Shown here: in pieces, positions 1 through 64,000 of the stretch
Layout of the letters: the number at the start of each line of letters is the position of its first letter
Position numbering within the stretch: position 1 is the stretch's first letter
NCBI RefSeq assembly: GCF_000025625.1
Contig: NC_013922.1
Location: 1,674,001 to 1,738,000 of the forward strand
Direction: 5' to 3'
DNA length: 64,000 nt
Source of the DNA: Natrialba magadii ATCC 43099
Lineage (GTDB): Archaea > Halobacteriota > Halobacteria > Halobacteriales > Natrialbaceae
Made by a program: the position numbers and the translations under genes
The notes under the pieces: generated by a model
What the model was told of the DNA's origin: nothing
Databases searched by the model: none
Seen by the model: only the letters and a program-made list of their open reading frames with translations

Positions 1-179
1 TACAGTGGTGCGTTCTTAACCCAGGTCTCTTCTTGGACCGCCTTGGTTATCTCGAGAGCATTGCGGATCAGTGCCCACCACGTCAGCAGTAGGACGACCG
101 CAAACAGGAGGAGATAGGCCGCCAACGTGAGTGACTCGACCGGTGCCTCATAGAGCCGAATAAATGGATTCGATGTCAT
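1..179 (-). CDS. Small membrane protein, partial (runs off the left edge)
   Basis: Reading from an ATG at 177-179 there are 59 codons without a stop up to the window edge. The product starts MTSNPFIRLYEAPVESL and has one clear hydrophobic segment at about residues 18-40, followed by a short basic/acidic tail, so it should be a membrane protein. The ATG overlaps the TGA of the upstream gene (ATGA), the same coupling seen in the rest of this module, which fixes the start with good confidence. No family recognised. It belongs to the accessory operon that begins near 6530. Confidence 0.6.
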   Translation of the reverse strand, partial: MTSNPFIRLYEAPVESLTLAAYLLLFAVVLLLTWWALIRNALEITKAVQEETWVKNAPL

Positions 180-388
180 GCGTTCGTACAGTTGTGCTCT
201 TCACGCTCTGACTCGAGTAGCTTCGAGCCGCAGTGGGAGCATTCGACGGTTCGATCCTCCGCAGGTCGGCCGTTGTTGAATTGTATATTTCGGGCCATGG
301 GTGGCAGTTGCGATCGGTGGTCCTTGTCGAACTGAATGAAGTGCGAGACGTCTGTGCTGACGTCCTGGAACCCGTCAAGAGTCATCAT
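176..388 (-). CDS. Small zinc-finger-like protein, 70 aa
   Basis: A 70-residue protein whose C-terminus carries CSHCG at residues 50-54 and HNC at 65-67, a CxxC...HxxC pattern that fits a single small zinc site. The start is one of two adjacent ATGs (386-388 or 383-385); both lie inside the end of the upstream membrane-protein gene (stop at 375-377), and its own stop overlaps the next ATG. Such mini zinc proteins are common in haloarchaeal plasmids and viruses, where they may act as DNA-binding or protein-adaptor factors; the actual role here is unknown. Confidence 0.6.
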   Translation of the reverse strand: MMTLDGFQDVSTDVSHFIQFDKDHRSQLPPMARNIQFNNGRPAEDRTVECSHCGSKLLESEREEHNCTNA

Positions 389-728
389 GCTCGTCGTCTC
401 GGGGGCGGGTCTGACCACCATCCGTCGAGACGCGGATGTTCGTGACAGCGTTGACGACGCGGTCGACTTCGAGCCCCCACATCCGACCGATGACGAGCCA
501 GACGATCGATGTCGTCCCGATGACGAGCCAGTCTGGGGCAGGCTCTGCCCGGATGACGAACATCGGACCGAGAACGACCGCAGCCCAGACGCCGAACAGG
601 AACAGCGTTGCGACGGTCCGCTCGAACGACTCTTCATCAGGCATCAGTGCTCTCCCCAGGCAGACAAGTTCAATCTTCGCGCGGTACAGCGGATCGTCGG
701 TGTTCGGTTTGACAGACATCTCATTCAT
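375..728 (-). CDS. Two-helix membrane protein, 117 aa
   Basis: Hydrophobic stretches at about residues 38-58 (ATLFLFGVWAAVVLGPMFVI) and 65-83 (DWLVIGTTSIVWLVIGRMWG) predict two transmembrane helices, with a charged N-terminus and an Asp/Glu/His-rich tail. The start at 728 is preferred because this ATG overlaps the stop of the upstream gene (721-723) and a longer reading frame would run deep into it. An internal ATG at 719 is also possible. No family recognised; expected to be co-expressed with the neighbouring overlapping genes of the accessory module. Confidence 0.6.
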   Translation of the reverse strand: MNEMSVKPNTDDPLYRAKIELVCLGRALMPDEESFERTVATLFLFGVWAAVVLGPMFVIRAEPAPDWLVIGTTSIVWLVIGRMWGLEVDRVVNAVTNIRVSTDGGQTRPRDDEHDDS

Positions 729-1161
729 CTCTCTCGATGGAGGCGACATCGATTCCACAGCCCTCGAGAAGAACGCGGAGTTCGTACTCGTCGAGCCACG
801 TCAGTCCCTCTTCGTGAACGTGGTCGGTCTTTGCTTCCCAGCGGTTCGCCTCGACGTGGCCGTTGATCTCGAGGTATCCGTCGACCGGTCGAGCCCGGAG
901 GTGGTACTCGAGTGGTCGCCCGTCGACGGCAACGCCAGCTGGGCGGCGCATGTTGAGGACCTCGTCTTCGTACTTGAGCGACCAGCCGCTGGCGTCCTCG
1001 AAGTGGTGGCGTCGGAGTTGGTCCTCGAGGACGTCGACGCTAATCGCGAGCGTGACGTGGTCGTGTTGTTCGGGCCATTCGACGGTCGCGTACCGACGTC
1101 GGAAATCCGCCTTCGCGAACTTCCAGTACCGGAAGGGGATGTGCTGGAGGATTTCGAGCAT
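721..1161 (-). CDS. Hypothetical accessory-module protein, 146 aa
   Basis: A soluble, charged 146-residue protein starting MLEILQHIPFRYWKF, with several Trp/Tyr and His residues and no transmembrane segment or recognisable catalytic motif. It starts 3 bp after the stop of the upstream zinc-site gene and its end overlaps the start of the downstream membrane protein, so it is part of the same transcript. Codon use (GC-rich third positions, acidic bias) is that of a genuine haloarchaeal gene. I do not recognise the family. Confidence 0.6.
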   Translation of the reverse strand: MLEILQHIPFRYWKFAKADFRRRYATVEWPEQHDHVTLAISVDVLEDQLRRHHFEDASGWSLKYEDEVLNMRRPAGVAVDGRPLEYHLRARPVDGYLEINGHVEANRWEAKTDHVHEEGLTWLDEYELRVLLEGCGIDVASIERDE

Positions 1162-1164
1162 CGG

Positions 1165-1674
1165 TCAGGCTCTCCACATCGCCATCTTCACCGCACACCG
1201 GAAGATCTCGGTGTCGTAACCGGCGTACTTGTCCAGTCCTTTCGCGATCCGGACGAACTCCCGCAGCGTGTAACGGTCGAACTCGACGTTGGCCTCCTCG
1301 AGTCGGTTCGCGAGCGGCGCCGTCAGTCGCAGCGCCTGGACCTTCGACAGCGTCTCGTCGTCAGCCCAGCAGCCCACTCGAGCGCAAGAGCGGCAGGTCG
1401 TCCGGGCGATCGACGTCCGCTGCTGGCCGGGGCGGGTCGTGACACCGTCGACGGACGTGTGGATTTGCTCGTCCGGTTCGAGGGTTGCAGCCGTAGTTCG
1501 GTGGTGCTCCTGGACATCGTGATCGTTGATGCCGCCGTTGAACGTCGCCTCCTCGATTTCTTTGACAAGTTCGAAGCAGCCGTTACACACGCGAGGGGTG
1601 TGCCAGACGATGCGGTCGAATGCCCGCTGCGGCGAGACGTGGTCGTCCGCGGGGTGGGTTTCCGTTGTTGACAT
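1165..1674 (-). CDS. Zinc-site protein of the accessory module, 169 aa
   Basis: The product (MSTTETHPADDHVSPQRAFD...) contains two Cys pairs, VCNGC at about residues 29-33 and CRSCARVGC near 94-102, which probably form one zinc knuckle split by an insert of about 60 residues. The C-terminal third is helical and ends KMAMWRA. I chose the ATG at 1674; an in-frame ATG at 1713 would add 13 residues. It lies 177 bp below the winged-helix gene, separated from it by a perfect palindrome, and is followed after 3 bp by the next gene. Function unknown. Confidence 0.55.
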   Translation of the reverse strand: MSTTETHPADDHVSPQRAFDRIVWHTPRVCNGCFELVKEIEEATFNGGINDHDVQEHHRTTAATLEPDEQIHTSVDGVTTRPGQQRTSIARTTCRSCARVGCWADDETLSKVQALRLTAPLANRLEEANVEFDRYTLREFVRIAKGLDKYAGYDTEIFRCAVKMAMWRA

Positions 1675-1801
1675 GGCTGGAGAAAAGCGATGCTGCAGGG
1701 CGGACGTGATCATCGTCGACGACGTCAGCGGTCGTCAACTCGACGCCCTGTAGCAATCGTATTGTTTTCGTGAAGGTCACCCGAGTTGATAAGGATAAGC
1801 G

Positions 1802-1822
1802 CGTGCGCCGATCTGGCGCACG
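1802..1822. promoter_or_regulatory. Perfect inverted repeat, possible operator or terminator
   Basis: CGTGCGCC (1802-1809), GATCT, GGCGCACG (1815-1822): an 8-bp perfect palindrome with a 5-bp spacer in the gap between the winged-helix gene (ends 1852) and the zinc-site gene (starts 1674). It could be the operator of that regulator or a hairpin ending its transcript; there is no T-run directly after it on the minus strand, which makes an operator slightly more likely. Confidence 0.4.
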
Positions 1823-1851
1823 TTTGTCTGAGAGGCTTGGTTTCGAACTCC

Positions 1852-2097
1852 TCAGGAGCTTTCAGTGATTTCGACTCGAACAAAACGGAGGTCGTCGTCA
1901 CCATCGCGATCGCGACGAACGATGTCGGCGTCCTCGAGTCGAGTGAGTGCGCGATCCAATGTTCGGCGTGGCATCTCGGTTTCCTCCTGGAGTTCGTCGC
2001 GACGGATGGATCCACCGGCCTCCTCGATAACCCAGAGGAGGTGCTTCGCACTCCATGGTAGCTCGTCGACATCGGGGGTGTGTTCGGGGAGGCTCAT
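1852..2097 (-). CDS. Winged-helix transcriptional regulator, 81 aa
   Basis: Residues 12-75 read as a MarR/PadR-like winged helix: LPWSAKHLLWVIEEAGGSI, then a recognition region MPRRTLDRALTRLEDADIV and an acidic wing. This is a typical small haloarchaeal DNA-binding protein of plasmids and proviruses. It starts 75 bp below the end of the primase-helicase gene, and a perfect palindrome lies 30 bp beyond its stop. By position it is the probable regulator of the module; the target is an inference. Confidence 0.7.
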   Translation of the reverse strand: MSLPEHTPDVDELPWSAKHLLWVIEEAGGSIRRDELQEETEMPRRTLDRALTRLEDADIVRRDRDGDDDLRFVRVEITESS

Positions 2098-2172
2098 GGG
2101 CTTTGTTTCGTGGAGAGTGCCGCGGCTGGTCGTAAGCGGGCGAGCGCGGGGTCGAGACGCCGGTTGAGGGCG

Positions 2173-5100
2173 TCAGTCACCCGAACCAGGACCGGCTTTC
2201 CAGTCCCAAACATCAGCCGGCTGATCACTCGAGCCGTCTTGAGGTCCTAGATCACCGTTGTCCGGGGTAGTCGGGTCGCGGATCGCCAACGCCCACCTAC
2301 TAGAGTCTACGTAGGAGTCAGTTGGCGATTCCTGAATGTCACAAACGCCAGTATGAGGCAGTCCAGACTCGGAATACAGCGTCGCACCGTTCGATCCCAA
2401 CCCTTCAGCAGCCTGGACAGCGTCGACGTTGACGAGTCGCTCGAGTGTCTGCCGGACGTGCTCTTTCGAACAGTCGACGGCGTCGGCGAGCTCCCGCGCT
2501 GTTCGCGAGCGATGACTCGAACGAAGTTCGTCGACGATCGCCTCCTGGAGGTCAGAGTAGACCCACTCGACACCAGGCGTCTGGACGTCGGCGAAAGCAG
2601 CGGGCATCGCATCCGTTCGAACGAATACCGTCGCGGTCACGTCGGGATCGGTCGGATCGCGAGCGTACCGACCGGCAGCCTGAGCGATGTGGTTCTCGCG
2701 AACGCTCGCGAGGATCTCTTGAGCAGTGTCGGCGTCGTCTCCCTCGAAGCCACGGCCACGTGCTCGGTACTCCTCCCCGGCGCTGTCGGTGGCGGTCTCA
2801 ACTTCTGCCTCGAGGTCGAGTTCGGCGAGCAGATCCAGAACGTAGTCGTCGCCGGGATCCATGCAGCCGTTGACGAGGCCGACGCGCTCGTGCTGGAAGT
2901 CGTTCCGTGACTTCTCCTCGCCGAAGTGCATCAACTCGGGACGGTGGCAGCCGGCCTCCTCCATCAACTCCTCGAGTCGATCCTCCACTTGTCCCGTCGT
3001 GATCGCCGTGCGGAACTGGGTGCCATACTCGTCGACGAGCTGGTCGAGCAGTACCTCAAGCTTGTCCTCGTTCAGCCACTCGAGCGCCTTGTCACCCGAT
3101 AGCGGTCGGGTTGCGTCGCCAACCTGGACGACACGGAGTCCGCGTTCGTAGCGTCGCCACAGTTGCCGTGCTTCGGATTCGAGGACGTCGGTCGTTTTGA
3201 TCCACGGGACGGTGTTGGCTTGCCACAGCGGCACTGCGGGGTGTGCGTCAAGTCCAACGACAGATCGCGCAGCGCCGAAGTCAGGAACAGTCCGGACAGT
3301 CTGGACATCGTTGTTCTCGTCGAGGACGACGCTCACCCACTCGCGGTTCCAGTCGTCGTCATCGCGAACGCCGGCCTCGAGACGCGGTGGTTCGTGGCCT
3401 GTCTTCCCGAATCGGCGACCGTTGGCGCGATCTTCGGCACGGAAGATCGCCCTCGCGAGCGCTGGTGCGAGTGTGTGCGCATCCGGGCACTCGAAGTACC
3501 AGTCCCGATCGGGCTCGGTCCAGAGGACATCCTCAAGGGCATCGCGTTCGCGAGCGGCGTCACCCTGGTAGTCGTCGTGGAGTGAGAGTTGGATGAAGGC
3601 TTCCCAGGTCGTGACAGGGGCGTCGATCTCGCGAAGGTACGCGCCGATGGCGTCACGAATACGGCTCGTCGAGAGATCGTCCTGTTCGTAGCTGGGCTCT
3701 TCATCGACGACGACGTTATTGTGCGAGCGGAGCCCGGGAGCAAACGCAAAGTTGTGCGTCGCGATGACGAGCGGCCAGTAGTCGAGTTCCCCGTCGGGTC
3801 CCTCGCGATACTTCTCCCACTGCGTGATCGCCGTACACCGATCACCGCCGCAAGGGAGTTCGACGCCCTGGTCGTTGTGCTCTTCGAGGTAACGATGCGC
3901 AGCGCTGAACGGCATCCCCTTGCCTTCACACTGGGCATCGAGCCAGTCGCTGGCGGGGTCGCCGTTGATCGTGATCTCGTCGTCGTGCTCGCCGGCGCAG
4001 ACCGGGCAGGCTTCGTGGCGACCGAGCAGGACGTGGTACTGTCCGCTGTGCTCTTCGGCGACGTCGACGGCCTCGTCACGAGCGTCGCGTGTCTCGAGCA
4101 GGTGGACGACCGGCCGGTCACCGGTGATGTCTTCGCGAGCGCCCCAGCGCGTCGACGCGATCGTGTAGGACTTCCCGAGCGATGTCGGGGCATCGACGAT
4201 CTGCTCGTCTTCGTTGCGGATCACGTCGGCAATCGTCTCGAAGAGCTCTTCGCGAGCGTCGTCCGTCGACGGCCATTCGAGGCCGCGTTTCTTGGCGAAC
4301 CGTCGGCGTTCCGTGGGCTTGAGTGCGTCTAACTGGGCGATCGGAAGCGCTGAAACAGCGCGACCATCGCCATCTTGCGTATACGCGTCGTCGGAATCGT
4401 ACTCAGGGATATCGAACCCGAGTTCGCGTAGTCGCTCGACACCGCGCCACCACGTCTCGCCGTCGACGGGACGGGCGTTCGCGGGGCGGATCTCGCCAGC
4501 GTCGATCGCGGCCATGGTGACGACGCCACCGTAGCCACCGAGTTCACCGGTGTCTTGCCAGCGCTCGTCGTTGACGATGTTCGCCGTCCCGCCGTCGGAC
4601 AACGATCCCCACGTGGGCCAGAACGCTCGCTCGCCTTCGCTTGTGTTGGCGTCGTCGTTCCAGCGCTGGACGATCGTCTTTTTCGCGACGTGTTGAGCGT
4701 CGAGTCGATCGATTGCGTGGAAGATGTCGCGGATGTCGTCCGTGGTCTCGCTGCTCGAGGTTGTGTTCGGTTCGTAGTCCTCGAGATCGTAGTCCTCACG
4801 GTCGACCGAGACATCAGCCGGGTCGCGAGTGACCTTACGAGGGAGCTGGTCGTTGGCCTCCAGGAGGTCATCGAGAACGCTGTCGTCCCACTCGTTAATC
4901 TCGGTCGGCGTCCCGAGAACGTGCTCCCCGGTCATCACGCAGACACGCTTGCCGGGGTAGATCTCGATCGATGGGAGATCGTCGTTCTCACCCCATGGAT
5001 CCTCGTCGATTCGCCAAGCCGCTTGCTTGACACCGTTGGGAAGTTCACCGCGATAGATCGCGTGTGCACCACTGTCGGACTGAGAGACGTCGGCGTAGGT

Positions 5101-5691
5101 TATACCCAGGTGTTCGAGGATCGCGATGAACGCTGGATGGACATCGCCGGTCTCAGGACAGCGGACATCGTCACCGTCGACGTAGACGAACGGGTCGTCT
5201 TCGGTTTGGAGGAACGCGCGGCCGTCGAGTCGGGGATCGATCTCGGCCATCGCGACGGCTTCGCCGTCGACGTAGTTGCCGTGGTAACCCCACTTGAACC
5301 GGGCATCGCAGTCGCATGTCGCAGCGGTGTCGTGGCCGTCTTTCGAACACTCCGCGGGTGCATCCTGGTCGCCCCAGGGGGCGAACGGTTTCTTCTCGAT
5401 GTGGCCCATCCACTGCTCGCGCTCAAGCAACTCGCCGGGCCAGGTGTTCGGTTCAGGGTTGGCAAAGTCAGCATCTGCCCAGTGGTTCCAGGATACACCG
5501 CGATCGGTTGACCCCGTACGGCAGTGTCCATGAACAGGTCCCTGATCGTCCACCAGCTCACCGTCGACGATCGCCTCGGCCGCCTCGAGGTAGCTGGGAT
5601 CAGCGTCAGCCAGCCAGAGCAATCGCTTGGGGCTGGCGTTCGGGTTGTTTTCGTGAGTGAAGCGAAGTCGCTCGACGACATCGTCGCTCAC
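2173..5691 (-). CDS. Primase-polymerase / SF2 helicase fusion, replication protein of an integrated element
   Basis: A 1171-residue protein that starts at a GTG overlapping the stop of the HNH gene (GTGA). Residues about 165-270 match the archaeo-eukaryotic primase pattern of haloarchaeal mobile elements: FVYVDGDDVR (169-177, acidic metal site), SQSDSGAHAIYRG (203-215, Ser-x-His site) and IEIYPGKRVCVMTGEHV (242-258). A second part has a Walker A, DAPTSLGKSYT (500-510), and a Walker B/DEAD-like VVVDEEP (660-666). Between them lie five Cys (562, 565, 588, 614, 619), the place where XPD/DinG helicases carry an iron-sulfur cluster. Residues about 1040-1100 form a winged helix. Likely role: priming and unwinding for replication of a plasmid or provirus. 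The exact family and the Fe-S cluster are inferences. Confidence 0.8.
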   Translation of the reverse strand: MSDDVVERLRFTHENNPNASPKRLLWLADADPSYLEAAEAIVDGELVDDQGPVHGHCRTGSTDRGVSWNHWADADFANPEPNTWPGELLEREQWMGHIEKKPFAPWGDQDAPAECSKDGHDTAATCDCDARFKWGYHGNYVDGEAVAMAEIDPRLDGRAFLQTEDDPFVYVDGDDVRCPETGDVHPAFIAILEHLGITYADVSQSDSGAHAIYRGELPNGVKQAAWRIDEDPWGENDDLPSIEIYPGKRVCVMTGEHVLGTPTEINEWDDSVLDDLLEANDQLPRKVTRDPADVSVDREDYDLEDYEPNTTSSSETTDDIRDIFHAIDRLDAQHVAKKTIVQRWNDDANTSEGERAFWPTWGSLSDGGTANIVNDERWQDTGELGGYGGVVTMAAIDAGEIRPANARPVDGETWWRGVERLRELGFDIPEYDSDDAYTQDGDGRAVSALPIAQLDALKPTERRRFAKKRGLEWPSTDDAREELFETIADVIRNEDEQIVDAPTSLGKSYTIASTRWGAREDITGDRPVVHLLETRDARDEAVDVAEEHSGQYHVLLGRHEACPVCAGEHDDEITINGDPASDWLDAQCEGKGMPFSAAHRYLEEHNDQGVELPCGGDRCTAITQWEKYREGPDGELDYWPLVIATHNFAFAPGLRSHNNVVVDEEPSYEQDDLSTSRIRDAIGAYLREIDAPVTTWEAFIQLSLHDDYQGDAARERDALEDVLWTEPDRDWYFECPDAHTLAPALARAIFRAEDRANGRRFGKTGHEPPRLEAGVRDDDDWNREWVSVVLDENNDVQTVRTVPDFGAARSVVGLDAHPAVPLWQANTVPWIKTTDVLESEARQLWRRYERGLRVVQVGDATRPLSGDKALEWLNEDKLEVLLDQLVDEYGTQFRTAITTGQVEDRLEELMEEAGCHRPELMHFGEEKSRNDFQHERVGLVNGCMDPGDDYVLDLLAELDLEAEVETATDSAGEEYRARGRGFEGDDADTAQEILASVRENHIAQAAGRYARDPTDPDVTATVFVRTDAMPAAFADVQTPGVEWVYSDLQEAIVDELRSSHRSRTARELADAVDCSKEHVRQTLERLVNVDAVQAAEGLGSNGATLYSESGLPHTGVCDIQESPTDSYVDSSRWALAIRDPTTPDNGDLGPQDGSSDQPADVWDWKAGPGSGD

Positions 5692-6299
5692 GCCGACTCA
5701 CCCCCTTTCCCGTTGGCGTGGATCCTTCCGTGCTCTTCAGCCGTCAATACCTCTATATTCGCTGGACGATTGTCCCATGGGATACCATTTTTATGATGGA
5801 CGACCTTCTGGCCAACCTCCTCATATCCGTACTCGGAAACTGCCAACAACCGGTGAACAGCAACCCTCTGTCTCTGGCCGTCTCTGAAGACTCTCCAACG
5901 AGCGTAGCCTTCGGTATCGACATCATAACGCGCTGGTTCGTGCAGGGCGCTTAATTTGACTGCTTCTGTACGTGATCGGCGTTCAATCCCGTGTTTGTCG
6001 AGCCATGTTCTAACTGTGGGAGCAGCACAGTCCAGCCTCTCAGCGAGGAATTCGGCTGATTGATTGTACTCAATGTATTGCTCGCGGAGCCAGCTTTCGT
6101 CTCTGAGTTCATCTGGCGTCTTTTCCCAGTTTGGTTCGCGTGTTTCAATCCCGTGTTCGTCTAGCCAACGACCAACGGTCTCGCTGGAGCAAGCCAACGT
6201 ATCACTGATGTCGTGAATGCTGAGTTCACGTCCGATGTAGAGTTCTCGGAGGACCTCGGGGTCCCTCCACGGGTATTTTCGTCCACTGTACTCCGACAT
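5688..6299 (-). CDS. HNH endonuclease-type protein with two helix-turn-helix repeats
   Basis: A 203-residue protein. The N-terminal half holds two homologous DNA-binding repeats: one ending SSETVGRWLDEHGIETRE (about residues 38-55), the other APTVRTWLDKHGIERRS (about 93-109). The C-terminal part, KVVHHKNGIPWDNRPANIEV followed by EEHGRIH, has the HH-N-H signature of HNH nucleases of the homing/phage type. The start is an ATG overlapping the TGA of the 76-residue gene by one base, and its end overlaps the primase gene. It may be a free-standing homing endonuclease or a nuclease of the element; no target is visible. Confidence 0.75.
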   Translation of the reverse strand: MSEYSGRKYPWRDPEVLRELYIGRELSIHDISDTLACSSETVGRWLDEHGIETREPNWEKTPDELRDESWLREQYIEYNQSAEFLAERLDCAAPTVRTWLDKHGIERRSRTEAVKLSALHEPARYDVDTEGYARWRVFRDGQRQRVAVHRLLAVSEYGYEEVGQKVVHHKNGIPWDNRPANIEVLTAEEHGRIHANGKGGESA

Positions 6300-6529
6300 C
6301 AGAGACCCCCCTTAGAGAAGTCCCACAGTGTCGTTTGACCGTCGACATCTGGCCGTTCGACATCTTGGTCGTCACCAATTTCCGGAACGCCTTCTGTCCG
6401 CTCTTTGCCGATGTCTTCGGGATCGGTCGCGTAGACGACATCCTCGGCTTGCTTCTCGAGCTCAGGACGCTCGGTGATGTACTGGACGGTACCGTCGAGC
6501 GGAGCCCCCTCGTAAGAACGTCCGCTCAT
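6299..6529 (-). CDS. 76-aa protein with a C-terminal PCNA-interaction-like motif
   Basis: A small acidic, low-complexity protein (MSGRSYEGAPLDGTVQY...). Its last 12 residues contain QTTLWDF at 65-71, which fits the PIP-box pattern Q-x-x-L-x-x-F used by archaeal replication and repair proteins to bind the sliding clamp, although the usual second aromatic residue is Ser here. It is the first gene of the accessory operon, directly ahead of the HNH and primase-helicase genes. The rest of the sequence suggests an unstructured tether. A role in recruiting host PCNA is inference. Confidence 0.55.
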   Translation of the reverse strand: MSGRSYEGAPLDGTVQYITERPELEKQAEDVVYATDPEDIGKERTEGVPEIGDDQDVERPDVDGQTTLWDFSKGGL

Positions 6530-6594
6530 GCCGCGACACCCCGGTTGGCCGTTGCTATCGCGGGATGTAGTTCATGACACTCTCTGGAGTTATG

Positions 6595-6629
6595 AAAACG
6601 TGTAGTCCCAGACGTGAGTGACGCCTGGG
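6595..6629 (-). terminator. Probable rrn operon terminator
   Basis: On the minus strand, CCCAGGCGT - CACTC - ACGTCTGGG forms a 9-bp stem (one G-T pair) at 6607-6629, followed 8 bases later by TTTT at 6595-6598. It lies about 40 bp beyond the 3' end of tRNA-Cys and before the accessory module. Confidence 0.5.
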
Positions 6630-6667
6630 TACCCTCAACCCGATTGGATTGTAAGGATTTTGATGTA

Positions 6668-6743
6668 AGCCAAGGGCCGGATTTGAACCGGCGGTAGGCG
6701 GCTCTGCAGGCCGCTGCGTTCGGCCGGACTCTGCCACCTTGGC
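6668..6743 (-). tRNA. tRNA-Cys (anticodon GCA)
   Basis: On the minus strand the 7-bp acceptor stem GCCAAGG/CCTTGGC, the anticodon arm GCGGC-CTGCAGA-GCCGC (anticodon GCA) and the T arm GCCGG-TTCAAAT-CCGGC are complete. The discriminator base is U, as expected for cysteine tRNA. CCA is not encoded. It is the distal gene of the rrn operon, the usual haloarchaeal position. Confidence 0.96.
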
Positions 6744-6822
6744 GCAACTGATTGTTGTTCCTGCGTTCGTTTAAGCATAGCGGTACGGCGTAGCCGTGAT
6801 CCGCTGACTGTACAACTGCAAA

Positions 6823-6854
6823 ACGCCCCGCAGAGTTGGCACTCTGCAGGGCGT
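6823..6854 (-). terminator. Strong hairpin between 5S rRNA and tRNA-Cys
   Basis: ACGCCCCGCAGAGT (6823-6836), loop TGGC, ACTCTGCAGGGCGT (6841-6854): a 14-bp stem with one mismatch, followed on the transcribed strand by TTT (6820s). It may attenuate read-through into tRNA-Cys or be a processing signal for the 5S 3' end; sequence alone does not decide. Confidence 0.5.
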
Positions 6855-6872
6855 AAGTATGGAGTATGAGTA

Positions 6873-6993
6873 GGGGCGGCGAATCGGCTCTCCCAGAGGG
6901 TCTCCCACTCCAGTACTCACCAATACGCAGGCAGGCTTATCTTCCGTGTTCGGGATGGGTACGGGAGGAACCCCGCCGCGATGGCCGCCTTAA
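6873..6993 (-). rRNA. rrf: 5S ribosomal RNA
   Basis: About 121 nt beginning TTAAGGCGGCCATCGCGGCG and ending in the complementary GCCGCCCC, with the typical archaeal internal sequence CCCGAACACGGAAGATAAGC. It lies between 23S and tRNA-Cys on the minus strand. Ends are set by the terminal helix and are accurate to a few bases. Confidence 0.95.
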
Positions 6994-7060
6994 CGCTGAT
7001 CCACGGAATCGAACCGTGACTATCTGACACCAGTCTCAGTGGTCTCTTCAGACCGTGTTG

Positions 7061-7103
7061 TACGTGTAGTCCAGTTTGCGTCCGGACCCGTTCTCGCGTC
7101 ACG
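7061..7103 (-). other. 3' arm of the 23S rRNA processing stem
   Basis: This stretch is complementary over most of its 43 bases to 10076-10118 upstream of 23S; TACGTGTAGTCCAG (7061-7074) pairs without mismatch with 10105-10118. In archaea such stems carry the bulge-helix-bulge cut by the tRNA-splicing endonuclease; an endA gene is present at 38414-39541. Confidence 0.8.
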
Positions 7104-7114
7104 GATCCAATGCG

Positions 7115-10033
<2,919 letters not shown>

Positions 10034-10075
10034 CCACGTTCATCGGATCGGCGCTACACCAGAAGTGTAGCATAT

Positions 10076-10118
10076 CGTGACCCGGGAACGGGTCCAGTGG
10101 ACGCCTGGACTACACGTA
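10076..10118 (-). other. 5' arm of the 23S rRNA processing stem
   Basis: Partner of 7061-7103. The core GAACGGGTCC and the end CTGGACTACACGTA are complementary to the 3' arm, with small internal differences that would leave bulges. Confidence 0.8.
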
Positions 10119-10238
10119 CACACGGTCTCATCTGCACGCCAGTAGACGGCTGGCCTGCATTGACCCTTCCCACTCACGCTTACGCGGAGTGGTGCATCGG
10201 TTCGTGCGCCGCGATCTCAAAGAGACCGTGACGCGATA

Positions 10239-10310
10239 TGGACCCACTGGGATTTGAACCCAGGGCATCCTCCTTGCAAAGGAGGCACTCTCCCACTGAG
10301 CTATGGGCCC
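10239..10310 (-). tRNA. tRNA-Ala (anticodon TGC) in the 16S-23S spacer
   Basis: 72 nt on the minus strand: acceptor GGGCCCA/TGGGTCC, D arm GCTCAGTGGGAGAGTGC, anticodon arm CCTCC-TTTGCAA-GGAGG with anticodon TGC, T arm CTGGG-TTCAAAT-CCCAG. Position between 16S and 23S is that of nearly all haloarchaeal rrn operons. Confidence 0.97.
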
Positions 10311-10337
10311 ACCCCTCCAAACTGGAGGGAACGAAGC

Positions 10338-10403
10338 GTTAGCCTTGGTAGTTCAAAGGTGCCCGTTCGGTTCGGCGGGTGGGTGGTGTAACCGAACGTG
10401 GAC
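10338..10403 (-). other. 3' arm of the 16S rRNA processing stem
   Basis: GTTAGCCTTGGTAGTT (10338-10353) is a perfect 16-base complement of 12028-12043, and AACCGAACGTGGAC (10390-10403) complements 11979-11991, so the regions flanking 16S pair into a long stem with an unpaired middle part. Confidence 0.8.
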
Positions 10404-10442
10404 TGAAAGGTGGGCTGGGGCGTCGCCCCAGTCCCGATCTGT

Positions 10443-11913
<1,471 letters not shown>

Positions 11914-11978
11914 GGTCTCCCCAGCGCAAGGCTGGGGGGTTGGCGGTGAATGCTAATGTCTCGTGCACTCACACATGG

Positions 11979-12043
11979 GTCCACGTTCGGTGACCAACCA
12001 CGATCGTGAACCGATCGGGCGTCACCGAACTACCAAGGCTAAC
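11979..12043 (-). other. 5' arm of the 16S rRNA processing stem
   Basis: GTCCACGTTCGGT (11979-11991) and AACTACCAAGGCTAAC (12028-12043) pair with 10390-10403 and 10338-10353 downstream of 16S. Confidence 0.8.
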
Positions 12044-12120
12044 ATCAGATCCCATCTGTACGGCGGACCGCAGGGGTAGGATCCTCATTTCCTTCGGACG
12101 TATTCGTAGGTCGTCTGGGG

Positions 12121-12127
12121 TACTTAA
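12121..12127 (-). promoter_or_regulatory. rrn promoter element, proximal
   Basis: On the minus strand TTCGAAGGGGTTAAGTACCCC contains a TTAAGTA box about 210 bp upstream of the 16S 5' end. The same TTAAGTAC core recurs about 95 bp further upstream, as in the multi-promoter arrays of haloarchaeal rrn operons. Confidence 0.55.
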
Positions 12128-12217
12128 CCCCTTCGAACCCAAATCGTCCGACGACGAAGCGAGTGAACGCTTCGTCAGTCACGCATTTCTTTGCAATCGT
12201 ATCCGAATCCCCGTATG

Positions 12218-12227
12218 TACTTAAGGG
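12218..12227 (-). promoter_or_regulatory. rrn promoter element, middle
   Basis: On the minus strand GCCCTTAAGTACATACGGGG carries a second TTAAGTAC box, a plausible BRE/TATA unit of the rrn operon. Confidence 0.55.
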
Positions 12228-12296
12228 CAACGAATCGCACTCGTTCCGGAACGCATAGCCGGAACGGGATTTGCGTAGTAACGAATAGGTCCTGTG

Positions 12297-12306
12297 AGTA
12301 TATAAG
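12297..12306 (-). promoter_or_regulatory. rrn promoter element, distal (TATA box)
   Basis: CCTTATATAC on the minus strand is a good TATA box upstream of the two TTAAGTA boxes. Its complement, GTATATAAGG, is also a good TATA box for rightward transcription, so the direction is not certain. Confidence 0.4.
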
Positions 12307-12967
12307 GACGCTGTTCTGTGATGCCAAAGACATCACCTACGCTCGAACCGAGTGTCCCTCAAACAGTCTGACTTCGAAGAAGCCACACAACTGGAAGATG
12401 GATACGGTGCCTGCCTCCGTGCCGGGAAACGGCCAGAGGGAACGTGGCGGCGTGCGCCACGTCGTTCGCATTAATGACGAGGAGAGGGTGCATACATAAG
12501 GCCGTCGAACGAGATGCTCTTCGAAATCCAGTACCATGAGAGAATGTTCCACTTGTGATTTGATTGCCGTATAGAGGAAATACGGCTGGATTGGCGGGTC
12601 TGGAGTGGTTGAAGCAGGTGTATACTGGCACTGGCCAATACTGGCACTGGGCAGCGTTCGCCAATGAGTGAGGGCTACAGCAATACGCGATACAAAATAG
12701 ATTCTCCACGAGCCAAGCAAATCACTCAGGGATCGTAACGTCCGGACGGATAACATTCGGACGGACAAGCTGTCACGCGGGCGGAGGTCGGCCGGTCATC
12801 CCGTCCTCGTAGACACGGTCGAACCGAATGATACCCGCGTAGGTCGGGTTCGGTGATGCGCGTGTAAGAAACTTGCTTCTGAGAGCGGAACGGCAAAACG
12901 ATCAGCGAATGGTCGCTGCGACGTGCACCGATGCGAATAAACCGACGGCGTTGCAAGTGACTGCTGA
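12307..12967. other. 660-bp region without a convincing gene
   Basis: Reading frames here lack haloarchaeal codon bias and none resembles a known protein. It holds a short direct repeat, ATACTGGCACTGG twice (about 12622-12653). It probably contains the distal rrn control region and, at its right end, the promoter of the regulator gene at 12968. Nothing else is visible. Confidence 0.5.
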
Positions 12968-13345
12968 ATGGTCCGGGACCCGATCGGTTCGGAGTCAACA
13001 CCGTCTGCAGCAGAAATCTGTTCTGCACTCGACGACCCTGACTGCCGTGAGATCATCCGGAATCTCGAGGAACCCATGACGGCTTCTGAACTTACTAACC
13101 AGTGTGAGATACCCCAGTCGACGCTGTATCGGAAACTCGAGGTACTAACTGACTCGACGCTACTCGAGGAGACCACCGAGATTCGGCGCGACGGACATCA
13201 CGCGAGCAAGTATGCCGTTGCGTTCGACGAAATCTCGATTGGGTTGGACGATGACCAGTCGTTGACGGTGCAGATCGATCGGCCGGCCCGGACGGCGGAC
13301 GAACGGCTCGCAGAACTCTGGTCGGAGGTGCGAAAAGAAACATGA
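12968..13345 (+). CDS. Winged-helix (ArsR-like) transcriptional regulator
   Basis: A 125-residue protein. Residues 10-75 form a winged helix: SAAEICSALDDPDCREIIRN, MTASELTNQCEIPQSTLYRK (recognition helix) and EEDTTEIRR-like wing (LLEETTEIRRDGHHASKYAV). The tail is acidic. It overlaps the next gene (ATGA), a membrane protein; this regulator plus small membrane protein pair is widespread in haloarchaea and suggests that the membrane protein senses or modulates something for the regulator. The signal is unknown. Confidence 0.85.
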   Translation: MVRDPIGSESTPSAAEICSALDDPDCREIIRNLEEPMTASELTNQCEIPQSTLYRKLEVLTDSTLLEETTEIRRDGHHASKYAVAFDEISIGLDDDQSLTVQIDRPARTADERLAELWSEVRKET

Positions 13346-13638
13346 GCCCGTACGCTTCTGGTGCATCGGAGATCGCGCTCGCACTTGCAGTTGTGAAGAC
13401 GCTCGTCTTGATCGTTGGTGGCTTCATCACGTACTTTGCGTTCAAAGCGTACCGGCGAACGAGACAGCGTGCACTCGGGTATCTAACGCTTGGTTTCGGG
13501 CTGGTTACGCTCGGGTTCTTTCTGGCAGGGATGCTCTATGAACTGCTGAACGTCCATCTGGCGACGGGAATCTTGCTCGAGAGCCTGCTGGTACTCGCGG
13601 GCTTTCTCGTGATCGCGTATTCGCTGTACGTGCAGTAG
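13342..13638 (+). CDS. Three-helix membrane protein paired with the upstream regulator
   Basis: A 98-residue protein with three hydrophobic segments at about residues 9-35, 46-68 and 72-97 and a basic loop YRRTRQRALGY between the first two. It starts inside the stop of the regulator gene, so the two are translationally coupled. From memory this corresponds to the haloarchaeal family annotated DUF7521, which regularly follows a helix-turn-helix gene. No biochemical role is known to me. Confidence 0.8.
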   Translation: MSPYASGASEIALALAVVKTLVLIVGGFITYFAFKAYRRTRQRALGYLTLGFGLVTLGFFLAGMLYELLNVHLATGILLESLLVLAGFLVIAYSLYVQ

Positions 13639-13668
13639 GGGCCGCGTCTCTTTCTCAGTTCAGTGGTA

Positions 13669-14124
13669 CTACCGTGGTCGGTTGTGCTCGCTGTTGTCGT
13701 AGGTGAGTTCGAAGGAATCTCTCTCCGACATCCGGTAGATCGGATCGGGCACGGAGGGTGCAAGGTCGTCGGCCTGCCAGGCCCACACCTCGAGTAGTTC
13801 GACCGGACCGCCGCTGCCGTCCTCGGTGACGAGTTCGTGGCGTGCGGGAACCGTGCGAACTGTCGATTCGTCCCCCTGCTCGGCGATGTCGACGATCTGT
13901 GGCGGCGCGGTATACTGGTAGTCGGTGAGCGGGCCGTCCCCGTTCTCGTCCGTCTCTTCGGACTCGTCACCGTCACCATCGGCTGCGTCCGGGTCCCCGA
14001 CAGACGCTGGGTCGTCCTCAGAGAAGACGGAAAGACAGCCCGCAAGTGCGCCCAGTGCGCTGACTCCGGCAGTCGAGAGAACCGTTCGTCGCCGCAGCGT
14101 GGACGGACCGTTGGATGCAGTCAT
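13669..14124 (-). CDS. Tat-exported lipoprotein, unknown function
   Basis: A 151-residue protein with a twin-arginine signal (RRRTVLSTAGVSALGALAGC), the Cys at about residue 30 being the lipobox acceptor. An Asp/Glu-rich linker follows (about residues 35-65), then a roughly 85-residue domain ending SFELTYDNSEHNRPR. It should sit on the outside of the membrane through a lipid anchor. Convergent with the preceding membrane-protein gene. No family recognised. Confidence 0.75.
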   Translation of the reverse strand: MTASNGPSTLRRRTVLSTAGVSALGALAGCLSVFSEDDPASVGDPDAADGDGDESEETDENGDGPLTDYQYTAPPQIVDIAEQGDESTVRTVPARHELVTEDGSGGPVELLEVWAWQADDLAPSVPDPIYRMSERDSFELTYDNSEHNRPR

Positions 14125-14469
14125 AGTACACCAGATCGTTAGGACGGCAACCTAAAGGATAGCAGAGAGATTTCCAACGAATGGGAAGCTATTCGACTTC
14201 TCTGTACCGTAATCGTCACATTCACCCGGGCGTGATCGCGGTCAATCTACTGACGACGGCAGCGGTAACAGATTGCTGATAGAGACGACTCGAGACCATG
14301 AGAAGCAGTTCGTCTCGAGTACCCCGCCGATTGCACGGTTCGGGGAGGGTGTGAGTAGGGGCAGTTCTGAGTTGTGTGGCGCGAAGCGCACAGCAGTTCG
14401 GTGGTTTGGCGGTTTGGCGGTCCGACGGTTCGACGGTTCAGTGGTTCGGCGATTCAGGGGTTCAGCGAT
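14125..14469. other. Intergenic region carrying an octamer repeat
   Basis: 345 bp between the lipoprotein start and the end of lpdA. It should hold the lipoprotein promoter near 14130-14170. From 14403 rightwards it is filled by the octamer array described separately. No gene is visible. Confidence 0.6.
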
Positions 14470-14482
14470 TCACCGGTTCAAC
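14403..14482. repeat. Ten in-register octamer repeats, consensus GGTTCGGC
   Basis: GGTTTGGC twice, then GGTCCGAC, GGTTCGAC, GGTTCAGT, GGTTCGGC, GATTCAGG, GGTTCAGC, GATTCACC and GGTTCAAC follow each other without a gap. The last two units overlap the final codons of lpdA, so the C-terminus of that protein is partly repeat-encoded. Confidence 0.85.
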
Positions 14483-15945
14483 GTATGAATCGCGTGTCCC
14501 AGCGCGTTCTCCGCAGCTTCCATCACCGATTCAGAAAGCGTTGGATGCGCGTGAACTGTCGAGGCGACGTCCTCGAGTGTCGCGCCGAGTTCGATCGCGA
14601 GGCCGAGTTCGCCGACGAGTTCGGACGCCTCAGGGCCGACGATGCTGGCACCGAGGACGTAGCCCTCCTCTTCCTCGGCAACAATCTTGACGAAACCGTC
14701 GCTCTCACCCGTGGTCAGCGCGCGACCGCTGGCGCGGAAGGGGAACTTCCCGACGACGGTGTCGAAGCCAGCATCCTCGGCGTCAGTCTCGGACATCCCG
14801 ACGGTCGCGATTTCGGGGTCAGTGAAGACCACTGCGGGCATCGCCTGGTAGTCGATGGCCGACGGTTCGCCGGCGATGACTTCGGCGGCGACTTCGCCTT
14901 CCATACTGCCCTTGTGGGCGAGCATTGGCTCGCCAGCCACGTCGCCGACGGCAAAGATATGTTCGACGTTCGTGCGTGCGCGCGAATCGGTTTCGATGAA
15001 GCCCTTGTCGTTGGTCTCGACGCCGGCCTCACCAAGATCGAGCGTATCCGAAACTGGCTGGCGACCGACGGCGACGAGGACCTTCTCGGCGTCGAGGTCG
15101 AGCGTATCCGCTTCCTCGGCCTCCTCGGCTGCGGCTCCACCGTCTGCGGCGACCTCCGGCGCTGGCTCTGCCACGACACGAACGCCGTCGCCGTCCTCGC
15201 GCTCGTGCCACTCCGCGGCCGTGTAGCCGAACTCGAACTCGATGCCGAGGCCCTTCGCGTGCTGCTTGACCGGGCGTTTGAGATCGTCGTCGTAGCCCGG
15301 CAGAATCTCGTCGAGCATCTCGACGACCGTTACGTCCGTCCCGAGTTTAGCGAAGACGCTCGCCAGTTCCATCCCGATGTAGCCAGCGCCGACGACGACC
15401 AGCGAGTCGGGAACGGAGTCGAGCGAGAGCGCCTGGCGCGAGTTCAGGATCGGCTCGTCGCCGTAGGAGAAGTTCGGAATCTCGATCGGGCGCGAACCGG
15501 TCGCGACGATTGCGTGTTCGAACTCGAGTGTCTCCGAGCCCTGGCCTTCGCCGTCGTGTGAGATGCGGACGGTGTTCTCGTCGGCGAACGTCGCCATCCC
15601 CTCCATGAGGTTGACGCCGTTTGCCTTGCAGAGCTTCTCGACGCCGCCGGTGAGCTGGTCGACGACGTCGTCTTTCCAGCTGACCATGCCCGCGAGGTCG
15701 ATTGCGGGATCGGCGTGGATCCCCATCGCTTCGGCGTTGCGGGCGTCGTGGGCGACGTCAGTCGCCGTGATGAGTGCTTTCGATGGGATACAGCCGTGGT
15801 TCAGACAGGTGCCACCGTAGGCGTCTTTCTCGACGAGCGTGACGTCGAGATCGAGCTGACCGGCCCGGATCGCGGCGACGTAGCCGGCAGGGCCCGCGCC
15901 GATCACGAGGACGTCGGTGCCGGTGGTGACGTCTCCGACGACCAT
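14470..15945 (-). CDS. lpdA: Dihydrolipoyl dehydrogenase (E3)
   Basis: Reoxidises the dihydrolipoyl group of the E2 protein and passes electrons to NAD+. 491 residues: FAD-binding VIGAGPAGYVAAIRAG (14-29), redox-active disulfide GGTCLNHGCIPSK (44-56; Cys47 and Cys52), NAD-binding VVVGAGYIGMELAS, the second FAD motif FAVGDVAGEPMLAHKG, and the catalytic HAHPTLSESVMEAAENA near the C-terminus. Length is normal. It is the last gene of the E1-E2-E3 cluster but is separated from E2 by 183 bp, so it may have its own promoter as well. The extra Ala/Glu-rich stretch around AAAEEAEEADTLDL is a local insertion. Confidence 0.95.
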   Translation of the reverse strand: MVVGDVTTGTDVLVIGAGPAGYVAAIRAGQLDLDVTLVEKDAYGGTCLNHGCIPSKALITATDVAHDARNAEAMGIHADPAIDLAGMVSWKDDVVDQLTGGVEKLCKANGVNLMEGMATFADENTVRISHDGEGQGSETLEFEHAIVATGSRPIEIPNFSYGDEPILNSRQALSLDSVPDSLVVVGAGYIGMELASVFAKLGTDVTVVEMLDEILPGYDDDLKRPVKQHAKGLGIEFEFGYTAAEWHEREDGDGVRVVAEPAPEVAADGGAAAEEAEEADTLDLDAEKVLVAVGRQPVSDTLDLGEAGVETNDKGFIETDSRARTNVEHIFAVGDVAGEPMLAHKGSMEGEVAAEVIAGEPSAIDYQAMPAVVFTDPEIATVGMSETDAEDAGFDTVVGKFPFRASGRALTTGESDGFVKIVAEEEEGYVLGASIVGPEASELVGELGLAIELGATLEDVASTVHAHPTLSESVMEAAENALGHAIHTLNR

Positions 15946-16128
15946 TAGTTGCGTCCTCCGTGCTGGGCCAGGGTTGCGGTGATCGTAGTCGGTACCGAAC
16001 GGAACCGCACGTGCGTCGTGTGTGTGCTCATGTACATGCGTATGCTGGTGCGTATGGTGGGTAGCGTCTAACGTTTAGGGGTCGCGGGCGAAGTGAGGGG
16101 GTGGGAGAGCGGGTGGGTGGAGAGTCAG

Positions 16129-17766
16129 TTACTCGAGTAGCAGCAGTTCTGGATTCTCGAGGTACTCCATCACCGTGTTCGTAAACTGTGCGCCGACAGC
16201 GCCGTCGATCAGCCGGTGGTCGAACGACAGCGAGAGCGTCATCACGGATCGTGGCTCGATCGACTCGTCGCCGTTCTCGTCGGTGACGACGCGCGGTTTG
16301 CGCTTGATCTCGCCGACTGCGAGAATACCCGATTCGGGGTAGTTCAGGATCGGGGTCGCGTACTCGCCGCCGATGCCGCCGATGTTCGTGATCGTGAACG
16401 TCGAGCCCCGGAGTTCGTCCGGGCTGATCGAGCGCTCGCGGGCGCGCTGGACGAGTTCGTTCATCTCCGAGGAAAGCTGGAGCATGCCCTTCCCGTCGGC
16501 GTTGTCGACGACTGGGACCATGAGACCCACGTCGGTCGCCGCTGCGACACCGATGTTGTAGTAGTTGCGGTGGACGATTTCCTCGTTTGCCTCGTCGATG
16601 ACCGCGTTCATCTCGGGGTACTCCTGCAGCGCTGCGACGACGGCCTTCATGATGAACGGCATGTACGTCAGGCGGATGCCCTGCTCCTCAGCGTGGGGCT
16701 TGAGCCGTTTGCGGGCTTCGACGAGTTCCGTGACGTCGACCTCGTCGTGGTGGGTGACGTGTGGGGCCGAGAACTTCGACTCGACCATCGCGTCGGCGAT
16801 CGTCTTGCGGACGCCACGGAACGGTTCGCGGCGTTCACGCTCGCCCTCGGCGAAGGCCTCGCCGGCCTCGATGGCTGCCGTGTCGGCTTCCTGAGCCTGC
16901 TGCTGGGCCTCAGCGTACTCTCGGACGGCCTCAGGCGTGACGAACGCCTCGCCGTCGCGCTCCTCGGTGGCGGGAACGGCGTCGAGGTCGACGCCCTCTT
17001 CCTCGGCGATGCGCCGCGTTGCGGGTGCGGCGAGTGTGTGGTCGCGGTCAGCGGATTCGACCTGGGCCGGGGCCTGCGTCTGTGTCTGCGTCTGGGACCC
17101 CCCAGCCTGACCAGTCGAGCCACTGGCCGGAGACTCGTCGGTACTCGAGTCGGCTGCTGTAGCCGTGGTCGATTCGGCCTCGGTGGTACTGCTAGCAGTC
17201 TCACCGCTTCCAGCCTGTGCCTGTGCCTGTGCGTCGGCCGCTGGCGCGGTGCCTGCTGCAGCCTGCACGTCGGCAGCCGTGATCCGGCCACCGGGTCCGC
17301 TGCCCTGAATCTGCGAGAGGTCGATCCCCTCCTCACGGGCTAGCCGTCGCACGCGTGGGGGCGCGAAGATCCGATCGTCTGGCGTCTCCGCGGGTTCGGT
17401 GTCCTCGCCGGCACCCGTTGCGCCGGGGTCTCCGGCGGGACTGGCGTCGGCGTCTGCGTCTGCTGTGGCGTCGGATTCCGTCTCGGCTTCGCCAGCGGCT
17501 GCATCCGCTTCCGCTGTGTCTTCCTCGCCTTCCACGTCGAACGTGACGAACACGTCCCCGACGGGGATCACGTCGCCTTCCTCGAAGTGGAGTTCGCGGA
17601 CGCTGCCGTTGACCGGCGCGGGGACCTCGACGAGCGCCTTGTCCGTCTCGACCTCCGCAACCGGCTGGTCTTCGCTGACCTCGTCGCCCGGTTCGACGAA
17701 CCAGGTGACGAGTTCTCCCTCTGCAACACCTTCACCGACGTCTGGAAGCTCGAATTCACGGACCAT
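16129..17766 (-). CDS. 2-oxoacid dehydrogenase E2 (dihydrolipoyl acyltransferase) with two subunit-binding domains
   Basis: 545 residues. A lipoyl domain occupies 1-80, with the lipoyl-lysine in EVETDKALVEV (Lys43). Two peripheral subunit-binding domains follow, FAPPRVRRLAREEGIDLSQI (134-153, ending RITAADVQ) and LAAPATRRIAEEEGVDL (245-261), separated by acidic and Ala/Ser/Thr/Gln-rich linkers (80-130, 171-240). The catalytic domain starts near 305 and ends with SFDHRLIDGA (His517, Asp521). The second binding domain is unusual, since most E2 proteins have one. The ATG at 17766 is 1 bp after the E1 beta stop; longer reading frames would run back through E1 beta. The acyl substrate (pyruvate or branched-chain 2-oxoacid) cannot be read from sequence. 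Confidence 0.93.
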   Translation of the reverse strand: MVREFELPDVGEGVAEGELVTWFVEPGDEVSEDQPVAEVETDKALVEVPAPVNGSVRELHFEEGDVIPVGDVFVTFDVEGEEDTAEADAAAGEAETESDATADADADASPAGDPGATGAGEDTEPAETPDDRIFAPPRVRRLAREEGIDLSQIQGSGPGGRITAADVQAAAGTAPAADAQAQAQAGSGETASSTTEAESTTATAADSSTDESPASGSTGQAGGSQTQTQTQAPAQVESADRDHTLAAPATRRIAEEEGVDLDAVPATEERDGEAFVTPEAVREYAEAQQQAQEADTAAIEAGEAFAEGERERREPFRGVRKTIADAMVESKFSAPHVTHHDEVDVTELVEARKRLKPHAEEQGIRLTYMPFIMKAVVAALQEYPEMNAVIDEANEEIVHRNYYNIGVAAATDVGLMVPVVDNADGKGMLQLSSEMNELVQRARERSISPDELRGSTFTITNIGGIGGEYATPILNYPESGILAVGEIKRKPRVVTDENGDESIEPRSVMTLSLSFDHRLIDGAVGAQFTNTVMEYLENPELLLLE

Positions 17767-17767
17767 G

Positions 17768-18778
17768 TTAGAACCCCATCGCGTCGCGGATGCCCGATTC
17801 GATGCGTTCGGCCTCGGGCAGGTAGTAGTCTTCGAGCGCGTACAGCGGGAACGGCGTATCGAAGCCGGTGATGCGCTCGATCGGTGCCTCCTGGTAGAGC
17901 AGCGCTTCCTCCTGAATCGTCGCGGCAATTTCTGCGCCGAGGCCGCCCGTCTGGGGAGCCTCGTGGACGACCGCTGCACGGCCAGTCTTTTTGAACGACT
18001 CGACGATGGTGTCCTCGTCGAGCGGTGAGAGCGTCCGAAGGTCGACGACCTCGACGTCGATCTCGCCCGCAAGGTTCTCTGCGGCCTCGATCGTCGGGCG
18101 GGTCATCGCACCCCACGTAAAGACGGAGATGTCCGAGCCTTCGCGGCGGACGGCAGCCTCGCCGAGTGGAACCTCGTACGGTTCTGCGGGGACCTCCTCA
18201 CGGAACGCCCGGTAGATGAGCTTCGGTTCGAGGAAGAGTACCGGATCAGGAGAGCGAATTGCGCTCGTCAACAGCCCCTTCGTGTCGTACGGCGTCGAGG
18301 GGACGACGACCTTGAGTCCGGGCTGGTGGACGAACATCGCCTCCGAGGACTCGGAGTGGTGTTCGGGCGCGCGGATGCCGCCACCGTATGGTGCACGGAT
18401 GACCAGCGGACACGTGAACCGGCCGCGAGAGCGCGTCCGCAGTCGTGCTGCGTGTGAAACGATCTGGTCGAAGCCGGGATAGATGAACCCGAGGAACTGC
18501 ATCTCGGGGACCGGGCGCATGCCGTAGGCAGCCATCCCGATCGCGGTGCCAACGATGCCCGACTCCGCAAGCGGCGTGTCGATAACGCGGTTCTCGCCGA
18601 ACTCCTCGTACAGTCCTTCGGTGGCGCGGAAGACGCCACCGTTCTTGCCGACGTCCTCGCCCATGACGACGACGTCCTCGTCGCGTTCCATCTCGCTGTG
18701 GAGTCCGTCTCGGACTGCCTGTACCAGCGTCAGGTTGTCAGTTTCGGTGTCAGTGTCAGTGTGAGATTCTGCAGCCAT
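17768..18778 (-). CDS. 2-oxoacid dehydrogenase E1 component, beta subunit
   Basis: 336 residues, the usual length. Together with E1 alpha it binds thiamine diphosphate and decarboxylates a 2-oxoacid. Family sequences visible are GEDVGKNGGVFRATEGL (about 40-56), DTPLAESGIVGTAIGMAAYG (about 68-87), the RAPYGGGIRAPEHHSES region (about 128-144) and ALEDYYLPEAERI at the end. The gene starts 3 bp after E1 alpha and ends 1 bp before E2, so the three are one operon. Confidence 0.94.
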   Translation of the reverse strand: MAAESHTDTDTETDNLTLVQAVRDGLHSEMERDEDVVVMGEDVGKNGGVFRATEGLYEEFGENRVIDTPLAESGIVGTAIGMAAYGMRPVPEMQFLGFIYPGFDQIVSHAARLRTRSRGRFTCPLVIRAPYGGGIRAPEHHSESSEAMFVHQPGLKVVVPSTPYDTKGLLTSAIRSPDPVLFLEPKLIYRAFREEVPAEPYEVPLGEAAVRREGSDISVFTWGAMTRPTIEAAENLAGEIDVEVVDLRTLSPLDEDTIVESFKKTGRAAVVHEAPQTGGLGAEIAATIQEEALLYQEAPIERITGFDTPFPLYALEDYYLPEAERIESGIRDAMGF

Positions 18779-18781
18779 AGA

Positions 18782-19891
18782 TTATCCCTCCAGCAGCGCG
18801 TCGTCGCCGTGTTCTTCGCGAATCGATTCGAACCACTCGAGTTGCTCTTGCAGTCGCTTTGGCATCCCCTCGTAAACGTGGGCGAAGATTTCGGCGGGGT
18901 CGGGTCGCTCAACTGCCTCTGCGGCCTCGATTGCGTCTGCGACGTCGCTTTCGATGCGCGACTCGATAGTGTCGACGCGCTCGTCGTCGAGCATGCCGTG
19001 GTTGCGCATGTACGTCTCGAGGCGCGGAATCGGGTCCTTCTGCTTCCAGCGCTCGACTTCCTCGTCGTCGCGGTAGACGGAGGGGTCGTCGGCGGTGGTG
19101 TGGGCACCGAAGCGATACTGGACGGCCTCGATCAGCGTCGGACGGAGTTCGTCTTCGCTGGGGTTCTTCGCTTTCTCGACGGCGTCACGCGTGACCTTGT
19201 AGACGGCGAGCGGGTCCATACCGTCGACCTGGACGCCCTCGAAGCCGTAGGCGGTCGCCTTCTGGGCGAGCGTCGCGCTTGCGGTCTGGCGCTCGCGCGG
19301 AACCGAGATGGCCCACTGGTTGTTGTTACAGAAGAAGATGTTCGGCGTATCGAAGACGCCGGCGAAGTTGAGTCCTTCGTGGAAGTCTCCCTCCGAGGTC
19401 GCGCCGTCGCCGAAGTAGCAGATGAACGCCTTCTCCTCGTCTTTGAGCTTCGAGGCCCAGGCAGCGCCCGTCGCGTGGGGGATCTGTGTTGCAATCGGCA
19501 CCGCCACGGTGAAGATGTTCGCGTCTTCCGGAATCTTGTTGCCCTGCTCGTGGCCCATCCAGTACAGCAGGGTGCGTTTGAGTGAGAGCCCACGAACCAG
19601 CCCGGCACCGTGTTCACGGTAGCTTGGGAACATCCAGTCATCGGTGTCGAGTGCGTGTGCGCTTGCAACCTGTGCGCCCTCCTGGCCCGACAGCGGCGGA
19701 TACGTTCCCATCCGTCCCTGTCGCTGGAGGCTCACGGCGCGCTCGTCGAAATGACGAACCAGCCGCATCTGTTCGTACATCTCGACGAGTTCGTCTTCGT
19801 CGATATCCGGCACCTCCACGCCCTCACGGACGCGGCCGGCGTCGTCGAGGATCTGTACTCGTTCTCGGGGATCGCGCTGTATCGTGCTCAC
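18782..19891 (-). CDS. 2-oxoacid dehydrogenase E1 component, alpha subunit
   Basis: 369 residues starting at a GTG ([15 protein letters not shown]); I chose it because homologues begin at this point, and the in-frame upstream codons lie in an AT-rich control region. The thiamine diphosphate site reads [18 protein letters not shown], then [14 protein letters not shown]. Other family sequences are [20 protein letters not shown] and [10 protein letters not shown]. First gene of the E1-E1-E2-E3 cluster. A GGTGGG about 8 bases ahead of the GTG may serve as ribosome binding site. Substrate undetermined; the complex is of the bacterial/mitochondrial type that haloarchaea carry alongside pyruvate-ferredoxin oxidoreductase. 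Confidence 0.93.
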
Positions 19892-20237
19892 GGAGAGTCC
19901 CACCTGCGCATACCCTAACGAATTATCGCTTGTGTTAAAGGATTTTCGTAAATAGTTTACTATCAAAGGAATTCTTGCCAGACAGACCAAGGCCTACGGT
20001 GATAGTAGGGGAAGAATAAATCAATCGTTCAGCAGGCACCAGTATTTTGTAATAGTTCCAGAAACAGCGCGTCGGGTACCGGAAACAGTGAACGGTTGGG
20101 CAGCAAACCGTCGTTCGTAGGGGCTGCAAAACAGGCTCACGAACGACAGGGGACTCGAGTAGGCGCGGCGTTATCGAAGCGAGATGAGGGTCCAGAAAGG
20201 GACGGAGACGCCGGTGAGAGTAGTGGAAAACGCGGAG
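19892..20237 (-). promoter_or_regulatory. Control region of the 2-oxoacid dehydrogenase operon
   Basis: About 345 bp between lipA and E1 alpha, both on the minus strand. The part next to E1 alpha (19920-20060) is clearly richer in A+T than its surroundings and contains TTTACGAAAATCC and CTTTAACAC, candidates for a TATA box and for regulator binding. No convincing gene is present. Confidence 0.5.
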
Positions 20238-21203
20238 TTACTCTGAGGCGGAGACCGGCGAATCCATGCTGCGAGCGCGCTGACGTGCCTCGTCGACGCT
20301 CGTCCCCTCTCGGAGGACAGCATCGACGAACAGTTCGCCGGCTTTGTACGAGGAGCGGACCATCGGACCGCTCGCACAGTAGAGGAAGTTCAGTTCCTCT
20401 TCGGCGACCTGTCGCCAGGTCTCGTACTTGTGTGGATGGTCGTAGCGCTGGACGTCGAGATGGTTTCGCGAGGGCTGGAGGTACTGTCCAAGCGTGACGA
20501 TATCGACGCCGTGCTCGCGACAGTCGGCGAGCGTCTGGTAGACTTCGTGATCGTACTCGCCGTGGCCGAGCATGATCGAGGTCTTGGTGTAAATATCGGA
20601 CTCGCGGTCGACTTGCTCCAGCACCGAGAGCGACTGTTCGTATCCTGCGCGGCGGTCTCGGACCGGGAACTGGAGTCGCTCGACGGTTTCGACGTTGTGT
20701 GCGATCACGTCCGGGTCGGCGTCGATGATCTTGCGGACGAGTTCGGGTTCGCCCTGGAAGTCCGGAATGAGGACCTCGACGAGGATGCCCGGATGGCGGT
20801 CCTTGATCTCGCGAATCGTCTCGGCGAAGTGGCCCGCACCCTGGTCTGGCAGGTCGTCTCGGTCGACGGATGTGAGCACGACGTAGTCGAGACCAATCTC
20901 GGCGACAGCGTCGGCGACGTTAGCGGGTTCGTCCGGATCGAGTGGCTCCATGCCGCCCGTGGTCACGTCACAGAAGTTGCACGCACGCGAGCACCGATCG
21001 CCCATGAGCATGAACGTCGCCGTCCCACCCGAACCATTGCCTGTTCCAGCGCCTCCGGACCAGCACTCCCCGAGGTTCGGACAGTTGGCTTCCTCACAGA
21101 CGGTGTGGAGATTTCGCTCGCGGAGTGTCTCCCGGATATCGGTGAATTCCCGACCAGATGGCGGTCGCATCTTGAGCCAGTCGGGCTTCCGAGCGCTGCT
21201 CAT
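20238..21203 (-). CDS. lipA: Lipoyl synthase
   Basis: Radical-SAM enzyme that inserts two sulfur atoms into protein-bound octanoyl groups, making the cofactor of the E2 protein encoded next door. 321 residues. Both iron-sulfur sites are present: CEEANCPNLGEC (Cys36, 41, 47) for the auxiliary cluster and CSRACNFC (Cys71, 75, 78) for the SAM cluster, with the C-terminal RSSYKAGE motif. Between the two sites is an extra Gly-rich loop (GGAGTGNGSGG, 50-60) that most LipA proteins lack. The ATG at 21203 gives the family start; upstream in-frame codons look non-coding. Confidence 0.95.
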   Translation of the reverse strand: MSSARKPDWLKMRPPSGREFTDIRETLRERNLHTVCEEANCPNLGECWSGGAGTGNGSGGTATFMLMGDRCSRACNFCDVTTGGMEPLDPDEPANVADAVAEIGLDYVVLTSVDRDDLPDQGAGHFAETIREIKDRHPGILVEVLIPDFQGEPELVRKIIDADPDVIAHNVETVERLQFPVRDRRAGYEQSLSVLEQVDRESDIYTKTSIMLGHGEYDHEVYQTLADCREHGVDIVTLGQYLQPSRNHLDVQRYDHPHKYETWRQVAEEELNFLYCASGPMVRSSYKAGELFVDAVLREGTSVDEARQRARSMDSPVSASE

Positions 21204-21338
21204 ACCGTGACCGAGGGGGGCAGGCGGAAAAATGGTTGTGGTCCGGGCGGTCACACACCGGCGAGCGTCACTGGCCACCACGAAACGTACTATCTAATGG
21301 CAATGTTTATTTAGCCAACCAGTCACCGTGGGGACGAG

Positions 21339-22739
21339 ATGCTCGATCTCGATCGGACGGAGATCACAACGGGGCCTATTCCCAAGATACTCGCAATTCT
21401 GGCGGCTCCGTTGCTCGTTCAGAATCTCGTCCAGGTGCTTCAGCAGGTCGTCGATACCCTCTGGCTGGGTCGATACAGCCTCGAGGCCGTTGCCGCAGTC
21501 GGACTCACGTTTCCGCTCACGGGGCTTCTCGCCGCCGTGTCGATCGGTGCCAGCGTCGGAACACAGGTTCTCGTCTCACAGCGCGTTGGCGCAGACGCGG
21601 ACACGAAGGCACAACGCGGTGCGGCAAACGGCATCGTCGTCGGCTTCCTTGCGGGTGGGCTTGCCGGTCTCGTAGTCGCGTACTTCGCTGCCGATATCGT
21701 CGCTGTCTTCGGTGCCAACGAACTCGTCACCCAGTACGCCGCCGCTTACCTCGCTGTGAGCGCGATCCTCTTTCCCGCCATGAGCACGAGCGAGGCGATT
21801 GAATCGGGCTTCATCGGGTGGGGGGAAACACGCGTCGCACTCTACATCAACATCGTCGCGGTTGGGACGAATATCGTCCTCGACCCGTTCCTCATCTTCG
21901 GCTGGTGGCTGTTTCCCGAACTGGGCGTCACCGGCGCAGCCCTCGCAACCGGGATCGGGTACGCCGCCGGCTTCGGCTTCGGACTCGTGGTGGCACTACG
22001 CGCTCGAGACGGGTTTCATCTCCCCCGAAACGCGCTTACGTTCTCCCGCGACGACTGTCGCGAGATCATCGACATCGGCTGGCCGACCGCCGGCCAGTAC
22101 ATCTCGAGTCAGTCGGCCCGTGTCGGGATGGTCTGGCTCGTGACGCTCGTTGGCGGGGCAGCAGGACTCGCCGCGTACACGATTGGGGCGCGGGTCGCAG
22201 CAATTGCGTTCGTGCCTGCGCTCGGGCTGCAACAGGCTGCACAGAGTATGATCGGACAGAACCTCGGAGCTGAACGACCGGGGCGGGCGCGACGGACGAC
22301 GTGGACCGGCGTAGTCATGGCGAGCGTCGGGCTCACAGTCGTCGGCGTGGTCCAGTGGCTGATTCCGGAGACGCTGTCGGTGCTGTTCGTTCCCGATGCG
22401 ACGCCGGCGGAGGTTGCAGTCGCCGCGGACTACCTGCGGATTCTCGCGTACAGCTACTGGGCGATCGGGGCGACGTATCTCCTGCAAGCCGGGTTCAACG
22501 GGGCGCGGCGCACGCGGACGAGCCTGATCGCGACCCTGCTCCAGTACTGGATCGTCCGCATCCCGGTCGCGCTCGCCGCGGCGTACCTCCTGGAAATGGG
22601 AGTCAACGGGGTTTTCTGGGCCGTAACCATCTCGAACATCGTCGCAGCGCTCGGACTAGGGGCGTACTACTGGTACGAGACGGCGACCGGGATGAACACC
22701 CGGGCGGTCACACTTGCCCAGTCTGAAGCCGCCGATTAA
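21339..22739 (+). CDS. MATE-family multidrug/sodium antiporter
   Basis: 466 residues with about 12 transmembrane segments in two homologous halves, e.g. ILAILAAPLLVQNLVQVLQQ at the start and the corresponding IDIGWPTAGQYISSQSARVG near residue 248. The pattern VDTLWLGRYSLEAVAAVG is typical of MATE/NorM exporters, which expel cationic compounds in exchange for sodium ions or protons. Divergent from lipA, with the promoters of both in the 135-bp gap; TTTATTTAGCC at about 21306 is a likely TATA box. Confidence 0.9.
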   Translation: MLDLDRTEITTGPIPKILAILAAPLLVQNLVQVLQQVVDTLWLGRYSLEAVAAVGLTFPLTGLLAAVSIGASVGTQVLVSQRVGADADTKAQRGAANGIVVGFLAGGLAGLVVAYFAADIVAVFGANELVTQYAAAYLAVSAILFPAMSTSEAIESGFIGWGETRVALYINIVAVGTNIVLDPFLIFGWWLFPELGVTGAALATGIGYAAGFGFGLVVALRARDGFHLPRNALTFSRDDCREIIDIGWPTAGQYISSQSARVGMVWLVTLVGGAAGLAAYTIGARVAAIAFVPALGLQQAAQSMIGQNLGAERPGRARRTTWTGVVMASVGLTVVGVVQWLIPETLSVLFVPDATPAEVAVAADYLRILAYSYWAIGATYLLQAGFNGARRTRTSLIATLLQYWIVRIPVALAAAYLLEMGVNGVFWAVTISNIVAALGLGAYYWYETATGMNTRAVTLAQSEAAD

Positions 22740-22810
22740 CCCGAGATACGCCACGAAACACGAGAAAACCGCGCGATAGCTTTACAGAGCCGAACGAAGT
22801 AGGTGATTGT

Positions 22811-23323
22811 ATGACTCCGGCGACACTGGACTGGCTTCACCTCTCGGACGACGAACGAGTCGTCTGGGAGAGCCGACCACATCCGATCACGATGGGCATC
22901 AGGATGCCGATCGCAGTGGGGGTGGTGTTGCTTGGCTTTCTCCTCGCAGCGTGGAGCGCGTCCGACGGAATGGGAGCGCTCACCTACGCGGGGATCGCAC
23001 TGGCTCTCGGTGGTGCGATCGTCGCCCTCATCCAGTACGTCTTCTGGCGGAACACCCACTACGTGATCACGTCGGCGGAACTGTACAAGAAACACGGCGT
23101 CGTTTCGCGAGACGTGACCCAGTTTCGCCTTGACCGCGTCCAGAACGCGAGCCTCCAGCAGTCGGTCGTCGGCCGCGTGCTGGGGTACGGAACGCTGACC
23201 GTGTACACGGCCGGTTCCGGCGACCCGGAACTGACGTTCGAACGCGTCCCACAGCCTCAACGAGCGTCGGGAGTGCTCAGCGACGAACTCGGCCAGATTG
23301 CACACAGCACGTCGCCAGTCTGA
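22811..23323 (+). CDS. PH-domain (YdbS/DUF304-like) membrane protein
   Basis: 170 residues. After a short N-terminus (LSDDERVVWESRPHPI, typical of this family) come two transmembrane helices at about 30-48 and 56-77, then a bacterial-type PH domain: NTHYVITSAELYKKHGVVSR, then RLDRVQNASLQQSVVGRVLG and GYGTLTVYTAG. These proteins are membrane components of unknown biochemical activity, often linked to envelope homeostasis. Single gene, with TTTACAG about 30 bp ahead of the ATG as possible promoter. Confidence 0.85.
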   Translation: MTPATLDWLHLSDDERVVWESRPHPITMGIRMPIAVGVVLLGFLLAAWSASDGMGALTYAGIALALGGAIVALIQYVFWRNTHYVITSAELYKKHGVVSRDVTQFRLDRVQNASLQQSVVGRVLGYGTLTVYTAGSGDPELTFERVPQPQRASGVLSDELGQIAHSTSPV

Positions 23324-23619
23324 CCCTAACTTGAGCCGTTTGTCCCGTTTGTCCCGTTTGTCCCGTTTGTCCCGATCACATCGAGTAGCCAGGACGAACT
23401 CGAGACGGACGGAACTCAAGCACCACCGAGATTCCGCGGGGCACCCACACGTCACTCGAGATCACCGGGCGTCACCTGAAGACCGGTCACGAATCTGCGA
23501 AACTGAGCTCCGGTATCGATCGTCAAACCAGATGTAGCGATTTAGCGGGTTGTTAAGCCCGTATTGGAAAGCCTGAATCACAAAGCATATTATACGAACT
23601 CGGCTGGAGAGCCAATGCG
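23324..23619. other. Intergenic region with a 9-bp tandem repeat
   Basis: CGTTTGTCC occurs four times in a row at 23337-23372, 13 bp after the PH-domain gene. AGCATATTATACG near 23583 is a good TATA box for the following gene. No gene seen. Confidence 0.7.
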
Positions 23620-24216
23620 ATGGCTCAACAGACACTGGCGACACCAGCAGAGTCGGTATCGCGCGGAGCGAGTATTGCAGCGAGCGCCGGACTCGGTGTC
23701 CTGGCCGCTGTAGTCGGGTATCTGATCACCTACGTGATGGTCGTCGACGAAGTCCGGGAGGGCTTTGGCGACCACGTCGCCGAGTGGACCGGCGTCGCCT
23801 GGTACTACTACAACGCACACCTGGTCGATATCGAAGCGAGCGGTGAAATCGCCGGCTGGGGCAGCACAGACACGGTCGACTTCATCGCCCAGACCGATGC
23901 TACGAGCGCGACGGCACTGTACGTCGTGCCACCGCTCGTGCTCTTCGCGTTCGGTGCAGTACTTGCGTATCAGCTCGATGCTCGCAATCTCGGCGAGGCC
24001 GTTCTCGTCGGTGCGCCGGTGACGATTGGCTACGCCATCATTATGTCCCTCGGTGCCGTCGTCGCCGAATCGAGTGCCGAGGCGTCGTTCCTCGGAATCG
24101 AAGCGACGGGCGCGATGTCGCCAGAACTCGTGCCGGCGATCATCCTCGGCGGGATCATCTATCCCGTTGTCTTTGCGACGGCAGGTGCAGTGGTTGCGGC
24201 ACTACTCCGGGCCTGA
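23620..24216 (+). CDS. Four-helix membrane protein, haloarchaeal, unknown function
   Basis: 198 residues with hydrophobic segments at about 20-42, 99-117, 128-151 and 172-197 and an outward-facing loop of about 55 residues rich in Trp, Tyr and Asp between the first two. This type of protein is common in haloarchaea without known role. TATTATACG about 35 bp upstream supports the ATG at 23620. Confidence 0.75.
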   Translation: MAQQTLATPAESVSRGASIAASAGLGVLAAVVGYLITYVMVVDEVREGFGDHVAEWTGVAWYYYNAHLVDIEASGEIAGWGSTDTVDFIAQTDATSATALYVVPPLVLFAFGAVLAYQLDARNLGEAVLVGAPVTIGYAIIMSLGAVVAESSAEASFLGIEATGAMSPELVPAIILGGIIYPVVFATAGAVVAALLRA

Positions 24217-24351
24217 AGCGGTTTCAGGGCACGAGCCGGCCACAACCGGTCACGGAACGGCAATCGATCACGAGGAAACAACCGATCACGGACCAGCCAC
24301 GAGACGATCCGAAGGAAACGCCTTTCACCACCCGCTCCCCGTTTTCGCGTG

Positions 24352-26709
24352 ATGGAGGTTGCCGAGGTTCTCCCCGAGTTCGCAGACGCCTTCGCTTTCG
24401 AGGAGTTCAATCGCATGCAACGCGAGGCTCTGCCCGCGTTACTCGAGCGCGAGGAAAACGTCGTCGCGAGCGCACCCACCGCATCGGGCAAGACCGCGCT
24501 CGCCGAACTCGCGATCTGCAAGGCCCTGGCCGACGGCGGCACCGCACTCTTTATCGCCCCGCTGCGGGCCCTGACGAACGAAAAGGAAGACGACTGGGAC
24601 CGCTTCGAGGAACTCGGCTACACCGTCTACGTCGTCACCGGCGAGCGCGAATTGAACTCGAGACGCGCCCGCCGCGCGGACATCCTCGTGATGACGCCCG
24701 AGAAACTCGACTCGGCGACGCGCAAGCACGATTCCCGGCGCTATGACTTCGTGACGGATATCGACGTCTGCGTGATCGACGAGGTCCACCTGCTGGATGC
24801 CGACCGCAGAGGGTCCGTCCTCGAGGTCACGATTTCGCGACTGCGACGGCTCTGTGAGCCACGCGTCGTCGCCCTCTCGGCGACCATGCCGAACGTCACC
24901 GACGTGGCGGCGTGGCTCGACGCACCCGAAGAGACCACCTTCGAGTTCGGTGATGAGTACCGCCCGGTCGACCTGAACGCCGGCGTCAAGACCTACACCC
25001 ACGGCGAGAACTCCTTCGCGGACAAGTACCGCCGGCTCTACCGAGCCCTTGATCTCGCCGAACCACACCTGAACGAGGATGGGCAGGCGCTCGTTTTCGT
25101 CTCCTCGCGACAGGACACCGTCCGGGCGGCCGAGAAGGCCCGCGACGAAATCGCCGAGCGCGACATTCCGATGGGCGCGCGCGGCAACTACGATTTCCAT
25201 ACCGAATCGAAGGAACTCGAGAACGACACGCTCAGAAATTCGGTGCTCGACGGCGTCGCCTTCCACCACGCAGGGCTCTCGAAGAACGACCGTGACCTCG
25301 TCGAGGAGTGGTTCAAGGAAGGCATCGTCGAGTTGCTGTTCTCGACCTCGACGCTCGCCTGGGGGGTGAACCTCCCCGCCCGCTGCGTCGTGATTCGAGA
25401 CACGAAACTGCACGACCCACTCGAGGGCGAGGTCGATATGAGCCCGCTCGACGTGCTCCAGATGCTCGGGCGTGCGGGCCGGCCGGGGTACGACGACGTG
25501 GGCTACGGCTGGGTGGTCTGTGACGGATCGGATGCGGACAAGTACCGTCGCCTGCTGCGAGACGGCAAGGAGATCGAGTCTCGGCTCGCCGAGAGCTTAG
25601 AGACCCACCTCAACGCCGAAATCGCGATGGGGACCATCACCGATCTGGACGACGTGATGGACTGGCTCGAGACGACCTTCTACTACGTCCGCGGCCAGTC
25701 CCGACCAGAGGACTACGACTTCCCGAATCTCAGACAGCGCGTTCGAGACTGTCTCGAGAAACTCGTTGACCGCGGCTTCGTCGAGACCGGCGACGACCTC
25801 TCGATCGAGGCGACGCCACGGGGCGTGCTCGCCTCGAAGTACTACCTGCGACTCGAGACGGCCGCCGAGTTCGCCGCGCTTTGTGATCGAGCCGAGGAAA
25901 GCGCGGGTGCACTCGAGATGGACGACATCCTGACGGCCGTCGCGACCGCGCAGGAGTTCGACTCCGTCTCGTCCCGGCAGGACGAGCGAGACGCGATCGA
26001 CGCGGTGCTCGTCGGCGCGGACACGGGCGACCTGGAAGCGGGCGAGCGGAAGGTGCTCGCCATCCTGCGCAGTGCTGCGAGCGGGACGACACCTGGTGCG
26101 TTACGCAGCGACGCCTGGGTGATCAAGCGAAACGCGACGCGGCTCATCTCCGCGCTCGGCGCGTTCCTCGACCGGTTCGTCGGGCCGCACGCGGCGAATC
26201 TCTCCCGACGGACCGAGGCGCGCATCGAGAACGGCGTCGCCGAGGATGCGGTCGGCCTGACGGCCATCGACGGCGTCGCCGCGGGTCGTGCGAGCAAACT
26301 CGCGAAAGAAGGCCTCTCGACACCCGGCGACGTGATCGACGCCGATATCGACGGGCTCGTAGCAGCCGGCCTCTCGGAGGGCATCGCCGAACGAGTTTAC
26401 GAGGGCGCACAGTCACTCCCCTCGGTCGAGTTCGACTGGGGCACCTTCCCCGACGCCATCGGCACCGGCGAGAACGAGGTCTGTGAGGTGACGATCCGAA
26501 ACGTCGGCGAACCGGCACGGGCCGGCGTCCGAGTCACCGTCAACGGCGTCGAGATGACCAGCACCAGCACCTATCTCCGCGATGTCGAGACTGTCCCGGT
26601 GGGGGTGTTCGGCGCAGATGCAGATGGACTCGAGTACACGGTGAGCGTCGCTTTCCCCGAAGAGCCGCTGGTGCCGGTGGAGGCGAGTCGTGTAGTGGAC
26701 GTACGGTAG
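24352..26709 (+). CDS. Ski2/Hel308-type DNA or RNA helicase
   Basis: 785 residues. Helicase motifs in order: Q-motif FNRMQREALP (about 19-28), Walker A ASAPTASGKTA (about 39-49), motif Ia APLRALTNEK, DEVH box CVIDEVHLLDA, motif III LSATMPN, motif IV VFVSSRQ, motif V STSTLAWGVNLPA, motif VI QMLGRAGRPGYD. A winged helix, a Sec63-like helical part and a helix-hairpin-helix (AIDGVAAGRASKLAKEGLST) follow. The last 90 residues (CEVTIRNVGEPARAGVRVTV...) look like the fibronectin-type beta sandwich of Brr2/Sec63 proteins. So it is closer to the Brr2-like branch than to classical Hel308. Probable role in replication-fork repair or RNA remodelling. An ATG at 24352 is preferred to the GTG just before it. 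Confidence 0.9.
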   Translation: MEVAEVLPEFADAFAFEEFNRMQREALPALLEREENVVASAPTASGKTALAELAICKALADGGTALFIAPLRALTNEKEDDWDRFEELGYTVYVVTGERELNSRRARRADILVMTPEKLDSATRKHDSRRYDFVTDIDVCVIDEVHLLDADRRGSVLEVTISRLRRLCEPRVVALSATMPNVTDVAAWLDAPEETTFEFGDEYRPVDLNAGVKTYTHGENSFADKYRRLYRALDLAEPHLNEDGQALVFVSSRQDTVRAAEKARDEIAERDIPMGARGNYDFHTESKELENDTLRNSVLDGVAFHHAGLSKNDRDLVEEWFKEGIVELLFSTSTLAWGVNLPARCVVIRDTKLHDPLEGEVDMSPLDVLQMLGRAGRPGYDDVGYGWVVCDGSDADKYRRLLRDGKEIESRLAESLETHLNAEIAMGTITDLDDVMDWLETTFYYVRGQSRPEDYDFPNLRQRVRDCLEKLVDRGFVETGDDLSIEATPRGVLASKYYLRLETAAEFAALCDRAEESAGALEMDDILTAVATAQEFDSVSSRQDERDAIDAVLVGADTGDLEAGERKVLAILRSAASGTTPGALRSDAWVIKRNATRLISALGAFLDRFVGPHAANLSRRTEARIENGVAEDAVGLTAIDGVAAGRASKLAKEGLSTPGDVIDADIDGLVAAGLSEGIAERVYEGAQSLPSVEFDWGTFPDAIGTGENEVCEVTIRNVGEPARAGVRVTVNGVEMTSTSTYLRDVETVPVGVFGADADGLEYTVSVAFPEEPLVPVEASRVVDVR

Positions 26710-27078
26710 GCGGAATTTTCCAGTCGCCATGATACATATCAATTAAAATCAATCAACAGATACTCATGGGCGAGAGCTATTCGATAATTGATAGTACATC
26801 ATAACAACTGATTGTAAATTTATGGCCCTGTGTATGAGCTCGAAATTAGAATCTCATGCCCCGGGAGAGATATCATAGTTCTTCATTCGATGAAAGACAC
26901 AATAAGAAATTTGTGAAGGGTAGCATTTATTCACTACTTCTAGCAGTCAAACTTGGCCATCAAAACCATTCATATTTATTATAAATCATCATGTTGTATT
27001 TCTACACCATTATTGTTAGTTCTAATTAGCCCTAGTAATTTATATACATCCAACCATAATAGAGTACCACAGTAAAAC
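26710..27078. other. AT-rich intergenic region, left border of a low-GC island
   Basis: About 370 bp with strikingly high A+T compared with the helicase gene next to it. No gene is visible. ATTTATATAC at about 27040 is a TATA box at a suitable distance from the Tat protein start at 27079. No terminal repeats or transposase remains were found. Confidence 0.7.
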
Positions 27079-28017
27079 ATGAGAAGAAGACAATTATTGA
27101 AAAGCACACCTATCGCAGGTGGGTTAGCTATGACCGGGATTGTATCAAGCGCATCTGCTACTGGTGACGGAGATGTTGATCCTGAGATGGAACCCGGTGG
27201 TGGTGGCGGTGGTGCGGTGATTCGAGAACGAGTGGATGATGATGAATTTGAATCCCAGGGAGATGTGATAAAATTAGCGACCAGCCTAGAAGTACATCAT
27301 CCCTACTGGTCAACTGCTCTGAATAAATGGCAGGTAGACTACGCTTTTGGCAGTGTTGCAGTGACAGAGGATGCCGATACCCAAGGAGTTGTATCAGGGG
27401 ACGTTTGGAGACAAACTCTTGAAATCTCTGGATATGATGATGTTGGTGACTTCTATAGTAGGGACAATGAGGCTTGGTACGGGGCAACTTCTCCCCATCC
27501 AGACGACCTGTCTGACGATGATACTCTGGTAAGTGTATTTAGCCTCGCAACCTCAAGAATTAATCCATTGATAGGAGCATCGTTCACTGCTGCAGGCCTT
27601 GCACAAAAGTTCGCGGGGTACATCGGCGACATGTCATGCTCAGGAATATGTGATGAGTGGCGGCCATCCATTCCACAAGATGAACTCGGTGTTTATAGAG
27701 TATACCGACGACAAATCCCTGAGCAGACATCCGAAACAGTGGAGATAGAAAACATCGCTTTTGGAGAAAGTGAGCGCGTAGCGATAACAGATACGTGGGT
27801 GGCAGTTGGTGTAGGTGATAGACCATCTACTATGGAAACAGTAACAGAAGAGAACAAATCTGAATACAACCTGAGTCCTATTGCTGAAGCGGAAATAGAA
27901 AAAGAAGGGGAGATACATGTTAGCCCAGACGCAGAAGTAACAATCGAAACTGGATCAATATATGACTCTCAAGCCAAAGAAGAAAGAAGACGTGAAATCA
28001 TATCAGATCACTACTAG
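27079..28017 (+). CDS. Tat-exported protein of unknown function, low-GC
   Basis: 312 residues. The N-terminus MRRRQLLKSTPIAGGLAMTG...SSASATG is a twin-arginine signal with an Ala-x-Ala cleavage site near residue 27. After it come an acidic and Gly-rich stretch (PGGGGGGA) and a soluble domain with several Trp/Tyr and one CSGIC pair (about 193-197). The C-terminal third is very rich in Glu. Codon use is AT-rich, unlike the flanking genes, which suggests recent acquisition. No family recognised. It ends 16 bp before a second exported protein with the same base composition. Confidence 0.75.
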   Translation: MRRRQLLKSTPIAGGLAMTGIVSSASATGDGDVDPEMEPGGGGGGAVIRERVDDDEFESQGDVIKLATSLEVHHPYWSTALNKWQVDYAFGSVAVTEDADTQGVVSGDVWRQTLEISGYDDVGDFYSRDNEAWYGATSPHPDDLSDDDTLVSVFSLATSRINPLIGASFTAAGLAQKFAGYIGDMSCSGICDEWRPSIPQDELGVYRVYRRQIPEQTSETVEIENIAFGESERVAITDTWVAVGVGDRPSTMETVTEENKSEYNLSPIAEAEIEKEGEIHVSPDAEVTIETGSIYDSQAKEERRREIISDHY

Positions 28018-28033
28018 TGGACTATAAAGGATT

Positions 28034-28468
28034 ATGACTATTTTCAGAAGATCATTTCTTTGTTCTGGGCTTGTGATCCTGTCCGCAGGGTGTATGCTGT
28101 CTTCTAATAAGGATGCCCAACTTGGAGCAATCGTTTTAGAAAACCCAACCGATGAATCACAGCGTATCGAACTCGAAGTGTTCGAAAACGACACAAGAGT
28201 GCACTCGTCTGCCCATGAATTGACAGGAGGCGGAGAAGAGACCACTTACAGTCTTCCTGACTGCGACTGGTCATCAAGCCAAAGTCAATTTGAGATTAAA
28301 GCACGCCGGGAAAATACTGAATGGGAGTCATTCAATGTGTCTCATGTTGATCATGAAAAGTGTGTAGCTGTCCTTATCAGACCCTCTCCCTCGTGGAGCA
28401 ATGAAGATGTCGAATTTTCTCCCCACCTATGTAACGATATAGTCGAGTCAATGAACTGTGGACATTAA
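28034..28468 (+). CDS. Tat lipoprotein of unknown function, low-GC
   Basis: 144 residues. FRRSFLCSGLVILSAGC is a twin-arginine lipoprotein signal with the lipidated Cys at residue 20. The mature part (LGAIVLENPTDESQRIELEV) resembles an immunoglobulin-like beta sandwich with two or three further Cys (about 76, 112, 136). AAAGG directly ahead of the ATG may act as ribosome binding site, as expected for the second gene of an operon. Same low GC as its neighbour; probably acquired together with it. Confidence 0.7.
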   Translation: MTIFRRSFLCSGLVILSAGCMLSSNKDAQLGAIVLENPTDESQRIELEVFENDTRVHSSAHELTGGGEETTYSLPDCDWSSSQSQFEIKARRENTEWESFNVSHVDHEKCVAVLIRPSPSWSNEDVEFSPHLCNDIVESMNCGH

Positions 28469-28534
28469 ATACATATTGTTCTCCCAAACTTCTGTCTTTT
28501 TGAGAATTAATATACCATGTCGGGTGTCCTTTAC

Positions 28535-28714
28535 ATGGACTTTCCCAATCATCGCGTGTTTGCGATGTATTTGGTTGCCGCAATTGCTGGCCTGCTCGGC
28601 TGGCGTGCGTTCCTCCCACACCTGAACGGCGGTGTGGTGCTCGTCCTTGCGATCGGCGTCCTCGCACTGTTGTTCTTCGTGGACAGCTACCTCAGTAATG
28701 AACGCACCGTGTGA
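28535..28714 (+). CDS. Small two-helix membrane protein, 59 aa
   Basis: Two transmembrane segments at about residues 9-27 and 33-50. I chose the ATG at 28535 (MDFPNHRVF) because TTAATATACC at 28507-28514 lies about 25 bp upstream, the spacing of a leaderless haloarchaeal promoter; an ATG at 28517 would add six residues. GC content returns to the normal high level here. No known role. Confidence 0.6.
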   Translation: MDFPNHRVFAMYLVAAIAGLLGWRAFLPHLNGGVVLVLAIGVLALLFFVDSYLSNERTV

Positions 28715-28781
28715 ACGTGCGGTTCCACTAACGGATTTCGGCAGATACCGACTGAATCGACTGACATCGACTGATACCGAC

Positions 28782-29492
28782 TCACTCGGTCAGTTCCAGG
28801 ATCGTCTCCCGCATTTCGTCGGGTGAATCAACCACGACATCCGCAGGCGAGCGATCGATATCGCCGTGGGCGTCGATCCTGTAGGCGATGACGACCGTCT
28901 CGGCACGGGCGGCCGCCTCGATGCCGTTCGCCGAGTCCTCGACGACGACACACGCCTCCGGCGGGACGCCGATCTCGTCCGCGGCGTACTCGAACACGTC
29001 GGGCTCCGGTTTGCTCGCCGCCTCGATATCGTCGGCGCTCACGATTTCGTCGAACGAGTCCTCGAGATCGAATCGATCGGTGACCCAGCCGATCCACTCG
29101 TGAGGAGAGGAAGAGACGATCGCCGTCTCGATACCTCGCTCATCGAGTTCAGCGAGCAGGTCGTGCAGGCCGTCCAGAAGATCGACCCGCTCCGTGTAGA
29201 GTTCCTCGGCTGCCTCAGTGAACCGGTCGATGTACGCCTCGCGCGAGATTGCCGTACCGTACTCGTCGTCGAGATAGTCGTAGATCTCGCGGTAGTTCAT
29301 CCCGGTGACCTCGGCGACGTCGACGTCCTCGTCCGGGACCGCGGCGGGGAGGATTTCCTCGCGCTCGAACTCGACCCAGTAGTCCTCGCTGTTGACGATG
29401 ACGCCGTCCATATCGAACAGCACCGCATCGGCGCGCTCGCCGTCCGCGATCAGCTTGTCGGTCTGTCCCGTCACATCTGTCACGTCGTCCAT
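28782..29492 (-). CDS. HAD-superfamily hydrolase (beta-phosphoglucomutase/phosphatase type)
   Basis: 236 residues with a complete HAD fold: motif I VLFDMDGVIVNS (Asp27 nucleophile, Asp29 acid), a helical cap, motif II VSSSPHEW, motif III Lys in SKPEPDVFEYA and motif IV VVVEDSANGIEAA. This pattern fits small-sugar phosphatases and beta-phosphoglucomutases; substrate unknown. The ATG at 29492 gives a start matching relatives; the longer frame upstream looks non-coding. Confidence 0.88.
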   Translation of the reverse strand: MDDVTDVTGQTDKLIADGERADAVLFDMDGVIVNSEDYWVEFEREEILPAAVPDEDVDVAEVTGMNYREIYDYLDDEYGTAISREAYIDRFTEAAEELYTERVDLLDGLHDLLAELDERGIETAIVSSSPHEWIGWVTDRFDLEDSFDEIVSADDIEAASKPEPDVFEYAADEIGVPPEACVVVEDSANGIEAAARAETVVIAYRIDAHGDIDRSPADVVVDSPDEMRETILELTE

Positions 29493-29625
29493 ATGCGTCA
29501 GGCTACCCGACGGTGCCGTATAGCCGTTTGGCCGGCGGAGGAGAGAGAGAAAATGGACGAGGAGACAGGAGAGCAAGTCACGGCAAGGGAAGGAGGCGAG
29601 AACGGTGACCGGACCGCTAACTGAC

Positions 29626-30222
29626 CTAGCCGAAGATCTCACCACGCCGGTCGTGAATCATCTCCGCCGCCACCTCGTCCGCGATGGATTCGTCGAACTC
29701 GCGTTCGAGCAACCACAGTCCGAGATCGATTCCCGACGTAACTCCGCCCGCGGTGAGTACGTCGCCATCGTCGACTACCCGCTCGTCGACCACGTTCGCG
29801 GCCGTTTCCTCGAGGTCGTCCACCGCAGCAGGGTGGGTCGTCGCGGGTCGGCCCTCGAGTAGGCCCGCCTCAGCAAGAATCATCGCACCGGTGCAAACGG
29901 AGGCGACCGTCGCACCGTTCGTGTAGCACTCGTCGACTGCGGCCGGCAGTTCCCCCTCGTCGACGACGAGTCGGACGCCGCCGGTCGAGGTCGTCCAGCC
30001 CCCGCCGGGGACAAGCAGGAGGTCGGGGTTGCCCAGCGTGCCGTCGGGTTCGACCCGCAGGTCGTGACTGGCGGTCACGAGGTCGGTCTCCTCGAGTGTC
30101 ACGAGATTTGTGTCGATCGATGCGCCGGCTTGCGCGCCGTTCTCGAGTACCTCGTAGGGACCAATCGCGTCGAGTTCGTCGAAACCATCGAAGAGGATGA
30201 TTTCAGCGGTAATGTCGACCAT
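29626..30222 (-). CDS. DJ-1/PfpI-family protein
   Basis: 198 residues: EIILFDGFDELDAIGPYEVL at the start, LLLVPGGG near 69-75 and the nucleophile elbow ASVCTGAMILAEAG with Cys110. The C-terminal VTSGIDLGLWLLE matches the isonitrile-hydratase/transcription-regulator-like branch of class I amidotransferase-like proteins. Possible roles are glyoxalase, chaperone or hydratase activity; sequence does not decide. The start at 30222 fits relatives. Upstream frames are GC-rich noise. Confidence 0.87.
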   Translation of the reverse strand: MVDITAEIILFDGFDELDAIGPYEVLENGAQAGASIDTNLVTLEETDLVTASHDLRVEPDGTLGNPDLLLVPGGGWTTSTGGVRLVVDEGELPAAVDECYTNGATVASVCTGAMILAEAGLLEGRPATTHPAAVDDLEETAANVVDERVVDDGDVLTAGGVTSGIDLGLWLLEREFDESIADEVAAEMIHDRRGEIFG

Positions 30223-30388
30223 GTCAGAGTGGTCACGGCCACGGAAGAAACGTGTTTTGCCGGACGGAGATCTGTGCGGGGTAGTCCTCGGAGCCCTTCC
30301 ACCCGGTCGCAACCCTCTCACCCGGTCAGGTGTGATAGCCATCCCTGTTATCGAGTGTTTTTTCTCCTAACACAATCTGCACGCAGCT

Positions 30389-30718
30389 ATGGTAGACCAA
30401 GCAGCCCAGGAACGCGTCGCCGAGTTCATCGCCACACACGACCTCGAAGCCCCGCCCGAGTTCAGATTGCTCGATCTCACCTCCGAGGTCGGCGAGCTCG
30501 CGAAGGACGCGAACACGTCGACCGAGTACGGCTCGGAGCCCACAGACTTCGACCTCTCCTCGGACGAGATTGGCGACGTGCTGTTCGCGCTGCTCGCGCT
30601 TGCAGAGTCGGTCGACATCGACGCAGACGCGGCACTGGACGAAGCCCTCGCAAAGTACGAGGAGAGACTTGCAGCAGACGGTGTGGAGTCGCCTGGGTCG
30701 GAAACCGGCGAGGAGTGA
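30389..30718 (+). CDS. MazG-like nucleotide pyrophosphohydrolase
   Basis: 109 residues. The metal-binding pattern ExxE...ExxD is complete: EVGEL (Glu33, Glu36) and DEIGDVL (Glu60, Asp63). It should hydrolyse nucleoside triphosphates to monophosphates, a house-cleaning or stress function. Divergent from the DJ-1 gene; TTTTTTCTCC about 30 bp upstream is a likely TATA region. Confidence 0.87.
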   Translation: MVDQAAQERVAEFIATHDLEAPPEFRLLDLTSEVGELAKDANTSTEYGSEPTDFDLSSDEIGDVLFALLALAESVDIDADAALDEALAKYEERLAADGVESPGSETGEE

Positions 30719-30831
30719 GGGGGAGAAGTACAGGTACAGGTTCAGATCAGATTCAGGACCAGGTGCAGATTTGGCCGCCGATTCAGCACCGGTCACACAC
30801 TCGCGGACCGAATACAGCCTATGGACCGCGC

Positions 30832-31101
30832 TCAGAGGTTGCCCTCACCTGGACTCGGCATCGTCTCTTCTTTCTGGCCCGCTGTTTCCGATTCACCAGA
30901 GGACTCCGAAGTCGGCTGGTCACGGTCGTGTTCGTTCCGACGGAGTGCAACGGCGAGGACGGCTGCGGAGAAGACGACCAAGACAACCGACAGCGTTCCG
31001 CCGCCGTTGACAACCACGAGTCCGAGTGCTGTGAGAAGGCCCACAGTGAAGAGCGCCCCATAGATGTTTAGTCGGGGAACGGCTGTGTTTGAATCTCCCA
31101 T
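30832..31101 (-). CDS. Small two-helix membrane protein, 89 aa
   Basis: Hydrophobic segments at about residues 13-31 and 36-53, then a charged tail (RRNEHDRDQPTSESS). Its ATG at 31101 is preceded by a region with weak TATA-like sequences. No family recognised. Confidence 0.55.
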   Translation of the reverse strand: MGDSNTAVPRLNIYGALFTVGLLTALGLVVVNGGGTLSVVLVVFSAAVLAVALRRNEHDRDQPTSESSGESETAGQKEETMPSPGEGNL

Positions 31102-31244
31102 AACGCTCCGTTTGTTGGATATCTGTATAATTCTTGTTTGTCACACGCCAAATGCGCTGATTATTTCGACGATAGCTCGAGAAGCCAACGTCTGCAGAAG
31201 AAAAATGACCGATCCACAGGGAGTGATCGGGCTCTGCACCAAGA

Positions 31245-32432
31245 CTACGGCGCGACGATCGCGTCCGTCTCGAGTACCGTCGCCGCTGCTGCCTGCACGT
31301 CGGCGAGTATCGGCTTCGGCGCGTAGACGCCGAGCCGCCAGGTTTCCCGGGCGCAGGCATCGAGGCCGGCGACGAGCGAAGAGCGCTCCTCGAGTCGCTG
31401 GAGGTCGCCGTCGACGACGATTTTGGCGCGCGATTCGGGAGAACTTGGTTCAGACGGGCTGTCGAGGATAACCGCGGACGGATCGACGCCTGCGAGTTCG
31501 GCAATCTCTCGCTCGAGGCTGCGCGTGCGGGCGTACTCGAGTCCGACGAACTCGTCCGTTACGTCGTCGCGGGGTGCCCAGATCGCGCGCTTGTAGAGCG
31601 TTCGCTCCCGGAGCCGGCGCTCCAGGTCGGCCGTCGGCTCGTGTTCGGCGAGCAACGAGAAGAGTTCCGAGTCGGTGAGGCGGGCGAATTTCTCGGGGGA
31701 GATGACCTCGTCGCGCAGCACGCGCTCGCTCGCTCGGTCGAGCATCGCGCCCGCGATTCGAGAGACGTGGTGGCCGTAGACGGTCGCGTTCATCAGTGTG
31801 CGAGCGATCAGCGCGCTTTCCGCGGTCGCGACGTTGCCCGCCTCGAGTGCGAGTTCGCCGTCGACGGTCCGGAGCGCATAGAGCAGCCGCGAGTGGTCGA
31901 TCGTACCGTAGGGGACGCCGGTGTGGTGGGCGTCGCGAACGAGGTAGTCCATCCGATCGACGTCGAGTGAGCCGGAGACGAGTTCACCGAGCGGGCCGCG
32001 ACCGTCGACCGTGGCGGCGACGGCTTCAGGGTCGAGCCCCTGCTCCTCGAGTACGTCGCCGACCTCGCTGTCGGTGAGCAGCCACTCGATCTCGTCGTGG
32101 TGGCGGCCGACGTGGCGTTCGATCGCGGCCTCGGTCTGGTGACCGAAGGGGCCGTGGCCGACGTCGTGGACGAGCGCAGCGGCACGGAGACGGTCCGCGA
32201 GCTGATCGTCGAGCTCGAGCTGGTCGACGGCGCGAGAGGCGAGGTGGTAGACGCCGAGACTGTGCTCGAAGCGAGTGTGGTTCGCGGAGGGGTAGACGAG
32301 CTGGACGGTGCTCAGTTGCCGAACGTAGCGCAGGCGCTGCATGGGCGCGGTGTCGAGCAGCGCCTCCCCGGTGGGACAGAGTTCGATATAGTCGTGAACG
32401 CTGTCCTTGATCGTCGTCGCTGTCGTGGTCAT
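31245..32432 (-). CDS. HD-domain phosphohydrolase (dNTPase-like)
   Basis: 395 residues. The metal site reads RFEHSLG (His57), VHDVGHGPFGH (His89, Asp90) and SLDVDRMDYLVRD (Asp158/162). This arrangement is that of the SAMHD1/YpgQ-like group, which hydrolyses deoxynucleoside triphosphates or related phosphates. The C-terminal part (from about 220) has the family's helical extension. Start at 32432 is clear. Single gene. Confidence 0.9.
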   Translation of the reverse strand: MTTTATTIKDSVHDYIELCPTGEALLDTAPMQRLRYVRQLSTVQLVYPSANHTRFEHSLGVYHLASRAVDQLELDDQLADRLRAAALVHDVGHGPFGHQTEAAIERHVGRHHDEIEWLLTDSEVGDVLEEQGLDPEAVAATVDGRGPLGELVSGSLDVDRMDYLVRDAHHTGVPYGTIDHSRLLYALRTVDGELALEAGNVATAESALIARTLMNATVYGHHVSRIAGAMLDRASERVLRDEVISPEKFARLTDSELFSLLAEHEPTADLERRLRERTLYKRAIWAPRDDVTDEFVGLEYARTRSLEREIAELAGVDPSAVILDSPSEPSSPESRAKIVVDGDLQRLEERSSLVAGLDACARETWRLGVYAPKPILADVQAAAATVLETDAIVAP

Positions 32433-32552
32433 ACCCCTACTCTGCAGCAGTGGTTCTTAGATACGGTGATCCCACGTTCGTGTGAGGTTTGTGAGAGTAC
32501 GCCAGGAGAGGAACCACGCATGCGCCGTCAGGCCACAGAGGCCCTCACACCC

Positions 32553-33053
32553 TCACAGCACGTGCTCGTCGATCTGTCGATACGTCTCCTCGAGTGTCCC
32601 CGAGTTGTCGACGACGACGTGGTCGCGCTCGATTGAGTCGAACGTTTCGCGCAACTGGAGGTGTTGTTCGAACTGCGCATCGCTAATCGTGTCCGTGCGT
32701 TCCTCGATGCGTTCCTTGACGACATCGAGGTTGCAGTCGACGTAGACGAACTCGCAGTCGACGCCAGTTTCGTCGGCCATCGCCGTGGCCTGCTCACGGT
32801 GCGGCCGAGACTGGAACGTCGCATCGAGGACGACGTTCGAGCCGGACTCGAGTGCAGACTGGGCGCACTCGAGCAGGGCGTCGTACGTCGCGTCGGTCTC
32901 TTCAGGCGTATAGGACGGGTCGGGAAAGAGCTGCTTGCGTACCTGGTCGGTTCGGTAGCGTTCTGCGTCGATCTGTTCGGCAGTGTAGCCTGAGGCGGCC
33001 GATTTGCCGACGCCTGGCAAACCGCAGTAGACGATCAACGTTGCGCGAGACAC
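32553..33053 (-). CDS. P-loop kinase (AAA_33 type)
   Basis: 166 residues with Walker A GLPGVGKS (11-18), Walker B-like NVVLDATF (about 73-80) and a lid region RPHREQATAMAD. It resembles small-molecule or polynucleotide kinases of the zeta-toxin/PNK group. Substrate unknown. No partner gene nearby that would suggest a toxin-antitoxin pair. Confidence 0.82.
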   Translation of the reverse strand: MSRATLIVYCGLPGVGKSAASGYTAEQIDAERYRTDQVRKQLFPDPSYTPEETDATYDALLECAQSALESGSNVVLDATFQSRPHREQATAMADETGVDCEFVYVDCNLDVVKERIEERTDTISDAQFEQHLQLRETFDSIERDHVVVDNSGTLEETYRQIDEHVL

Positions 33054-33192
33054 GGTGGTTCATCCGTAAGAACACTACTAAACCGAACCGATTTGCCGGC
33101 AGCGAGATGGTCCGTCACACGTTGAGCCGGTACAGACCGCGTCACAATCGATCGAAACCGCTCAACCGACAAAAGTAGAAATGAGGTCCTGA

Positions 33193-34353
33193 TTACCGGA
33201 GCAGCGAGTCTGCCATCCGATTCGGGAACCCGGTGATGAGCTCGCGAATACTCTGTTTCTCCTGGTCGGAGCGCAGTCGTGCACGCAGTCGCTGGCTGAA
33301 GAGTTCGACGATGAAGACGAGCACGAAGATGACGAACAGCGTCGCCATCATGTTCCCGAACATGAGTCGGCTCTCCTGGGTTGCGACGACCGCACCGAGC
33401 CCGCCAGCGCCGATGACACCGACGGTCACGGCGGACCGGACGTTGATCTCGAGGATGTAGAGCGTCCAGGCGATGAACGACGTTCGAACCTGGCTCAGCA
33501 TCCCGAAGAACACGACCTGTGGTTTGCTTGCACCCGTCGTTCGCATCGCCTCGATCGGCCCCTGCTCGAGTTCCTCGAGTTCCTCGACGAACAGGCGACC
33601 GAGGTTCCCGATGGTGTTGAGCGCGATCGCGAGCGTCGCTGCGGCCGCACCGAGACCGACCAGGGCGACGAAGATGAGCGCCCAGACGATAGCCGGGATC
33701 GAGCGGATGAACGACATGATGGCGCGGAAGATCAGGTTGATCGGGAACGGCGTCACGCGTTCGGAGGCCAGCACGCTGAACAGCAGTGCCAGCGGGAAGC
33801 CAAGGATTGTTCCGACGACACCCATCGCGAGCGTCGTCCCGGCCTCTCCGAAGATGGTGAACATGCCGAGTTCTTCGAAGAAGAACGCGTAGTAGTCACC
33901 GAGATACGGTGGGAACTGGAAGATCAGTCGCCCGACCTCGGGGTCGTAGATGAGCTCGTTGCTCACGATGAACTCCCAGTAGGCGCCGACGTCGAGGAAC
34001 GGAATGCCCGCATCGAGACCCGGAATCTCGTTGGTCGTAATAGGGAAGTAATCCCCCATTCGCTCGGCGAAGTGACTCCAGGTAAACCGCGTCCGGTCGC
34101 TGAAGAATTCGGTCGCGACGAGCCCCTGGATCGTGACGAACACGATCGACACCGTGAGTACGACCCATCCGATCGCTCGCTGCCGACGCGTTTTCCGGAT
34201 GTTCTCGAACTGTTCGTTGACACCCGCACTCGCCGATTCGAGCGGTTTCGATTTGTCGACGCCACCGTCCGGGAGCGGTTCGGATTCAGTTTCAGACTGC
34301 GTTTCGGCTTCGGTCGCCGTCCCCGAACGGCGCGACTCCTGCGAATCGGTCAC
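33193..34353 (-). CDS. phnE: Phosphonate-type ABC transporter permease
   Basis: 386 residues, longer than bacterial PhnE because of a charged N-terminal tail of about 60 residues and a long loop after the first helix. Six transmembrane segments; the coupling sequence EELEQGPIEAMRTTGASKPQ (about 255-274) is the EAA loop that contacts the ATPase. It starts at a GTG overlapping the phnC stop. It is the only permease in the cluster, so the channel is presumably a homodimer. The imported substrate could be phosphonate, phosphite or phosphate. Confidence 0.9.
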   Translation of the reverse strand: MTDSQESRRSGTATEAETQSETESEPLPDGGVDKSKPLESASAGVNEQFENIRKTRRQRAIGWVVLTVSIVFVTIQGLVATEFFSDRTRFTWSHFAERMGDYFPITTNEIPGLDAGIPFLDVGAYWEFIVSNELIYDPEVGRLIFQFPPYLGDYYAFFFEELGMFTIFGEAGTTLAMGVVGTILGFPLALLFSVLASERVTPFPINLIFRAIMSFIRSIPAIVWALIFVALVGLGAAAATLAIALNTIGNLGRLFVEELEELEQGPIEAMRTTGASKPQVVFFGMLSQVRTSFIAWTLYILEINVRSAVTVGVIGAGGLGAVVATQESRLMFGNMMATLFVIFVLVFIVELFSQRLRARLRSDQEKQSIRELITGFPNRMADSLLR

Positions 34354-35159
34354 AGTGTCGCCTCCCTATCCAGGCTCGTCTGGTTATCTGCCGATCCCCT
34401 GTCTGATGAATTCTCCCCGTGTGAAACAAACATTCCTTCAGTGTCGATATCGCCGTATATTTCGTCAATCACGTCGAGAGTCAGATCTTCACGATAGCCG
34501 TCGAACACCTTCTGGCCATCGTGCAAGCCGATGAATCGCTGGCCGTACTTTCGAGCGATGTTGACCTGATGGAGACTGATAAACGTCGTCAGATTTCGTT
34601 CGTCTGCTGCGCGGTTCAGGTATCCCATAACGTCCTGTGCACTTCCCGGGTCGAGACTCGCAACCGGTTCGTCAGCCAGCAACACGTCAGGTTCCTGCGT
34701 GAGTGCACGTGCGATACCGACGCGCTGTTGCTGTCCACCACTCATTCGGCGAGACTTCTTTTCTGCTTCCTCGAGTAACCCAACCGTATCGAGTGCCTCG
34801 AGTGCCTGCTGTTTTTCCTCGTCATCTTGCAACTGGAAGATGCTCTCGAGGAATCCAGTCCGGTTGATACCGCCGGAGAGAGCGTTCGAGTAGGCAGACA
34901 TATCGCCAATGATATTGTGTTGCTGGAAGATCATTGCGACTTCCGGCTGCGTACTCGTCATCGGTTCGCCGTCGATCAGCACCTGGCCGGCGGTTGGTTC
35001 CGTGAGTGCGGACATACACCGCAAGAGCGTGGATTTCCCCGATCCAGAGACCCCGAGGATGATAACGAACTCACCTGCCGGAACCTCGAACGAGATATTA
35101 TCGAGTGCGACAGTATCGCCGTATGTCTTTCTGAGATTGTCGACGACAATTTTGCTCAT
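34350..35159 (-). CDS. phnC: Phosphonate-type ABC transporter ATPase
   Basis: 269 residues. Walker A GVSGSGKST (36-44), Q-loop IFQQHNI, signature MSGGQQQR, Walker B VLLADEPVASLDP and H-loop FISLHQ are all present, so the protein should be active. The GINRTGFLESIFQL sequence matches PhnC proteins. The C-terminal 30 residues are an acidic tail. Confidence 0.92.
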   Translation of the reverse strand: MSKIVVDNLRKTYGDTVALDNISFEVPAGEFVIILGVSGSGKSTLLRCMSALTEPTAGQVLIDGEPMTSTQPEVAMIFQQHNIIGDMSAYSNALSGGINRTGFLESIFQLQDDEEKQQALEALDTVGLLEEAEKKSRRMSGGQQQRVGIARALTQEPDVLLADEPVASLDPGSAQDVMGYLNRAADERNLTTFISLHQVNIARKYGQRFIGLHDGQKVFDGYREDLTLDVIDEIYGDIDTEGMFVSHGENSSDRGSADNQTSLDREATL

Positions 35160-35199
35160 CGGTTGGTTACCCTTGGTTTGAAGTTGCGTTGTTTGAGGC

Positions 35200-36357
35200 T
35201 TACTCTATGTCGTCGAAGGCGATATCGAGGTCCTCAGCGAAGTCACGAACTGGCTCGTAGTCCTCGTGATCGGCCGCAACGATGCCGCTGAACCACAGCG
35301 TGTGGTCGTCGAAGTCCTGCCAGTCTGCTTCCTGATCTTCGTCCAGATCGTAGTCGTCAGTGTCTAGCGTTCCCTCGTTGTACTCTTCGAGCATCTCGTC
35401 CGGCAGATCGAGACCAAGTTCGTCAGCCAGGTCGAAGGCGTCGTGCTGGAGTTCTTCGGCCTCAACGTTCTGCATGAACTCCTCGATGTCGGACCGGAGG
35501 TCGTCCTGCCAGCCAGCGTTGACGACGATTGGTGCTCGTGGAATCGCCGGCGACACGTCCAGCAGTCGCAGTTCAGGATCGCGCGTGCCGGCGATATCGA
35601 CTTCCGGGGAAATCTCGTAGAGGTCCGGATACTCGTCCTCGATCTGTTCGACCGGAACGTGTGGAACGGACGCGAACTCACCGGCACCGGCTGCTGCGAT
35701 GGTGTCGTCGTTGATGAGTTCCTCGACAGCGAGGTCGTGCGAGACGCCGCTGCGCCACTCGAAGTCCTCGGCACCGCCACCCTCGGCGACGTTTCCGATG
35801 TCGAGACCGGCTTCGTGAAGCATCCACAGCGGTGCCATACCGCCCGAAACCGAGCCGACGTCTGCCATCGCAACTGCCTCCCCCTCGAGGTCAGATACGT
35901 CGGTGATCCCGCTGTCTGCCGTCGTCACCAGCGTTCCGAAGTAGCGCTCGGCACCGAACGCTTCACGCATGCCGACGACGTCGATTTCTTCGGGACCAAG
36001 CTGTGGCACTGCACCCGGTGACGTGTCAGCAAGGGTCATGTCACCCTCTCCTGCACGTTCGAGTTCCACCATCGTTCCGGAGTAACTCTGCGTTGGCAGC
36101 CCCTCGATTTCGACATCGAACTCGTCTTCGATCAGCTCGAACAGCGGCTGATACTGCACTTCGATATCGATCGTATCCTCTGCCGGGTTCATCACCCACG
36201 TAATGGTTTCAGTGCTGTCACCACTGCCATTACCACCGTCTCCGTCGGTCTCCTCACTTCTCCCCAGACACCCCGCCAGCGCGAGTGTCCCGACTGCACC
36301 AGTTTTGGTTAGAAAACGACGCCGTGAGTTGGTTGACGTACCGCTATCTTGGGACAT
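35200..36357 (-). CDS. phnD: Phosphonate-type substrate-binding lipoprotein
   Basis: 385 residues with a Tat lipoprotein signal (RRRFLTKTGAVGTLALAGC, Cys at about 30), an acidic linker and a PhnD-like periplasmic binding fold: NPAEDTIDIEVQYQPLFELI, SGTMVELERAGEGDMTLAD, and GGMAPLWMLHEAGLD. First gene of the operon. AAATTATTTGATGG on the minus strand lies about 27-35 bp before the ATG, the leaderless promoter spacing. Confidence 0.9.
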   Translation of the reverse strand: MSQDSGTSTNSRRRFLTKTGAVGTLALAGCLGRSEETDGDGGNGSGDSTETITWVMNPAEDTIDIEVQYQPLFELIEDEFDVEIEGLPTQSYSGTMVELERAGEGDMTLADTSPGAVPQLGPEEIDVVGMREAFGAERYFGTLVTTADSGITDVSDLEGEAVAMADVGSVSGGMAPLWMLHEAGLDIGNVAEGGGAEDFEWRSGVSHDLAVEELINDDTIAAAGAGEFASVPHVPVEQIEDEYPDLYEISPEVDIAGTRDPELRLLDVSPAIPRAPIVVNAGWQDDLRSDIEEFMQNVEAEELQHDAFDLADELGLDLPDEMLEEYNEGTLDTDDYDLDEDQEADWQDFDDHTLWFSGIVAADHEDYEPVRDFAEDLDIAFDDIE

Positions 36358-36563
36358 CTGCCAGTTGATAACTAGAGCACCATCAAATAATTTCTGATTA
36401 TAGTATATGTCACATCACCCCTGAGAACGTCTGTCTCTATACCGCTCCGGAATACAACCAGGGAACCAATGGACCCGCTAATCCAGTGACTGCAGTCCGA
36501 TATGTCAATAGCACTGCAACCAGATTATAGCCATTGGTTCCTTTCCTCGATCGTATCTGAGCG

Positions 36564-37412
36564 TCACACGGTGTCCAATCCGAGTTCGTGCGCTTGCTGT
36601 AGATACTGGTCCCGAGCAGCAACAGCATCACACTCGGTATCGAGGGACAGCGCGTCGACTCCGTGGTGGTCGTACTCGAGTACAACCGCTGCATCGTAAG
36701 ACGCCGGGAAATGGACCGACAGTTCGTATCGACCGACAGCGGTATCGACGGCGTCGACCAGTTCTGCTTCCGCAGCAGTAAGCTCGAGCGCGAACGCGTC
36801 CTGAACGGCATCCTGGAGCCGCTTCTCCGCACGGGTGTAGCCCGGTAGCGTCCGTTTGACCGGTGCAGGAACGTCCGAGAGATAGGCCTCACTGGCATCG
36901 TGGAGCAGCCCCCAGCGCTGGGCCGACAGACTCCCACCGCGGGCTTCGACCTCGCGACTGACGTGGACCGCGTGGCGAGCGACGCTGTAGAACTGTTTTC
37001 CCTGGCCGGTGAAGCGACTGAGATTCGAAAGCGCGTGCGCGATATCCGCGAGGTCGATCGCGTCCGGATCAGGATCGAGCGGCGTGATCGTCCCGCCTGA
37101 ACGCCTGTTGATCACGCGGTGTCCACCGTCGATTTCGGCCAGCACATCCTGCAGACGGCCGACGACGGTTTCGAACTCGGCTCGAGTTGGCCGCACGTCC
37201 GCGTTCTGGCCACCGTCGCTCTCGAGTCCGTCACGAGATGCGCCGTCGGACTCACGGACAGCAGCCTCGAGTCGAGCCAGGTCGGACTCGAGTGCGTCGA
37301 ACGCGTCGCGGACCGCCTGGGGGCCGGTTTGCTGTTGCTGGCGCTCGTCGGAGCCAGCAACTGACTCGCCCGTGTTGTCGCTTCGATCACCAACACCCTC
37401 GTCGCTGGTCAT
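36564..37412 (-). CDS. HD-domain hydrolase (YfbR-like nucleotidase)
   Basis: 282 residues. The N-terminal 95 residues are acidic and predicted flexible. The HD domain shows VARHAVHVSRE (His about 145), GLLHDASEAYLSDVPAPVK (His-Asp about 170) and VDAVDTAVGRYEL. YfbR enzymes are 5'-deoxynucleotidases; the same is likely here. 205 bp to phnD, with no obvious functional link. Confidence 0.82.
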   Translation of the reverse strand: MTSDEGVGDRSDNTGESVAGSDERQQQQTGPQAVRDAFDALESDLARLEAAVRESDGASRDGLESDGGQNADVRPTRAEFETVVGRLQDVLAEIDGGHRVINRRSGGTITPLDPDPDAIDLADIAHALSNLSRFTGQGKQFYSVARHAVHVSREVEARGGSLSAQRWGLLHDASEAYLSDVPAPVKRTLPGYTRAEKRLQDAVQDAFALELTAAEAELVDAVDTAVGRYELSVHFPASYDAAVVLEYDHHGVDALSLDTECDAVAARDQYLQQAHELGLDTV

Positions 37413-37534
37413 ATCCGAGTGAACCGAAGACCGGCGGTAAAGGCGTATCGACTCACGATATGGTGGCCGTCAGCACGACTGTGAAAGACACCAGTCGTCC
37501 GCGAGTTTAAGTACGATTCCGCATCACCCACCCT

Positions 37535-38311
37535 ATGATCGACGACGCGATTCGCGTGCTCGCCGGCGACTGCACCGTCATCGCCGAAGGTACCGACCGC
37601 TCGGAGTATCGTGGCCGGGTGACGACGATCGTCAAGCCCGATAACACCGTTCTCGTCCACGATATCGACGGCTACCAGCCAGTCGCCTGGCTCACCCGGG
37701 CCGACAGCGTCTCCAGCGACCGCACGGACGACTTCACCCTCGTCGCGAAGAAAGACACCCAGACGCTTCGAATCGCAGCCCACGATCAGGACGGCTTCGC
37801 CAACTACCCGGCCTCTGCGGCCGGCACACCCGTCGGCACCTGTCCGGACGGCGACTGCACCGGCTCGCTCGTTCGCTCGAAGGGCGTCCGCTGTGTCGAC
37901 TGCGGAACGCGCTACGGCGTGCCCGCTGATGCGACGATCAAGGACGATCAGTCCCACTGTGAGTGTGGGCTCCCGCGAATGCGCGTCGAGCGCGGCCTCG
38001 CGTTCGATGTCTGTCTCGACCGAAACTGCGAGTCGCTCGACGAGGCCGTCCGCGAGGCGTTCGACCGCGAGTGGGACTGCCCCGAATCGGGCTGTGACGG
38101 CGACCTCCGGATTCTCCGTCGTGGCGGCCTCATTGCTGGCTGCGAGCACTATCCGGAGTGTGACACCGGGTTTGCCATGCCCGGCGGCGTCGTCGACGGC
38201 GAGTGCGCCTGTGGTCTCCCGACGTTCGAAACGCGCGGCGGTTCACGGTGTCTCGACGCGACGTGTGAGCGTCACCAGCGCAGACAGGTGGGGGCGGCGA
38301 GTGGCCACTGA
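37535..38311 (+). CDS. NucS-N-domain protein with zinc fingers (DUF91-like)
   Basis: 258 residues. Residues 1-65 (AGDCTVIAEGTD then TTIVKPDNTVLVHDIDGYQP) resemble the N-terminal DNA-binding/dimer domain of the mismatch endonuclease NucS/EndoMS, but the nuclease domain with its catalytic Asp-Glu-Lys is missing. In its place are four or five zinc sites: CPDGDC...CVDCG (about 107-129), CECGLPRM...CLDRNC (147-169), CPESGC...CEHYPEC (about 187-210) and CACGLPTFE...CLDATC, the last ones like topoisomerase C4 fingers. Role unknown; single-strand or branched DNA binding is a reasonable guess. TTTAAGTACG about 30 bp upstream is a promoter. Confidence 0.8.
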   Translation: MIDDAIRVLAGDCTVIAEGTDRSEYRGRVTTIVKPDNTVLVHDIDGYQPVAWLTRADSVSSDRTDDFTLVAKKDTQTLRIAAHDQDGFANYPASAAGTPVGTCPDGDCTGSLVRSKGVRCVDCGTRYGVPADATIKDDQSHCECGLPRMRVERGLAFDVCLDRNCESLDEAVREAFDREWDCPESGCDGDLRILRRGGLIAGCEHYPECDTGFAMPGGVVDGECACGLPTFETRGGSRCLDATCERHQRRQVGAASGH

Positions 38312-38413
38312 AGGCTACAGCAACCGGCCACCGCTACCGCTTCGGCACCAGCAACGCCACTCACACCACCAGCACATCCACACGCACTTAATGCCCGCTC
38401 GCAAAACACGAGT

Positions 38414-39541
38414 ATGTCACTGGAGGGGCGATTCGACGACGACGCAGGCGTCGTCCGCGTCGGCCACGACGCACGCCAGCGCTACCACGACTCGCGCGGC
38501 TACGGCTACCCACTCGAGGGCAACGAAATCGCGCTCGCACCGGTCGAAGCCGCACACCTGCTCTATCGCGGCGACCTCGACGCGGTCGTCGAGCGGTCGA
38601 CCGGCGACCGCCTCGACTTTCAGGCCTTCGTCAACCGCGAACCCGGTACCGATTTCGGTGTTCGATTCCTCGTCTACGCGGATCTGCGCGAACGTGGCTT
38701 CTACCTCTCGCCCGCACGGGAACCGTGGATCGACGAGTCACTTCTGGATGCAGAACACGAACGGATCGACTTCGCCGTCTTCCCCCGCGGCAAAGGCCCC
38801 GGCGACGGCGAAGTCGAGCACGCGCTTCGCGTCATCGGCGAGCGAACCGACATCCCTGCAAGCGAACTCGCCGACGGTGTCCTCGCCGTCGTCGACGAGG
38901 AGAGCGAGATTACGTACTTCGACGTGAACGCGAGAGATCCGAGCGGCGGGACGGACACCGACCTCCCAAGCGAGGTCAACGCAACCCTCCTCGAGGACCG
39001 GGTGGTCCTCTGGGAGCCGCCGATCGACCTCTACGAGGACGCCTTCTACGGCCAGCCACTCGAGGGCCGCGAGTACGAGCGGCCGACGCTACAGTGTTCG
39101 CTGCTCGAGGCGGCCTACCTCGCCGAGCGAGGTGTGATCGACCTCGCGTTCGAAACGGTAGTCGAGCGCGGTCGTGAGGTCGAAGGGGAACGGTTCGACC
39201 GACGACTGCGGGTGTACACGGAACTGCGTGAGCGTGAAATCGTCCCCAAGACGGGCTACAAGTTCGGATCGGACTTCCGGACGTACGCGAACGTCGAGTC
39301 CGTCTCCGAGTTGAGCCACTCCGAGTTGCTGGTGCGTGTCCATCCAGACAGCCACGTCTTCGAACCGCGAGACCTCGCACTCGACGTGCGGTTAGCCCAC
39401 GGCGTCCGGAAGACGATGGTGTTCGCGCTCGTCGGTGAGTCGGACGGAGAAAGCGAGGGTGATATCGATGCTGATGCGACCGTCACTACCGACGCCAGCG
39501 AGCAGATCGAGTGGTGGTCACTCGAGCGACTCACTCCCTGA
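38414..39541 (+). CDS. endA: tRNA-splicing endonuclease (fused two-repeat type)
   Basis: Cuts introns from pre-tRNAs and rRNA processing stems at bulge-helix-bulge sites. 375 residues in two repeats: an N-terminal degenerate half (about 1-165) and a catalytic C-terminal half with TGYKFGSDFRTY (Tyr291), LSHSELLV (His302) and GVRKTMVFA (Lys333). This fused form works as a homodimer in haloarchaea. The 35-residue acidic insert near the C-terminus (GESDGESEGDIDADATVTTD) is an odd extra. The processing stems around the rrn genes in this window would be substrates. Confidence 0.93.
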   Translation: MSLEGRFDDDAGVVRVGHDARQRYHDSRGYGYPLEGNEIALAPVEAAHLLYRGDLDAVVERSTGDRLDFQAFVNREPGTDFGVRFLVYADLRERGFYLSPAREPWIDESLLDAEHERIDFAVFPRGKGPGDGEVEHALRVIGERTDIPASELADGVLAVVDEESEITYFDVNARDPSGGTDTDLPSEVNATLLEDRVVLWEPPIDLYEDAFYGQPLEGREYERPTLQCSLLEAAYLAERGVIDLAFETVVERGREVEGERFDRRLRVYTELREREIVPKTGYKFGSDFRTYANVESVSELSHSELLVRVHPDSHVFEPRDLALDVRLAHGVRKTMVFALVGESDGESEGDIDADATVTTDASEQIEWWSLERLTP

Positions 39542-39630
39542 AATCATCATCACGGTGACTTTTCTGCCCAGTTACGTCAGTCCTCTCTCAAACGGAACCA
39601 TGAAAGTCCCGCCATACGATAGGTTCAGCC

Positions 39631-40800
39631 ATGCAACTCGAGGTGATCGGGATCGGTGGCGCGGGCTGTCGGATCGCCGACGCGATCCACACCACGGAGC
39701 CGTCTGAACAGCCGTTTCTCTGCGATACGTTCGCGTTCGATACAGACACGCTCAGTCTGGAGGCACTCGAGTCGATCCCGGACGAGCACCGCCATCGGTA
39801 CGGTGCGGAGATCGAGAACGGACTCAACGGAAATCTCCAGCGCGGCGAAACCATCGGTGAGGAGCACGTCGACGAGCTGAGCCGGCAACTCGACGAGGCG
39901 ACGCCGTCGGCCGCGGACGCCTTCCTCGTCGCCGTCGGTCTCGGGGGTGCAACCGGCGGTGGCACCGCGCCCGCGCTCGTCGCGAACCTCCAGACGCTGT
40001 ACGACGCGCCGGTGTACGTCCTGGCGACGCTGCCGGCGGACCGCGAGCGGCTGCCGGACGGCGATCCGTCGGTTCCGAGTGACGATACACGCGCGTCCGG
40101 TGCAGACGCCGACGGCGCGACGCGGCCGATGGCTGCACAGAACGCAGTGCGAACGCTCTCGCGACTGGACGGCCTCGCGAACGCAATCTTCTGTTTCGAC
40201 ACCGAACCGTGGCTTCGAACTGGAGAGGAACTGGTCGACGGCCGCGACCGACTCAACCGTGAAATCGCCACGCGCATCGAGGCGTTCTTCGGCTCGACAG
40301 CACAAACCACCGACGGCGCACCGAAGGCTGAAAGCGTCGTCGACGCGAACGACGTCTCGCGCATTCTCGGCAACGAAACCGCGCTCGTCTCGCTGGGCTA
40401 CGGCGCACAGCAGGTCGACGCCAGCGACTCGGGACCGCTGCTCGGAATCGACCTCGGAATTGGCCCCTTCAGTTCAAGCGCGGAGGTCGAAACCAGCGCC
40501 GCCGTCAGCGCCGTCGAGACGGCCGTCGGGAAGGCGATTCGAGGAAAGCTGACACTCGAGTGCGACCGACCGAACGCCGAGCGGGCGCTGCTGATCGTCG
40601 GCGGCCCGCCGGCGTGGCTCAATCAGACGGCAGTCGCCGACGGCCGACGGGCACTCGAGTCGGCGACGGAATCGACGGAGACGCTGGGTGGGGATTCGCC
40701 GCGACCGGGAAGCGACGAAGTGTTCGCGCTTGCGGTGTTTGCGGGAATCGAACCGGTGGAGCGCCTCGAAGCGTTGCGAGCGGCAGGCGAGACACGCTGA
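39631..40800 (+). CDS. Divergent tubulin/FtsZ-superfamily protein
   Basis: 389 residues. GIGGAGCR (7-14) is the nucleotide-binding start of FtsZ-like proteins, and GGATGGGTAPALV (105-117) is the tubulin signature. The synergy-loop region and C-terminus are divergent from both FtsZ1/2 and CetZ. It therefore fits the non-canonical FtsZ-like families of haloarchaea; GTP binding is likely, filament formation uncertain. The gene is single, 90 bp after endA. A 40-residue disordered insert (DGDPSVPSDDTRASGADADG) is inside the GTPase domain. Confidence 0.83.
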   Translation: MQLEVIGIGGAGCRIADAIHTTEPSEQPFLCDTFAFDTDTLSLEALESIPDEHRHRYGAEIENGLNGNLQRGETIGEEHVDELSRQLDEATPSAADAFLVAVGLGGATGGGTAPALVANLQTLYDAPVYVLATLPADRERLPDGDPSVPSDDTRASGADADGATRPMAAQNAVRTLSRLDGLANAIFCFDTEPWLRTGEELVDGRDRLNREIATRIEAFFGSTAQTTDGAPKAESVVDANDVSRILGNETALVSLGYGAQQVDASDSGPLLGIDLGIGPFSSSAEVETSAAVSAVETAVGKAIRGKLTLECDRPNAERALLIVGGPPAWLNQTAVADGRRALESATESTETLGGDSPRPGSDEVFALAVFAGIEPVERLEALRAAGETR

Positions 40801-40997
40801 GCGGCCGGGGAAGGGGCGTACCAACGGAACGGCCAAAAGGAGCGCAAACAGCGAGTGAGTGAGGCCAGGGCCACAGCCGCGACAACTGTCAGATGGCGGT
40901 CGGCTGAGGCTGTATGAATATTTTGGCCGCTCATGTGTCATCTGTCCATACGTTTATAATAGCCCACTCAATATGTCACGTCGAACGGAACGTTTGG

Positions 40998-43718
40998 ATG
41001 GGGTCAGGATCGGCAACCGAGACGGGCGGGGTAGCGAATCGCGAGTCAGAACCATCAGCCGGCAGGGTTGGGGACGTGGGCGAGAGTAGGGATGGTGACA
41101 AGGGTGAGGATGGAGACCCAGGGCCGGCCGAACGGCCGGACTGGGGGCAGTTTCTTCTGGTCTCTCTCGCCGTGCTAGCACTTACACTCGCCGCACTCAC
41201 CGTCCCCGCACTCGGTGGCGTCGCGGGGACGCCGGGCGATGGGAGCGGCGATCTGTTCCCCGATGAAGTGGCAGAACTCGAAGACGGGGACGGAGAGCCG
41301 GACTCGGAAGAAGATTCGAATGGGGATGCAGAGACAGAGACGGCTACTGAAGAGCGAGAGGAACAAGATCAAGACCAGGAGCAGGGGCAGGAGTCGGAAC
41401 ACGGGCAGGAGGGACAGGAACAGGAGTCGGAACACGGGCAGGAGCAAGACGATGCGCCCGACGCCGAGAGCGACCCTGAGAGCGGAGAGATCGACGAGGA
41501 CAACGATAGAGACGGCGAGCAGAACGACGATGCGCCCGACGAGATCGAAGATCACGAACAGGTCGACCCTGACGAAGAGTCGACTGACGAGTCTGGTGCG
41601 AACGAGCCAGAACACGGTGACGAGGAGCCGGATTCAGAAATCGACGCTGACGATGCGATCGCCGAAGAGTCGGATGCGGACAGCGAAATCGAGGGAGGCG
41701 ATACCGAGGCCGAACAGGTCGAGGAGGGCGAAGAGGGCGAAGAGGGCGAAGAGGGCGAAGAGGGCGAGCAAGACGAGCAAGACGAGTCAGACGAAGAAAC
41801 GGACGAGCACACCGAAACCGACAGCGGCTACGACATCGCGTTCAACGAGTCGCCGACGCCCGGCAGCGTTGTCGAGGTAACCGTCACCGAAAACGGTGAG
41901 ACGCGCGAGAACGCGGGCGTCACCTTCAACGGGGTGCCGGTCGGCGAAACAGACGCCGACGGAACGGTAACTGGAACGGTCCCATTTACGGACACGCTGA
42001 CGGTCACAATCGATCCGGCGGACGCAGCCGCTGAATCGACGACCGAGCCGTCGATCCGTGGCCCAGTCGGCGGCCCAGTCGGGGCACCGGTCCACTTCTA
42101 CGGCGGGAGTGGAGCAGTTCCGGCGTCCGATCACGACGAGACAGGTTCTGCCAGCGATGACGACAACGACGGTGAGGGAGACAGCGAAACCGCCGAGCGA
42201 GAGCCGGAAACCGAACGGACCGTCGAGATGGACGCCGAAACCGAACTCACGCTCGACCGTGAAACGCCGATGGACCCCGAGGACGCCGTGCTTGCCGGGA
42301 CGAACGCCACGGTGACGGCGACTGTTGCGGAGAATCCGATTCCGGACGGTACGGTGCTCATCGACGGCGAGGAAGTCGCGACGACAGATGCGACCGGAAC
42401 TGCACAGCTCACCGTTCCCGAGACGACCGGAGAGATGGCGATCGCCGTCGAGCGTGACGAGATTCGTGCCGAACGAGAGTTTGCGGTCTACGGTCTCGCC
42501 GTTGACGTGACAGAGCGGATCCCGCTACCCGGCCGAACCGTGACCGCCGACGTCTCCTACACGGGGCCACCGGTAGAAGACGCTACCAACGACGATTCAG
42601 CGGCGAACGAGAGCACGAGTGAAACACCCGACGCAACCGCTAACGCGACGGTGTTCCTCGATGGAACCGCCGTCAGCGAGACCGGAGCGGACGGAACTAG
42701 CTCGGTCAGACTACCCCTCGCGAACGAGGCCACGCTCGGCGCAGCGGTCGGCGAATCCACGGCAGAAACGACCGTCAGCGGACTCTATCGAAACGCCGCG
42801 CTCGTCGCACTCGGTGTGCTCACCCTCGTGACCGCACTCGGCTGGCTCCTCGTTCGCCGGTTCGGACTCTCGAGAAAGAGCGTTCGATCGATCCCGTCGC
42901 TCATCCGGCGTGCGGTCCGCCGTGCGGGCACGCTGGCACAGTTGATCGGTCGAAAGGGAGTCGAAGCGGTTGTCCGACTCGCGCGCAGCCTCGAGCGGGC
43001 GGGTACCTGGCTCGCCGAGCGCGGTCGGGAGGCGATAGCGGCAACGCGACGCGCGGGGCGCTGGCTGCTCGCACTGCCCGGCGAACTCGCAAAGCGAGGG
43101 TTCGCCGCACTGGCGGCGATACACCCCACACGGCTCGTCAGCACTCTCCTCGCATTGCTGCGGTCGTTCGGAAAGTCGTCCCGTGAACGGGTATCGTCGA
43201 TGACCGGATCGGCACAGACGGATACCGCAGCGGCCGGCTCAACGAGTGACCCCGATCAGTCCGTTCGCACACTGCGAACACTCTGGCACGAGTTCATCCG
43301 CGCGGTTCGTCCGCCACGGATTCGAACGAAGACGCCCGGCGAAATTGGGCGCTACGCGGTCGACAAAGGGTTCCCAGAGCCACCGGTTCGAACTGTCGTC
43401 GACGCGTTCCGGGATGCAGAGTATGGCGAATCCTCGCCAACGGAGACGCGACTCGAGTCGGTCGAGCGTGCGGTCGGGTCGGTGACCGAGCCGGAGTCGG
43501 AAGCGAGAGTGGATGGACAGTCAGCAGACAACACCGAAGTCTCGGACGCAGACCGTGTGAAATCCCGCGACGACACAGCAGTTGACGAGGATCTACTCCC
43601 TGGAAACCAGGGAGACTCCACAACGGAGAACGAGACGAACCAGTCCGACGGGCCATCGCCGGCGAACAACCCCACGTCAGCGGACGAATCAGCTAACGGA
43701 CACGGAGGGCCACAATGA
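40998..43718 (+). CDS. DUF4129-domain membrane protein with a long acidic repeat region
   Basis: 906 residues. One transmembrane helix at about 50-72, an extracytoplasmic Glu/Asp/Gln-rich tract (about 85-280, including EEGEEGEEGEEGEEGE made of 9-bp repeats), then two or three immunoglobulin-like beta domains (SPTPGSVVEVTVTENGETRE; DGTVLIDGEEVATTDATG), a second transmembrane helix near residue 625-645 and a cytoplasmic part ending in the DUF4129 domain (TPGEIGRYAVDKGFPEPPVR). The ATG at 40998 follows TTTATAATA (40952) by about 45 bp; an in-frame ATG at 40914 would lie upstream of that box. First gene of the DUF4129-DUF7269-DUF58-DUF7519 operon. Confidence 0.82.
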   Translation: MGSGSATETGGVANRESEPSAGRVGDVGESRDGDKGEDGDPGPAERPDWGQFLLVSLAVLALTLAALTVPALGGVAGTPGDGSGDLFPDEVAELEDGDGEPDSEEDSNGDAETETATEEREEQDQDQEQGQESEHGQEGQEQESEHGQEQDDAPDAESDPESGEIDEDNDRDGEQNDDAPDEIEDHEQVDPDEESTDESGANEPEHGDEEPDSEIDADDAIAEESDADSEIEGGDTEAEQVEEGEEGEEGEEGEEGEQDEQDESDEETDEHTETDSGYDIAFNESPTPGSVVEVTVTENGETRENAGVTFNGVPVGETDADGTVTGTVPFTDTLTVTIDPADAAAESTTEPSIRGPVGGPVGAPVHFYGGSGAVPASDHDETGSASDDDNDGEGDSETAEREPETERTVEMDAETELTLDRETPMDPEDAVLAGTNATVTATVAENPIPDGTVLIDGEEVATTDATGTAQLTVPETTGEMAIAVERDEIRAEREFAVYGLAVDVTERIPLPGRTVTADVSYTGPPVEDATNDDSAANESTSETPDATANATVFLDGTAVSETGADGTSSVRLPLANEATLGAAVGESTAETTVSGLYRNAALVALGVLTLVTALGWLLVRRFGLSRKSVRSIPSLIRRAVRRAGTLAQLIGRKGVEAVVRLARSLERAGTWLAERGREAIAATRRAGRWLLALPGELAKRGFAALAAIHPTRLVSTLLALLRSFGKSSRERVSSMTGSAQTDTAAAGSTSDPDQSVRTLRTLWHEFIRAVRPPRIRTKTPGEIGRYAVDKGFPEPPVRTVVDAFRDAEYGESSPTETRLESVERAVGSVTEPESEARVDGQSADNTEVSDADRVKSRDDTAVDEDLLPGNQGDSTTENETNQSDGPSPANNPTSADESANGHGGPQ

Positions 43719-44701
43719 GTAACCGATCGATCTGGAACGTTCTTCTCGGACTGTTCGCGGCCTGTACACTCGCATTTGGGGCCGTACTTGCGATTACGCC
43801 GGAGTCGCTTCCGACGCCGGTACTCGAGCAACTCACCGACATCGAGCAGGCGAGCGACCCGCAAGACGTGATTATGGCCATCAGCGGAGTCGTCGGACTG
43901 TTCGCACTGTGGCGAACGTACTTCTCGGGCGCGACGGGCGCGGATTCGGTGGACGGTTCCAGGCCACCACAGAGGGACGAACGAAGCACACGTCCCGCGG
44001 AGACAGGACCCGCTCACACACGGAGCCACTCGTCCCAGAATCGCCAGCCTGACCCCGAACCGCGAACCAGACACATTGTTGGCGGTGAGACGACGGCACG
44101 TGTCGAGCAGACGCTTCACGCACTCAGACGCGGCCACAAGCGACCAGAGCAGACGGACGCAATCGTCGACGACCTCCGCCAGTCCGTGCGGACGATCGAA
44201 GCGGCACAGGGCTGCGCCGAACACGCCGACGAGCGAATTCGACGCGGCGAGTGGACCGACGATCAGATCGCGGCGACGTTCCTTGGTGACGCCACTGCGG
44301 GTCGACTCTCGATCTGGCACCGACTGCGTCGATGGCTGTTCCCCGGCCGAACGTTCGAACGGCGACTCGAACGAACCGTCGACGAAATCGAACGATACGC
44401 ACTCGAGTTCGATCCGGCCGAGATGTCGCCTGCGGATAGCGAGGGCGGTGAGGAGGAGTCAGGGGCGAAAGACGATTCGGACGGGACAGACGTGATGGGT
44501 GAAACGGATGAAACGGATGAAACGGATGAAACGGACGTAACAGACGAAACAGACGATTCGGACAGCACAGGCAGCACAGACGACGGCGATGGGACCGAGG
44601 ACGCGGCCGGAGATGGGAACGAGAACGGAAACGGTGACAACGCGGGCAGCAACAACGAGTCCGAATCTGCCGCAGAACGGACGGAGGTGACCCATGCATA
44701 G
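43715..44701 (+). CDS. DUF7269-like membrane protein of the MoxR cluster
   Basis: 328 residues: two transmembrane helices (about 7-27 and 51-67), a conserved helical cytoplasmic part (RVEQTLHALRRGHKRPEQTD to RRTFERRLERTVDEIERYA-like sequence, about 127-225) and a 95-residue acidic tail with a threefold DETDET pattern from 9-bp repeats. It starts inside the stop of the DUF4129 gene (ATGA) and overlaps the DUF58 gene. Family number is from memory. Confidence 0.75.
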   Translation: MSNRSIWNVLLGLFAACTLAFGAVLAITPESLPTPVLEQLTDIEQASDPQDVIMAISGVVGLFALWRTYFSGATGADSVDGSRPPQRDERSTRPAETGPAHTRSHSSQNRQPDPEPRTRHIVGGETTARVEQTLHALRRGHKRPEQTDAIVDDLRQSVRTIEAAQGCAEHADERIRRGEWTDDQIAATFLGDATAGRLSIWHRLRRWLFPGRTFERRLERTVDEIERYALEFDPAEMSPADSEGGEEESGAKDDSDGTDVMGETDETDETDETDVTDETDDSDSTGSTDDGDGTEDAAGDGNENGNGDNAGSNNESESAAERTEVTHA

Positions 44702-46157
44702 AGTCCCGCGCTGGCACTCCGGCGTCGTCGCTGCCATCGCACTCGTCGCCACCGGCGTGCTGTTTGGCTCGGCTGCGCTCTTGCTCGCTGCAGTGGTTCC
44801 CGTGAGCTACCTCGGCTACGCTGCGCTTTCGTCTGTTCCCGACCCGGACGCTGTGCTCACCATCCAGCGTGACTGTACACCCCGAACACCGCTCCCCGGC
44901 GAGCGCGTCGAGGTGACACTCACCGTCCGAAACGAGGGTGAGCGAACGCTCCCCGACGTCCGACTCGTCGACGGAGTGCCGCCGGAGCTCGACGTCGTCG
45001 ACAGCAGTGCGCAGACCGCGACGACGCTCCGTCCCGGAGAGGACACCGAACTCACCTACACACTTCGTCCGCGTCGCGGCAGCTACACCTTCGAGGGCTG
45101 CTGGGTCCGCCTCCGAAGCCTGAGCGCGACTGCTGTCGCGACCGGTTCCGTGGACGCCACTGGTGAGGCGGTACTCGAGTGCTCGGTGCCGCTCGATGGG
45201 GTGCCGATCCACCGCGAGACGATTCCGTTCGTCGGTGCGGTGGCGAGCGACAGCGGTGGCGCGGGCTACGAGTTCCACTCGACGCGAGAGTACCAGCAGG
45301 GAGACCCGCTGAGTCGGATCGACTGGCGGCGGTACGCCCGGACGGGTGAGTTGGGGACGGTTCGCTACCGCGAGCAGGAGTCAGCGAAGATCGTGCTCGT
45401 GCTCGACGGACGGCCGGAGTCGGCCGTCGCAGCAGCCGAGGGACATCCCGACGGAGTCACGCTCTCGGCGTACGCGGGAGTCGTTTCGACGGCAGCGCTG
45501 ACCGAGGAAAACCACAGCGTCGGTGTCGTCGGACTCGGCGTTCGGGCGGAGACACCAGGGGTCTACACCGGTCCGCCGGCGTACGTCGAGCCCGGAACGG
45601 GGGCCGATGTCGGCGGCCGAATCGCCCGGGTCTGTGATACTGTCGCCGCGCAGGGAGCCGGTGGTAGAGTTTCGGCGAGAGAGTCAGAGGCAGGTGGTAC
45701 TGGTACTGACCCCGAGGCAGGGACAGGCCCACAGGCACAGGGGCGGGGACAGCGACAGGCTCGAGCCGACGGGTATGGAGCCGCCGCGAGGAGCGCGACG
45801 GTGGGTGGGACGGCCGCACCAGGCGGACCGACATCCACGAGCGGCCGGTCGCCGACACAGGTCGCCGATCATCTCGCGACACTGCTCCCGTCCGACGCCC
45901 AGCTCGTGGTCTGTACGCCGGCCGTCGACGACGAAATCGTCGACCTCGCGGCGGCGCTTCGGCGGCGCGGCTACCGGCTTTCGGTCGTCTCACCGGATGT
46001 AACAACTCGGGACGAGATCGGCGCGCGGCTGGCGGCCGTCCGTCGAAATGCGCGCCTCGAACACCTTCGACGAACCGACATCCCCGTCGCAGATTGGGAT
46101 CCGGAGCAACCACTCACAGCGGCGCTCGGCCGCGCGTTCGACGAGGTGATCCGCTGA
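44694..46157 (+). CDS. DUF58-domain protein
   Basis: 487 residues. Two N-terminal transmembrane helices (about 10-45), a beta-rich region with RVEVTLTVRNEGERTLPDVR, and the DUF58 signature STREYQQGDPLSRIDWRRYA (about 197-216) followed by a von Willebrand-like domain. The C-terminal half has a Gly/Gln/Arg-rich insert (about 320-385). DUF58 proteins work with MoxR ATPases in assembling or activating membrane or secreted complexes. Both ends overlap neighbouring genes. Confidence 0.85.
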   Translation: MHRVPRWHSGVVAAIALVATGVLFGSAALLLAAVVPVSYLGYAALSSVPDPDAVLTIQRDCTPRTPLPGERVEVTLTVRNEGERTLPDVRLVDGVPPELDVVDSSAQTATTLRPGEDTELTYTLRPRRGSYTFEGCWVRLRSLSATAVATGSVDATGEAVLECSVPLDGVPIHRETIPFVGAVASDSGGAGYEFHSTREYQQGDPLSRIDWRRYARTGELGTVRYREQESAKIVLVLDGRPESAVAAAEGHPDGVTLSAYAGVVSTAALTEENHSVGVVGLGVRAETPGVYTGPPAYVEPGTGADVGGRIARVCDTVAAQGAGGRVSARESEAGGTGTDPEAGTGPQAQGRGQRQARADGYGAAARSATVGGTAAPGGPTSTSGRSPTQVADHLATLLPSDAQLVVCTPAVDDEIVDLAAALRRRGYRLSVVSPDVTTRDEIGARLAAVRRNARLEHLRRTDIPVADWDPEQPLTAALGRAFDEVIR

Positions 46158-48115
46158 TGGCGACCGACCGAGCACCCGAGCACAAGCACAAACACGAACG
46201 ACGTGGACGGCAGTCGCCAGAGACCAGCACCGAGATGCGCAGTACAGGGCCGGTCGGCTCCAGCCGAGAGAGCGAAACAGTCAGTGCACCAACAACGTCA
46301 GCAGTCGCAATGGCTGCGGTCCTCACCGGTTCGCTCGTCCTCGCAGTCGATCTCGGCCTCGTCCGTCCGACACTTCTCGCGATCGTCAGCGGTGCGATTC
46401 TGACGGCGACCGTGACGGCAACGAAGCGTCGAACGCCGGGCGGGCGCGCCGTCGGGAGCATCCTCGCCGTGTTCGCCGCGCTCGGACTCGCAGGCGCACT
46501 CGGGCTCACCCTCGCGACGAGCGGCGATCCAATGGCACTCGAGACGCGCTATCACGCCGGCGTCGTTCTCGCGATTGCGGCGGCCGCCTTCGGTGCTACG
46601 GCCACAGTGACGGGTGCGGTCGGCAACAGGGCAGTCCGCTCGGCGCTGCCAGTCGTCCTGGTCACGCCGTTCCCTATCGCACTCGTCGCAGCCGCGTACT
46701 TCGACCCGCTGCGAGAGGTCCTTCCCGGCGTTCCCGAAGTGGGAGAGGGGTGGTCGAGCACGGAACTGCTTGACTCGCTCCTCTGGCCCGACGAACTGGC
46801 CGCGGGCGTGTTGAGTTTCGCTGCGTTGCTCATCGGGTTGTTGTGGCTGACGACGGTCATCGTGCCGCGGCTGCCGATCGTCGAATTGCTGCCACGAGAT
46901 CGACGGGCGGCCGCGGAACAGCAGATCGACCGACTCACGTCGTGGACCGGCACGATCGGATTCCTGCTGTTCATGGGAACCGTCATCGCGAGCGGAGTCG
47001 CACTCCACGCACGGGAGGAGGAAGCGACGTACGCCGTCGAGGCGTACGACTACCTCGAGGCGACGGTGATTCCGGTCGCCATGCATCCTGTTGCTCGGTT
47101 CGTCGTCCTCGGTGGAATCGCGGCGCTCTGTGCGGCCGCACTCCTCTCCCGGTTGCCCGACCTCCACCGGCTCCGTCGCAGCCGCATGCTCCGACTGGTC
47201 CCGGTGTTCACCGGTGGTGTACTGGTCGCAGCGCTCGTCGCAGTCAGCTATCCCTCGGCGTTCGACCGCTGGATTCGACCGGAACTCGAGTCCATGGCTG
47301 CGGCGGGCGACGGGGTTCCGCTGCCGGGTGGAGTTGGAACGATCCCACCAGATGAACTGCTCAGCGTCGGCTCGCCGCCGGAGGGGATCGCGATTGCCGC
47401 CGTCGCGATGATCGGCGTCATCGGCACGATCAGCGCGCTGGTGTGTTGCATCTGGCTGCTCGGCTCCCTGCAGTTGCTCTCGGACCGCGGTGCGCCCGGC
47501 ACGCTCGCGGCCAGCGCGCTCGTCGCGGGTGCGATTATCGCAGCGATCACCGGTGCCTCGACGCTCGTAGTCGGGGCTGTCGTCGTGTGTGCAATCGTCG
47601 CCTGGGACGCCAGTCTCTACGGCGTCTCGGTGACCGAGGAACTCGGCCGCGGCGTCGACGCCCGTCGACCCGCGTTGACGCACGCGATTGGTTCAGCGCT
47701 GGTCGGCGCAGTTGGAATTGCAATCGCGCTTGGCCTCGTCGAGCTCGGAGGGCGGCTCACGGTCAGAAGCGGCGTGACGGTCGTCATCGCACTTATTGTG
47801 GCGCTGCTCGCGATGTTCATCGTGCTCAAGCGCCGCGCAGTGGCATCGGCTTCGAATTCGAGCGCGAGCGAGATTTCCCGGCTTCCCGTCGCGGCCGGGA
47901 CGATGCCTGGCGTCAACCACGAGGAAGTCCGGGCACTCCGGTCGGCTGGCTTCGAAACGATTGGAGACGTCCAGACTGCAACGCGGGCCGAACTCGCCGA
48001 TGTCGACGGACTGGACGGCGAGACGGTGGAAGCGCTGACGGGGACGATGAGCACTGCTGGCACCACCAGCGGTAACAACGACAGCAACGACCAGCACAAG
48101 AGACGAACACAGTAG
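46157..48115 (+). CDS. DUF7519-like multispanning membrane protein
   Basis: 652 residues with about 14 predicted transmembrane segments and a C-terminal helix-hairpin-helix-like part (LRSAGFETIGDVQTATRAEL) in the last 70 residues. The start ATG overlaps the DUF58 stop (TGATG). This protein is the standard last partner of the haloarchaeal DUF58 operon; function unknown. Family number is from memory. Confidence 0.78.
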   Translation: MATDRAPEHKHKHERRGRQSPETSTEMRSTGPVGSSRESETVSAPTTSAVAMAAVLTGSLVLAVDLGLVRPTLLAIVSGAILTATVTATKRRTPGGRAVGSILAVFAALGLAGALGLTLATSGDPMALETRYHAGVVLAIAAAAFGATATVTGAVGNRAVRSALPVVLVTPFPIALVAAAYFDPLREVLPGVPEVGEGWSSTELLDSLLWPDELAAGVLSFAALLIGLLWLTTVIVPRLPIVELLPRDRRAAAEQQIDRLTSWTGTIGFLLFMGTVIASGVALHAREEEATYAVEAYDYLEATVIPVAMHPVARFVVLGGIAALCAAALLSRLPDLHRLRRSRMLRLVPVFTGGVLVAALVAVSYPSAFDRWIRPELESMAAAGDGVPLPGGVGTIPPDELLSVGSPPEGIAIAAVAMIGVIGTISALVCCIWLLGSLQLLSDRGAPGTLAASALVAGAIIAAITGASTLVVGAVVVCAIVAWDASLYGVSVTEELGRGVDARRPALTHAIGSALVGAVGIAIALGLVELGGRLTVRSGVTVVIALIVALLAMFIVLKRRAVASASNSSASEISRLPVAAGTMPGVNHEEVRALRSAGFETIGDVQTATRAELADVDGLDGETVEALTGTMSTAGTTSGNNDSNDQHKRRTQ

Positions 48116-48137
48116 CGCCGACGAAACGCCACGCCGA

Positions 48138-49103
48138 CTACGGCTCGACCGCCGGCACCTCGACTCGGTCGAGCACGTTCTTGACCACCGCCGCACCGTC
48201 AACTCCCTCGATCTGTGCATCCGTCGTCAGCACGAGCCGGTGTTGCATCACCGGCTCCGCGATCCGCTTGACGTCGTCCGGCGCGACGTACTCGCGGCCC
48301 GAAATCGCCGCTCGCGCACGCGCCGCCTCGAAGTACCGCTGAATTCCACGGGGCGAAATGCCGATCTTCACCCGGTCGTCCCGTCTCGTTTCTCGCGCCA
48401 GATCAACGAGATAGCCACGCACCGCCTCTCCCATCGAAATTCGTTCTGGAACCTGCTGTAAGCGCTTGACACCGGCTGTATCGAGCGCCGGCTCGATCGT
48501 CGGCATCTTCGTCTCGCGAGCGCTCCGGCGCTCGATCAACTCGAGTTCCCCCTCCCGATCCGGGTAGCCGATCGAGGTCTTGATCATAAAGCGGTCGCGC
48601 TGGGCCTCCGGCAGTTCGAAGGTCCCCTCCTGTTCGACCGGGTTTTGCGTGGCGATGACGAGAAACGGGTCCGGAAGGTCGCGGGTTTCGCCGTCGACGG
48701 TGACCTGGCCCTCGTCCATCGCCTCAAGCAGCGCAGCCTGCGTTTTTGGCGGCGCGCGGTTGATCTCGTCCGCGAGAACGACGTTCGCGAACACCGGCCC
48801 CTTCGTGAACTCGAACTCGCCGCGCTGTTCGTTGAAGACGTGCGAGCCCGTGATGTCGTTCGGCAGCAGGTCAGGGGTGAACTGAATGCGGGAGAACTCG
48901 AGTCCGAGCGCTTGCGCGAACGCGAGCGCGGTCAGCGTCTTCCCGGTGCCGGGGACGTCCTCCAGGAGGACGTGGCCGCGTGCGAGGGCCGCTGTGAGCA
49001 CTTGCTCGAGGAACTCGCGGTCGGTGATGACTGCATCGCCGATGCGGGAGATGACTTCGGTACAGGTTTCGCTCGTCGAGACGGCTGAGACGTCGTCTGC
49101 CAT
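48138..49103 (-). CDS. MoxR-family AAA+ ATPase
   Basis: 321 residues. Walker A EDVPGTGKT (about 48-56), Walker B NVVLADEINRAPPKTQAALL, sensor VIATQNPVEQEGTFELPEAQ and arginine finger region DRFMIKT. It should act as a chaperone-like ATPase on the DUF58 protein. It is convergent with the DUF7519 gene (22 bp apart), not in the same operon, so it is under separate control. Confidence 0.93.
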   Translation of the reverse strand: MADDVSAVSTSETCTEVISRIGDAVITDREFLEQVLTAALARGHVLLEDVPGTGKTLTALAFAQALGLEFSRIQFTPDLLPNDITGSHVFNEQRGEFEFTKGPVFANVVLADEINRAPPKTQAALLEAMDEGQVTVDGETRDLPDPFLVIATQNPVEQEGTFELPEAQRDRFMIKTSIGYPDREGELELIERRSARETKMPTIEPALDTAGVKRLQQVPERISMGEAVRGYLVDLARETRRDDRVKIGISPRGIQRYFEAARARAAISGREYVAPDDVKRIAEPVMQHRLVLTTDAQIEGVDGAAVVKNVLDRVEVPAVEP

Positions 49104-49190
49104 CGGTTGGCGTTGTCGACGCGGTCACATGAAGATACTGGCAGCCGAACAGACGCCAGTCGGCAGACAGGGTGGAGCAGAAGCGAAGGC

Positions 49191-49213
49191 TTTTGCGCGC
49201 CGGCGCGCCAAAA
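49191..49213. promoter_or_regulatory. Palindrome at the trpS promoter
   Basis: GCGCGCCGGCGCGC (49195-49208) is a perfect 14-bp palindrome bordered by TTTT and CAAAA. TTTT lies about 28-31 bp before the trpS ATG, at the TATA position, and the palindrome covers the expected transcription start. It could be an operator. Confidence 0.4.
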
Positions 49214-49221
49214 CGGTGATA

Positions 49222-50934
49222 ATGACCGGAGACGACCCACGCGAGGAGCGGGGACCGGAGTTCGAGTTCGAGTTCGATTCCGATTCCGATTCCGATCTCG
49301 AGGACGAAGGCGAAGGCAAAGACAAACGCGCAGGCCTTCGAACCGATGGCGGCGCAGCGGGTGCCGATGATGTCGCGCTCGACCCCTGGGGCTCCTCGAC
49401 CGTCTCCGACTACCGTAAACTGTTCGAGGAGTTCGGCATCGAGGAGTTCGACGACGTGCTACCGGAGGTTCCTCACCCCCACTACCTGATGCGCCGGGGC
49501 GTCATCTTCGGCCAACGCGACTACCGACCCGTCGTCGAGGCGCTCCAAAACGACGAGCCCGCGGCCGTCCTCTCCGGGTTCATGCCGACCGGCGACCCGC
49601 ACATCGGCCACAAACTCGTCTTCGACGAGATCATCTGGCACCAGCAACAGGGCGCAGACGCCTACGCCCTGATCGCCGACCTGGAGGCGAACTCGGCCCG
49701 GGGCATGTCCTGGGAGGAGATCGACGAACACGCCCGCAGCTACCTGCTCTCCCTGCTCGCACTCGGCTTCGACCCCGAGGAAGGCGACCTCTACCGCCAG
49801 TCGACCAACCGCGAGGTACAGGACCTCGCGTTCGACCTCGGCGCAGAGGCCAACTTCTCCGAATTCCAGGCGATCTACGGCTTCGACGGCGAAACCGACG
49901 TCTCGCACATGCAGTCGGTCGTCACCCAGATGGCGGACATCCTCTACCCGCAACTCGAGGAGCCAAAGCCAACCGTGATCCCCGTCGGCCCCGACCAGGA
50001 CCCCCACGTCCGGCTGGCACGGGACCTCGCCGAACGGATGCGCTTTTTCAAGGTCTCGACGGCCTACGCCAGCTTCGAACTCGACGACGGAGAGCGCGAC
50101 CTCGTCGCCCGGTTCCACGAGGAACTCGATCCCGCCGACTTCGACGACGACCAGCTCCGGTGTGTCCACGTCGCCCAGACGCTGGAGGCGACACCGCTCT
50201 CCGAACTCGAGGTCGATGCGAGCACGCTCGACGGGGTCCTGACGAAGCTCAACGAAGCAGGAATGGAGCCACTTCGCCCACGAATCCGCTTCTCCGACCG
50301 GCGAGCGACCGAAGACGCCTTCGACGCCCTCATCGACGCTATCGACGGCGAGAAGCGCGTCTACGAAAACCACATCGACGCTTTCGAAATCGACCGCGCC
50401 GACGCGGCGGAACTCGCACGAGAGATCGAAGTCGACAACGGCGGCTACGGCTTCCAGCCGCCGTCGTCGATCTACCACCGCTTCATGACCGGCCTGACAG
50501 GCGGCAAGATGTCCTCCTCGGTGCCGGCCTCACACATCTCACTGCTCGACGACCCCGAAGACGGCTACAACAAGGTCAAGTCGGCGACGACGGGCGGGCG
50601 CGAAACCGCCGAAGAACAGCGCGAGAAGGGCGGCAAAGCCGACGAGTGTCCGGTCTACGAGCTGTACGCCTATCTGCTCGCCAGCGACGTTCACGAGAAC
50701 GAGGATCGTTCTCGTGCAGCCCATCAGAACCCGAAGGATTCTGAGGACGACGACGAGTTCGCAAAGCGCGTCTACGACGAGTGCGTCGGCGGCGAGCGCC
50801 TCTGTGGCGACTGCAAGGAGCAGGCCGCCCAGCTCATGAAGGAGTTCCTCGCGGAGCACCAAGAGAAACGCGCCGAAGTCGAGGAGCTACTCGAAAAGGC
50901 GGACATCGAACTCGAGTCGCCGCGGCGTCGATAG
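49222..50934 (+). CDS. trpS: Tryptophan-tRNA ligase
   Basis: Class I synthetase charging tRNA-Trp. 570 residues: a dispensable acidic N-terminus (residues 10-35, EFEFEFDSDSDSDLEDEGEG), then the HIGH sequence GDPHIGHKL (His127-His130) and KMSSS (429-433). Length is above bacterial TrpRS because of the acidic tail and of an insert with CVGGERLCGDC (Cys pair) near the C-terminus, the latter also found in haloarchaeal relatives. The start was set at 49222, the ATG that is preceded by a promoter-like TTTT; the longer frame overlaps the divergent MoxR gene. Confidence 0.94.
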   Translation: MTGDDPREERGPEFEFEFDSDSDSDLEDEGEGKDKRAGLRTDGGAAGADDVALDPWGSSTVSDYRKLFEEFGIEEFDDVLPEVPHPHYLMRRGVIFGQRDYRPVVEALQNDEPAAVLSGFMPTGDPHIGHKLVFDEIIWHQQQGADAYALIADLEANSARGMSWEEIDEHARSYLLSLLALGFDPEEGDLYRQSTNREVQDLAFDLGAEANFSEFQAIYGFDGETDVSHMQSVVTQMADILYPQLEEPKPTVIPVGPDQDPHVRLARDLAERMRFFKVSTAYASFELDDGERDLVARFHEELDPADFDDDQLRCVHVAQTLEATPLSELEVDASTLDGVLTKLNEAGMEPLRPRIRFSDRRATEDAFDALIDAIDGEKRVYENHIDAFEIDRADAAELAREIEVDNGGYGFQPPSSIYHRFMTGLTGGKMSSSVPASHISLLDDPEDGYNKVKSATTGGRETAEEQREKGGKADECPVYELYAYLLASDVHENEDRSRAAHQNPKDSEDDDEFAKRVYDECVGGERLCGDCKEQAAQLMKEFLAEHQEKRAEVEELLEKADIELESPRRR

Positions 50935-51066
50935 CGGACGACGATCTCGTCGCACTCGAGAAGGCGACGCTGTCCAGTTGGCTGGCATCTGTTTTCTCGA
51001 CAGCAGCATTATATTTTGGCGTCTGACGAAGTTATATAGGTGCGTTCGTGAAAGCACCCCTAACTG

Positions 51067-52617
51067 ATGCCCGCCTCTCGCCCTCCCGGCTCGTCCGATT
51101 CGACCGACGCCGCGGACGATCTCTTGCGCTGTGCGGACGTCCTCGGTACCTTTGGCGTGACGGCAACTGATCTCCAGCCACCACAGCCTCACGAGAGCAG
51201 CGGAGCCGACGACCTCGCGAGCGCACTGGCCGCCGAACTCGAGTCCGGTCGGAATCGAACCGCCGTGCTCCGCCAGCTCATCACCGAGAGCGAGCGCGGG
51301 CTCACCTGTTCGGCGCGCTACGCACAGGAGGCTCTGGAGCGCGAACTCGTCGCCGTCTTCGACGCCATCGGCTGGTCGTTCCAGTGCGAGCAACTCACCG
51401 CGGCACTGCGGTCGGCCGACCGGTTCCACCTGCAGGCGACCGACTACCGGGGCCGGCAACGCGAGACGACAGTTGAGTATCCCAGCACGCCGCTTGGCAC
51501 CGACAACCTGCCGGCCATCCTGCAGGCGATCAACGCCTCGATTCTGGCGGGCACCGACGCACAGTTCGTCCTCCTTTCGACGGGCGTCGATCGCTGGCGC
51601 GCCGCACTCGTCGAGGTGGGTGCACTCGAGTCCCTGCGCGATCGGTACGGCGAGCGGATCGACGTGGGCGTGGATGGCGAGTCGCTGCTCCCCGAGCACG
51701 GGGTGGCGGCGTACGTGCCCGGCGAGTTGGGTGGGGACTCGAGTACCGTTTCCGATGGCGAGAAGCCATGGCCCGACTGGGCGGAGGGCCGCGAACGGCA
51801 ACGGGGGCGGAAGCGGAGACAGGAGCAGGGTTGTGGGCAGGGACAGGGGCAGGGAAGCGGACAACAGCGTGACCGAGACGGCGACCGAAGTCGGGACGAA
51901 GACAGTGTCCAACCAACGCTAGACGAGTTTGGGTCGCTGATCGAGGAGGCGGAGGAGGACAACAAGGGAGAGGGTGAAGATGTGGATTCATCGACGAAGT
52001 CGCCACCCACTCCGTCCGCTGATGAGTCGTCAGCGGAAACAACTGGGACAACAGAAGGTGGCGAGTTCGAACTCCGCGGCTCGCCGAGTGTGTCGCGGGT
52101 GAGCGACGGGAGCGACGGGAGGGACGAGAGTGACGGAAGTGGCGGAAGTGGCGGGAGTACCGAAAGTAACGGGAGTGACAAGGAGGGCAACGCACGACAT
52201 CCCGAAGCCGAAACGAGCGTTGGAACTGCACTCGAGGGATTCGATCGCCCGTCAAATGAAGCAGATCAGGAGACGACGGACACCGACGACTTCGGCTCGC
52301 TCTCGGGCACCAGCACCACGGCACGCGTCTCGAACGACTCCTTCGGCAGCGACGTCGAGTGGGAGACCGAAGACGACCGGTATCGTGCACTGGGTGCCGC
52401 CCTCGGTGCAGGTGGGGCTGTGTCGGTTCGGGGGCTACTCGAGGACGACGAGTTCCTCCCCGAGTTGCCGGCAGCCGAAAAGGCGGAGACGCGCATCGAG
52501 TTCGCGGACGCGTTCGACCCGGCGGCGGTGACGCGGGCGAAGGCGGCGGCCGAGCAGTCGGGGTTCGTCTGGGTCGAGTCGGGGTCGCTGGAGACGACGC
52601 GGGTGTCGAACTCGTAG
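51067..52617 (+). CDS. Acidic haloarchaeal protein, unknown function, with a PIP-like motif
   Basis: 516 residues. N-terminal folded domain (about 1-230; LLRCADVLGTFGVTATDLQP, then AALVEVGALESLRDRYGERI), a low-complexity middle of about 200 residues rich in Asp, Glu, Ser, Gly and Gln, and a short C-terminal folded part (DDRYRALGAALGAGGAVSVR). QPTLDEF at about 280-286 fits the PCNA-binding pattern Q-x-x-L-x-x-F. TTATATAGG lies about 30 bp upstream of the ATG. No family recognised; a DNA-maintenance link is only suggested by the motif. Confidence 0.7.
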   Translation: MPASRPPGSSDSTDAADDLLRCADVLGTFGVTATDLQPPQPHESSGADDLASALAAELESGRNRTAVLRQLITESERGLTCSARYAQEALERELVAVFDAIGWSFQCEQLTAALRSADRFHLQATDYRGRQRETTVEYPSTPLGTDNLPAILQAINASILAGTDAQFVLLSTGVDRWRAALVEVGALESLRDRYGERIDVGVDGESLLPEHGVAAYVPGELGGDSSTVSDGEKPWPDWAEGRERQRGRKRRQEQGCGQGQGQGSGQQRDRDGDRSRDEDSVQPTLDEFGSLIEEAEEDNKGEGEDVDSSTKSPPTPSADESSAETTGTTEGGEFELRGSPSVSRVSDGSDGRDESDGSGGSGGSTESNGSDKEGNARHPEAETSVGTALEGFDRPSNEADQETTDTDDFGSLSGTSTTARVSNDSFGSDVEWETEDDRYRALGAALGAGGAVSVRGLLEDDEFLPELPAAEKAETRIEFADAFDPAAVTRAKAAAEQSGFVWVESGSLETTRVSNS

Positions 52618-53003
52618 ACGGCGGAGAGTCCGGTCAGCAGAGAAATCGAAGGGACGAGAAACTACTTCGGGTCATCGCGTGCGATCACTGTCACCGTCCC
52701 GCAACGCTTTTGCACCATGCATCGTATCGAACGCGTATGGCACCCGAATCCACCGCCCGTGCCAGCGTCGTGCGAAAGCCACAGCTCTCGTGTGCGGGAT
52801 TCGGGTTCGTTTTTGCGGGCTGAGTACGGGTCGGCGGACCCGCGGGGACCCACATCGGGTTGACGCGGCGAAACCGGCCGCAGGGGCGCTCCGCTGGTGC
52901 CGAGCAGGCAGTCACCAGCACCTCGGCTTCGAACCGCGCCGCTGCAGCATCGGTCCGAGTCGGAACCGCTAACTGACCACCACGCAGCCATCTATACAAG
53001 CGA
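52618..53003 (+). promoter_or_regulatory. Leader region of pheST
   Basis: 385 bp without a long gene. It contains a promoter-like GCTTTTGCACC (52706-52716), the possible leader ORF at 52737-52823, a 6-bp hairpin CGGGTC-GGCG-GACCCG (52827-52842) just after its stop, and an alternative stem CCGCG/CGCGG whose left arm (52840-52844) overlaps the right arm of that hairpin. Further on, GCTGGTG and CACCAGC (about 52893-52922) pair, and GCCGAG/CTCGGC compete with them. GC-rich DNA gives hairpins by chance, so this is suggestive only. Confidence 0.45.
52737..52823 (+). CDS. Possible Phe leader peptide, 28 aa, upstream of pheST
   Basis: ATG to TGA, 28 codons, ending SCAGFGFVFAG: three Phe codons (TTC, TTC, TTT) within five codons, close to the stop. 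A TTTT box lies 26-29 bp ahead of the ATG, the distance of a leaderless haloarchaeal promoter. The next gene, 180 bp downstream, is pheS. In bacteria, such Phe-rich leaders (pheM ahead of pheST in Escherichia coli) control transcription by attenuation. For archaea this would be new as far as I know. Real translation is unproven. Confidence 0.4.
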   Translation: MAPESTARASVVRKPQLSCAGFGFVFAG

Positions 53004-54512
53004 ATGCAACTACCAGCAGCACAGGTCGCGGTCTTGGAGGCCGCGAGCGCGGACGAAGCAACGTCCGTCGACGCCCTCGCCGAGGCGACCGACCTGCCCC
53101 CGGAGACCGTCACCGGCGCGGTCTTCGAACTCGAGGACGAGGGGCTCGTCACCGTCTCGGAACGCGTCGACGAAACGATCACACTCACCGACGAAGGACG
53201 CGAGTACGCCAAGAACAAACTGCCCGAGATCAGCCTCTACGAGGCCGCACTCGAAGCCGGTGCCGACGACGCCCTCGTCTCGATGGGACAGGTCATCGGC
53301 ACGTCCGGACTCGAGGGCAACGCCGTCGACATCGCGCTCTCGAACTACGCGCGAAAGGGGTACGGCCAGATCGACAGCGGTGAGATCACGGCGAACCCGG
53401 ACGCCGATCCGGCGAGCGACGAGGAGGCAAGTGCACTCGAGTCCCTCGCTGCAGGCGACGGCCTCGACGACGTCGGGGTTCGCGACCAACTCGAGCGGCG
53501 CGGCCTGCTCGAAATCAGCGAGACGACGATCCGCGAGGCCACAGTGACCGACGACGGCGTGACGGAACTGATGGCGGGACTCGAGACGGCCGAAACGGTC
53601 GGCCAGGTCACGCCCGATCTCCTGACCGGCGGCGAGTGGGAAGACGTCGAATTCGCCGAGTACAACGTCGAAGCGGACGCAGAGCAGTTCGAAGGCGGCC
53701 GCGTGCACATCCTGCGCCAGACGGCCGACCGCGTGAAGGACGTCCTCGTCGGCATGGGCTTTCAGGAGATGGAGGGTCCGCACGTCGACGCGGACTTCTG
53801 GATCAACGACTGTCTGTTCATGCCCCAGGACCACCCAGCGCGCACGCACTGGGACCGGTTCGCCCTGGAGCAGCCGACGCACATCGACGACCTCCCCGAA
53901 GATCTCGTCGTGGACGTCGAGCGCGCACACAGGGAAGGCGTCGGCCCGGACGGCGAGGGCTATCACTCGCCGTGGGACGAGGACTTCGCCCGCGCACTTG
54001 CGCTTCGCGGCCACACGACCTCGCTGTCGACCCGCTATCTCTCCGGTGAGGAAATCGGCGAGATCGAACCACCCGCGCGCTTCTTCAGCGTCGAGAAGGT
54101 CTACCGCAACGACACCCTCGATCCAACGCACCTGCTGGAGTTCTTCCAGATCGAGGGCTGGGTAATGGCCGAGGACCTCTCGGTCCGTGACCTGATGGGG
54201 ACCTTCGAGGAGTTCTACGCCCAGTTCGGTATCGAAGACATCCAGTTCAAGCCCCACTACAACCCCTATACCGAGCCCAGCTTCGAGCTGTTCGGAACCC
54301 ACCCGACGACGGGCGAATTGGTGGAGATCGGCAACTCGGGCATCTTCCGCGAGGAGATGCTCGAACCGCTCGGCGTCGAGTGTGACGTGATGGCCTGGGG
54401 GCTCGCCTTAGAGCGACTGCTCATGCTGATGTACGGCTTCGAGGACATCCGAGACATCCACGGCACGCTGTGTGACCTGGAACTGCTGCGCGAGACGGAG
54501 GTGACCTACTGA
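53004..54512 (+). CDS. pheS: Phenylalanine-tRNA ligase, alpha subunit
   Basis: 502 residues, archaeal length. N-terminal winged-helix part (DEATSVDALAEATDLPPETV, about 15-34, as in archaeal PheS), then the class II catalytic core: VLVGMGFQEMEGPHVDADFW (motif 1 region), FSVEKVYRNDTLDPTHLLEF (motif 2) and GLALERLLMLMYGFEDIRD (motif 3). Forms the alpha2-beta2 enzyme with PheT, whose start codon overlaps the pheS stop. CTATACAAGCG lies too close to the ATG to be its TATA box, so transcription probably starts further upstream, in the leader. Confidence 0.95.
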   Translation: MQLPAAQVAVLEAASADEATSVDALAEATDLPPETVTGAVFELEDEGLVTVSERVDETITLTDEGREYAKNKLPEISLYEAALEAGADDALVSMGQVIGTSGLEGNAVDIALSNYARKGYGQIDSGEITANPDADPASDEEASALESLAAGDGLDDVGVRDQLERRGLLEISETTIREATVTDDGVTELMAGLETAETVGQVTPDLLTGGEWEDVEFAEYNVEADAEQFEGGRVHILRQTADRVKDVLVGMGFQEMEGPHVDADFWINDCLFMPQDHPARTHWDRFALEQPTHIDDLPEDLVVDVERAHREGVGPDGEGYHSPWDEDFARALALRGHTTSLSTRYLSGEEIGEIEPPARFFSVEKVYRNDTLDPTHLLEFFQIEGWVMAEDLSVRDLMGTFEEFYAQFGIEDIQFKPHYNPYTEPSFELFGTHPTTGELVEIGNSGIFREEMLEPLGVECDVMAWGLALERLLMLMYGFEDIRDIHGTLCDLELLRETEVTY

Positions 54513-56230
54513 TGCCAACGGTCGATATCGACCCCGACGAACTGCGCGACCTGACCGGCCACGACGACGTGGGCGACGAGGAACTCAAAGACGACCTGTT
54601 CGGTCTCGGACTCGAGTTCGAGGGCCGAACCGAGGACGGCGCGTTCGAACTCGAGTTCGCGCCAGATCGCCTCGACCGTCTCTCGGTTGAGGGCGTAGCG
54701 CGTTCGCTTCGCTACCAGTACGGCGACGCCCGCGGCGTGCACGTTCCGTCGACGAACTCGGCGGAATGGACCATCACAGTCGACGACTCAGTGCCAGACG
54801 AGCGCCCGTACGTAACGGGCGCGGTGATCCGTGACGTGAGTCTGGACGAGGATGGCCTGGACTCGCTCATCCAGTTGCAGGAGAAACTGCACGCGACGAT
54901 GGGGCGAAAGCGCGCGAAGGGGGCGATTGGGATTCACGACCTGACCATGCTAAAAGGGGCGTCGGCTACCGACACCGATACCCCAACCATCGAGTACGTC
55001 GGCGTCGAACCCGACGAGGACCGCTTCGTCCCGCTCGATTCGGACGCCGAGCTGACGCCCGCCGAGGTCCTGGAAGAGCACGACACGGGCCGCACCTACG
55101 CGGATCTCGTCAGCGAGTACGAACGCTACCCAGCGATTTACGACGACATCGGCCTGTTCTCGTTCCCGCCCGTCATCAACGGCCGCCGGACCGAAGTGTC
55201 GACGGAGTCCCGAGACCTGTTCGTCGAGATGACCGGCACCGACCAGTGGACGATCGACAAGATGCTGAACATCGTCTGCTACGCGCTCGCGGCCCGCGGA
55301 GCGACGATCGAGGATGTGACGGTCCAGTATCCTGATCATGAACTCGTTCGTCCGGATCTCTCGACGAAAACGAAATCCGTCCCGCACAAGCGCATCGAGA
55401 CGATTCTGGGACTCAACCTCGATCCGGACGAAGTGGTCGACCTGGCAGAACGATCCGGACTCGAAGCCACAAAAGAAGACAGCGAAGACGCCGGCAAACT
55501 CGTCTACGAGTTCACCATCCCACCCTACCGCGTCGACGTGCTCCACCCACTCGACGTCATCGACGACCTCGGCCGGGCCTACGGCTTCAACGAACTCGAG
55601 CCGGAGTACCCCGACGTGGGCACCGTCGGCGGCCGCCACAAGCGCTCCCGACTCGAGGACGCCGCGCGCACGCAACTCGTCGGCCTCGGCTTCGAGGACC
55701 TGCTCAACTTCCACATGATCAGCGAGGAGGAGAACTACGAGCGCCTCGATGTGGCCCCCGACGCGGACGCCTACGGCGCTGGCGAGGCTGCGACGATCAA
55801 GGAACCCTACAGCGAGGACTTCACAATGTTGCGGACGTGGGTCATGCCGTCGCTCCTGATGGTCCTCGAACGCAACACCCACCGCGCGTACCCACAGCAC
55901 CTCGCAGAGATCGGATTCACCGCTGCCGTCGACGAACGCGAGAACACTGGCGTCACCGAGCAGCGCCACGTCGGTGCCGTGCTCGCGAATCACGACGCCG
56001 GTTACGAGGACGCCAAGGCACGCCTGCAGGCGCTGGCGCGGCGCTTCGACGTAGAACTCGAGACGCCGCCGACCGAACACCCGACCTTCATCTCGGGTCG
56101 GACGGCCGCCGTCGTCATCGACGGCGAGGAAGTCGGCGTCATCGGCGAGGTCCACCCGAAGGTGCTCGTCGAGCACGACCTCGAGGTGCCGGTTGCGGCG
56201 TTCGAGTTCGAGTTGGCGGCGCTGCAGTAG
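54512..56230 (+). CDS. pheT: Phenylalanine-tRNA ligase, beta subunit
   Basis: 572 residues, complete (B1-B7 domains of the short archaeal/eukaryotic type). Editing domain near LFSFPPVINGRRTEVSTESR (about 210-229), and the B5/catalytic-like parts IPPYRVDVLHPLDVIDDLGR and LLNFHMISEEENYER. The TGATG overlap with pheS means translational coupling. The protein edits mischarged Tyr-tRNA-Phe and holds the tRNA. Confidence 0.95.
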   Translation: MPTVDIDPDELRDLTGHDDVGDEELKDDLFGLGLEFEGRTEDGAFELEFAPDRLDRLSVEGVARSLRYQYGDARGVHVPSTNSAEWTITVDDSVPDERPYVTGAVIRDVSLDEDGLDSLIQLQEKLHATMGRKRAKGAIGIHDLTMLKGASATDTDTPTIEYVGVEPDEDRFVPLDSDAELTPAEVLEEHDTGRTYADLVSEYERYPAIYDDIGLFSFPPVINGRRTEVSTESRDLFVEMTGTDQWTIDKMLNIVCYALAARGATIEDVTVQYPDHELVRPDLSTKTKSVPHKRIETILGLNLDPDEVVDLAERSGLEATKEDSEDAGKLVYEFTIPPYRVDVLHPLDVIDDLGRAYGFNELEPEYPDVGTVGGRHKRSRLEDAARTQLVGLGFEDLLNFHMISEEENYERLDVAPDADAYGAGEAATIKEPYSEDFTMLRTWVMPSLLMVLERNTHRAYPQHLAEIGFTAAVDERENTGVTEQRHVGAVLANHDAGYEDAKARLQALARRFDVELETPPTEHPTFISGRTAAVVIDGEEVGVIGEVHPKVLVEHDLEVPVAAFEFELAALQ

Positions 56231-56261
56231 ATCGTCGCCGACGTTTCTCGGCGGCTACCGT

Positions 56262-59261
56262 CTACCGTATCTCACCGTACGTTCTCACCAGTTCTCCATC
56301 AGCGTAGCGACGCTGTTCGAAGCCGAGCGCGTTACACAGCAGGGTGTGACCCATGAACGACACCGCGTAGTCCGCCATTCCGAACGGATGGAGTTCGGTC
56401 TGCTGGGCCGGTGGGAGCACCGAGCCGACGACGGCGATTTCGCCGGCATCTCCGTTTCCGTTTCCGTTTCCGTTTCCGTTTCCGTTTCCGTCTCCACCTT
56501 CGGCCCCATCGCCATCGCCGGCTGCGGGAAGCAGCCCCGCAGCGACACCCGACTCGAGTTGGGTCGATTCGCCGTCCTGCAGCGCGGCCGTGGTGAACGT
56601 CCCGGCGACGGAACCGCCAGCCGTCTCGAAGGCGTCCACATCGACAATGGTCGCAGGCTGGTCGACGCCAGTCGTGTAGCCGAGCTGTGACCCCTTCCAG
56701 ATCTCCTGCTGCCGGGTTCTGATGCCGGCCAGCAGCGGGTGGTCGAAGTCCCGATCCTCGAGATTGGCGAACGGCACGAGGATGTTCGCGATGTCGTCGG
56801 CCGTGATGGCTGTGGCCCCACCGGTCTCGAGCACCGCGAGCAGGTTGACACCCGAATCCGTGAGGATCAGATCCCCGCCGGCCTCAACGAAGTCCTCGAG
56901 TGCACCGATGTAGTCTGGGTCGTCGATGCCGTCGTCGTGGGAGACGACGACCTTGTCGTAGTGGCGCATGCCGGAGTTCCCCCGGAGGAGGCGGCCGACG
57001 CTCACGTGGTGGACGCTCATGCCGTCCATATCGCCGTCGACGACGTCATCGTCGAGATCCGCGAAGAACTCCATTGGGTTGACCGAGTACTCGCGCTGCT
57101 CGTAGCCGAGCACCTCCACTGGGTCCGGGATCTCCTCGTCGTCCGCCACGTCGACGACCGTCGTGAGGACGTTGAGTTCGGCGTCGCTCTCCGCCTCGAT
57201 AGTCCACTGGCCGGCCTCGGGGCGGCGCACGAAGATTTCCTCGTAGTCGTGCGTTCGCACGGCCTGATTTCGCGGATCAGCCTTCGCGTCGATGTCGATC
57301 TCGTGGACGACGGTTCCGTCAGGGTTTCGGATGCGAACGGTTCCCTCGGTCGCGTTGCCGACGCCCTCGAGGTCGACGAACAGCGAGTGAGAGTCCGCGG
57401 TCGTCTCGGCGCTGAGCTGTGACTGGGTGCCGGGACCCGGCTGGACGACCTCGTGGCGGCGCTGGACCGACGTTGCACGGTCCTGTCCTCTCCCACGGCC
57501 CTGTCCGGGGCCACCACGGCCAGGTCCACCGCGACCGGGCTGGTCGTCGGTGTGTGGCAGCTCAGCTGAGGTGCGCGTCAGTTCGTCCGTCGTGACGTAG
57601 GCAGTGTCCTGGCCACCGGTTTCGACCGTCGCGTGCGTCTCGCGGGCCGTCATCGCAGCGTACTCGCGCATCGAGATCCGGTAGGCCTCCTCGTAGTGGC
57701 GCGTCCAGTAGGGCATCCACTCCTTCTGAGCCGCTACAGAGTGGTTCGAGAGGATGATTTCAGGGGCGACGGTGATCGCACCGAGTCCGCCGAACTCCGC
57801 TGGCTGGCCGGCCCAGCCGAGGAAGCCGCCAGTGATCTGGTAGGACAGCGAGTCGTAGATCGTTCCCCAGTCGAACAGGCCGCCGTAGCTGTCGCCGTCC
57901 GGCACGAACGGCGAGCCGTACATCTCCTCGCCGGCCGTGGCGATGTCATCTGCGACCGCATCGATGTCTCCCCAGAACTCCTGCATTCCCTCGCCGATCT
58001 GGATGTTGACCTCGTCTAAGTCGTGCGTGCCGTCGTGGTCGAACGGCGCGTTCGTCTCGAGGTTGAACACCATGTGATCCGCGGTGTACATCCCGTGGTA
58101 GTCACAGAGGAACGCCACGTTGTCGTACTCGCGGAAGTGCTCGACGATGGCGAGTGAGTCAGGCACGAGGTCGTGGAACTCCTCAGGCGCACCCTCCGGC
58201 TCCGCTGGCCGGAAGCTCGGATTCGTCCAGCCCATCGTCGGATACTGACGGTTGGTGTCGACTGGCTGCCCCTCGAACGTACTCGCGTTGCCACGCTGGA
58301 AGTTGGTATTGTGGTCGGCAACCCACGGAATCTCGGTCTGTGGCTTGCGCGAAACCCAGCCGTCCGGGTTCGTAAACAGGAACAACAAGACGATATCGTC
58401 GAGCAGGTGCTCGAAATCGTCCGCCTCGCCGCGTGCGATTTCCTCGATCAGCCGACAGCCAGCCTCCGTTCCCGCCCGCTCGTCGCCGTGAATGTTGAGC
58501 GAGTAGACGACCTTCTCCTTCGCGGCGAACGACGAGTCGTCCTGCACATCGTTCGTGACTTCCGCAACGTAGACGTCCCGCGGATCGGCGTCCTCGTCGG
58601 TGTACAGATTCGTCCACCCTGGCGACTCGCCGATCGACTGCACCCGAACGCGGTCCGAATGCGTGTCCTCGATGTACTCGAGTGCCTGCACCGTCTCCTC
58701 GTAGGCGATGTAGTCGCGAGCCTCCTCGATTGGCGGGAAGACGCCGTCCGCGTAGGGCTCCTCGAGCGTCCACCAGGGGTTCGAACCGGGTGCGAAGTTC
58801 ATTGCGTCGATACCATCATCGTCGTCGCCATCACCCAGCGCGAGCACGTCCTCGACCTCTGACGCCGTAAGGTGTGCATGTGCAGACAGTGTTGGCGACT
58901 CGCGAGTGACCGCCTTCGGTGCGCGCGATCGGCCTGGGGCTGGCTCCTCCTCGTACTCGTCCGCGAACGCGTCGAAGACGTCCTGATCGGTGAAGACGAT
59001 GCTGGTCGCAGCCTCGTACTCCGCAGGCGTGTGATTCAGGACGTACTCGAGTTCGTCGCTGAGCACGTCGTCACTTACGTCGGCGGTGGCGCTGCCGGGG
59101 AGTGCGAGCGCAGCGCCGGTTGCAACAGAGAGGCTGAGGAACGTTCGTCGGTCGACAGTCGAGTCGGTAAACGTGGCTTGAACACCAGACTCGTCGGTTT
59201 CAGTCGGTGCGTCGGTCCCGTCGGCTATTGTCCTGTATTCGTTGTCTGTATGGTGTGACAT
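56262..59261 (-). CDS. Secreted zinc carboxypeptidase (M14 family)
   Basis: 999 residues with a Tat signal (VDRRTFLSLSVATGAALALP, about 37-56, cut after ATADV). Zinc ligands are in NIHGDERAG (His258, Glu261) and the third His probably in CDYHGMYTADH (about 375-385). The C-terminal half holds beta domains: a DUF-like domain with a jelly-roll (VDLEGVGNATEGTVRIRNPD) and a glutamine-amidotransferase-like fold (DGIDDPDYIGALEDFVEAGG). A linker of alternating Gly and Asn (about 920-945) comes from seven copies of a 6-bp repeat. The ATG at 59261 is preferred to the track-long frame because the Tat signal then lies near the N-terminus, even so 36 residues in. Extracellular protein degradation is the likely role. 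Confidence 0.85.
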   Translation of the reverse strand: MSHHTDNEYRTIADGTDAPTETDESGVQATFTDSTVDRRTFLSLSVATGAALALPGSATADVSDDVLSDELEYVLNHTPAEYEAATSIVFTDQDVFDAFADEYEEEPAPGRSRAPKAVTRESPTLSAHAHLTASEVEDVLALGDGDDDDGIDAMNFAPGSNPWWTLEEPYADGVFPPIEEARDYIAYEETVQALEYIEDTHSDRVRVQSIGESPGWTNLYTDEDADPRDVYVAEVTNDVQDDSSFAAKEKVVYSLNIHGDERAGTEAGCRLIEEIARGEADDFEHLLDDIVLLFLFTNPDGWVSRKPQTEIPWVADHNTNFQRGNASTFEGQPVDTNRQYPTMGWTNPSFRPAEPEGAPEEFHDLVPDSLAIVEHFREYDNVAFLCDYHGMYTADHMVFNLETNAPFDHDGTHDLDEVNIQIGEGMQEFWGDIDAVADDIATAGEEMYGSPFVPDGDSYGGLFDWGTIYDSLSYQITGGFLGWAGQPAEFGGLGAITVAPEIILSNHSVAAQKEWMPYWTRHYEEAYRISMREYAAMTARETHATVETGGQDTAYVTTDELTRTSAELPHTDDQPGRGGPGRGGPGQGRGRGQDRATSVQRRHEVVQPGPGTQSQLSAETTADSHSLFVDLEGVGNATEGTVRIRNPDGTVVHEIDIDAKADPRNQAVRTHDYEEIFVRRPEAGQWTIEAESDAELNVLTTVVDVADDEEIPDPVEVLGYEQREYSVNPMEFFADLDDDVVDGDMDGMSVHHVSVGRLLRGNSGMRHYDKVVVSHDDGIDDPDYIGALEDFVEAGGDLILTDSGVNLLAVLETGGATAITADDIANILVPFANLEDRDFDHPLLAGIRTRQQEIWKGSQLGYTTGVDQPATIVDVDAFETAGGSVAGTFTTAALQDGESTQLESGVAAGLLPAAGDGDGAEGGDGNGNGNGNGNGNGDAGEIAVVGSVLPPAQQTELHPFGMADYAVSFMGHTLLCNALGFEQRRYADGELVRTYGEIR
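56451..56492. repeat. 6-bp tandem repeat (TCCGTT, seven copies) inside the carboxypeptidase gene
   Basis: Seven TCCGTT units in frame encode alternating Gly-Asn on the minus strand. Such an array can change length without frameshift by two residues per unit. Confidence 0.9.
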
Positions 59262-59499
59262 TCTCGGTCCTGTGGGAGTTACCCACGAAAATAACCAATC
59301 ACAATTCCGTATAAGTACAGTGTGGAACGAGAGAACGTCACTGGAATACATATATTTACAATAACAGACGGTGTGACGTCGACGAGTAACTGAACACGGA
59401 GTTCGGAGACAACGCTCAGAAGCGTATTACAGCGGCGCTGCTCTCGGGTATGGGGCAGTCAGAATCGATACACTACCGGCCTGAAGAAGTGGTGTCGAG

Positions 59500-59697
59500 T
59501 TAGAATTCGTGTTCGACGTCGTCCTCGTCTGCTTTTTGGATGATGATTTTCCCGTCCCGAACGCGGACAAAGACTTCGTCACCGATATCCATCCCCGCGA
59601 CTGCGAGTTCATCCTCGTGGAGATTCAGGTGGACGTTGTGATAGTTGCCGTCTTCGTCTTTCGCACCGCTTGGACTCAGCTTCTTTTTCCGTACCAT
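59500..59697 (-). CDS. AbrB/SpoVT-like small DNA-binding protein
   Basis: 65 residues: KKKLSPSGAKDEDGNYHNVH, LDIGDEV-like MDIGDEVFVRVRDGKIIIQK, the swapped-hairpin pattern of AbrB/MazE domains. Widely conserved in haloarchaea as a single gene. CTTAAGTATATCC lies about 30 bp ahead of the ATG on the minus strand. It could be a transcription factor or a nucleoid-associated protein; the partner toxin expected of a MazE-type antitoxin is not present. Confidence 0.8.
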   Translation of the reverse strand: MVRKKKLSPSGAKDEDGNYHNVHLNLHEDELAVAGMDIGDEVFVRVRDGKIIIQKADEDDVEHEF

Positions 59698-59933
59698 CGC
59701 GGGATTCTATTCCGAACTTCGCCGTAGGATATACTTAAGTGTTTTCGACGCCTCGACGAATAACCTTGTTACACACCGGTTGGTCGAGCAATTACACGAC
59801 GGAACCGCAATGTGAACAACTGATAGTGCGGGAAGGTCACTGGCGTACGTACTTAAAGATACCGACGCAGTCGGTCGATTTTCGGGGATATATTTATGTC
59901 GGGCCGTGTGCTGGTTTGGCATGGAGCAAAACC

Positions 59934-60242
59934 ATGGTACGAGAAGACGGTAAACGAAACTTCGCGCTGCGATCGTCGAACGGTGAAGAAGAAAGTGTGT
60001 TCTCTGGGAACACGCCACGGCAGGCAGCACTCAAGGCGGCTCGTCGGCTCGAACCCGGCTCCAGTGAGGATGAGGCCGACCGCACCGAACTCCGACTCCG
60101 GGAGAAGGGGACGGACAAGGTCCATATCTACGACGGCTGGGCCTGGGAAGAGACGGCACCCGACGACAAACCGGACTGGATGCCGAACGAGATCACGGAG
60201 GCGAACGTCTCCAAGAAAGGTATCGATCACCTGGACGAGTAA
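59934..60242 (+). CDS. MC1-type chromosomal protein
   Basis: 102 residues, typical length: MVREDGKRNFALRSSNGEEE, NTPRQAALKAARRLEPG and VHIYDGWAWEE match the DNA-bending chromosomal protein MC1 of methanogens and haloarchaea. TATATTTATG (59890-59899) and TGGAG 9 bases ahead of the ATG give promoter and ribosome binding site. Acts in chromatin architecture and DNA protection. Divergent from the AbrB-like gene, about 235 bp apart. Confidence 0.9.
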   Translation: MVREDGKRNFALRSSNGEEESVFSGNTPRQAALKAARRLEPGSSEDEADRTELRLREKGTDKVHIYDGWAWEETAPDDKPDWMPNEITEANVSKKGIDHLDE

Positions 60243-60352
60243 CGTATTGTCGAGGATTTCGACTCATCGGGCAGTGAGTAACATCACGAGTAGCCACTGC
60301 GCTCGCGCTTTCTCACCCATCGGACGAAGCCGTCGAAGGGCGTCTCAGCTGT

Positions 60353-61189
60353 TCAGTCGGCGTACTCTGCTCGCTCTACTGAGTCACCCGAATCGGTTGG
60401 GCCGCCCGAAGCACTCGACCCACCCGAACCGCCAGAACCGCCAGAACCACCAGAACCGCTCGACCCACCCGAACCGTCCCGACTCCGAGAGCGATCACGG
60501 TCGGTTCCGATCGAGAGCAGCACAGTCGCAGCAGCCGTCTGTGAGAGTGCCGTGCGGCTCCGAACTACGATCGCACCGAAGCCGAGGATGAGGATCACCT
60601 CGACGTAGATCACGACCAGTTGTCCCACGAAATCGTCCGCGAGGCCCGCACCTTGTGCCATGATCCCGGTCGCAACCAGCCCGACCCAGCCGAGCACGAT
60701 GAGATACTTAAGTTTGCTAAACAGCAGTCGTCGTTCAGACTCGAGTGCCGCCGCGGCACGAGTGAAGGGGCCGAACAGGAGGTAGAGCCCGAACCCGAGG
60801 GCCGCGAAGGTTCCGAGGGTCGCGACGAGGGCGAGGGTACCGTCGACGAACCAGCTGCCGAGCGTGATCCAGAGCCGGCCGAGGACAGCGGCAAACAAAA
60901 ACAGCGTGAGCCGTCGGTCGACACCGGCAACTGAACAGACCACGAGGACGATCACGGTCCACATGGCGGTGTAGCCGAGGAACCGAAACAGGTCCGTGTC
61001 CGCGCCGGAGATCCCGTTTACCAGGGCCATCACGACGTACGCCAGCCCCATCGAACCGGCTGCGACGGCTGCAGCGTAGCCGTACTGATTCGGGCCGTCG
61101 GGCAGGGTTCTCGAGTAGCCGACGAAGATAGCTGCGGCCGAAATGAAGACGATACTCGAAACCACGAGCAGCACGAACATGTCGATCAT
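60353..61189 (-). CDS. Opsin-related seven-helix protein lacking the retinal lysine
   Basis: 278 residues with seven hydrophobic helices and a bacteriorhodopsin-like layout. The helix B region YGYAAAVAAGSMGLAYVVMA, helix C RFLGYTAMWTVIVL, helix F LGWVGLVATGIMAQGAG and helix G VEVILILGFGAIVVRSR align with bacteriorhodopsin. At the Schiff-base position (Lys216 in AKVGFG) there is Ile (ILGFG), Asp85 is replaced by Gly, and Trp182, Tyr185, Pro186 and Trp189 are lost, so retinal binding is very unlikely. A Ser/Gly tandem tail (GGSGGSGGSGG) follows. Type 1 opsins of this lysine-less kind are known in haloarchaea; function unknown. Confidence 0.85.
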   Translation of the reverse strand: MIDMFVLLVVSSIVFISAAAIFVGYSRTLPDGPNQYGYAAAVAAGSMGLAYVVMALVNGISGADTDLFRFLGYTAMWTVIVLVVCSVAGVDRRLTLFLFAAVLGRLWITLGSWFVDGTLALVATLGTFAALGFGLYLLFGPFTRAAAALESERRLLFSKLKYLIVLGWVGLVATGIMAQGAGLADDFVGQLVVIYVEVILILGFGAIVVRSRTALSQTAAATVLLSIGTDRDRSRSRDGSGGSSGSGGSGGSGGSGGSSASGGPTDSGDSVERAEYAD

Positions 61190-61535
61190 AACGACTCCCC
61201 GCTGTGTGTGAACGTGGACGGTGGTCGAACGCGGTGCAACGAGTATCGTCTCGAACGGGCGTGTGATCGTGTCATCTGTGGTCGTCTTCGGAGAGCGGTC
61301 GTGAGAGCGGGATGTGCACACGACTGTCTCGACATGAGATAACTGTTATCGCCGATTCGGGAGCGTGAGCACGGACAAAGTCGGTAACGTGAGCACGGGC
61401 GGAGTCGGGAGCGCAGGGACGAACGGACGGTAAAAGGGAGCCAGAGTGGAGATAGTCAACCATACCGATACAAACTCCGGCAATCGTCCGTTCGAACCCC
61501 GGGTATTTTGACCGTCTCTCGGCAAACAGAAGGCG
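61190..61535. other. Intergenic region with short direct repeats
   Basis: 345 bp between two divergent genes. GGAGCGTGAGCACGGAC and a similar CGTGAGCACGGGC (61358-61424) repeat with a period of about 30 bp. GTATTTTGACC at 61503-61513 is about 27-33 bp ahead of pheA, the leaderless-promoter spacing. No gene seen. Confidence 0.6.
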
Positions 61536-62354
61536 ATGACTGCAGTGACTCTCGGCCCAGAAGGAACCTACTCTCACCGGGCGGCCCAGGCGATCGCCGA
61601 CGCAGACGCAATCGACTTTCGCCAGTCCGTCACCTCGATCGTCGACGCCGTCGCGACCGGCGAGTACGACCGCGGCGTGATCCCCATCGAAAACAGCATC
61701 GAGGGCAGCGTCACGGAGAGTCTCGACGCGCTCGCCGAGTACGACGTCGCCGTCGTCCGCGAAATCGTCACGCCGATCAAACACGCACTCCTCGCACAGG
61801 GGCCGGGCTTCGAAACGATCGCCAGCCACTCCCAGGCGCTTGCACAGTGTCGCTCCTATCTCGAGCGCGAGTATCCCGACGCCACGCTCGAAGCCGTCGC
61901 GAGCACGGCCCAGGGCGTCGAGTTCGCCCGCGAAGATCCCACAATCGCCGGCATCGGCCACCCCGCCAACGCCGACAACGCCACCGAACTCGAGGTCCTC
62001 GCCGAAGACATCCAGGATCAAGACTCCAACGCGACACGGTTCTTCGCCGTCGCGCCCGCCGAGGACCGCTCGAAAGGCGGCGGCAAGACAACGCTGGTCG
62101 TCTACCCGAACGCGAACTATCCTGGCCTGCTACTCGAACTCCTCGAACCGTTCGCCGACCGGGATATCAACCTGACCCGCGTCGAGTCCCGGCCGAGCGG
62201 CCGGCGACTCGGAGACTACGTCTTCCACGTCGATATCGAGGCGGGGCTCTACGAGGCGCGGACCAACGAGGCGATTGCCGAACTCGAGGAACTCGCCGAG
62301 AAGGGGTGGGTCCGCCGACTCGGCTCGTACGATCTCGAGCACGTCGTCGAGTGA
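61536..62354 (+). CDS. pheA: Prephenate dehydratase
   Basis: Converts prephenate to phenylpyruvate in phenylalanine synthesis. 272 residues: TLGPEGTYSHRAAQAI (5-20), PIENSIEGSVTESLD (about 50-64) with the catalytic Thr-Arg-Phe in NATRFFAVA (about 166-174), then an ACT domain with ESRPSGRRLGDYVFHVDIE (about 218-236), the Phe-binding feedback site. So Phe inhibition is expected. The chorismate mutase domain of enterobacterial PheA is absent, as is usual in archaea. Single gene, with promoter as described for the upstream region. Confidence 0.95.
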   Translation: MTAVTLGPEGTYSHRAAQAIADADAIDFRQSVTSIVDAVATGEYDRGVIPIENSIEGSVTESLDALAEYDVAVVREIVTPIKHALLAQGPGFETIASHSQALAQCRSYLEREYPDATLEAVASTAQGVEFAREDPTIAGIGHPANADNATELEVLAEDIQDQDSNATRFFAVAPAEDRSKGGGKTTLVVYPNANYPGLLLELLEPFADRDINLTRVESRPSGRRLGDYVFHVDIEAGLYEARTNEAIAELEELAEKGWVRRLGSYDLEHVVE

Positions 62355-62410
62355 CCGCGTCGGTCGAAAGGTCCTCAGCCCACACTGTTAGCAGGAGGCC
62401 TGTTCGGTCG

Positions 62411-62496
62411 CTATAGTAACAACTGCAACTAGTTACACACTGATCGCACAGCAGTCGTGCGATCAGGTGTGCAGTGACTTGCAGTGGCTACTATAG
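62411..62496. repeat. 86-bp palindromic intergenic element with CTATAG ends
   Basis: Both ends read CTATAG(TA). Inside, TGCAACTAGTTACACAC and GTGTGCAGTGACTTGCA are largely complementary, and the centre is ATCGCAC-AGCAGTC-GTGCGAT, a perfect 7-bp stem. The pattern resembles short non-coding palindromes repeated in Natrialbales genomes, possibly MITE-like; no second copy in this window. Confidence 0.7.
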
Positions 62497-62629
62497 TTCT
62501 TTCCACGACACAACCGATTCGACGGGTCGTTCCAACCGGAGCAACTGTCAGTGACTCCTACCGTATCGCACAGCACCAGCAGTCAGGCGCACCGAAACGC
62601 GTTTCCGCACGATCCCAGTACGACCGGAC

Positions 62630-63085
62630 ATGCCACTCGAGACAGGCGACGACGCACCCGACGTGACCGCACCGAATCAGGACGGCGAGACAGTCTCGCC
62701 TGCGTTCGACGACCCGACGGTCCTCTACTTCTACCCGCGGGACGACACCCCCGGTTGTACGACCGAGGCCACCCAGTTCCAGCGCGAGCGAGACACCTAC
62801 CGCGAGGCCGGCGTCGACGTCTACGGCGTCTCGACCGACGACGTCGACTCCCACCAGTCGTTCGCCGAGGCGGAAGGACTCGAGTTCGACCTGCTCGCGG
62901 ATCCCGACGGCGCGGTCGCGGCTGCCTTCGAGGTCGACGTTGAGGATGGTGCGGTTGCGCGAACGACGTTTCTGCTCGCCGACGGCGAGGTGCAGGCGGT
63001 GTACGAAAGCGTCGATCCGGATGGGCACGCGCGCGATGTGTTGCTTGATGCGATGGACGAGGGGCTCGTGACGCTGCCAGAGTGA
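62630..63085 (+). CDS. Peroxiredoxin (Bcp/PrxQ type), single-cysteine
   Basis: 151 residues. YFYPRDDTPGCTTEATQF (about 33-50) carries the peroxidatic Cys43 with its Thr/Pro/Arg surroundings. The resolving Cys five residues later in typical PrxQ (CTxExC) is Ala here, and the protein has no other Cys, so it must be recycled by an external thiol partner. Reduces peroxides. Confidence 0.9.
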   Translation: MPLETGDDAPDVTAPNQDGETVSPAFDDPTVLYFYPRDDTPGCTTEATQFQRERDTYREAGVDVYGVSTDDVDSHQSFAEAEGLEFDLLADPDGAVAAAFEVDVEDGAVARTTFLLADGEVQAVYESVDPDGHARDVLLDAMDEGLVTLPE

Positions 63086-63180
63086 GTGGCGTAAGGGCTA
63101 TCGCACCCGAAGATGGGAACGACGGTTCTGTTGTTCGTATGCGGGCAGAATTTATGCCTGTCGAACACCTACGCACAGGT

Positions 63181-63603
63181 ATGCGCCGAAACCCGTTCGA
63201 CGAAATCGAGGAGATGCTCGACCGCGTCAGCAAGCAGGTCGAGGAGGGGATGGCCGGCGGCGGCCTGCAGGTACCCGGCTCCGTCCCGGTAGATGTCGCC
63301 GATCGCCACGACGAGTACGTGGTGACGGCCGATCTGCCGGGCTACGACGTCGAGGATATCGACCTCACGCTCACGGACGGGACGCTCCGTCTCGAGGCGA
63401 CCCGCACGGACGAGGAGGAAGAACACGTCGAGGGGCGGTACCTCCGACGCGAGCGGACGCGAAAGTCGGCAAACCGCCAGATTCGACTCCCGGATCCGGT
63501 CGACGAGGACGCGGTCGATGCCGGCTACGAGAACGGCGTGTTGACCGTTCGACTGCCGAAAGAGTCGACTGACGAGGAGTCGAAGCAGATCGATATCGAG
63601 TAG
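63181..63603 (+). CDS. Small heat-shock protein (Hsp20/alpha-crystallin)
   Basis: 140 residues. N-terminal arm RRNPFDEIEEMLDRVSKQVE, alpha-crystallin core with DEYVVTADLPGYDVEDIDLT and NGVLTVRLPK (about 119-128), and a C-terminal IDI that fits the I-x-I tail needed for oligomer assembly. The ATG at 63181 matches family starts; an in-frame ATG at 63154 or earlier would add an unlikely tail. ATP-independent chaperone. Confidence 0.92.
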   Translation: MRRNPFDEIEEMLDRVSKQVEEGMAGGGLQVPGSVPVDVADRHDEYVVTADLPGYDVEDIDLTLTDGTLRLEATRTDEEEEHVEGRYLRRERTRKSANRQIRLPDPVDEDAVDAGYENGVLTVRLPKESTDEESKQIDIE

Positions 63604-63877
63604 CCGAATAGTCGAGTGGTGAGTAGTCGAGAAGTCGAATAGTCGAGAGAGCCCCACAGCAGACACGACACCGCGAACACTGCTTTTCGATTCGACGAGT
63701 CACGCTGACCGAGTCAGCAGCGCCGGCCTCGTCGCCGAGTGACCGGATGTTCGCTCGGTCGTGCGAACTGACCTGGATTCAAACACAGGAAGCAAGGAAA
63801 CGGACGAAGACGGCGTCGAGCGCCGGCAAGTGATGGAAAGTTATACAGCCTCGACGCTCTCAGAGCTATATAAGCAA
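63604..63877. other. Intergenic region before leuS
   Basis: 274 bp. AATAGTCGAG, GAGTAGTCGAG and AATAGTCGAGAG form an imperfect decamer repeat at 63607-63653 just after the Hsp20 gene. TTATACAG at 63841 and CTATATAAG at 63866 are TATA-like boxes for leuS. Confidence 0.6.
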
Positions 63878-64000
63878 ATGAGCGACGCGGGATACGACCA
63901 CGCAGCAGTCGAGCAACGCTGGCAGGCCGCGTGGGACGACGCGGACGCGTATCGGACATCGGACGACGTCGACGATCCGACGTACGTCCTCGGGATGTAT
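63878..64000 (+). CDS. leuS: Leucine-tRNA ligase, N-terminal fragment (cut by the window edge)
   Basis: 41 codons reach the window end: MSDAGYDHAAVEQRWQ... followed by DDPTYVLGMY, which matches the start of haloarchaeal leucyl-tRNA synthetase just ahead of the HIGH-type motif. A longer in-frame start at 63833 (adding MESYTASTLSELYKQ) is possible, but the TATA-like boxes at 63841 and 63866 lie inside it, so the start at 63878 is preferred. Confidence 0.8.
   Translation, partial: MSDAGYDHAAVEQRWQAAWDDADAYRTSDDVDDPTYVLGMY

Follow-up and report, generated by a model that had tools for sequence, protein, structure and literature searches.

A primase fused to a predicted XPD/DinG-like helicase in a haloarchaeal tailed provirus

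A gene of Natrialba magadii ATCC 43099 encodes what appear to be a primase, a helicase and a winged helix in one chain, and raises the question of what such a protein does and whether the cysteines of its helicase form an iron-sulfur site like that of XPD and DinG. The window, i.e. the whole stretch of DNA that was analysed, comprises 64,000 nucleotides (NC_013922.1, positions 1,674,001 to 1,738,000), and the features discussed are collected in Table 1.

Domains of the fused protein

The original prediction of a primase-polymerase and a helicase in one chain was supported, as all the elements were found in a single ORF: the primase-type active site, Walker A and Walker B (the latter VVVDEEP, residues 660-666) and the C-terminal winged helix. 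Homologues with 30-82 % identity, well above chance, are spread over Halobacteria and viral contigs. Pfam and NCBIfam scans of the primase-helicase gave HTH matches only.

Table 1 Features of the primase-helicase locus (positions in the window; residue numbers of the 1172-aa protein)
Feature	Position	Strand	Remarks
AEP primase / XPD-DinG-like helicase / winged helix fusion	2173..5691	-	Single 1172-aa ORF, GTG start
AEP (NrS-1 PrimPol-like) primase domain, residues about 75-300	4792..5469	-	7rr3 E 7.4e-13; 7ola E 1.7e-10
AEP motif I YVDGDD, residues 170-175	5167..5184	-	D172 and D174 in 48/48
AEP motif II SQSDSGAH, residues 203-210	5062..5085	-	S203, S205, G208 and H210 in 48/48
AEP motif III IEIY, residues 242-245	4957..4968	-	E243 in 47/48, Y245 in 48/48
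Helicase module and winged helix as modelled, residues 455-1115	2347..4329	-	AF2 pLDDT 80.8; top match 3crv XPD
Walker A DAPTSLGKS, residues 500-508	4168..4194	-	G506 and K507 kept in 115/116 alignment rows
C562, conserved putative ligand	4006..4008	-	112/115; aligns with XPD Fe-S Cys1
C588, clade-specific Cys	3928..3930	-	52/115, nearly all one clade (tree)
H599, conserved putative ligand	3895..3897	-	113/115; helix preceding last Cys
C614, conserved putative ligand	3850..3852	-	111/115; in insertion relative to XPD
C619, conserved putative ligand	3835..3837	-	112/115; aligns with XPD Fe-S Cys4
Walker B / motif II DEEP, residues 663-666	3694..3705	-	D663 and E664 kept in 115/116 rows
Motif VI QAAGRYAR, residues 1004-1011	2659..2682	-	Q1004, R1008 and R1011 kept in 115/116 rows
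C-terminal winged helix, residues 1043-1100 (approximate)	2392..2565	-	Z up to about 9 vs winged-helix proteins; weak Pfam HTH matches
Small winged-helix protein, directly downstream of primase-helicase	1852..2097	-	Conserved; kept in relatives
HTH-HNH endonuclease gene between 76-aa gene and primase-helicase	5688..6299	-	4-bp overlap with primase-helicase start
76-aa protein, conserved upstream partner	6299..6529	-	Kept in relatives
Right attachment repeat AAGCCAAGGGCCGG, 14 bp	6667..6680	.	tRNA-Cys 3' end

In an alignment of 48 fused proteins, AEP motifs I (hhhDhD), II (sxH) and III (hD/E), as defined in PMC5862659, were present in 47-48 of the sequences. When profile A3 was compared with the PDB, phage NrS-1 PrimPol (7rr3) and the primase 7ola were matched. 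Judged by its motifs, the primase domain is very probably active.

The helicase module was modelled with AF2 from 23 sequences; the full-length AF2 model (pLDDT 54) was set aside, being too poor and giving fold matches mainly to the winged helix. With the module as Foldseek query, ranks 1-18 were all XPD, DinG, CasDinG or DdmD. The best match was XPD 3crv (E 1.4e-11), E. coli DinG had an E of 1.4e-10, and TFIIH XPD was also ahead of other classes, of which the first outside the XPD/DinG group was SecA (E 3.6e-5). TM-scores of the matches were modest (0.36-0.45). VIA-align gave Z 13.3 across 428 residues for DinG 6fws and Z 12.6 across 462 residues for XPD 8rev. In profile-profile comparisons, in which E-values are from single pairs and usable for comparison only, archaeal XPD gave E 4e-12 and four control groups of SF2 helicases from the same phylum gave 1.9e-7, 1.5e-6, 4e-4 and 8e-4. 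The XPD-like character proposed earlier was thus borne out both by fold (Foldseek) and by profile, and the two-domain SF2 motor is predicted from the model to have the XPD/DinG fold. No match for the helicase core was found when the PDB was searched by HMMER with the single sequence and with a profile.

Like the XPD/DinG SF2 helicases (3crv, 6fws; Pfam DEAD_2), the motor has two RecA domains with the same motif order, an H/NY-type motif ahead of motif II and, between Walker A and B, a putative metal-site subdomain with the first and last cluster cysteines. Pfam DEAD_2 (PF06733) was absent from the matches at E 1 and from the 25 families listed at 0.1 for the members of A4; the resemblance to this Pfam model is one of profile-profile similarity only. 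The protein differs from XPD/DinG in its fused primase and winged helix, in having DExP instead of DEAH, and in lacking two XPD ligands, with a His and another Cys in place. Helices 675-750 are placed by the model where the XPD arch domain sits, i.e. between motifs II and III.

Putative metal ligands between Walker A and Walker B

Five cysteines (562, 565, 588, 614 and 619) lie between Walker A and B, as had been claimed, but they do not form a conserved cluster. Ligand conservation was counted in 115 homologues, all below 95 % identity: C562, C614 and C619 are nearly universal, whereas C565 (Cys in 8/115) and C588 are not, and the five-Cys reading was rejected because only three of the five are conserved. 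The near-universal set is C562-H599-C614-C619. The chain studied here carries C562, C588, C614 and C619, with C588 as the fourth Cys of its clade.

The place of the XPD iron-sulfur cluster was predicted correctly in part. When the clade without C588 was aligned to XPD by profile (E 2.4e-13), the position of Cys1 was taken by C562 and that of Cys4 by C619 (CPY/CGY), and the helix with H599 matched the XPD TPEEIY helix. Conserved cysteines are thus found at this place; however, XPD Cys2 and Cys3 have no counterpart in the helicase family alignment, and the set consists of three Cys and one His. In three relatives C562, C614 and C619 were jointly lost with C588 retained (two events by parsimony), as expected if the three share one site. 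H599 was kept in two of these three relatives and is Lys in one relative with all Cys retained, and its role as a ligand thus stays putative. On this pattern of conservation and alignment, the predicted metal site is real, derived from that of XPD and rewired.

We give the predicted CHCC site a slightly better than even chance of binding a [4Fe-4S] cluster. A structural zinc, in a domain descended from the XPD Fe-S domain with a changed metal, is less likely than not. CHCC is a frequent zinc ligand set, which favours zinc, as does the fact that the set includes a His and keeps no more than two of XPD's four ligand positions. Cluster loss is also known in XPD-like helicases, the Fe-S domain of CasDinG being vestigial with three of four Cys lost (PMC10450177). 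Against zinc, the homology to XPD keeps Cys1 and Cys4, each often with Pro directly after it (74 and 62 sequences), and C588 in the clade of this protein could complete a four-Cys cluster. That the site holds no metal is improbable. A redox switch in the primase-helicase would be possible.

Relatives, primase partners and provirus

The helicase module is found with several primases. It is fused to AEP in 44-46 proteins; in other relatives the fused N-terminal region is of DnaG type (DNAG_N 3e-7 to 8e-3) or the partner is Prim-Pol (PF09250; 3e-7, plus a weaker 6e-4). Solo helicases of the family, of about 640 aa and without fused primase, also occur, and the motor can therefore have other uses. 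Changes of partner type on the tree numbered 18 compared to 43 with shuffled labels (4-state parsimony), a rough figure since 'none/other' pools solo and unassigned proteins. When 197 genomes sampled from the phylum were scanned with the helicase profile, matches outside Halobacteria were confined to the HTH part, and a viral scan using a distant solo-helicase alignment found no relative.

Two circular plasmids, both complete, have the fusion as their only recognisable replication gene, as judged from annotated products, many of which are 'hypothetical': one of 8,896 bp, from Halorientalis litorea, with an AEP-type fusion and one of 10,819 bp with a DnaG-type fusion. On contigs of 9,162, 9,257 and 9,051 bp, whose ends overlap, no replication gene other than the helicase was recognisable either, and Halorubrum p13 (13,972 bp) has a 1764-aa relative. 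Joined to three or more kinds of primase, relatives of the XPD-like motor seem to serve many haloarchaeal viruses and small plasmids as their machinery for DNA copying.

The family is variable in other respects. The DnaG-type fusion on the 9,051-bp contig (127-bp terminal overlap; L258:2873-7360, minus strand) has a helicase without C562, H599, C614 and C619. Larger relatives of about 1,300-1,800 aa (L077-L082, L191, L198 and L203) contain extra sequence between the primase and the second helicase domain.

The N. magadii gene belongs to the right end of a tailed provirus of about 50.4 kb integrated at tRNA-Cys, and the window begins inside this provirus. The left copy of AAGCCAAGGGCCGG is found at C1:1630263, 50.4 kb away and 66 bp before a tyrosine integrase ORF. 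Although 14 bp alone could be chance, the pair is convincing as an attachment repeat because one copy is at the end of the tRNA and the other adjoins the integrase. The provirus has a terminase-like ORF (Terminase_6N slightly below the cut-off), a portal-like ORF, also below the cut-off, and ORFs resembling a prohead protease and an HK97-type major capsid protein by position and sequence, the capsid ORF being without a Pfam match. No viral polymerase was recognised. The provirus also encodes an Orc1/Cdc6-like protein (L114:9635-10705, minus strand, equal to G000:C1:1643635-1644705; Cdc6_lid 5e-8).

Relatives have in common a cassette of the 76-aa gene, the primase-helicase, the small winged-helix gene and a 182-aa gene. 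Among the relatives checked, only here is an HNH gene located between the first two; it was therefore rejected as a fixed partner and is probably a recent insertion.

Probable role in replication and relation to known systems

The protein is likely to be the replication primase-helicase of the haloarchaeal tailed provirus, a role suggested by the standing of relatives as sole recognisable replication gene on small plasmids, the fusion of the helicase module to three primase types and the place of the gene in a tailed provirus. The winged helix would bring the primase-helicase to the viral origin, and the motor, like XPD and DinG, would travel along one strand in the 5'-3' direction, with the fused primase laying primers on the strand along which the motor travels. 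Such a division of labour would resemble that of T7 gp4 or DnaB-DnaG, though with a non-ring motor, and the primers would be extended by a host polymerase. The CHCC site may hold one metal centre which keeps the strand-separating subdomain together.

Since the provirus encodes an Orc1/Cdc6-like protein, initiation may pass through the host MCM. Recruitment of MCM is common among archaeal elements (PMC6563490), and together with the C-terminal winged helix this would fit an origin-binding initiator-primase, which melts DNA and passes it to the host MCM/CMG helicase, its own helicase not driving the fork. We regard this as somewhat unlikely, because the core of the helicase is both intact and conserved and remains attached to several primases of unrelated types, a pattern suggesting that unwinding is coupled to priming. 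The closest folds are those of repair and defence helicases, and PADLOC gave a type IV DinG match, which could mean that the protein is cargo, a DinG/CasDinG/DdmD-like helicase for defence or DNA repair. However, the fused primases have intact active sites, the helicase is the sole replication candidate on the plasmids of ~9-11 kb, and the annotated neighbours at the loci examined include no Cas gene, all of which make such cargo very unlikely. As the PADLOC match is only weak (E 8.6e-4), a CRISPR/defence reading was not favoured.

Like phage NrS-1 PrimPol and the SaPI primase (7rr3, 7ola), the provirus protein has an AEP with DxD, sxH and hE motifs and, in one chain with it, a helicase. In pRN1 ORF904 the helicase is of SF3, and NrS-1 has a ring-forming helicase domain (PMC8718748), whereas the motor predicted here is of the XPD type. 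AEPs fused to helicases of various kinds, remote SF2 domains among them, have already been described, and the All3500 family of the PrimPol-PV1 supergroup likewise combines a primase and an SF2-type helicase on mobile elements (PMC5862659). The SF2 domains of that family were assigned to pVOG1685/9714, of which pVOG9714 is UL9-like, and the names XPD, DinG and Halo were not found in the same paper (PMC5862659). CasDinG of type IV CRISPR systems is similar in its XPD/DinG fold, its altered Fe-S domain and its occurrence on mobile elements, but the present family conserves three Cys plus a His and there was no CRISPR context at the loci examined. A primase-helicase is annotated in Halorubrum virus HRTV-DL1 (PMC10544981), and its AEP part is related to that of the provirus protein. 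The word 'primase' is absent from a 2025 review of DinG-like proteins (PMC11981726), and in the part of the literature covered no publication was found on an XPD/DinG-type helicase with a fused AEP or DnaG.

The expectation that such a protein would be unusual for a mobile element applies to the XPD-type motor and not to the fusion itself, as primase-helicase fusions are common there. Primase-fused replication helicases on mobile elements, as described in the literature covered, have ring-forming motors or are of other SF2 types, and a constant XPD/DinG-type motor with an AEP, DnaG-type or Prim-Pol partner would add a new replication solution. It would also give a role to PHROG 27506, of unknown function, and to many haloarchaeal proteins named 'MarR/HTH' or 'hypothetical'. 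The presence or absence of C588, together with the three relatives without the other Cys, makes a natural series on the function of the Fe-S domain in this helicase class. That all of it holds at once, i.e. a non-ring XPD-type fork helicase with a three-Cys/one-His [4Fe-4S] cluster and interchangeable unrelated primases serves a large group of viruses and plasmids of haloarchaea, with the cluster tuning replication to redox state, is a speculative and on the whole unlikely reading.

The provirus shows some further features. It directly adjoins an rRNA operon (5S, 23S, tRNA-Ala and 16S; window 6668-11913). A stretch of lower GC (L114:5088-8587) has a HerA-like (DUF87) ORF beside an N6/N4 DNA methylase ORF and is possibly a defence island. 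An 834-aa ORF (G000:C1:1651338-1653842, plus strand) resembles by eye a haloarchaeal S-layer glycoprotein, and might be receptor-changing cargo.

Follow-up and report, generated by a model that had tools for sequence, protein, structure and literature searches.

The window analyzed here is a 64,000-nucleotide stretch of the Natrialba magadii ATCC 43099 genome (assembly GCF_000025625.1, contig NC_013922.1, positions 1,674,001 to 1,738,000). Near its end lies a gene that a preliminary description, made from the sequence alone, had placed at window positions 60353-61189 as encoding an opsin-like protein that cannot bind retinal. Placement and frame were correct: the gene is on the minus strand, begins with ATG, and encodes 278 amino acids. 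The following features make up the locus.

60353..61189, minus strand: lysine-less opsin (opsin-related protein, ORP, group B), 278 amino acids, ORF from ATG, with residues 1-225 as its core
60356..60514, minus strand: C-terminal tail, residues 226-278, Gly/Ser-rich, of low model confidence, ending in ERAEYAD
60402..60476, strand not assigned: tandem repeat coding for the Gly/Ser part of the tail, in units of 9, 18, and 27 bases
61186..61275, minus strand: mini-ORF of 29 codons, its TGA stop overlapping the start of the ORP gene (ATGA), a candidate leftover of the start of a deleted transducer gene
61338..61350, strand not assigned: palindrome GATAACTGTTATC, a promoter-side element of the htr-orp operon
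61536..62354, plus strand: pheA (prephenate dehydratase), divergent neighbor and locus marker
59934..60242, plus strand: MC1 chromosomal protein gene, convergent neighbor and locus marker

The Gly/Ser tail mentioned in the preliminary description is real, and the DNA encoding it is a 9-base tandem repeat. Tails of relatives are shorter and unlike that of the N. magadii protein; many ORPs have a variable tail followed by a short acidic end such as AD, HAD, or PAD.

A Pfam scan of the ORF gave Bac_rhodopsin as its sole match, at 24.8 bits against a cut-off of 24.6, and 23 of 29 relatives scanned (E 0.01) matched this family and no other. The single ORF sequence matched rhodopsins in the PDB weakly, at about 3e-04; a profile of the 29 relatives matched sensory rhodopsin II (SRII) of Natronomonas pharaonis at 7.4e-30, followed by bacteriorhodopsins. 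Modeling of the full-length protein gave a poor structure (pLDDT 48.9). Removal of the tail gave an AlphaFold2 model with a pLDDT of 87.0 and a pTM of 0.84, which stood far above the other four of the five tail-less models (pLDDT 76.6, 68.2, 55.5, and 53.4). Its top Foldseek match was SRII 3qap (E 5.6e-07, TM 0.85), and VIA-align 2 returned Z scores of 26-27 to many microbial rhodopsins over 205-218 residues. Family profile and model superposition both place the predicted product in the seven-helix microbial (type 1) rhodopsin fold, the fold that had been proposed for it. A better match to an unrelated seven-helix family had been named as the outcome that would speak against an opsin; none was found in Pfam, with the 29 relatives, among PDB sequences, or among the best 50 PDB folds. 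The NCBIfam matches of the ORF were weak and driven by the tail or by composition, and the best phmmer match of the whole protein, 2l6h_A, was to a Gly/Ser linker; both were discarded.

Alignment located the codons at key positions of the retinal site of bR and SRII.

60587..60589, minus strand: Ile201 codon, at the position of bR Lys216 and SRII Lys205
60974..60976, minus strand: Gly72 codon, at the position of bR Asp85
60599..60601, minus strand: Glu197 codon, at the position of bR Asp212
60875..60877, minus strand: Arg105 codon, at the position of bR Met118

Replacement of the helix G lysine by Ile (Ile201) and of the helix C Asp by Gly (Gly72) was as previously described. The Schiff-base lysine of a photochemically active rhodopsin is missing, with Ile201 in its place. 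The only two lysines in the protein, K159 and K161, are both found at the beginning of helix F, which leaves no other membrane lysine able to substitute. The aromatic residues of the pocket had been described as gone. This is true of bR Trp138, Tyr185, and Trp189, which align with Thr124, Leu171, and Gly175, but Trp86 is replaced by another aromatic residue, Tyr73, and Trp182 is kept as Trp168; Trp77 and Arg105 now occupy pocket positions by alignment. The RSR motif closing helix G is present at residues 210-212 but is not shared across the family, with Arg210 found in 16, Ser211 in 14, and Arg212 in 3 of the 18 members of the clade defined below. A paralogue, WP_004267173 of Nab. magadii, had no 480-580 nm peak with retinal (Becker et al. 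2016, PMC4915679). As neither helix G nor any other membrane segment has a lysine, and a paralogue gave no absorbance peak, loss of covalent retinal binding in the N. magadii protein is a well-supported prediction. The lysine loss supports the non-photochemical role that the preliminary description regarded as a necessity but does not compel it, given that non-covalent retinal or another chromophore could be used.

The N. magadii genome has three lysine-less opsin genes. Within the che/fla cluster (L041:9334-12734), one HtrII-like transducer gene, Nmag_2880 by position, lies between two different lysine-less opsin genes, all on one strand. We take PMC3403918, cited below, to be the report of Siddaraju et al. 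2012. It lists Nmag_1701, Nmag_2879, and Nmag_2881 as lysine-less, distant homologues of rhodopsin, with Nmag_2879 and Nmag_2881 adjoining transducers (PMC3403918). Since two of the three lysine-less genes flank the che/fla transducer, the window gene is, by elimination, Nmag_1701. Haloarchaeal ORPs of group B were described by Becker et al. (2016, PMC4915679), who counted 48 lysine-less proteins, a large share, among 170 haloarchaeal opsins, included N. magadii with three ORPs, and found transcripts for eight of nine ORPs tested, N. magadii being among the species tested. With Nmag_1701 (PMC3403918) and the ORP class (PMC4915679) both published, the gene and its class are already known; the locus history reported here is new. 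Group B ORPs have a hydrophobic residue in place of the Schiff-base lysine, keep Tyr199 and Arg72, and lie near the sensory rhodopsins, and the same holds for the N. magadii protein. Some are linked to HAMP/MCP transducers and some are not, which does not set the N. magadii protein apart from the group. The part of Becker et al. (PMC4915679) available to us reports unlinked ORPs, but not an ancestral operon, a gutted transducer, a palindrome, or an Asp66/Arg105/Glu197 signature, and the available part of PMC3403918 includes the same gene without its locus history. We found neither the transducer loss nor the palindrome in the open-access literature.

The gene was compared with its relatives across the order (L numbers denote loci and G numbers genomes; G000 is the N. 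magadii genome). A receptor search of 392 genomes gave 89 with a match at 1e-5, canonical opsins included. The sample comprised 60 loci with flanks, which are part of the match list, plus L007. These loci contained 67 matching genes including that of the window, and since one of them (L100) bears the lysine, 66 were lysine-less. In a tree with 38 canonical opsins, a single branch (100/99) set all 66 lysine-less rows apart, and L100 grouped with SR. The window gene belonged to an 18-member clade (99/100) inside the lysine-less ORPs, within which the seven Natrialba genes grouped together (100/99). The phylogeny that the preliminary description had called for thus places the gene with the lysine-less ORPs, apart from BR, HR, and SR. 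The sole canonical opsin of N. magadii is a lysine-bearing halorhodopsin (G000:C1:2654074-2654748, L001).

The clade has residues of its own. The lysine position is I, L, or V in 18/18 members (Ile in the N. magadii protein). The position of Glu197 is Glu in 18/18 members and Asp in all 48 other lysine-less ORPs, and Asp66 and Arg105 are each present in 18/18 members and in none of the other 48. Judging from these three residues, the former retinal pocket is likely charged.

Gene order within the clade suggested a history for the locus. A transducer gene directly precedes the receptor gene in 9 of the 18 members, with a 4-base overlap or a 2-base gap, and the other nine have none. pheA lies within 5 kb of 12 of the 18, four with the transducer (L048, L052, L054, and L007) and eight without it (the seven Natrialba loci and L057); no transducer gene was present at the pheA/MC1 locus in any of the seven Natrialba genomes. 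The transducers are of the HtrII-like family, the che-cluster copy matching the SRII transducer 2f95_B at 4.6e-31. Their tree mirrors that of the receptors, with a pheA-type clade (99/98) and the same two subclades, which indicates that the pair is old and that the transducer was lost later. It was lost on three or more occasions, in the ancestor of Natrialba, in L057, and in L053.

L057 shows such a loss directly: the palindrome is followed after 83-86 bases by an ATG with ~30 transducer-start codons and a short transducer-like end, all in frame, and the stop of this remnant overlaps the receptor start as GTGA. The Natrialba loci had no significant transducer homology by tblastn (one weak match, L042, E 0.018). 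An ATGA/GTGA junction is kept in 7/7 Natrialba loci with an open frame before each, and in L042 and L043 this upstream frame begins MRRPQLTPDR, compared with MVIDTLTPDR for the L054 transducer. These similarities are suggestive of the Natrialba mini-ORF being a leftover of the transducer start. Other frames are also open at this place in some species, so openness of the mini-ORF alone proves nothing. Receptor-side loss was seen in three cases. The pheA locus of G240 (L134:8282-10141) mirrors the Natrialba case, with an intact transducer and a receptor cut to its last helices (~94 residues); in G106 and G347, a pheA-type transducer is present, but no receptor was found next to it. In G362, a second, diverged transducer start is present near a contig end (L131:9681-10781), and its reading frame looks odd near that end.

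The sequence GATAACNGTTATC occurs as one exact copy in the 4.44-Mb N. magadii genome (4,443,643 bases), at window positions 61338-61350. It is found at the same place in 7/7 Natrialba genomes, three of which have one or two further copies, and in L048 and L052 it lies 86 bases upstream of where the transducer begins. Looser forms occur 81-85 bases before the transducer in the other pheA-type operons (for L051, counted from a moved start), and in the Natrialba rows a related palindrome precedes the che-cluster transducer by 104-108 bases (106 in N. magadii). Four sites of the form RATAACNRTTATC occur in the N. magadii genome, including that of the window and one before the che-cluster transducer. 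The other two are at G000:C1:1065266 and G000:C3:111461. With 11 of 13 as the minimum score, the palindrome was found at 8/8 che-type transducers, 9/9 pheA-type transducers, and 9/9 transducer-less clade members; of 400 shuffled patterns, 0, 0, and 2, respectively, did equally well. Since pheA-type and Natrialba sites were the source of the pattern, an independent check is given by the che-type set alone, in which seven of eight rows represent a single genus. Among transducer-less ORPs outside the clade, 2/16 reached a score of 12. By sequence and position, a promoter element of the ancestral pair has evidently been kept in Natrialba.

The receptor ORF is open in 7/7 Natrialba genomes. The dN/dS of its core was 0.14-0.37 in nine pairs, with bootstrap upper bounds of 0.19-0.55; the closest trio was less strict (0.31 and 0.37). 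The transducer-linked paralogues of the che cluster gave 0.14-0.25 for ORP2 (nine pairs) and 0.09-0.16 for ORP1 (three pairs). These codon comparisons demonstrate purifying selection on the receptor since the loss of the transducer. The predicted coupling surface is also conserved. Tyr195 is present in 66/66 lysine-less ORPs, and its SRII counterpart, Tyr199, touches the transducer (Becker et al. 2016, PMC4915679). The 25 unlinked ORPs retain R153 (24/25), L155, L156, and K159 (25/25 each) where helix F begins. Arg69 (SRII Arg72) is present in 62/66 lysine-less ORPs. Open frames, low dN/dS, and conserved coupling residues together argue that the receptor was retained once its partner had been lost. 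No covariation between receptor position 189 and transducer position 43 was seen in the alignments by eye. N74 is the partner residue in the SRII system.

The receptor outpaces its neighbors, with 69-75% amino acid identity (whole ORF) to its three nearest Natrialba relatives compared with 97% for PheA. All three N. magadii ORPs had a dS of 0.65-0.99 to the nearest Natrialba (G000 versus G223, G362, and G303). In the same comparison, dS was ~0.25-0.46 for PheA, the transducer, CheR, and CheC, and MC1 was also high. The high ORP values could stem from allele exchange or from weaker codon bias in the receptors.

The N. magadii genome has only one close full-length transducer match, the one in the che/fla cluster. 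Among 24 genomes searched, with transducers counted at E 1e-35 or better, 20 had one, three had two, and one had none (G380, 85% complete); lysine-less receptors numbered up to five per genome. The presence of CheA was considered as a discriminator and rejected, as it is found in 300 of the 392 genomes of the order and is too common to inform. We propose, with about even confidence, that the window gene encodes a retinal-free receptor that has lost its own transducer and now signals via a shared transducer elsewhere. As the sequence comparisons show, the ancestor of the gene lay immediately downstream of an HtrII-like transducer gene of its own, which was deleted in the Natrialba lineage, with promoter element and receptor kept. 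The receptor would sense a non-light cue via a remodeled, charged pocket (Arg105 and Glu197) next to the old Arg82/Asp212 site. The signal would pass via helix F/G contacts to a transducer in trans, most likely the HtrII-like one of the che/fla cluster, and on to the archaellum motor, and several lysine-less receptors per cell may share one transducer. The partner in trans, the output, and the non-light cue are those we infer from these comparisons. Several observations weigh against signaling through a shared transducer. The che-cluster transducer already has two adjoining ORPs, and the pairing in trans is conjectural; the palindrome before it may reflect shared ancestry rather than co-regulation; and the dN/dS values of the closest trio are less strict than the others. 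Of 10 species whose group B ORPs are transducer-less, three have been described as non-motile (Becker et al. 2016, PMC4915679), pointing to other outputs.

The main rival is a receptor that works without a membrane transducer, in the manner of Anabaena sensory rhodopsin, with a soluble cytoplasmic partner binding at the start of helix F and an output in transcription or metabolism rather than swimming. The helix F motif, kept in unlinked ORPs, would be available to a soluble partner, and 25 of the 66 lysine-less ORPs lack an HtrII-like gene within 1 kb; many of these fall outside the clade of the window gene. Becker et al. (2016, PMC4915679) also proposed roles other than motility for group B ORPs that are unlinked. 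No such partner was seen, however, among the 17 marker proteins placed around these genes; the Natrialba neighbors are pheA, MC1, a peptidase, phe-tRNA synthetase, a peroxiredoxin, and Hsp20, and other clade members lie at different loci. Conservation of Tyr195, the counterpart of the transducer-touching SRII residue, in 66/66 ORPs likewise weighs against a soluble partner, which we consider unlikely, although it is the strongest of the alternatives.

Two further explanations are less probable still. The receptor could be a relic that lost its transducer and is drifting to decay. Partner genes have been lost in both directions in the family and the receptor evolves faster than its neighbors, but the ORF is open in every Natrialba genome, its core dN/dS is well below 1 even at the upper bounds, transducer-linked paralogues evolve at similar rates, and the promoter palindrome is kept in 7/7; decay is thus improbable. 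The least probable explanation, to which we give very little credence, is that the protein is still a light sensor, with retinal, a carotenoid, or another chromophore bound non-covalently. An alternative chromophore was left open by Becker et al. (2016, PMC4915679), and the one canonical opsin of N. magadii is a halorhodopsin. Against light sensing stand the loss of Trp138, Tyr185, and Trp189, the presence of Trp77 and Arg105 at pocket positions in the alignment, and the paralogue that did not bind retinal (PMC4915679). Moreover, the Brp/Blh family (PF15461) is absent in 7/7 Natrialba genomes despite the N. magadii halorhodopsin, though another beta-carotenase, Nmag_4083, is annotated in N. 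magadii (PMC3403918).

Two characterized systems provide a comparison. SRII-HtrII of N. pharaonis has the same fold, the transducer-then-receptor gene order that is seen in relatives of the N. magadii gene, Tyr199, and a transducer of the same family; unlike it, the N. magadii ORP lacks the lysine, the retinal pocket, and an adjoining transducer gene. Anabaena sensory rhodopsin is a sensory opsin that binds retinal and has no membrane transducer. The N. magadii ORP likewise has no adjoining membrane transducer, but the soluble transducer of the Anabaena system has no counterpart among the 17 markers placed.

More broadly, and tentatively, retinal-free receptors and HtrII-like transducers might form an exchangeable set, a generalization that we hold with less confidence than the reading of the N. 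magadii gene itself. A genome would have one to five receptors and usually one close transducer; receptors would move in and out of the operon, either partner could be lost, and unlinked receptors would signal in trans. Some transducers gutted in frame would leave behind a promoter, a start, and an overlapping stop that drive translation of the receptor. The family offers natural experiments in both directions, with receptors that lack a transducer and transducers that lack a receptor. For N. magadii, the locus history leads to a direct test, with one named receptor and one candidate transducer that has a related promoter palindrome.
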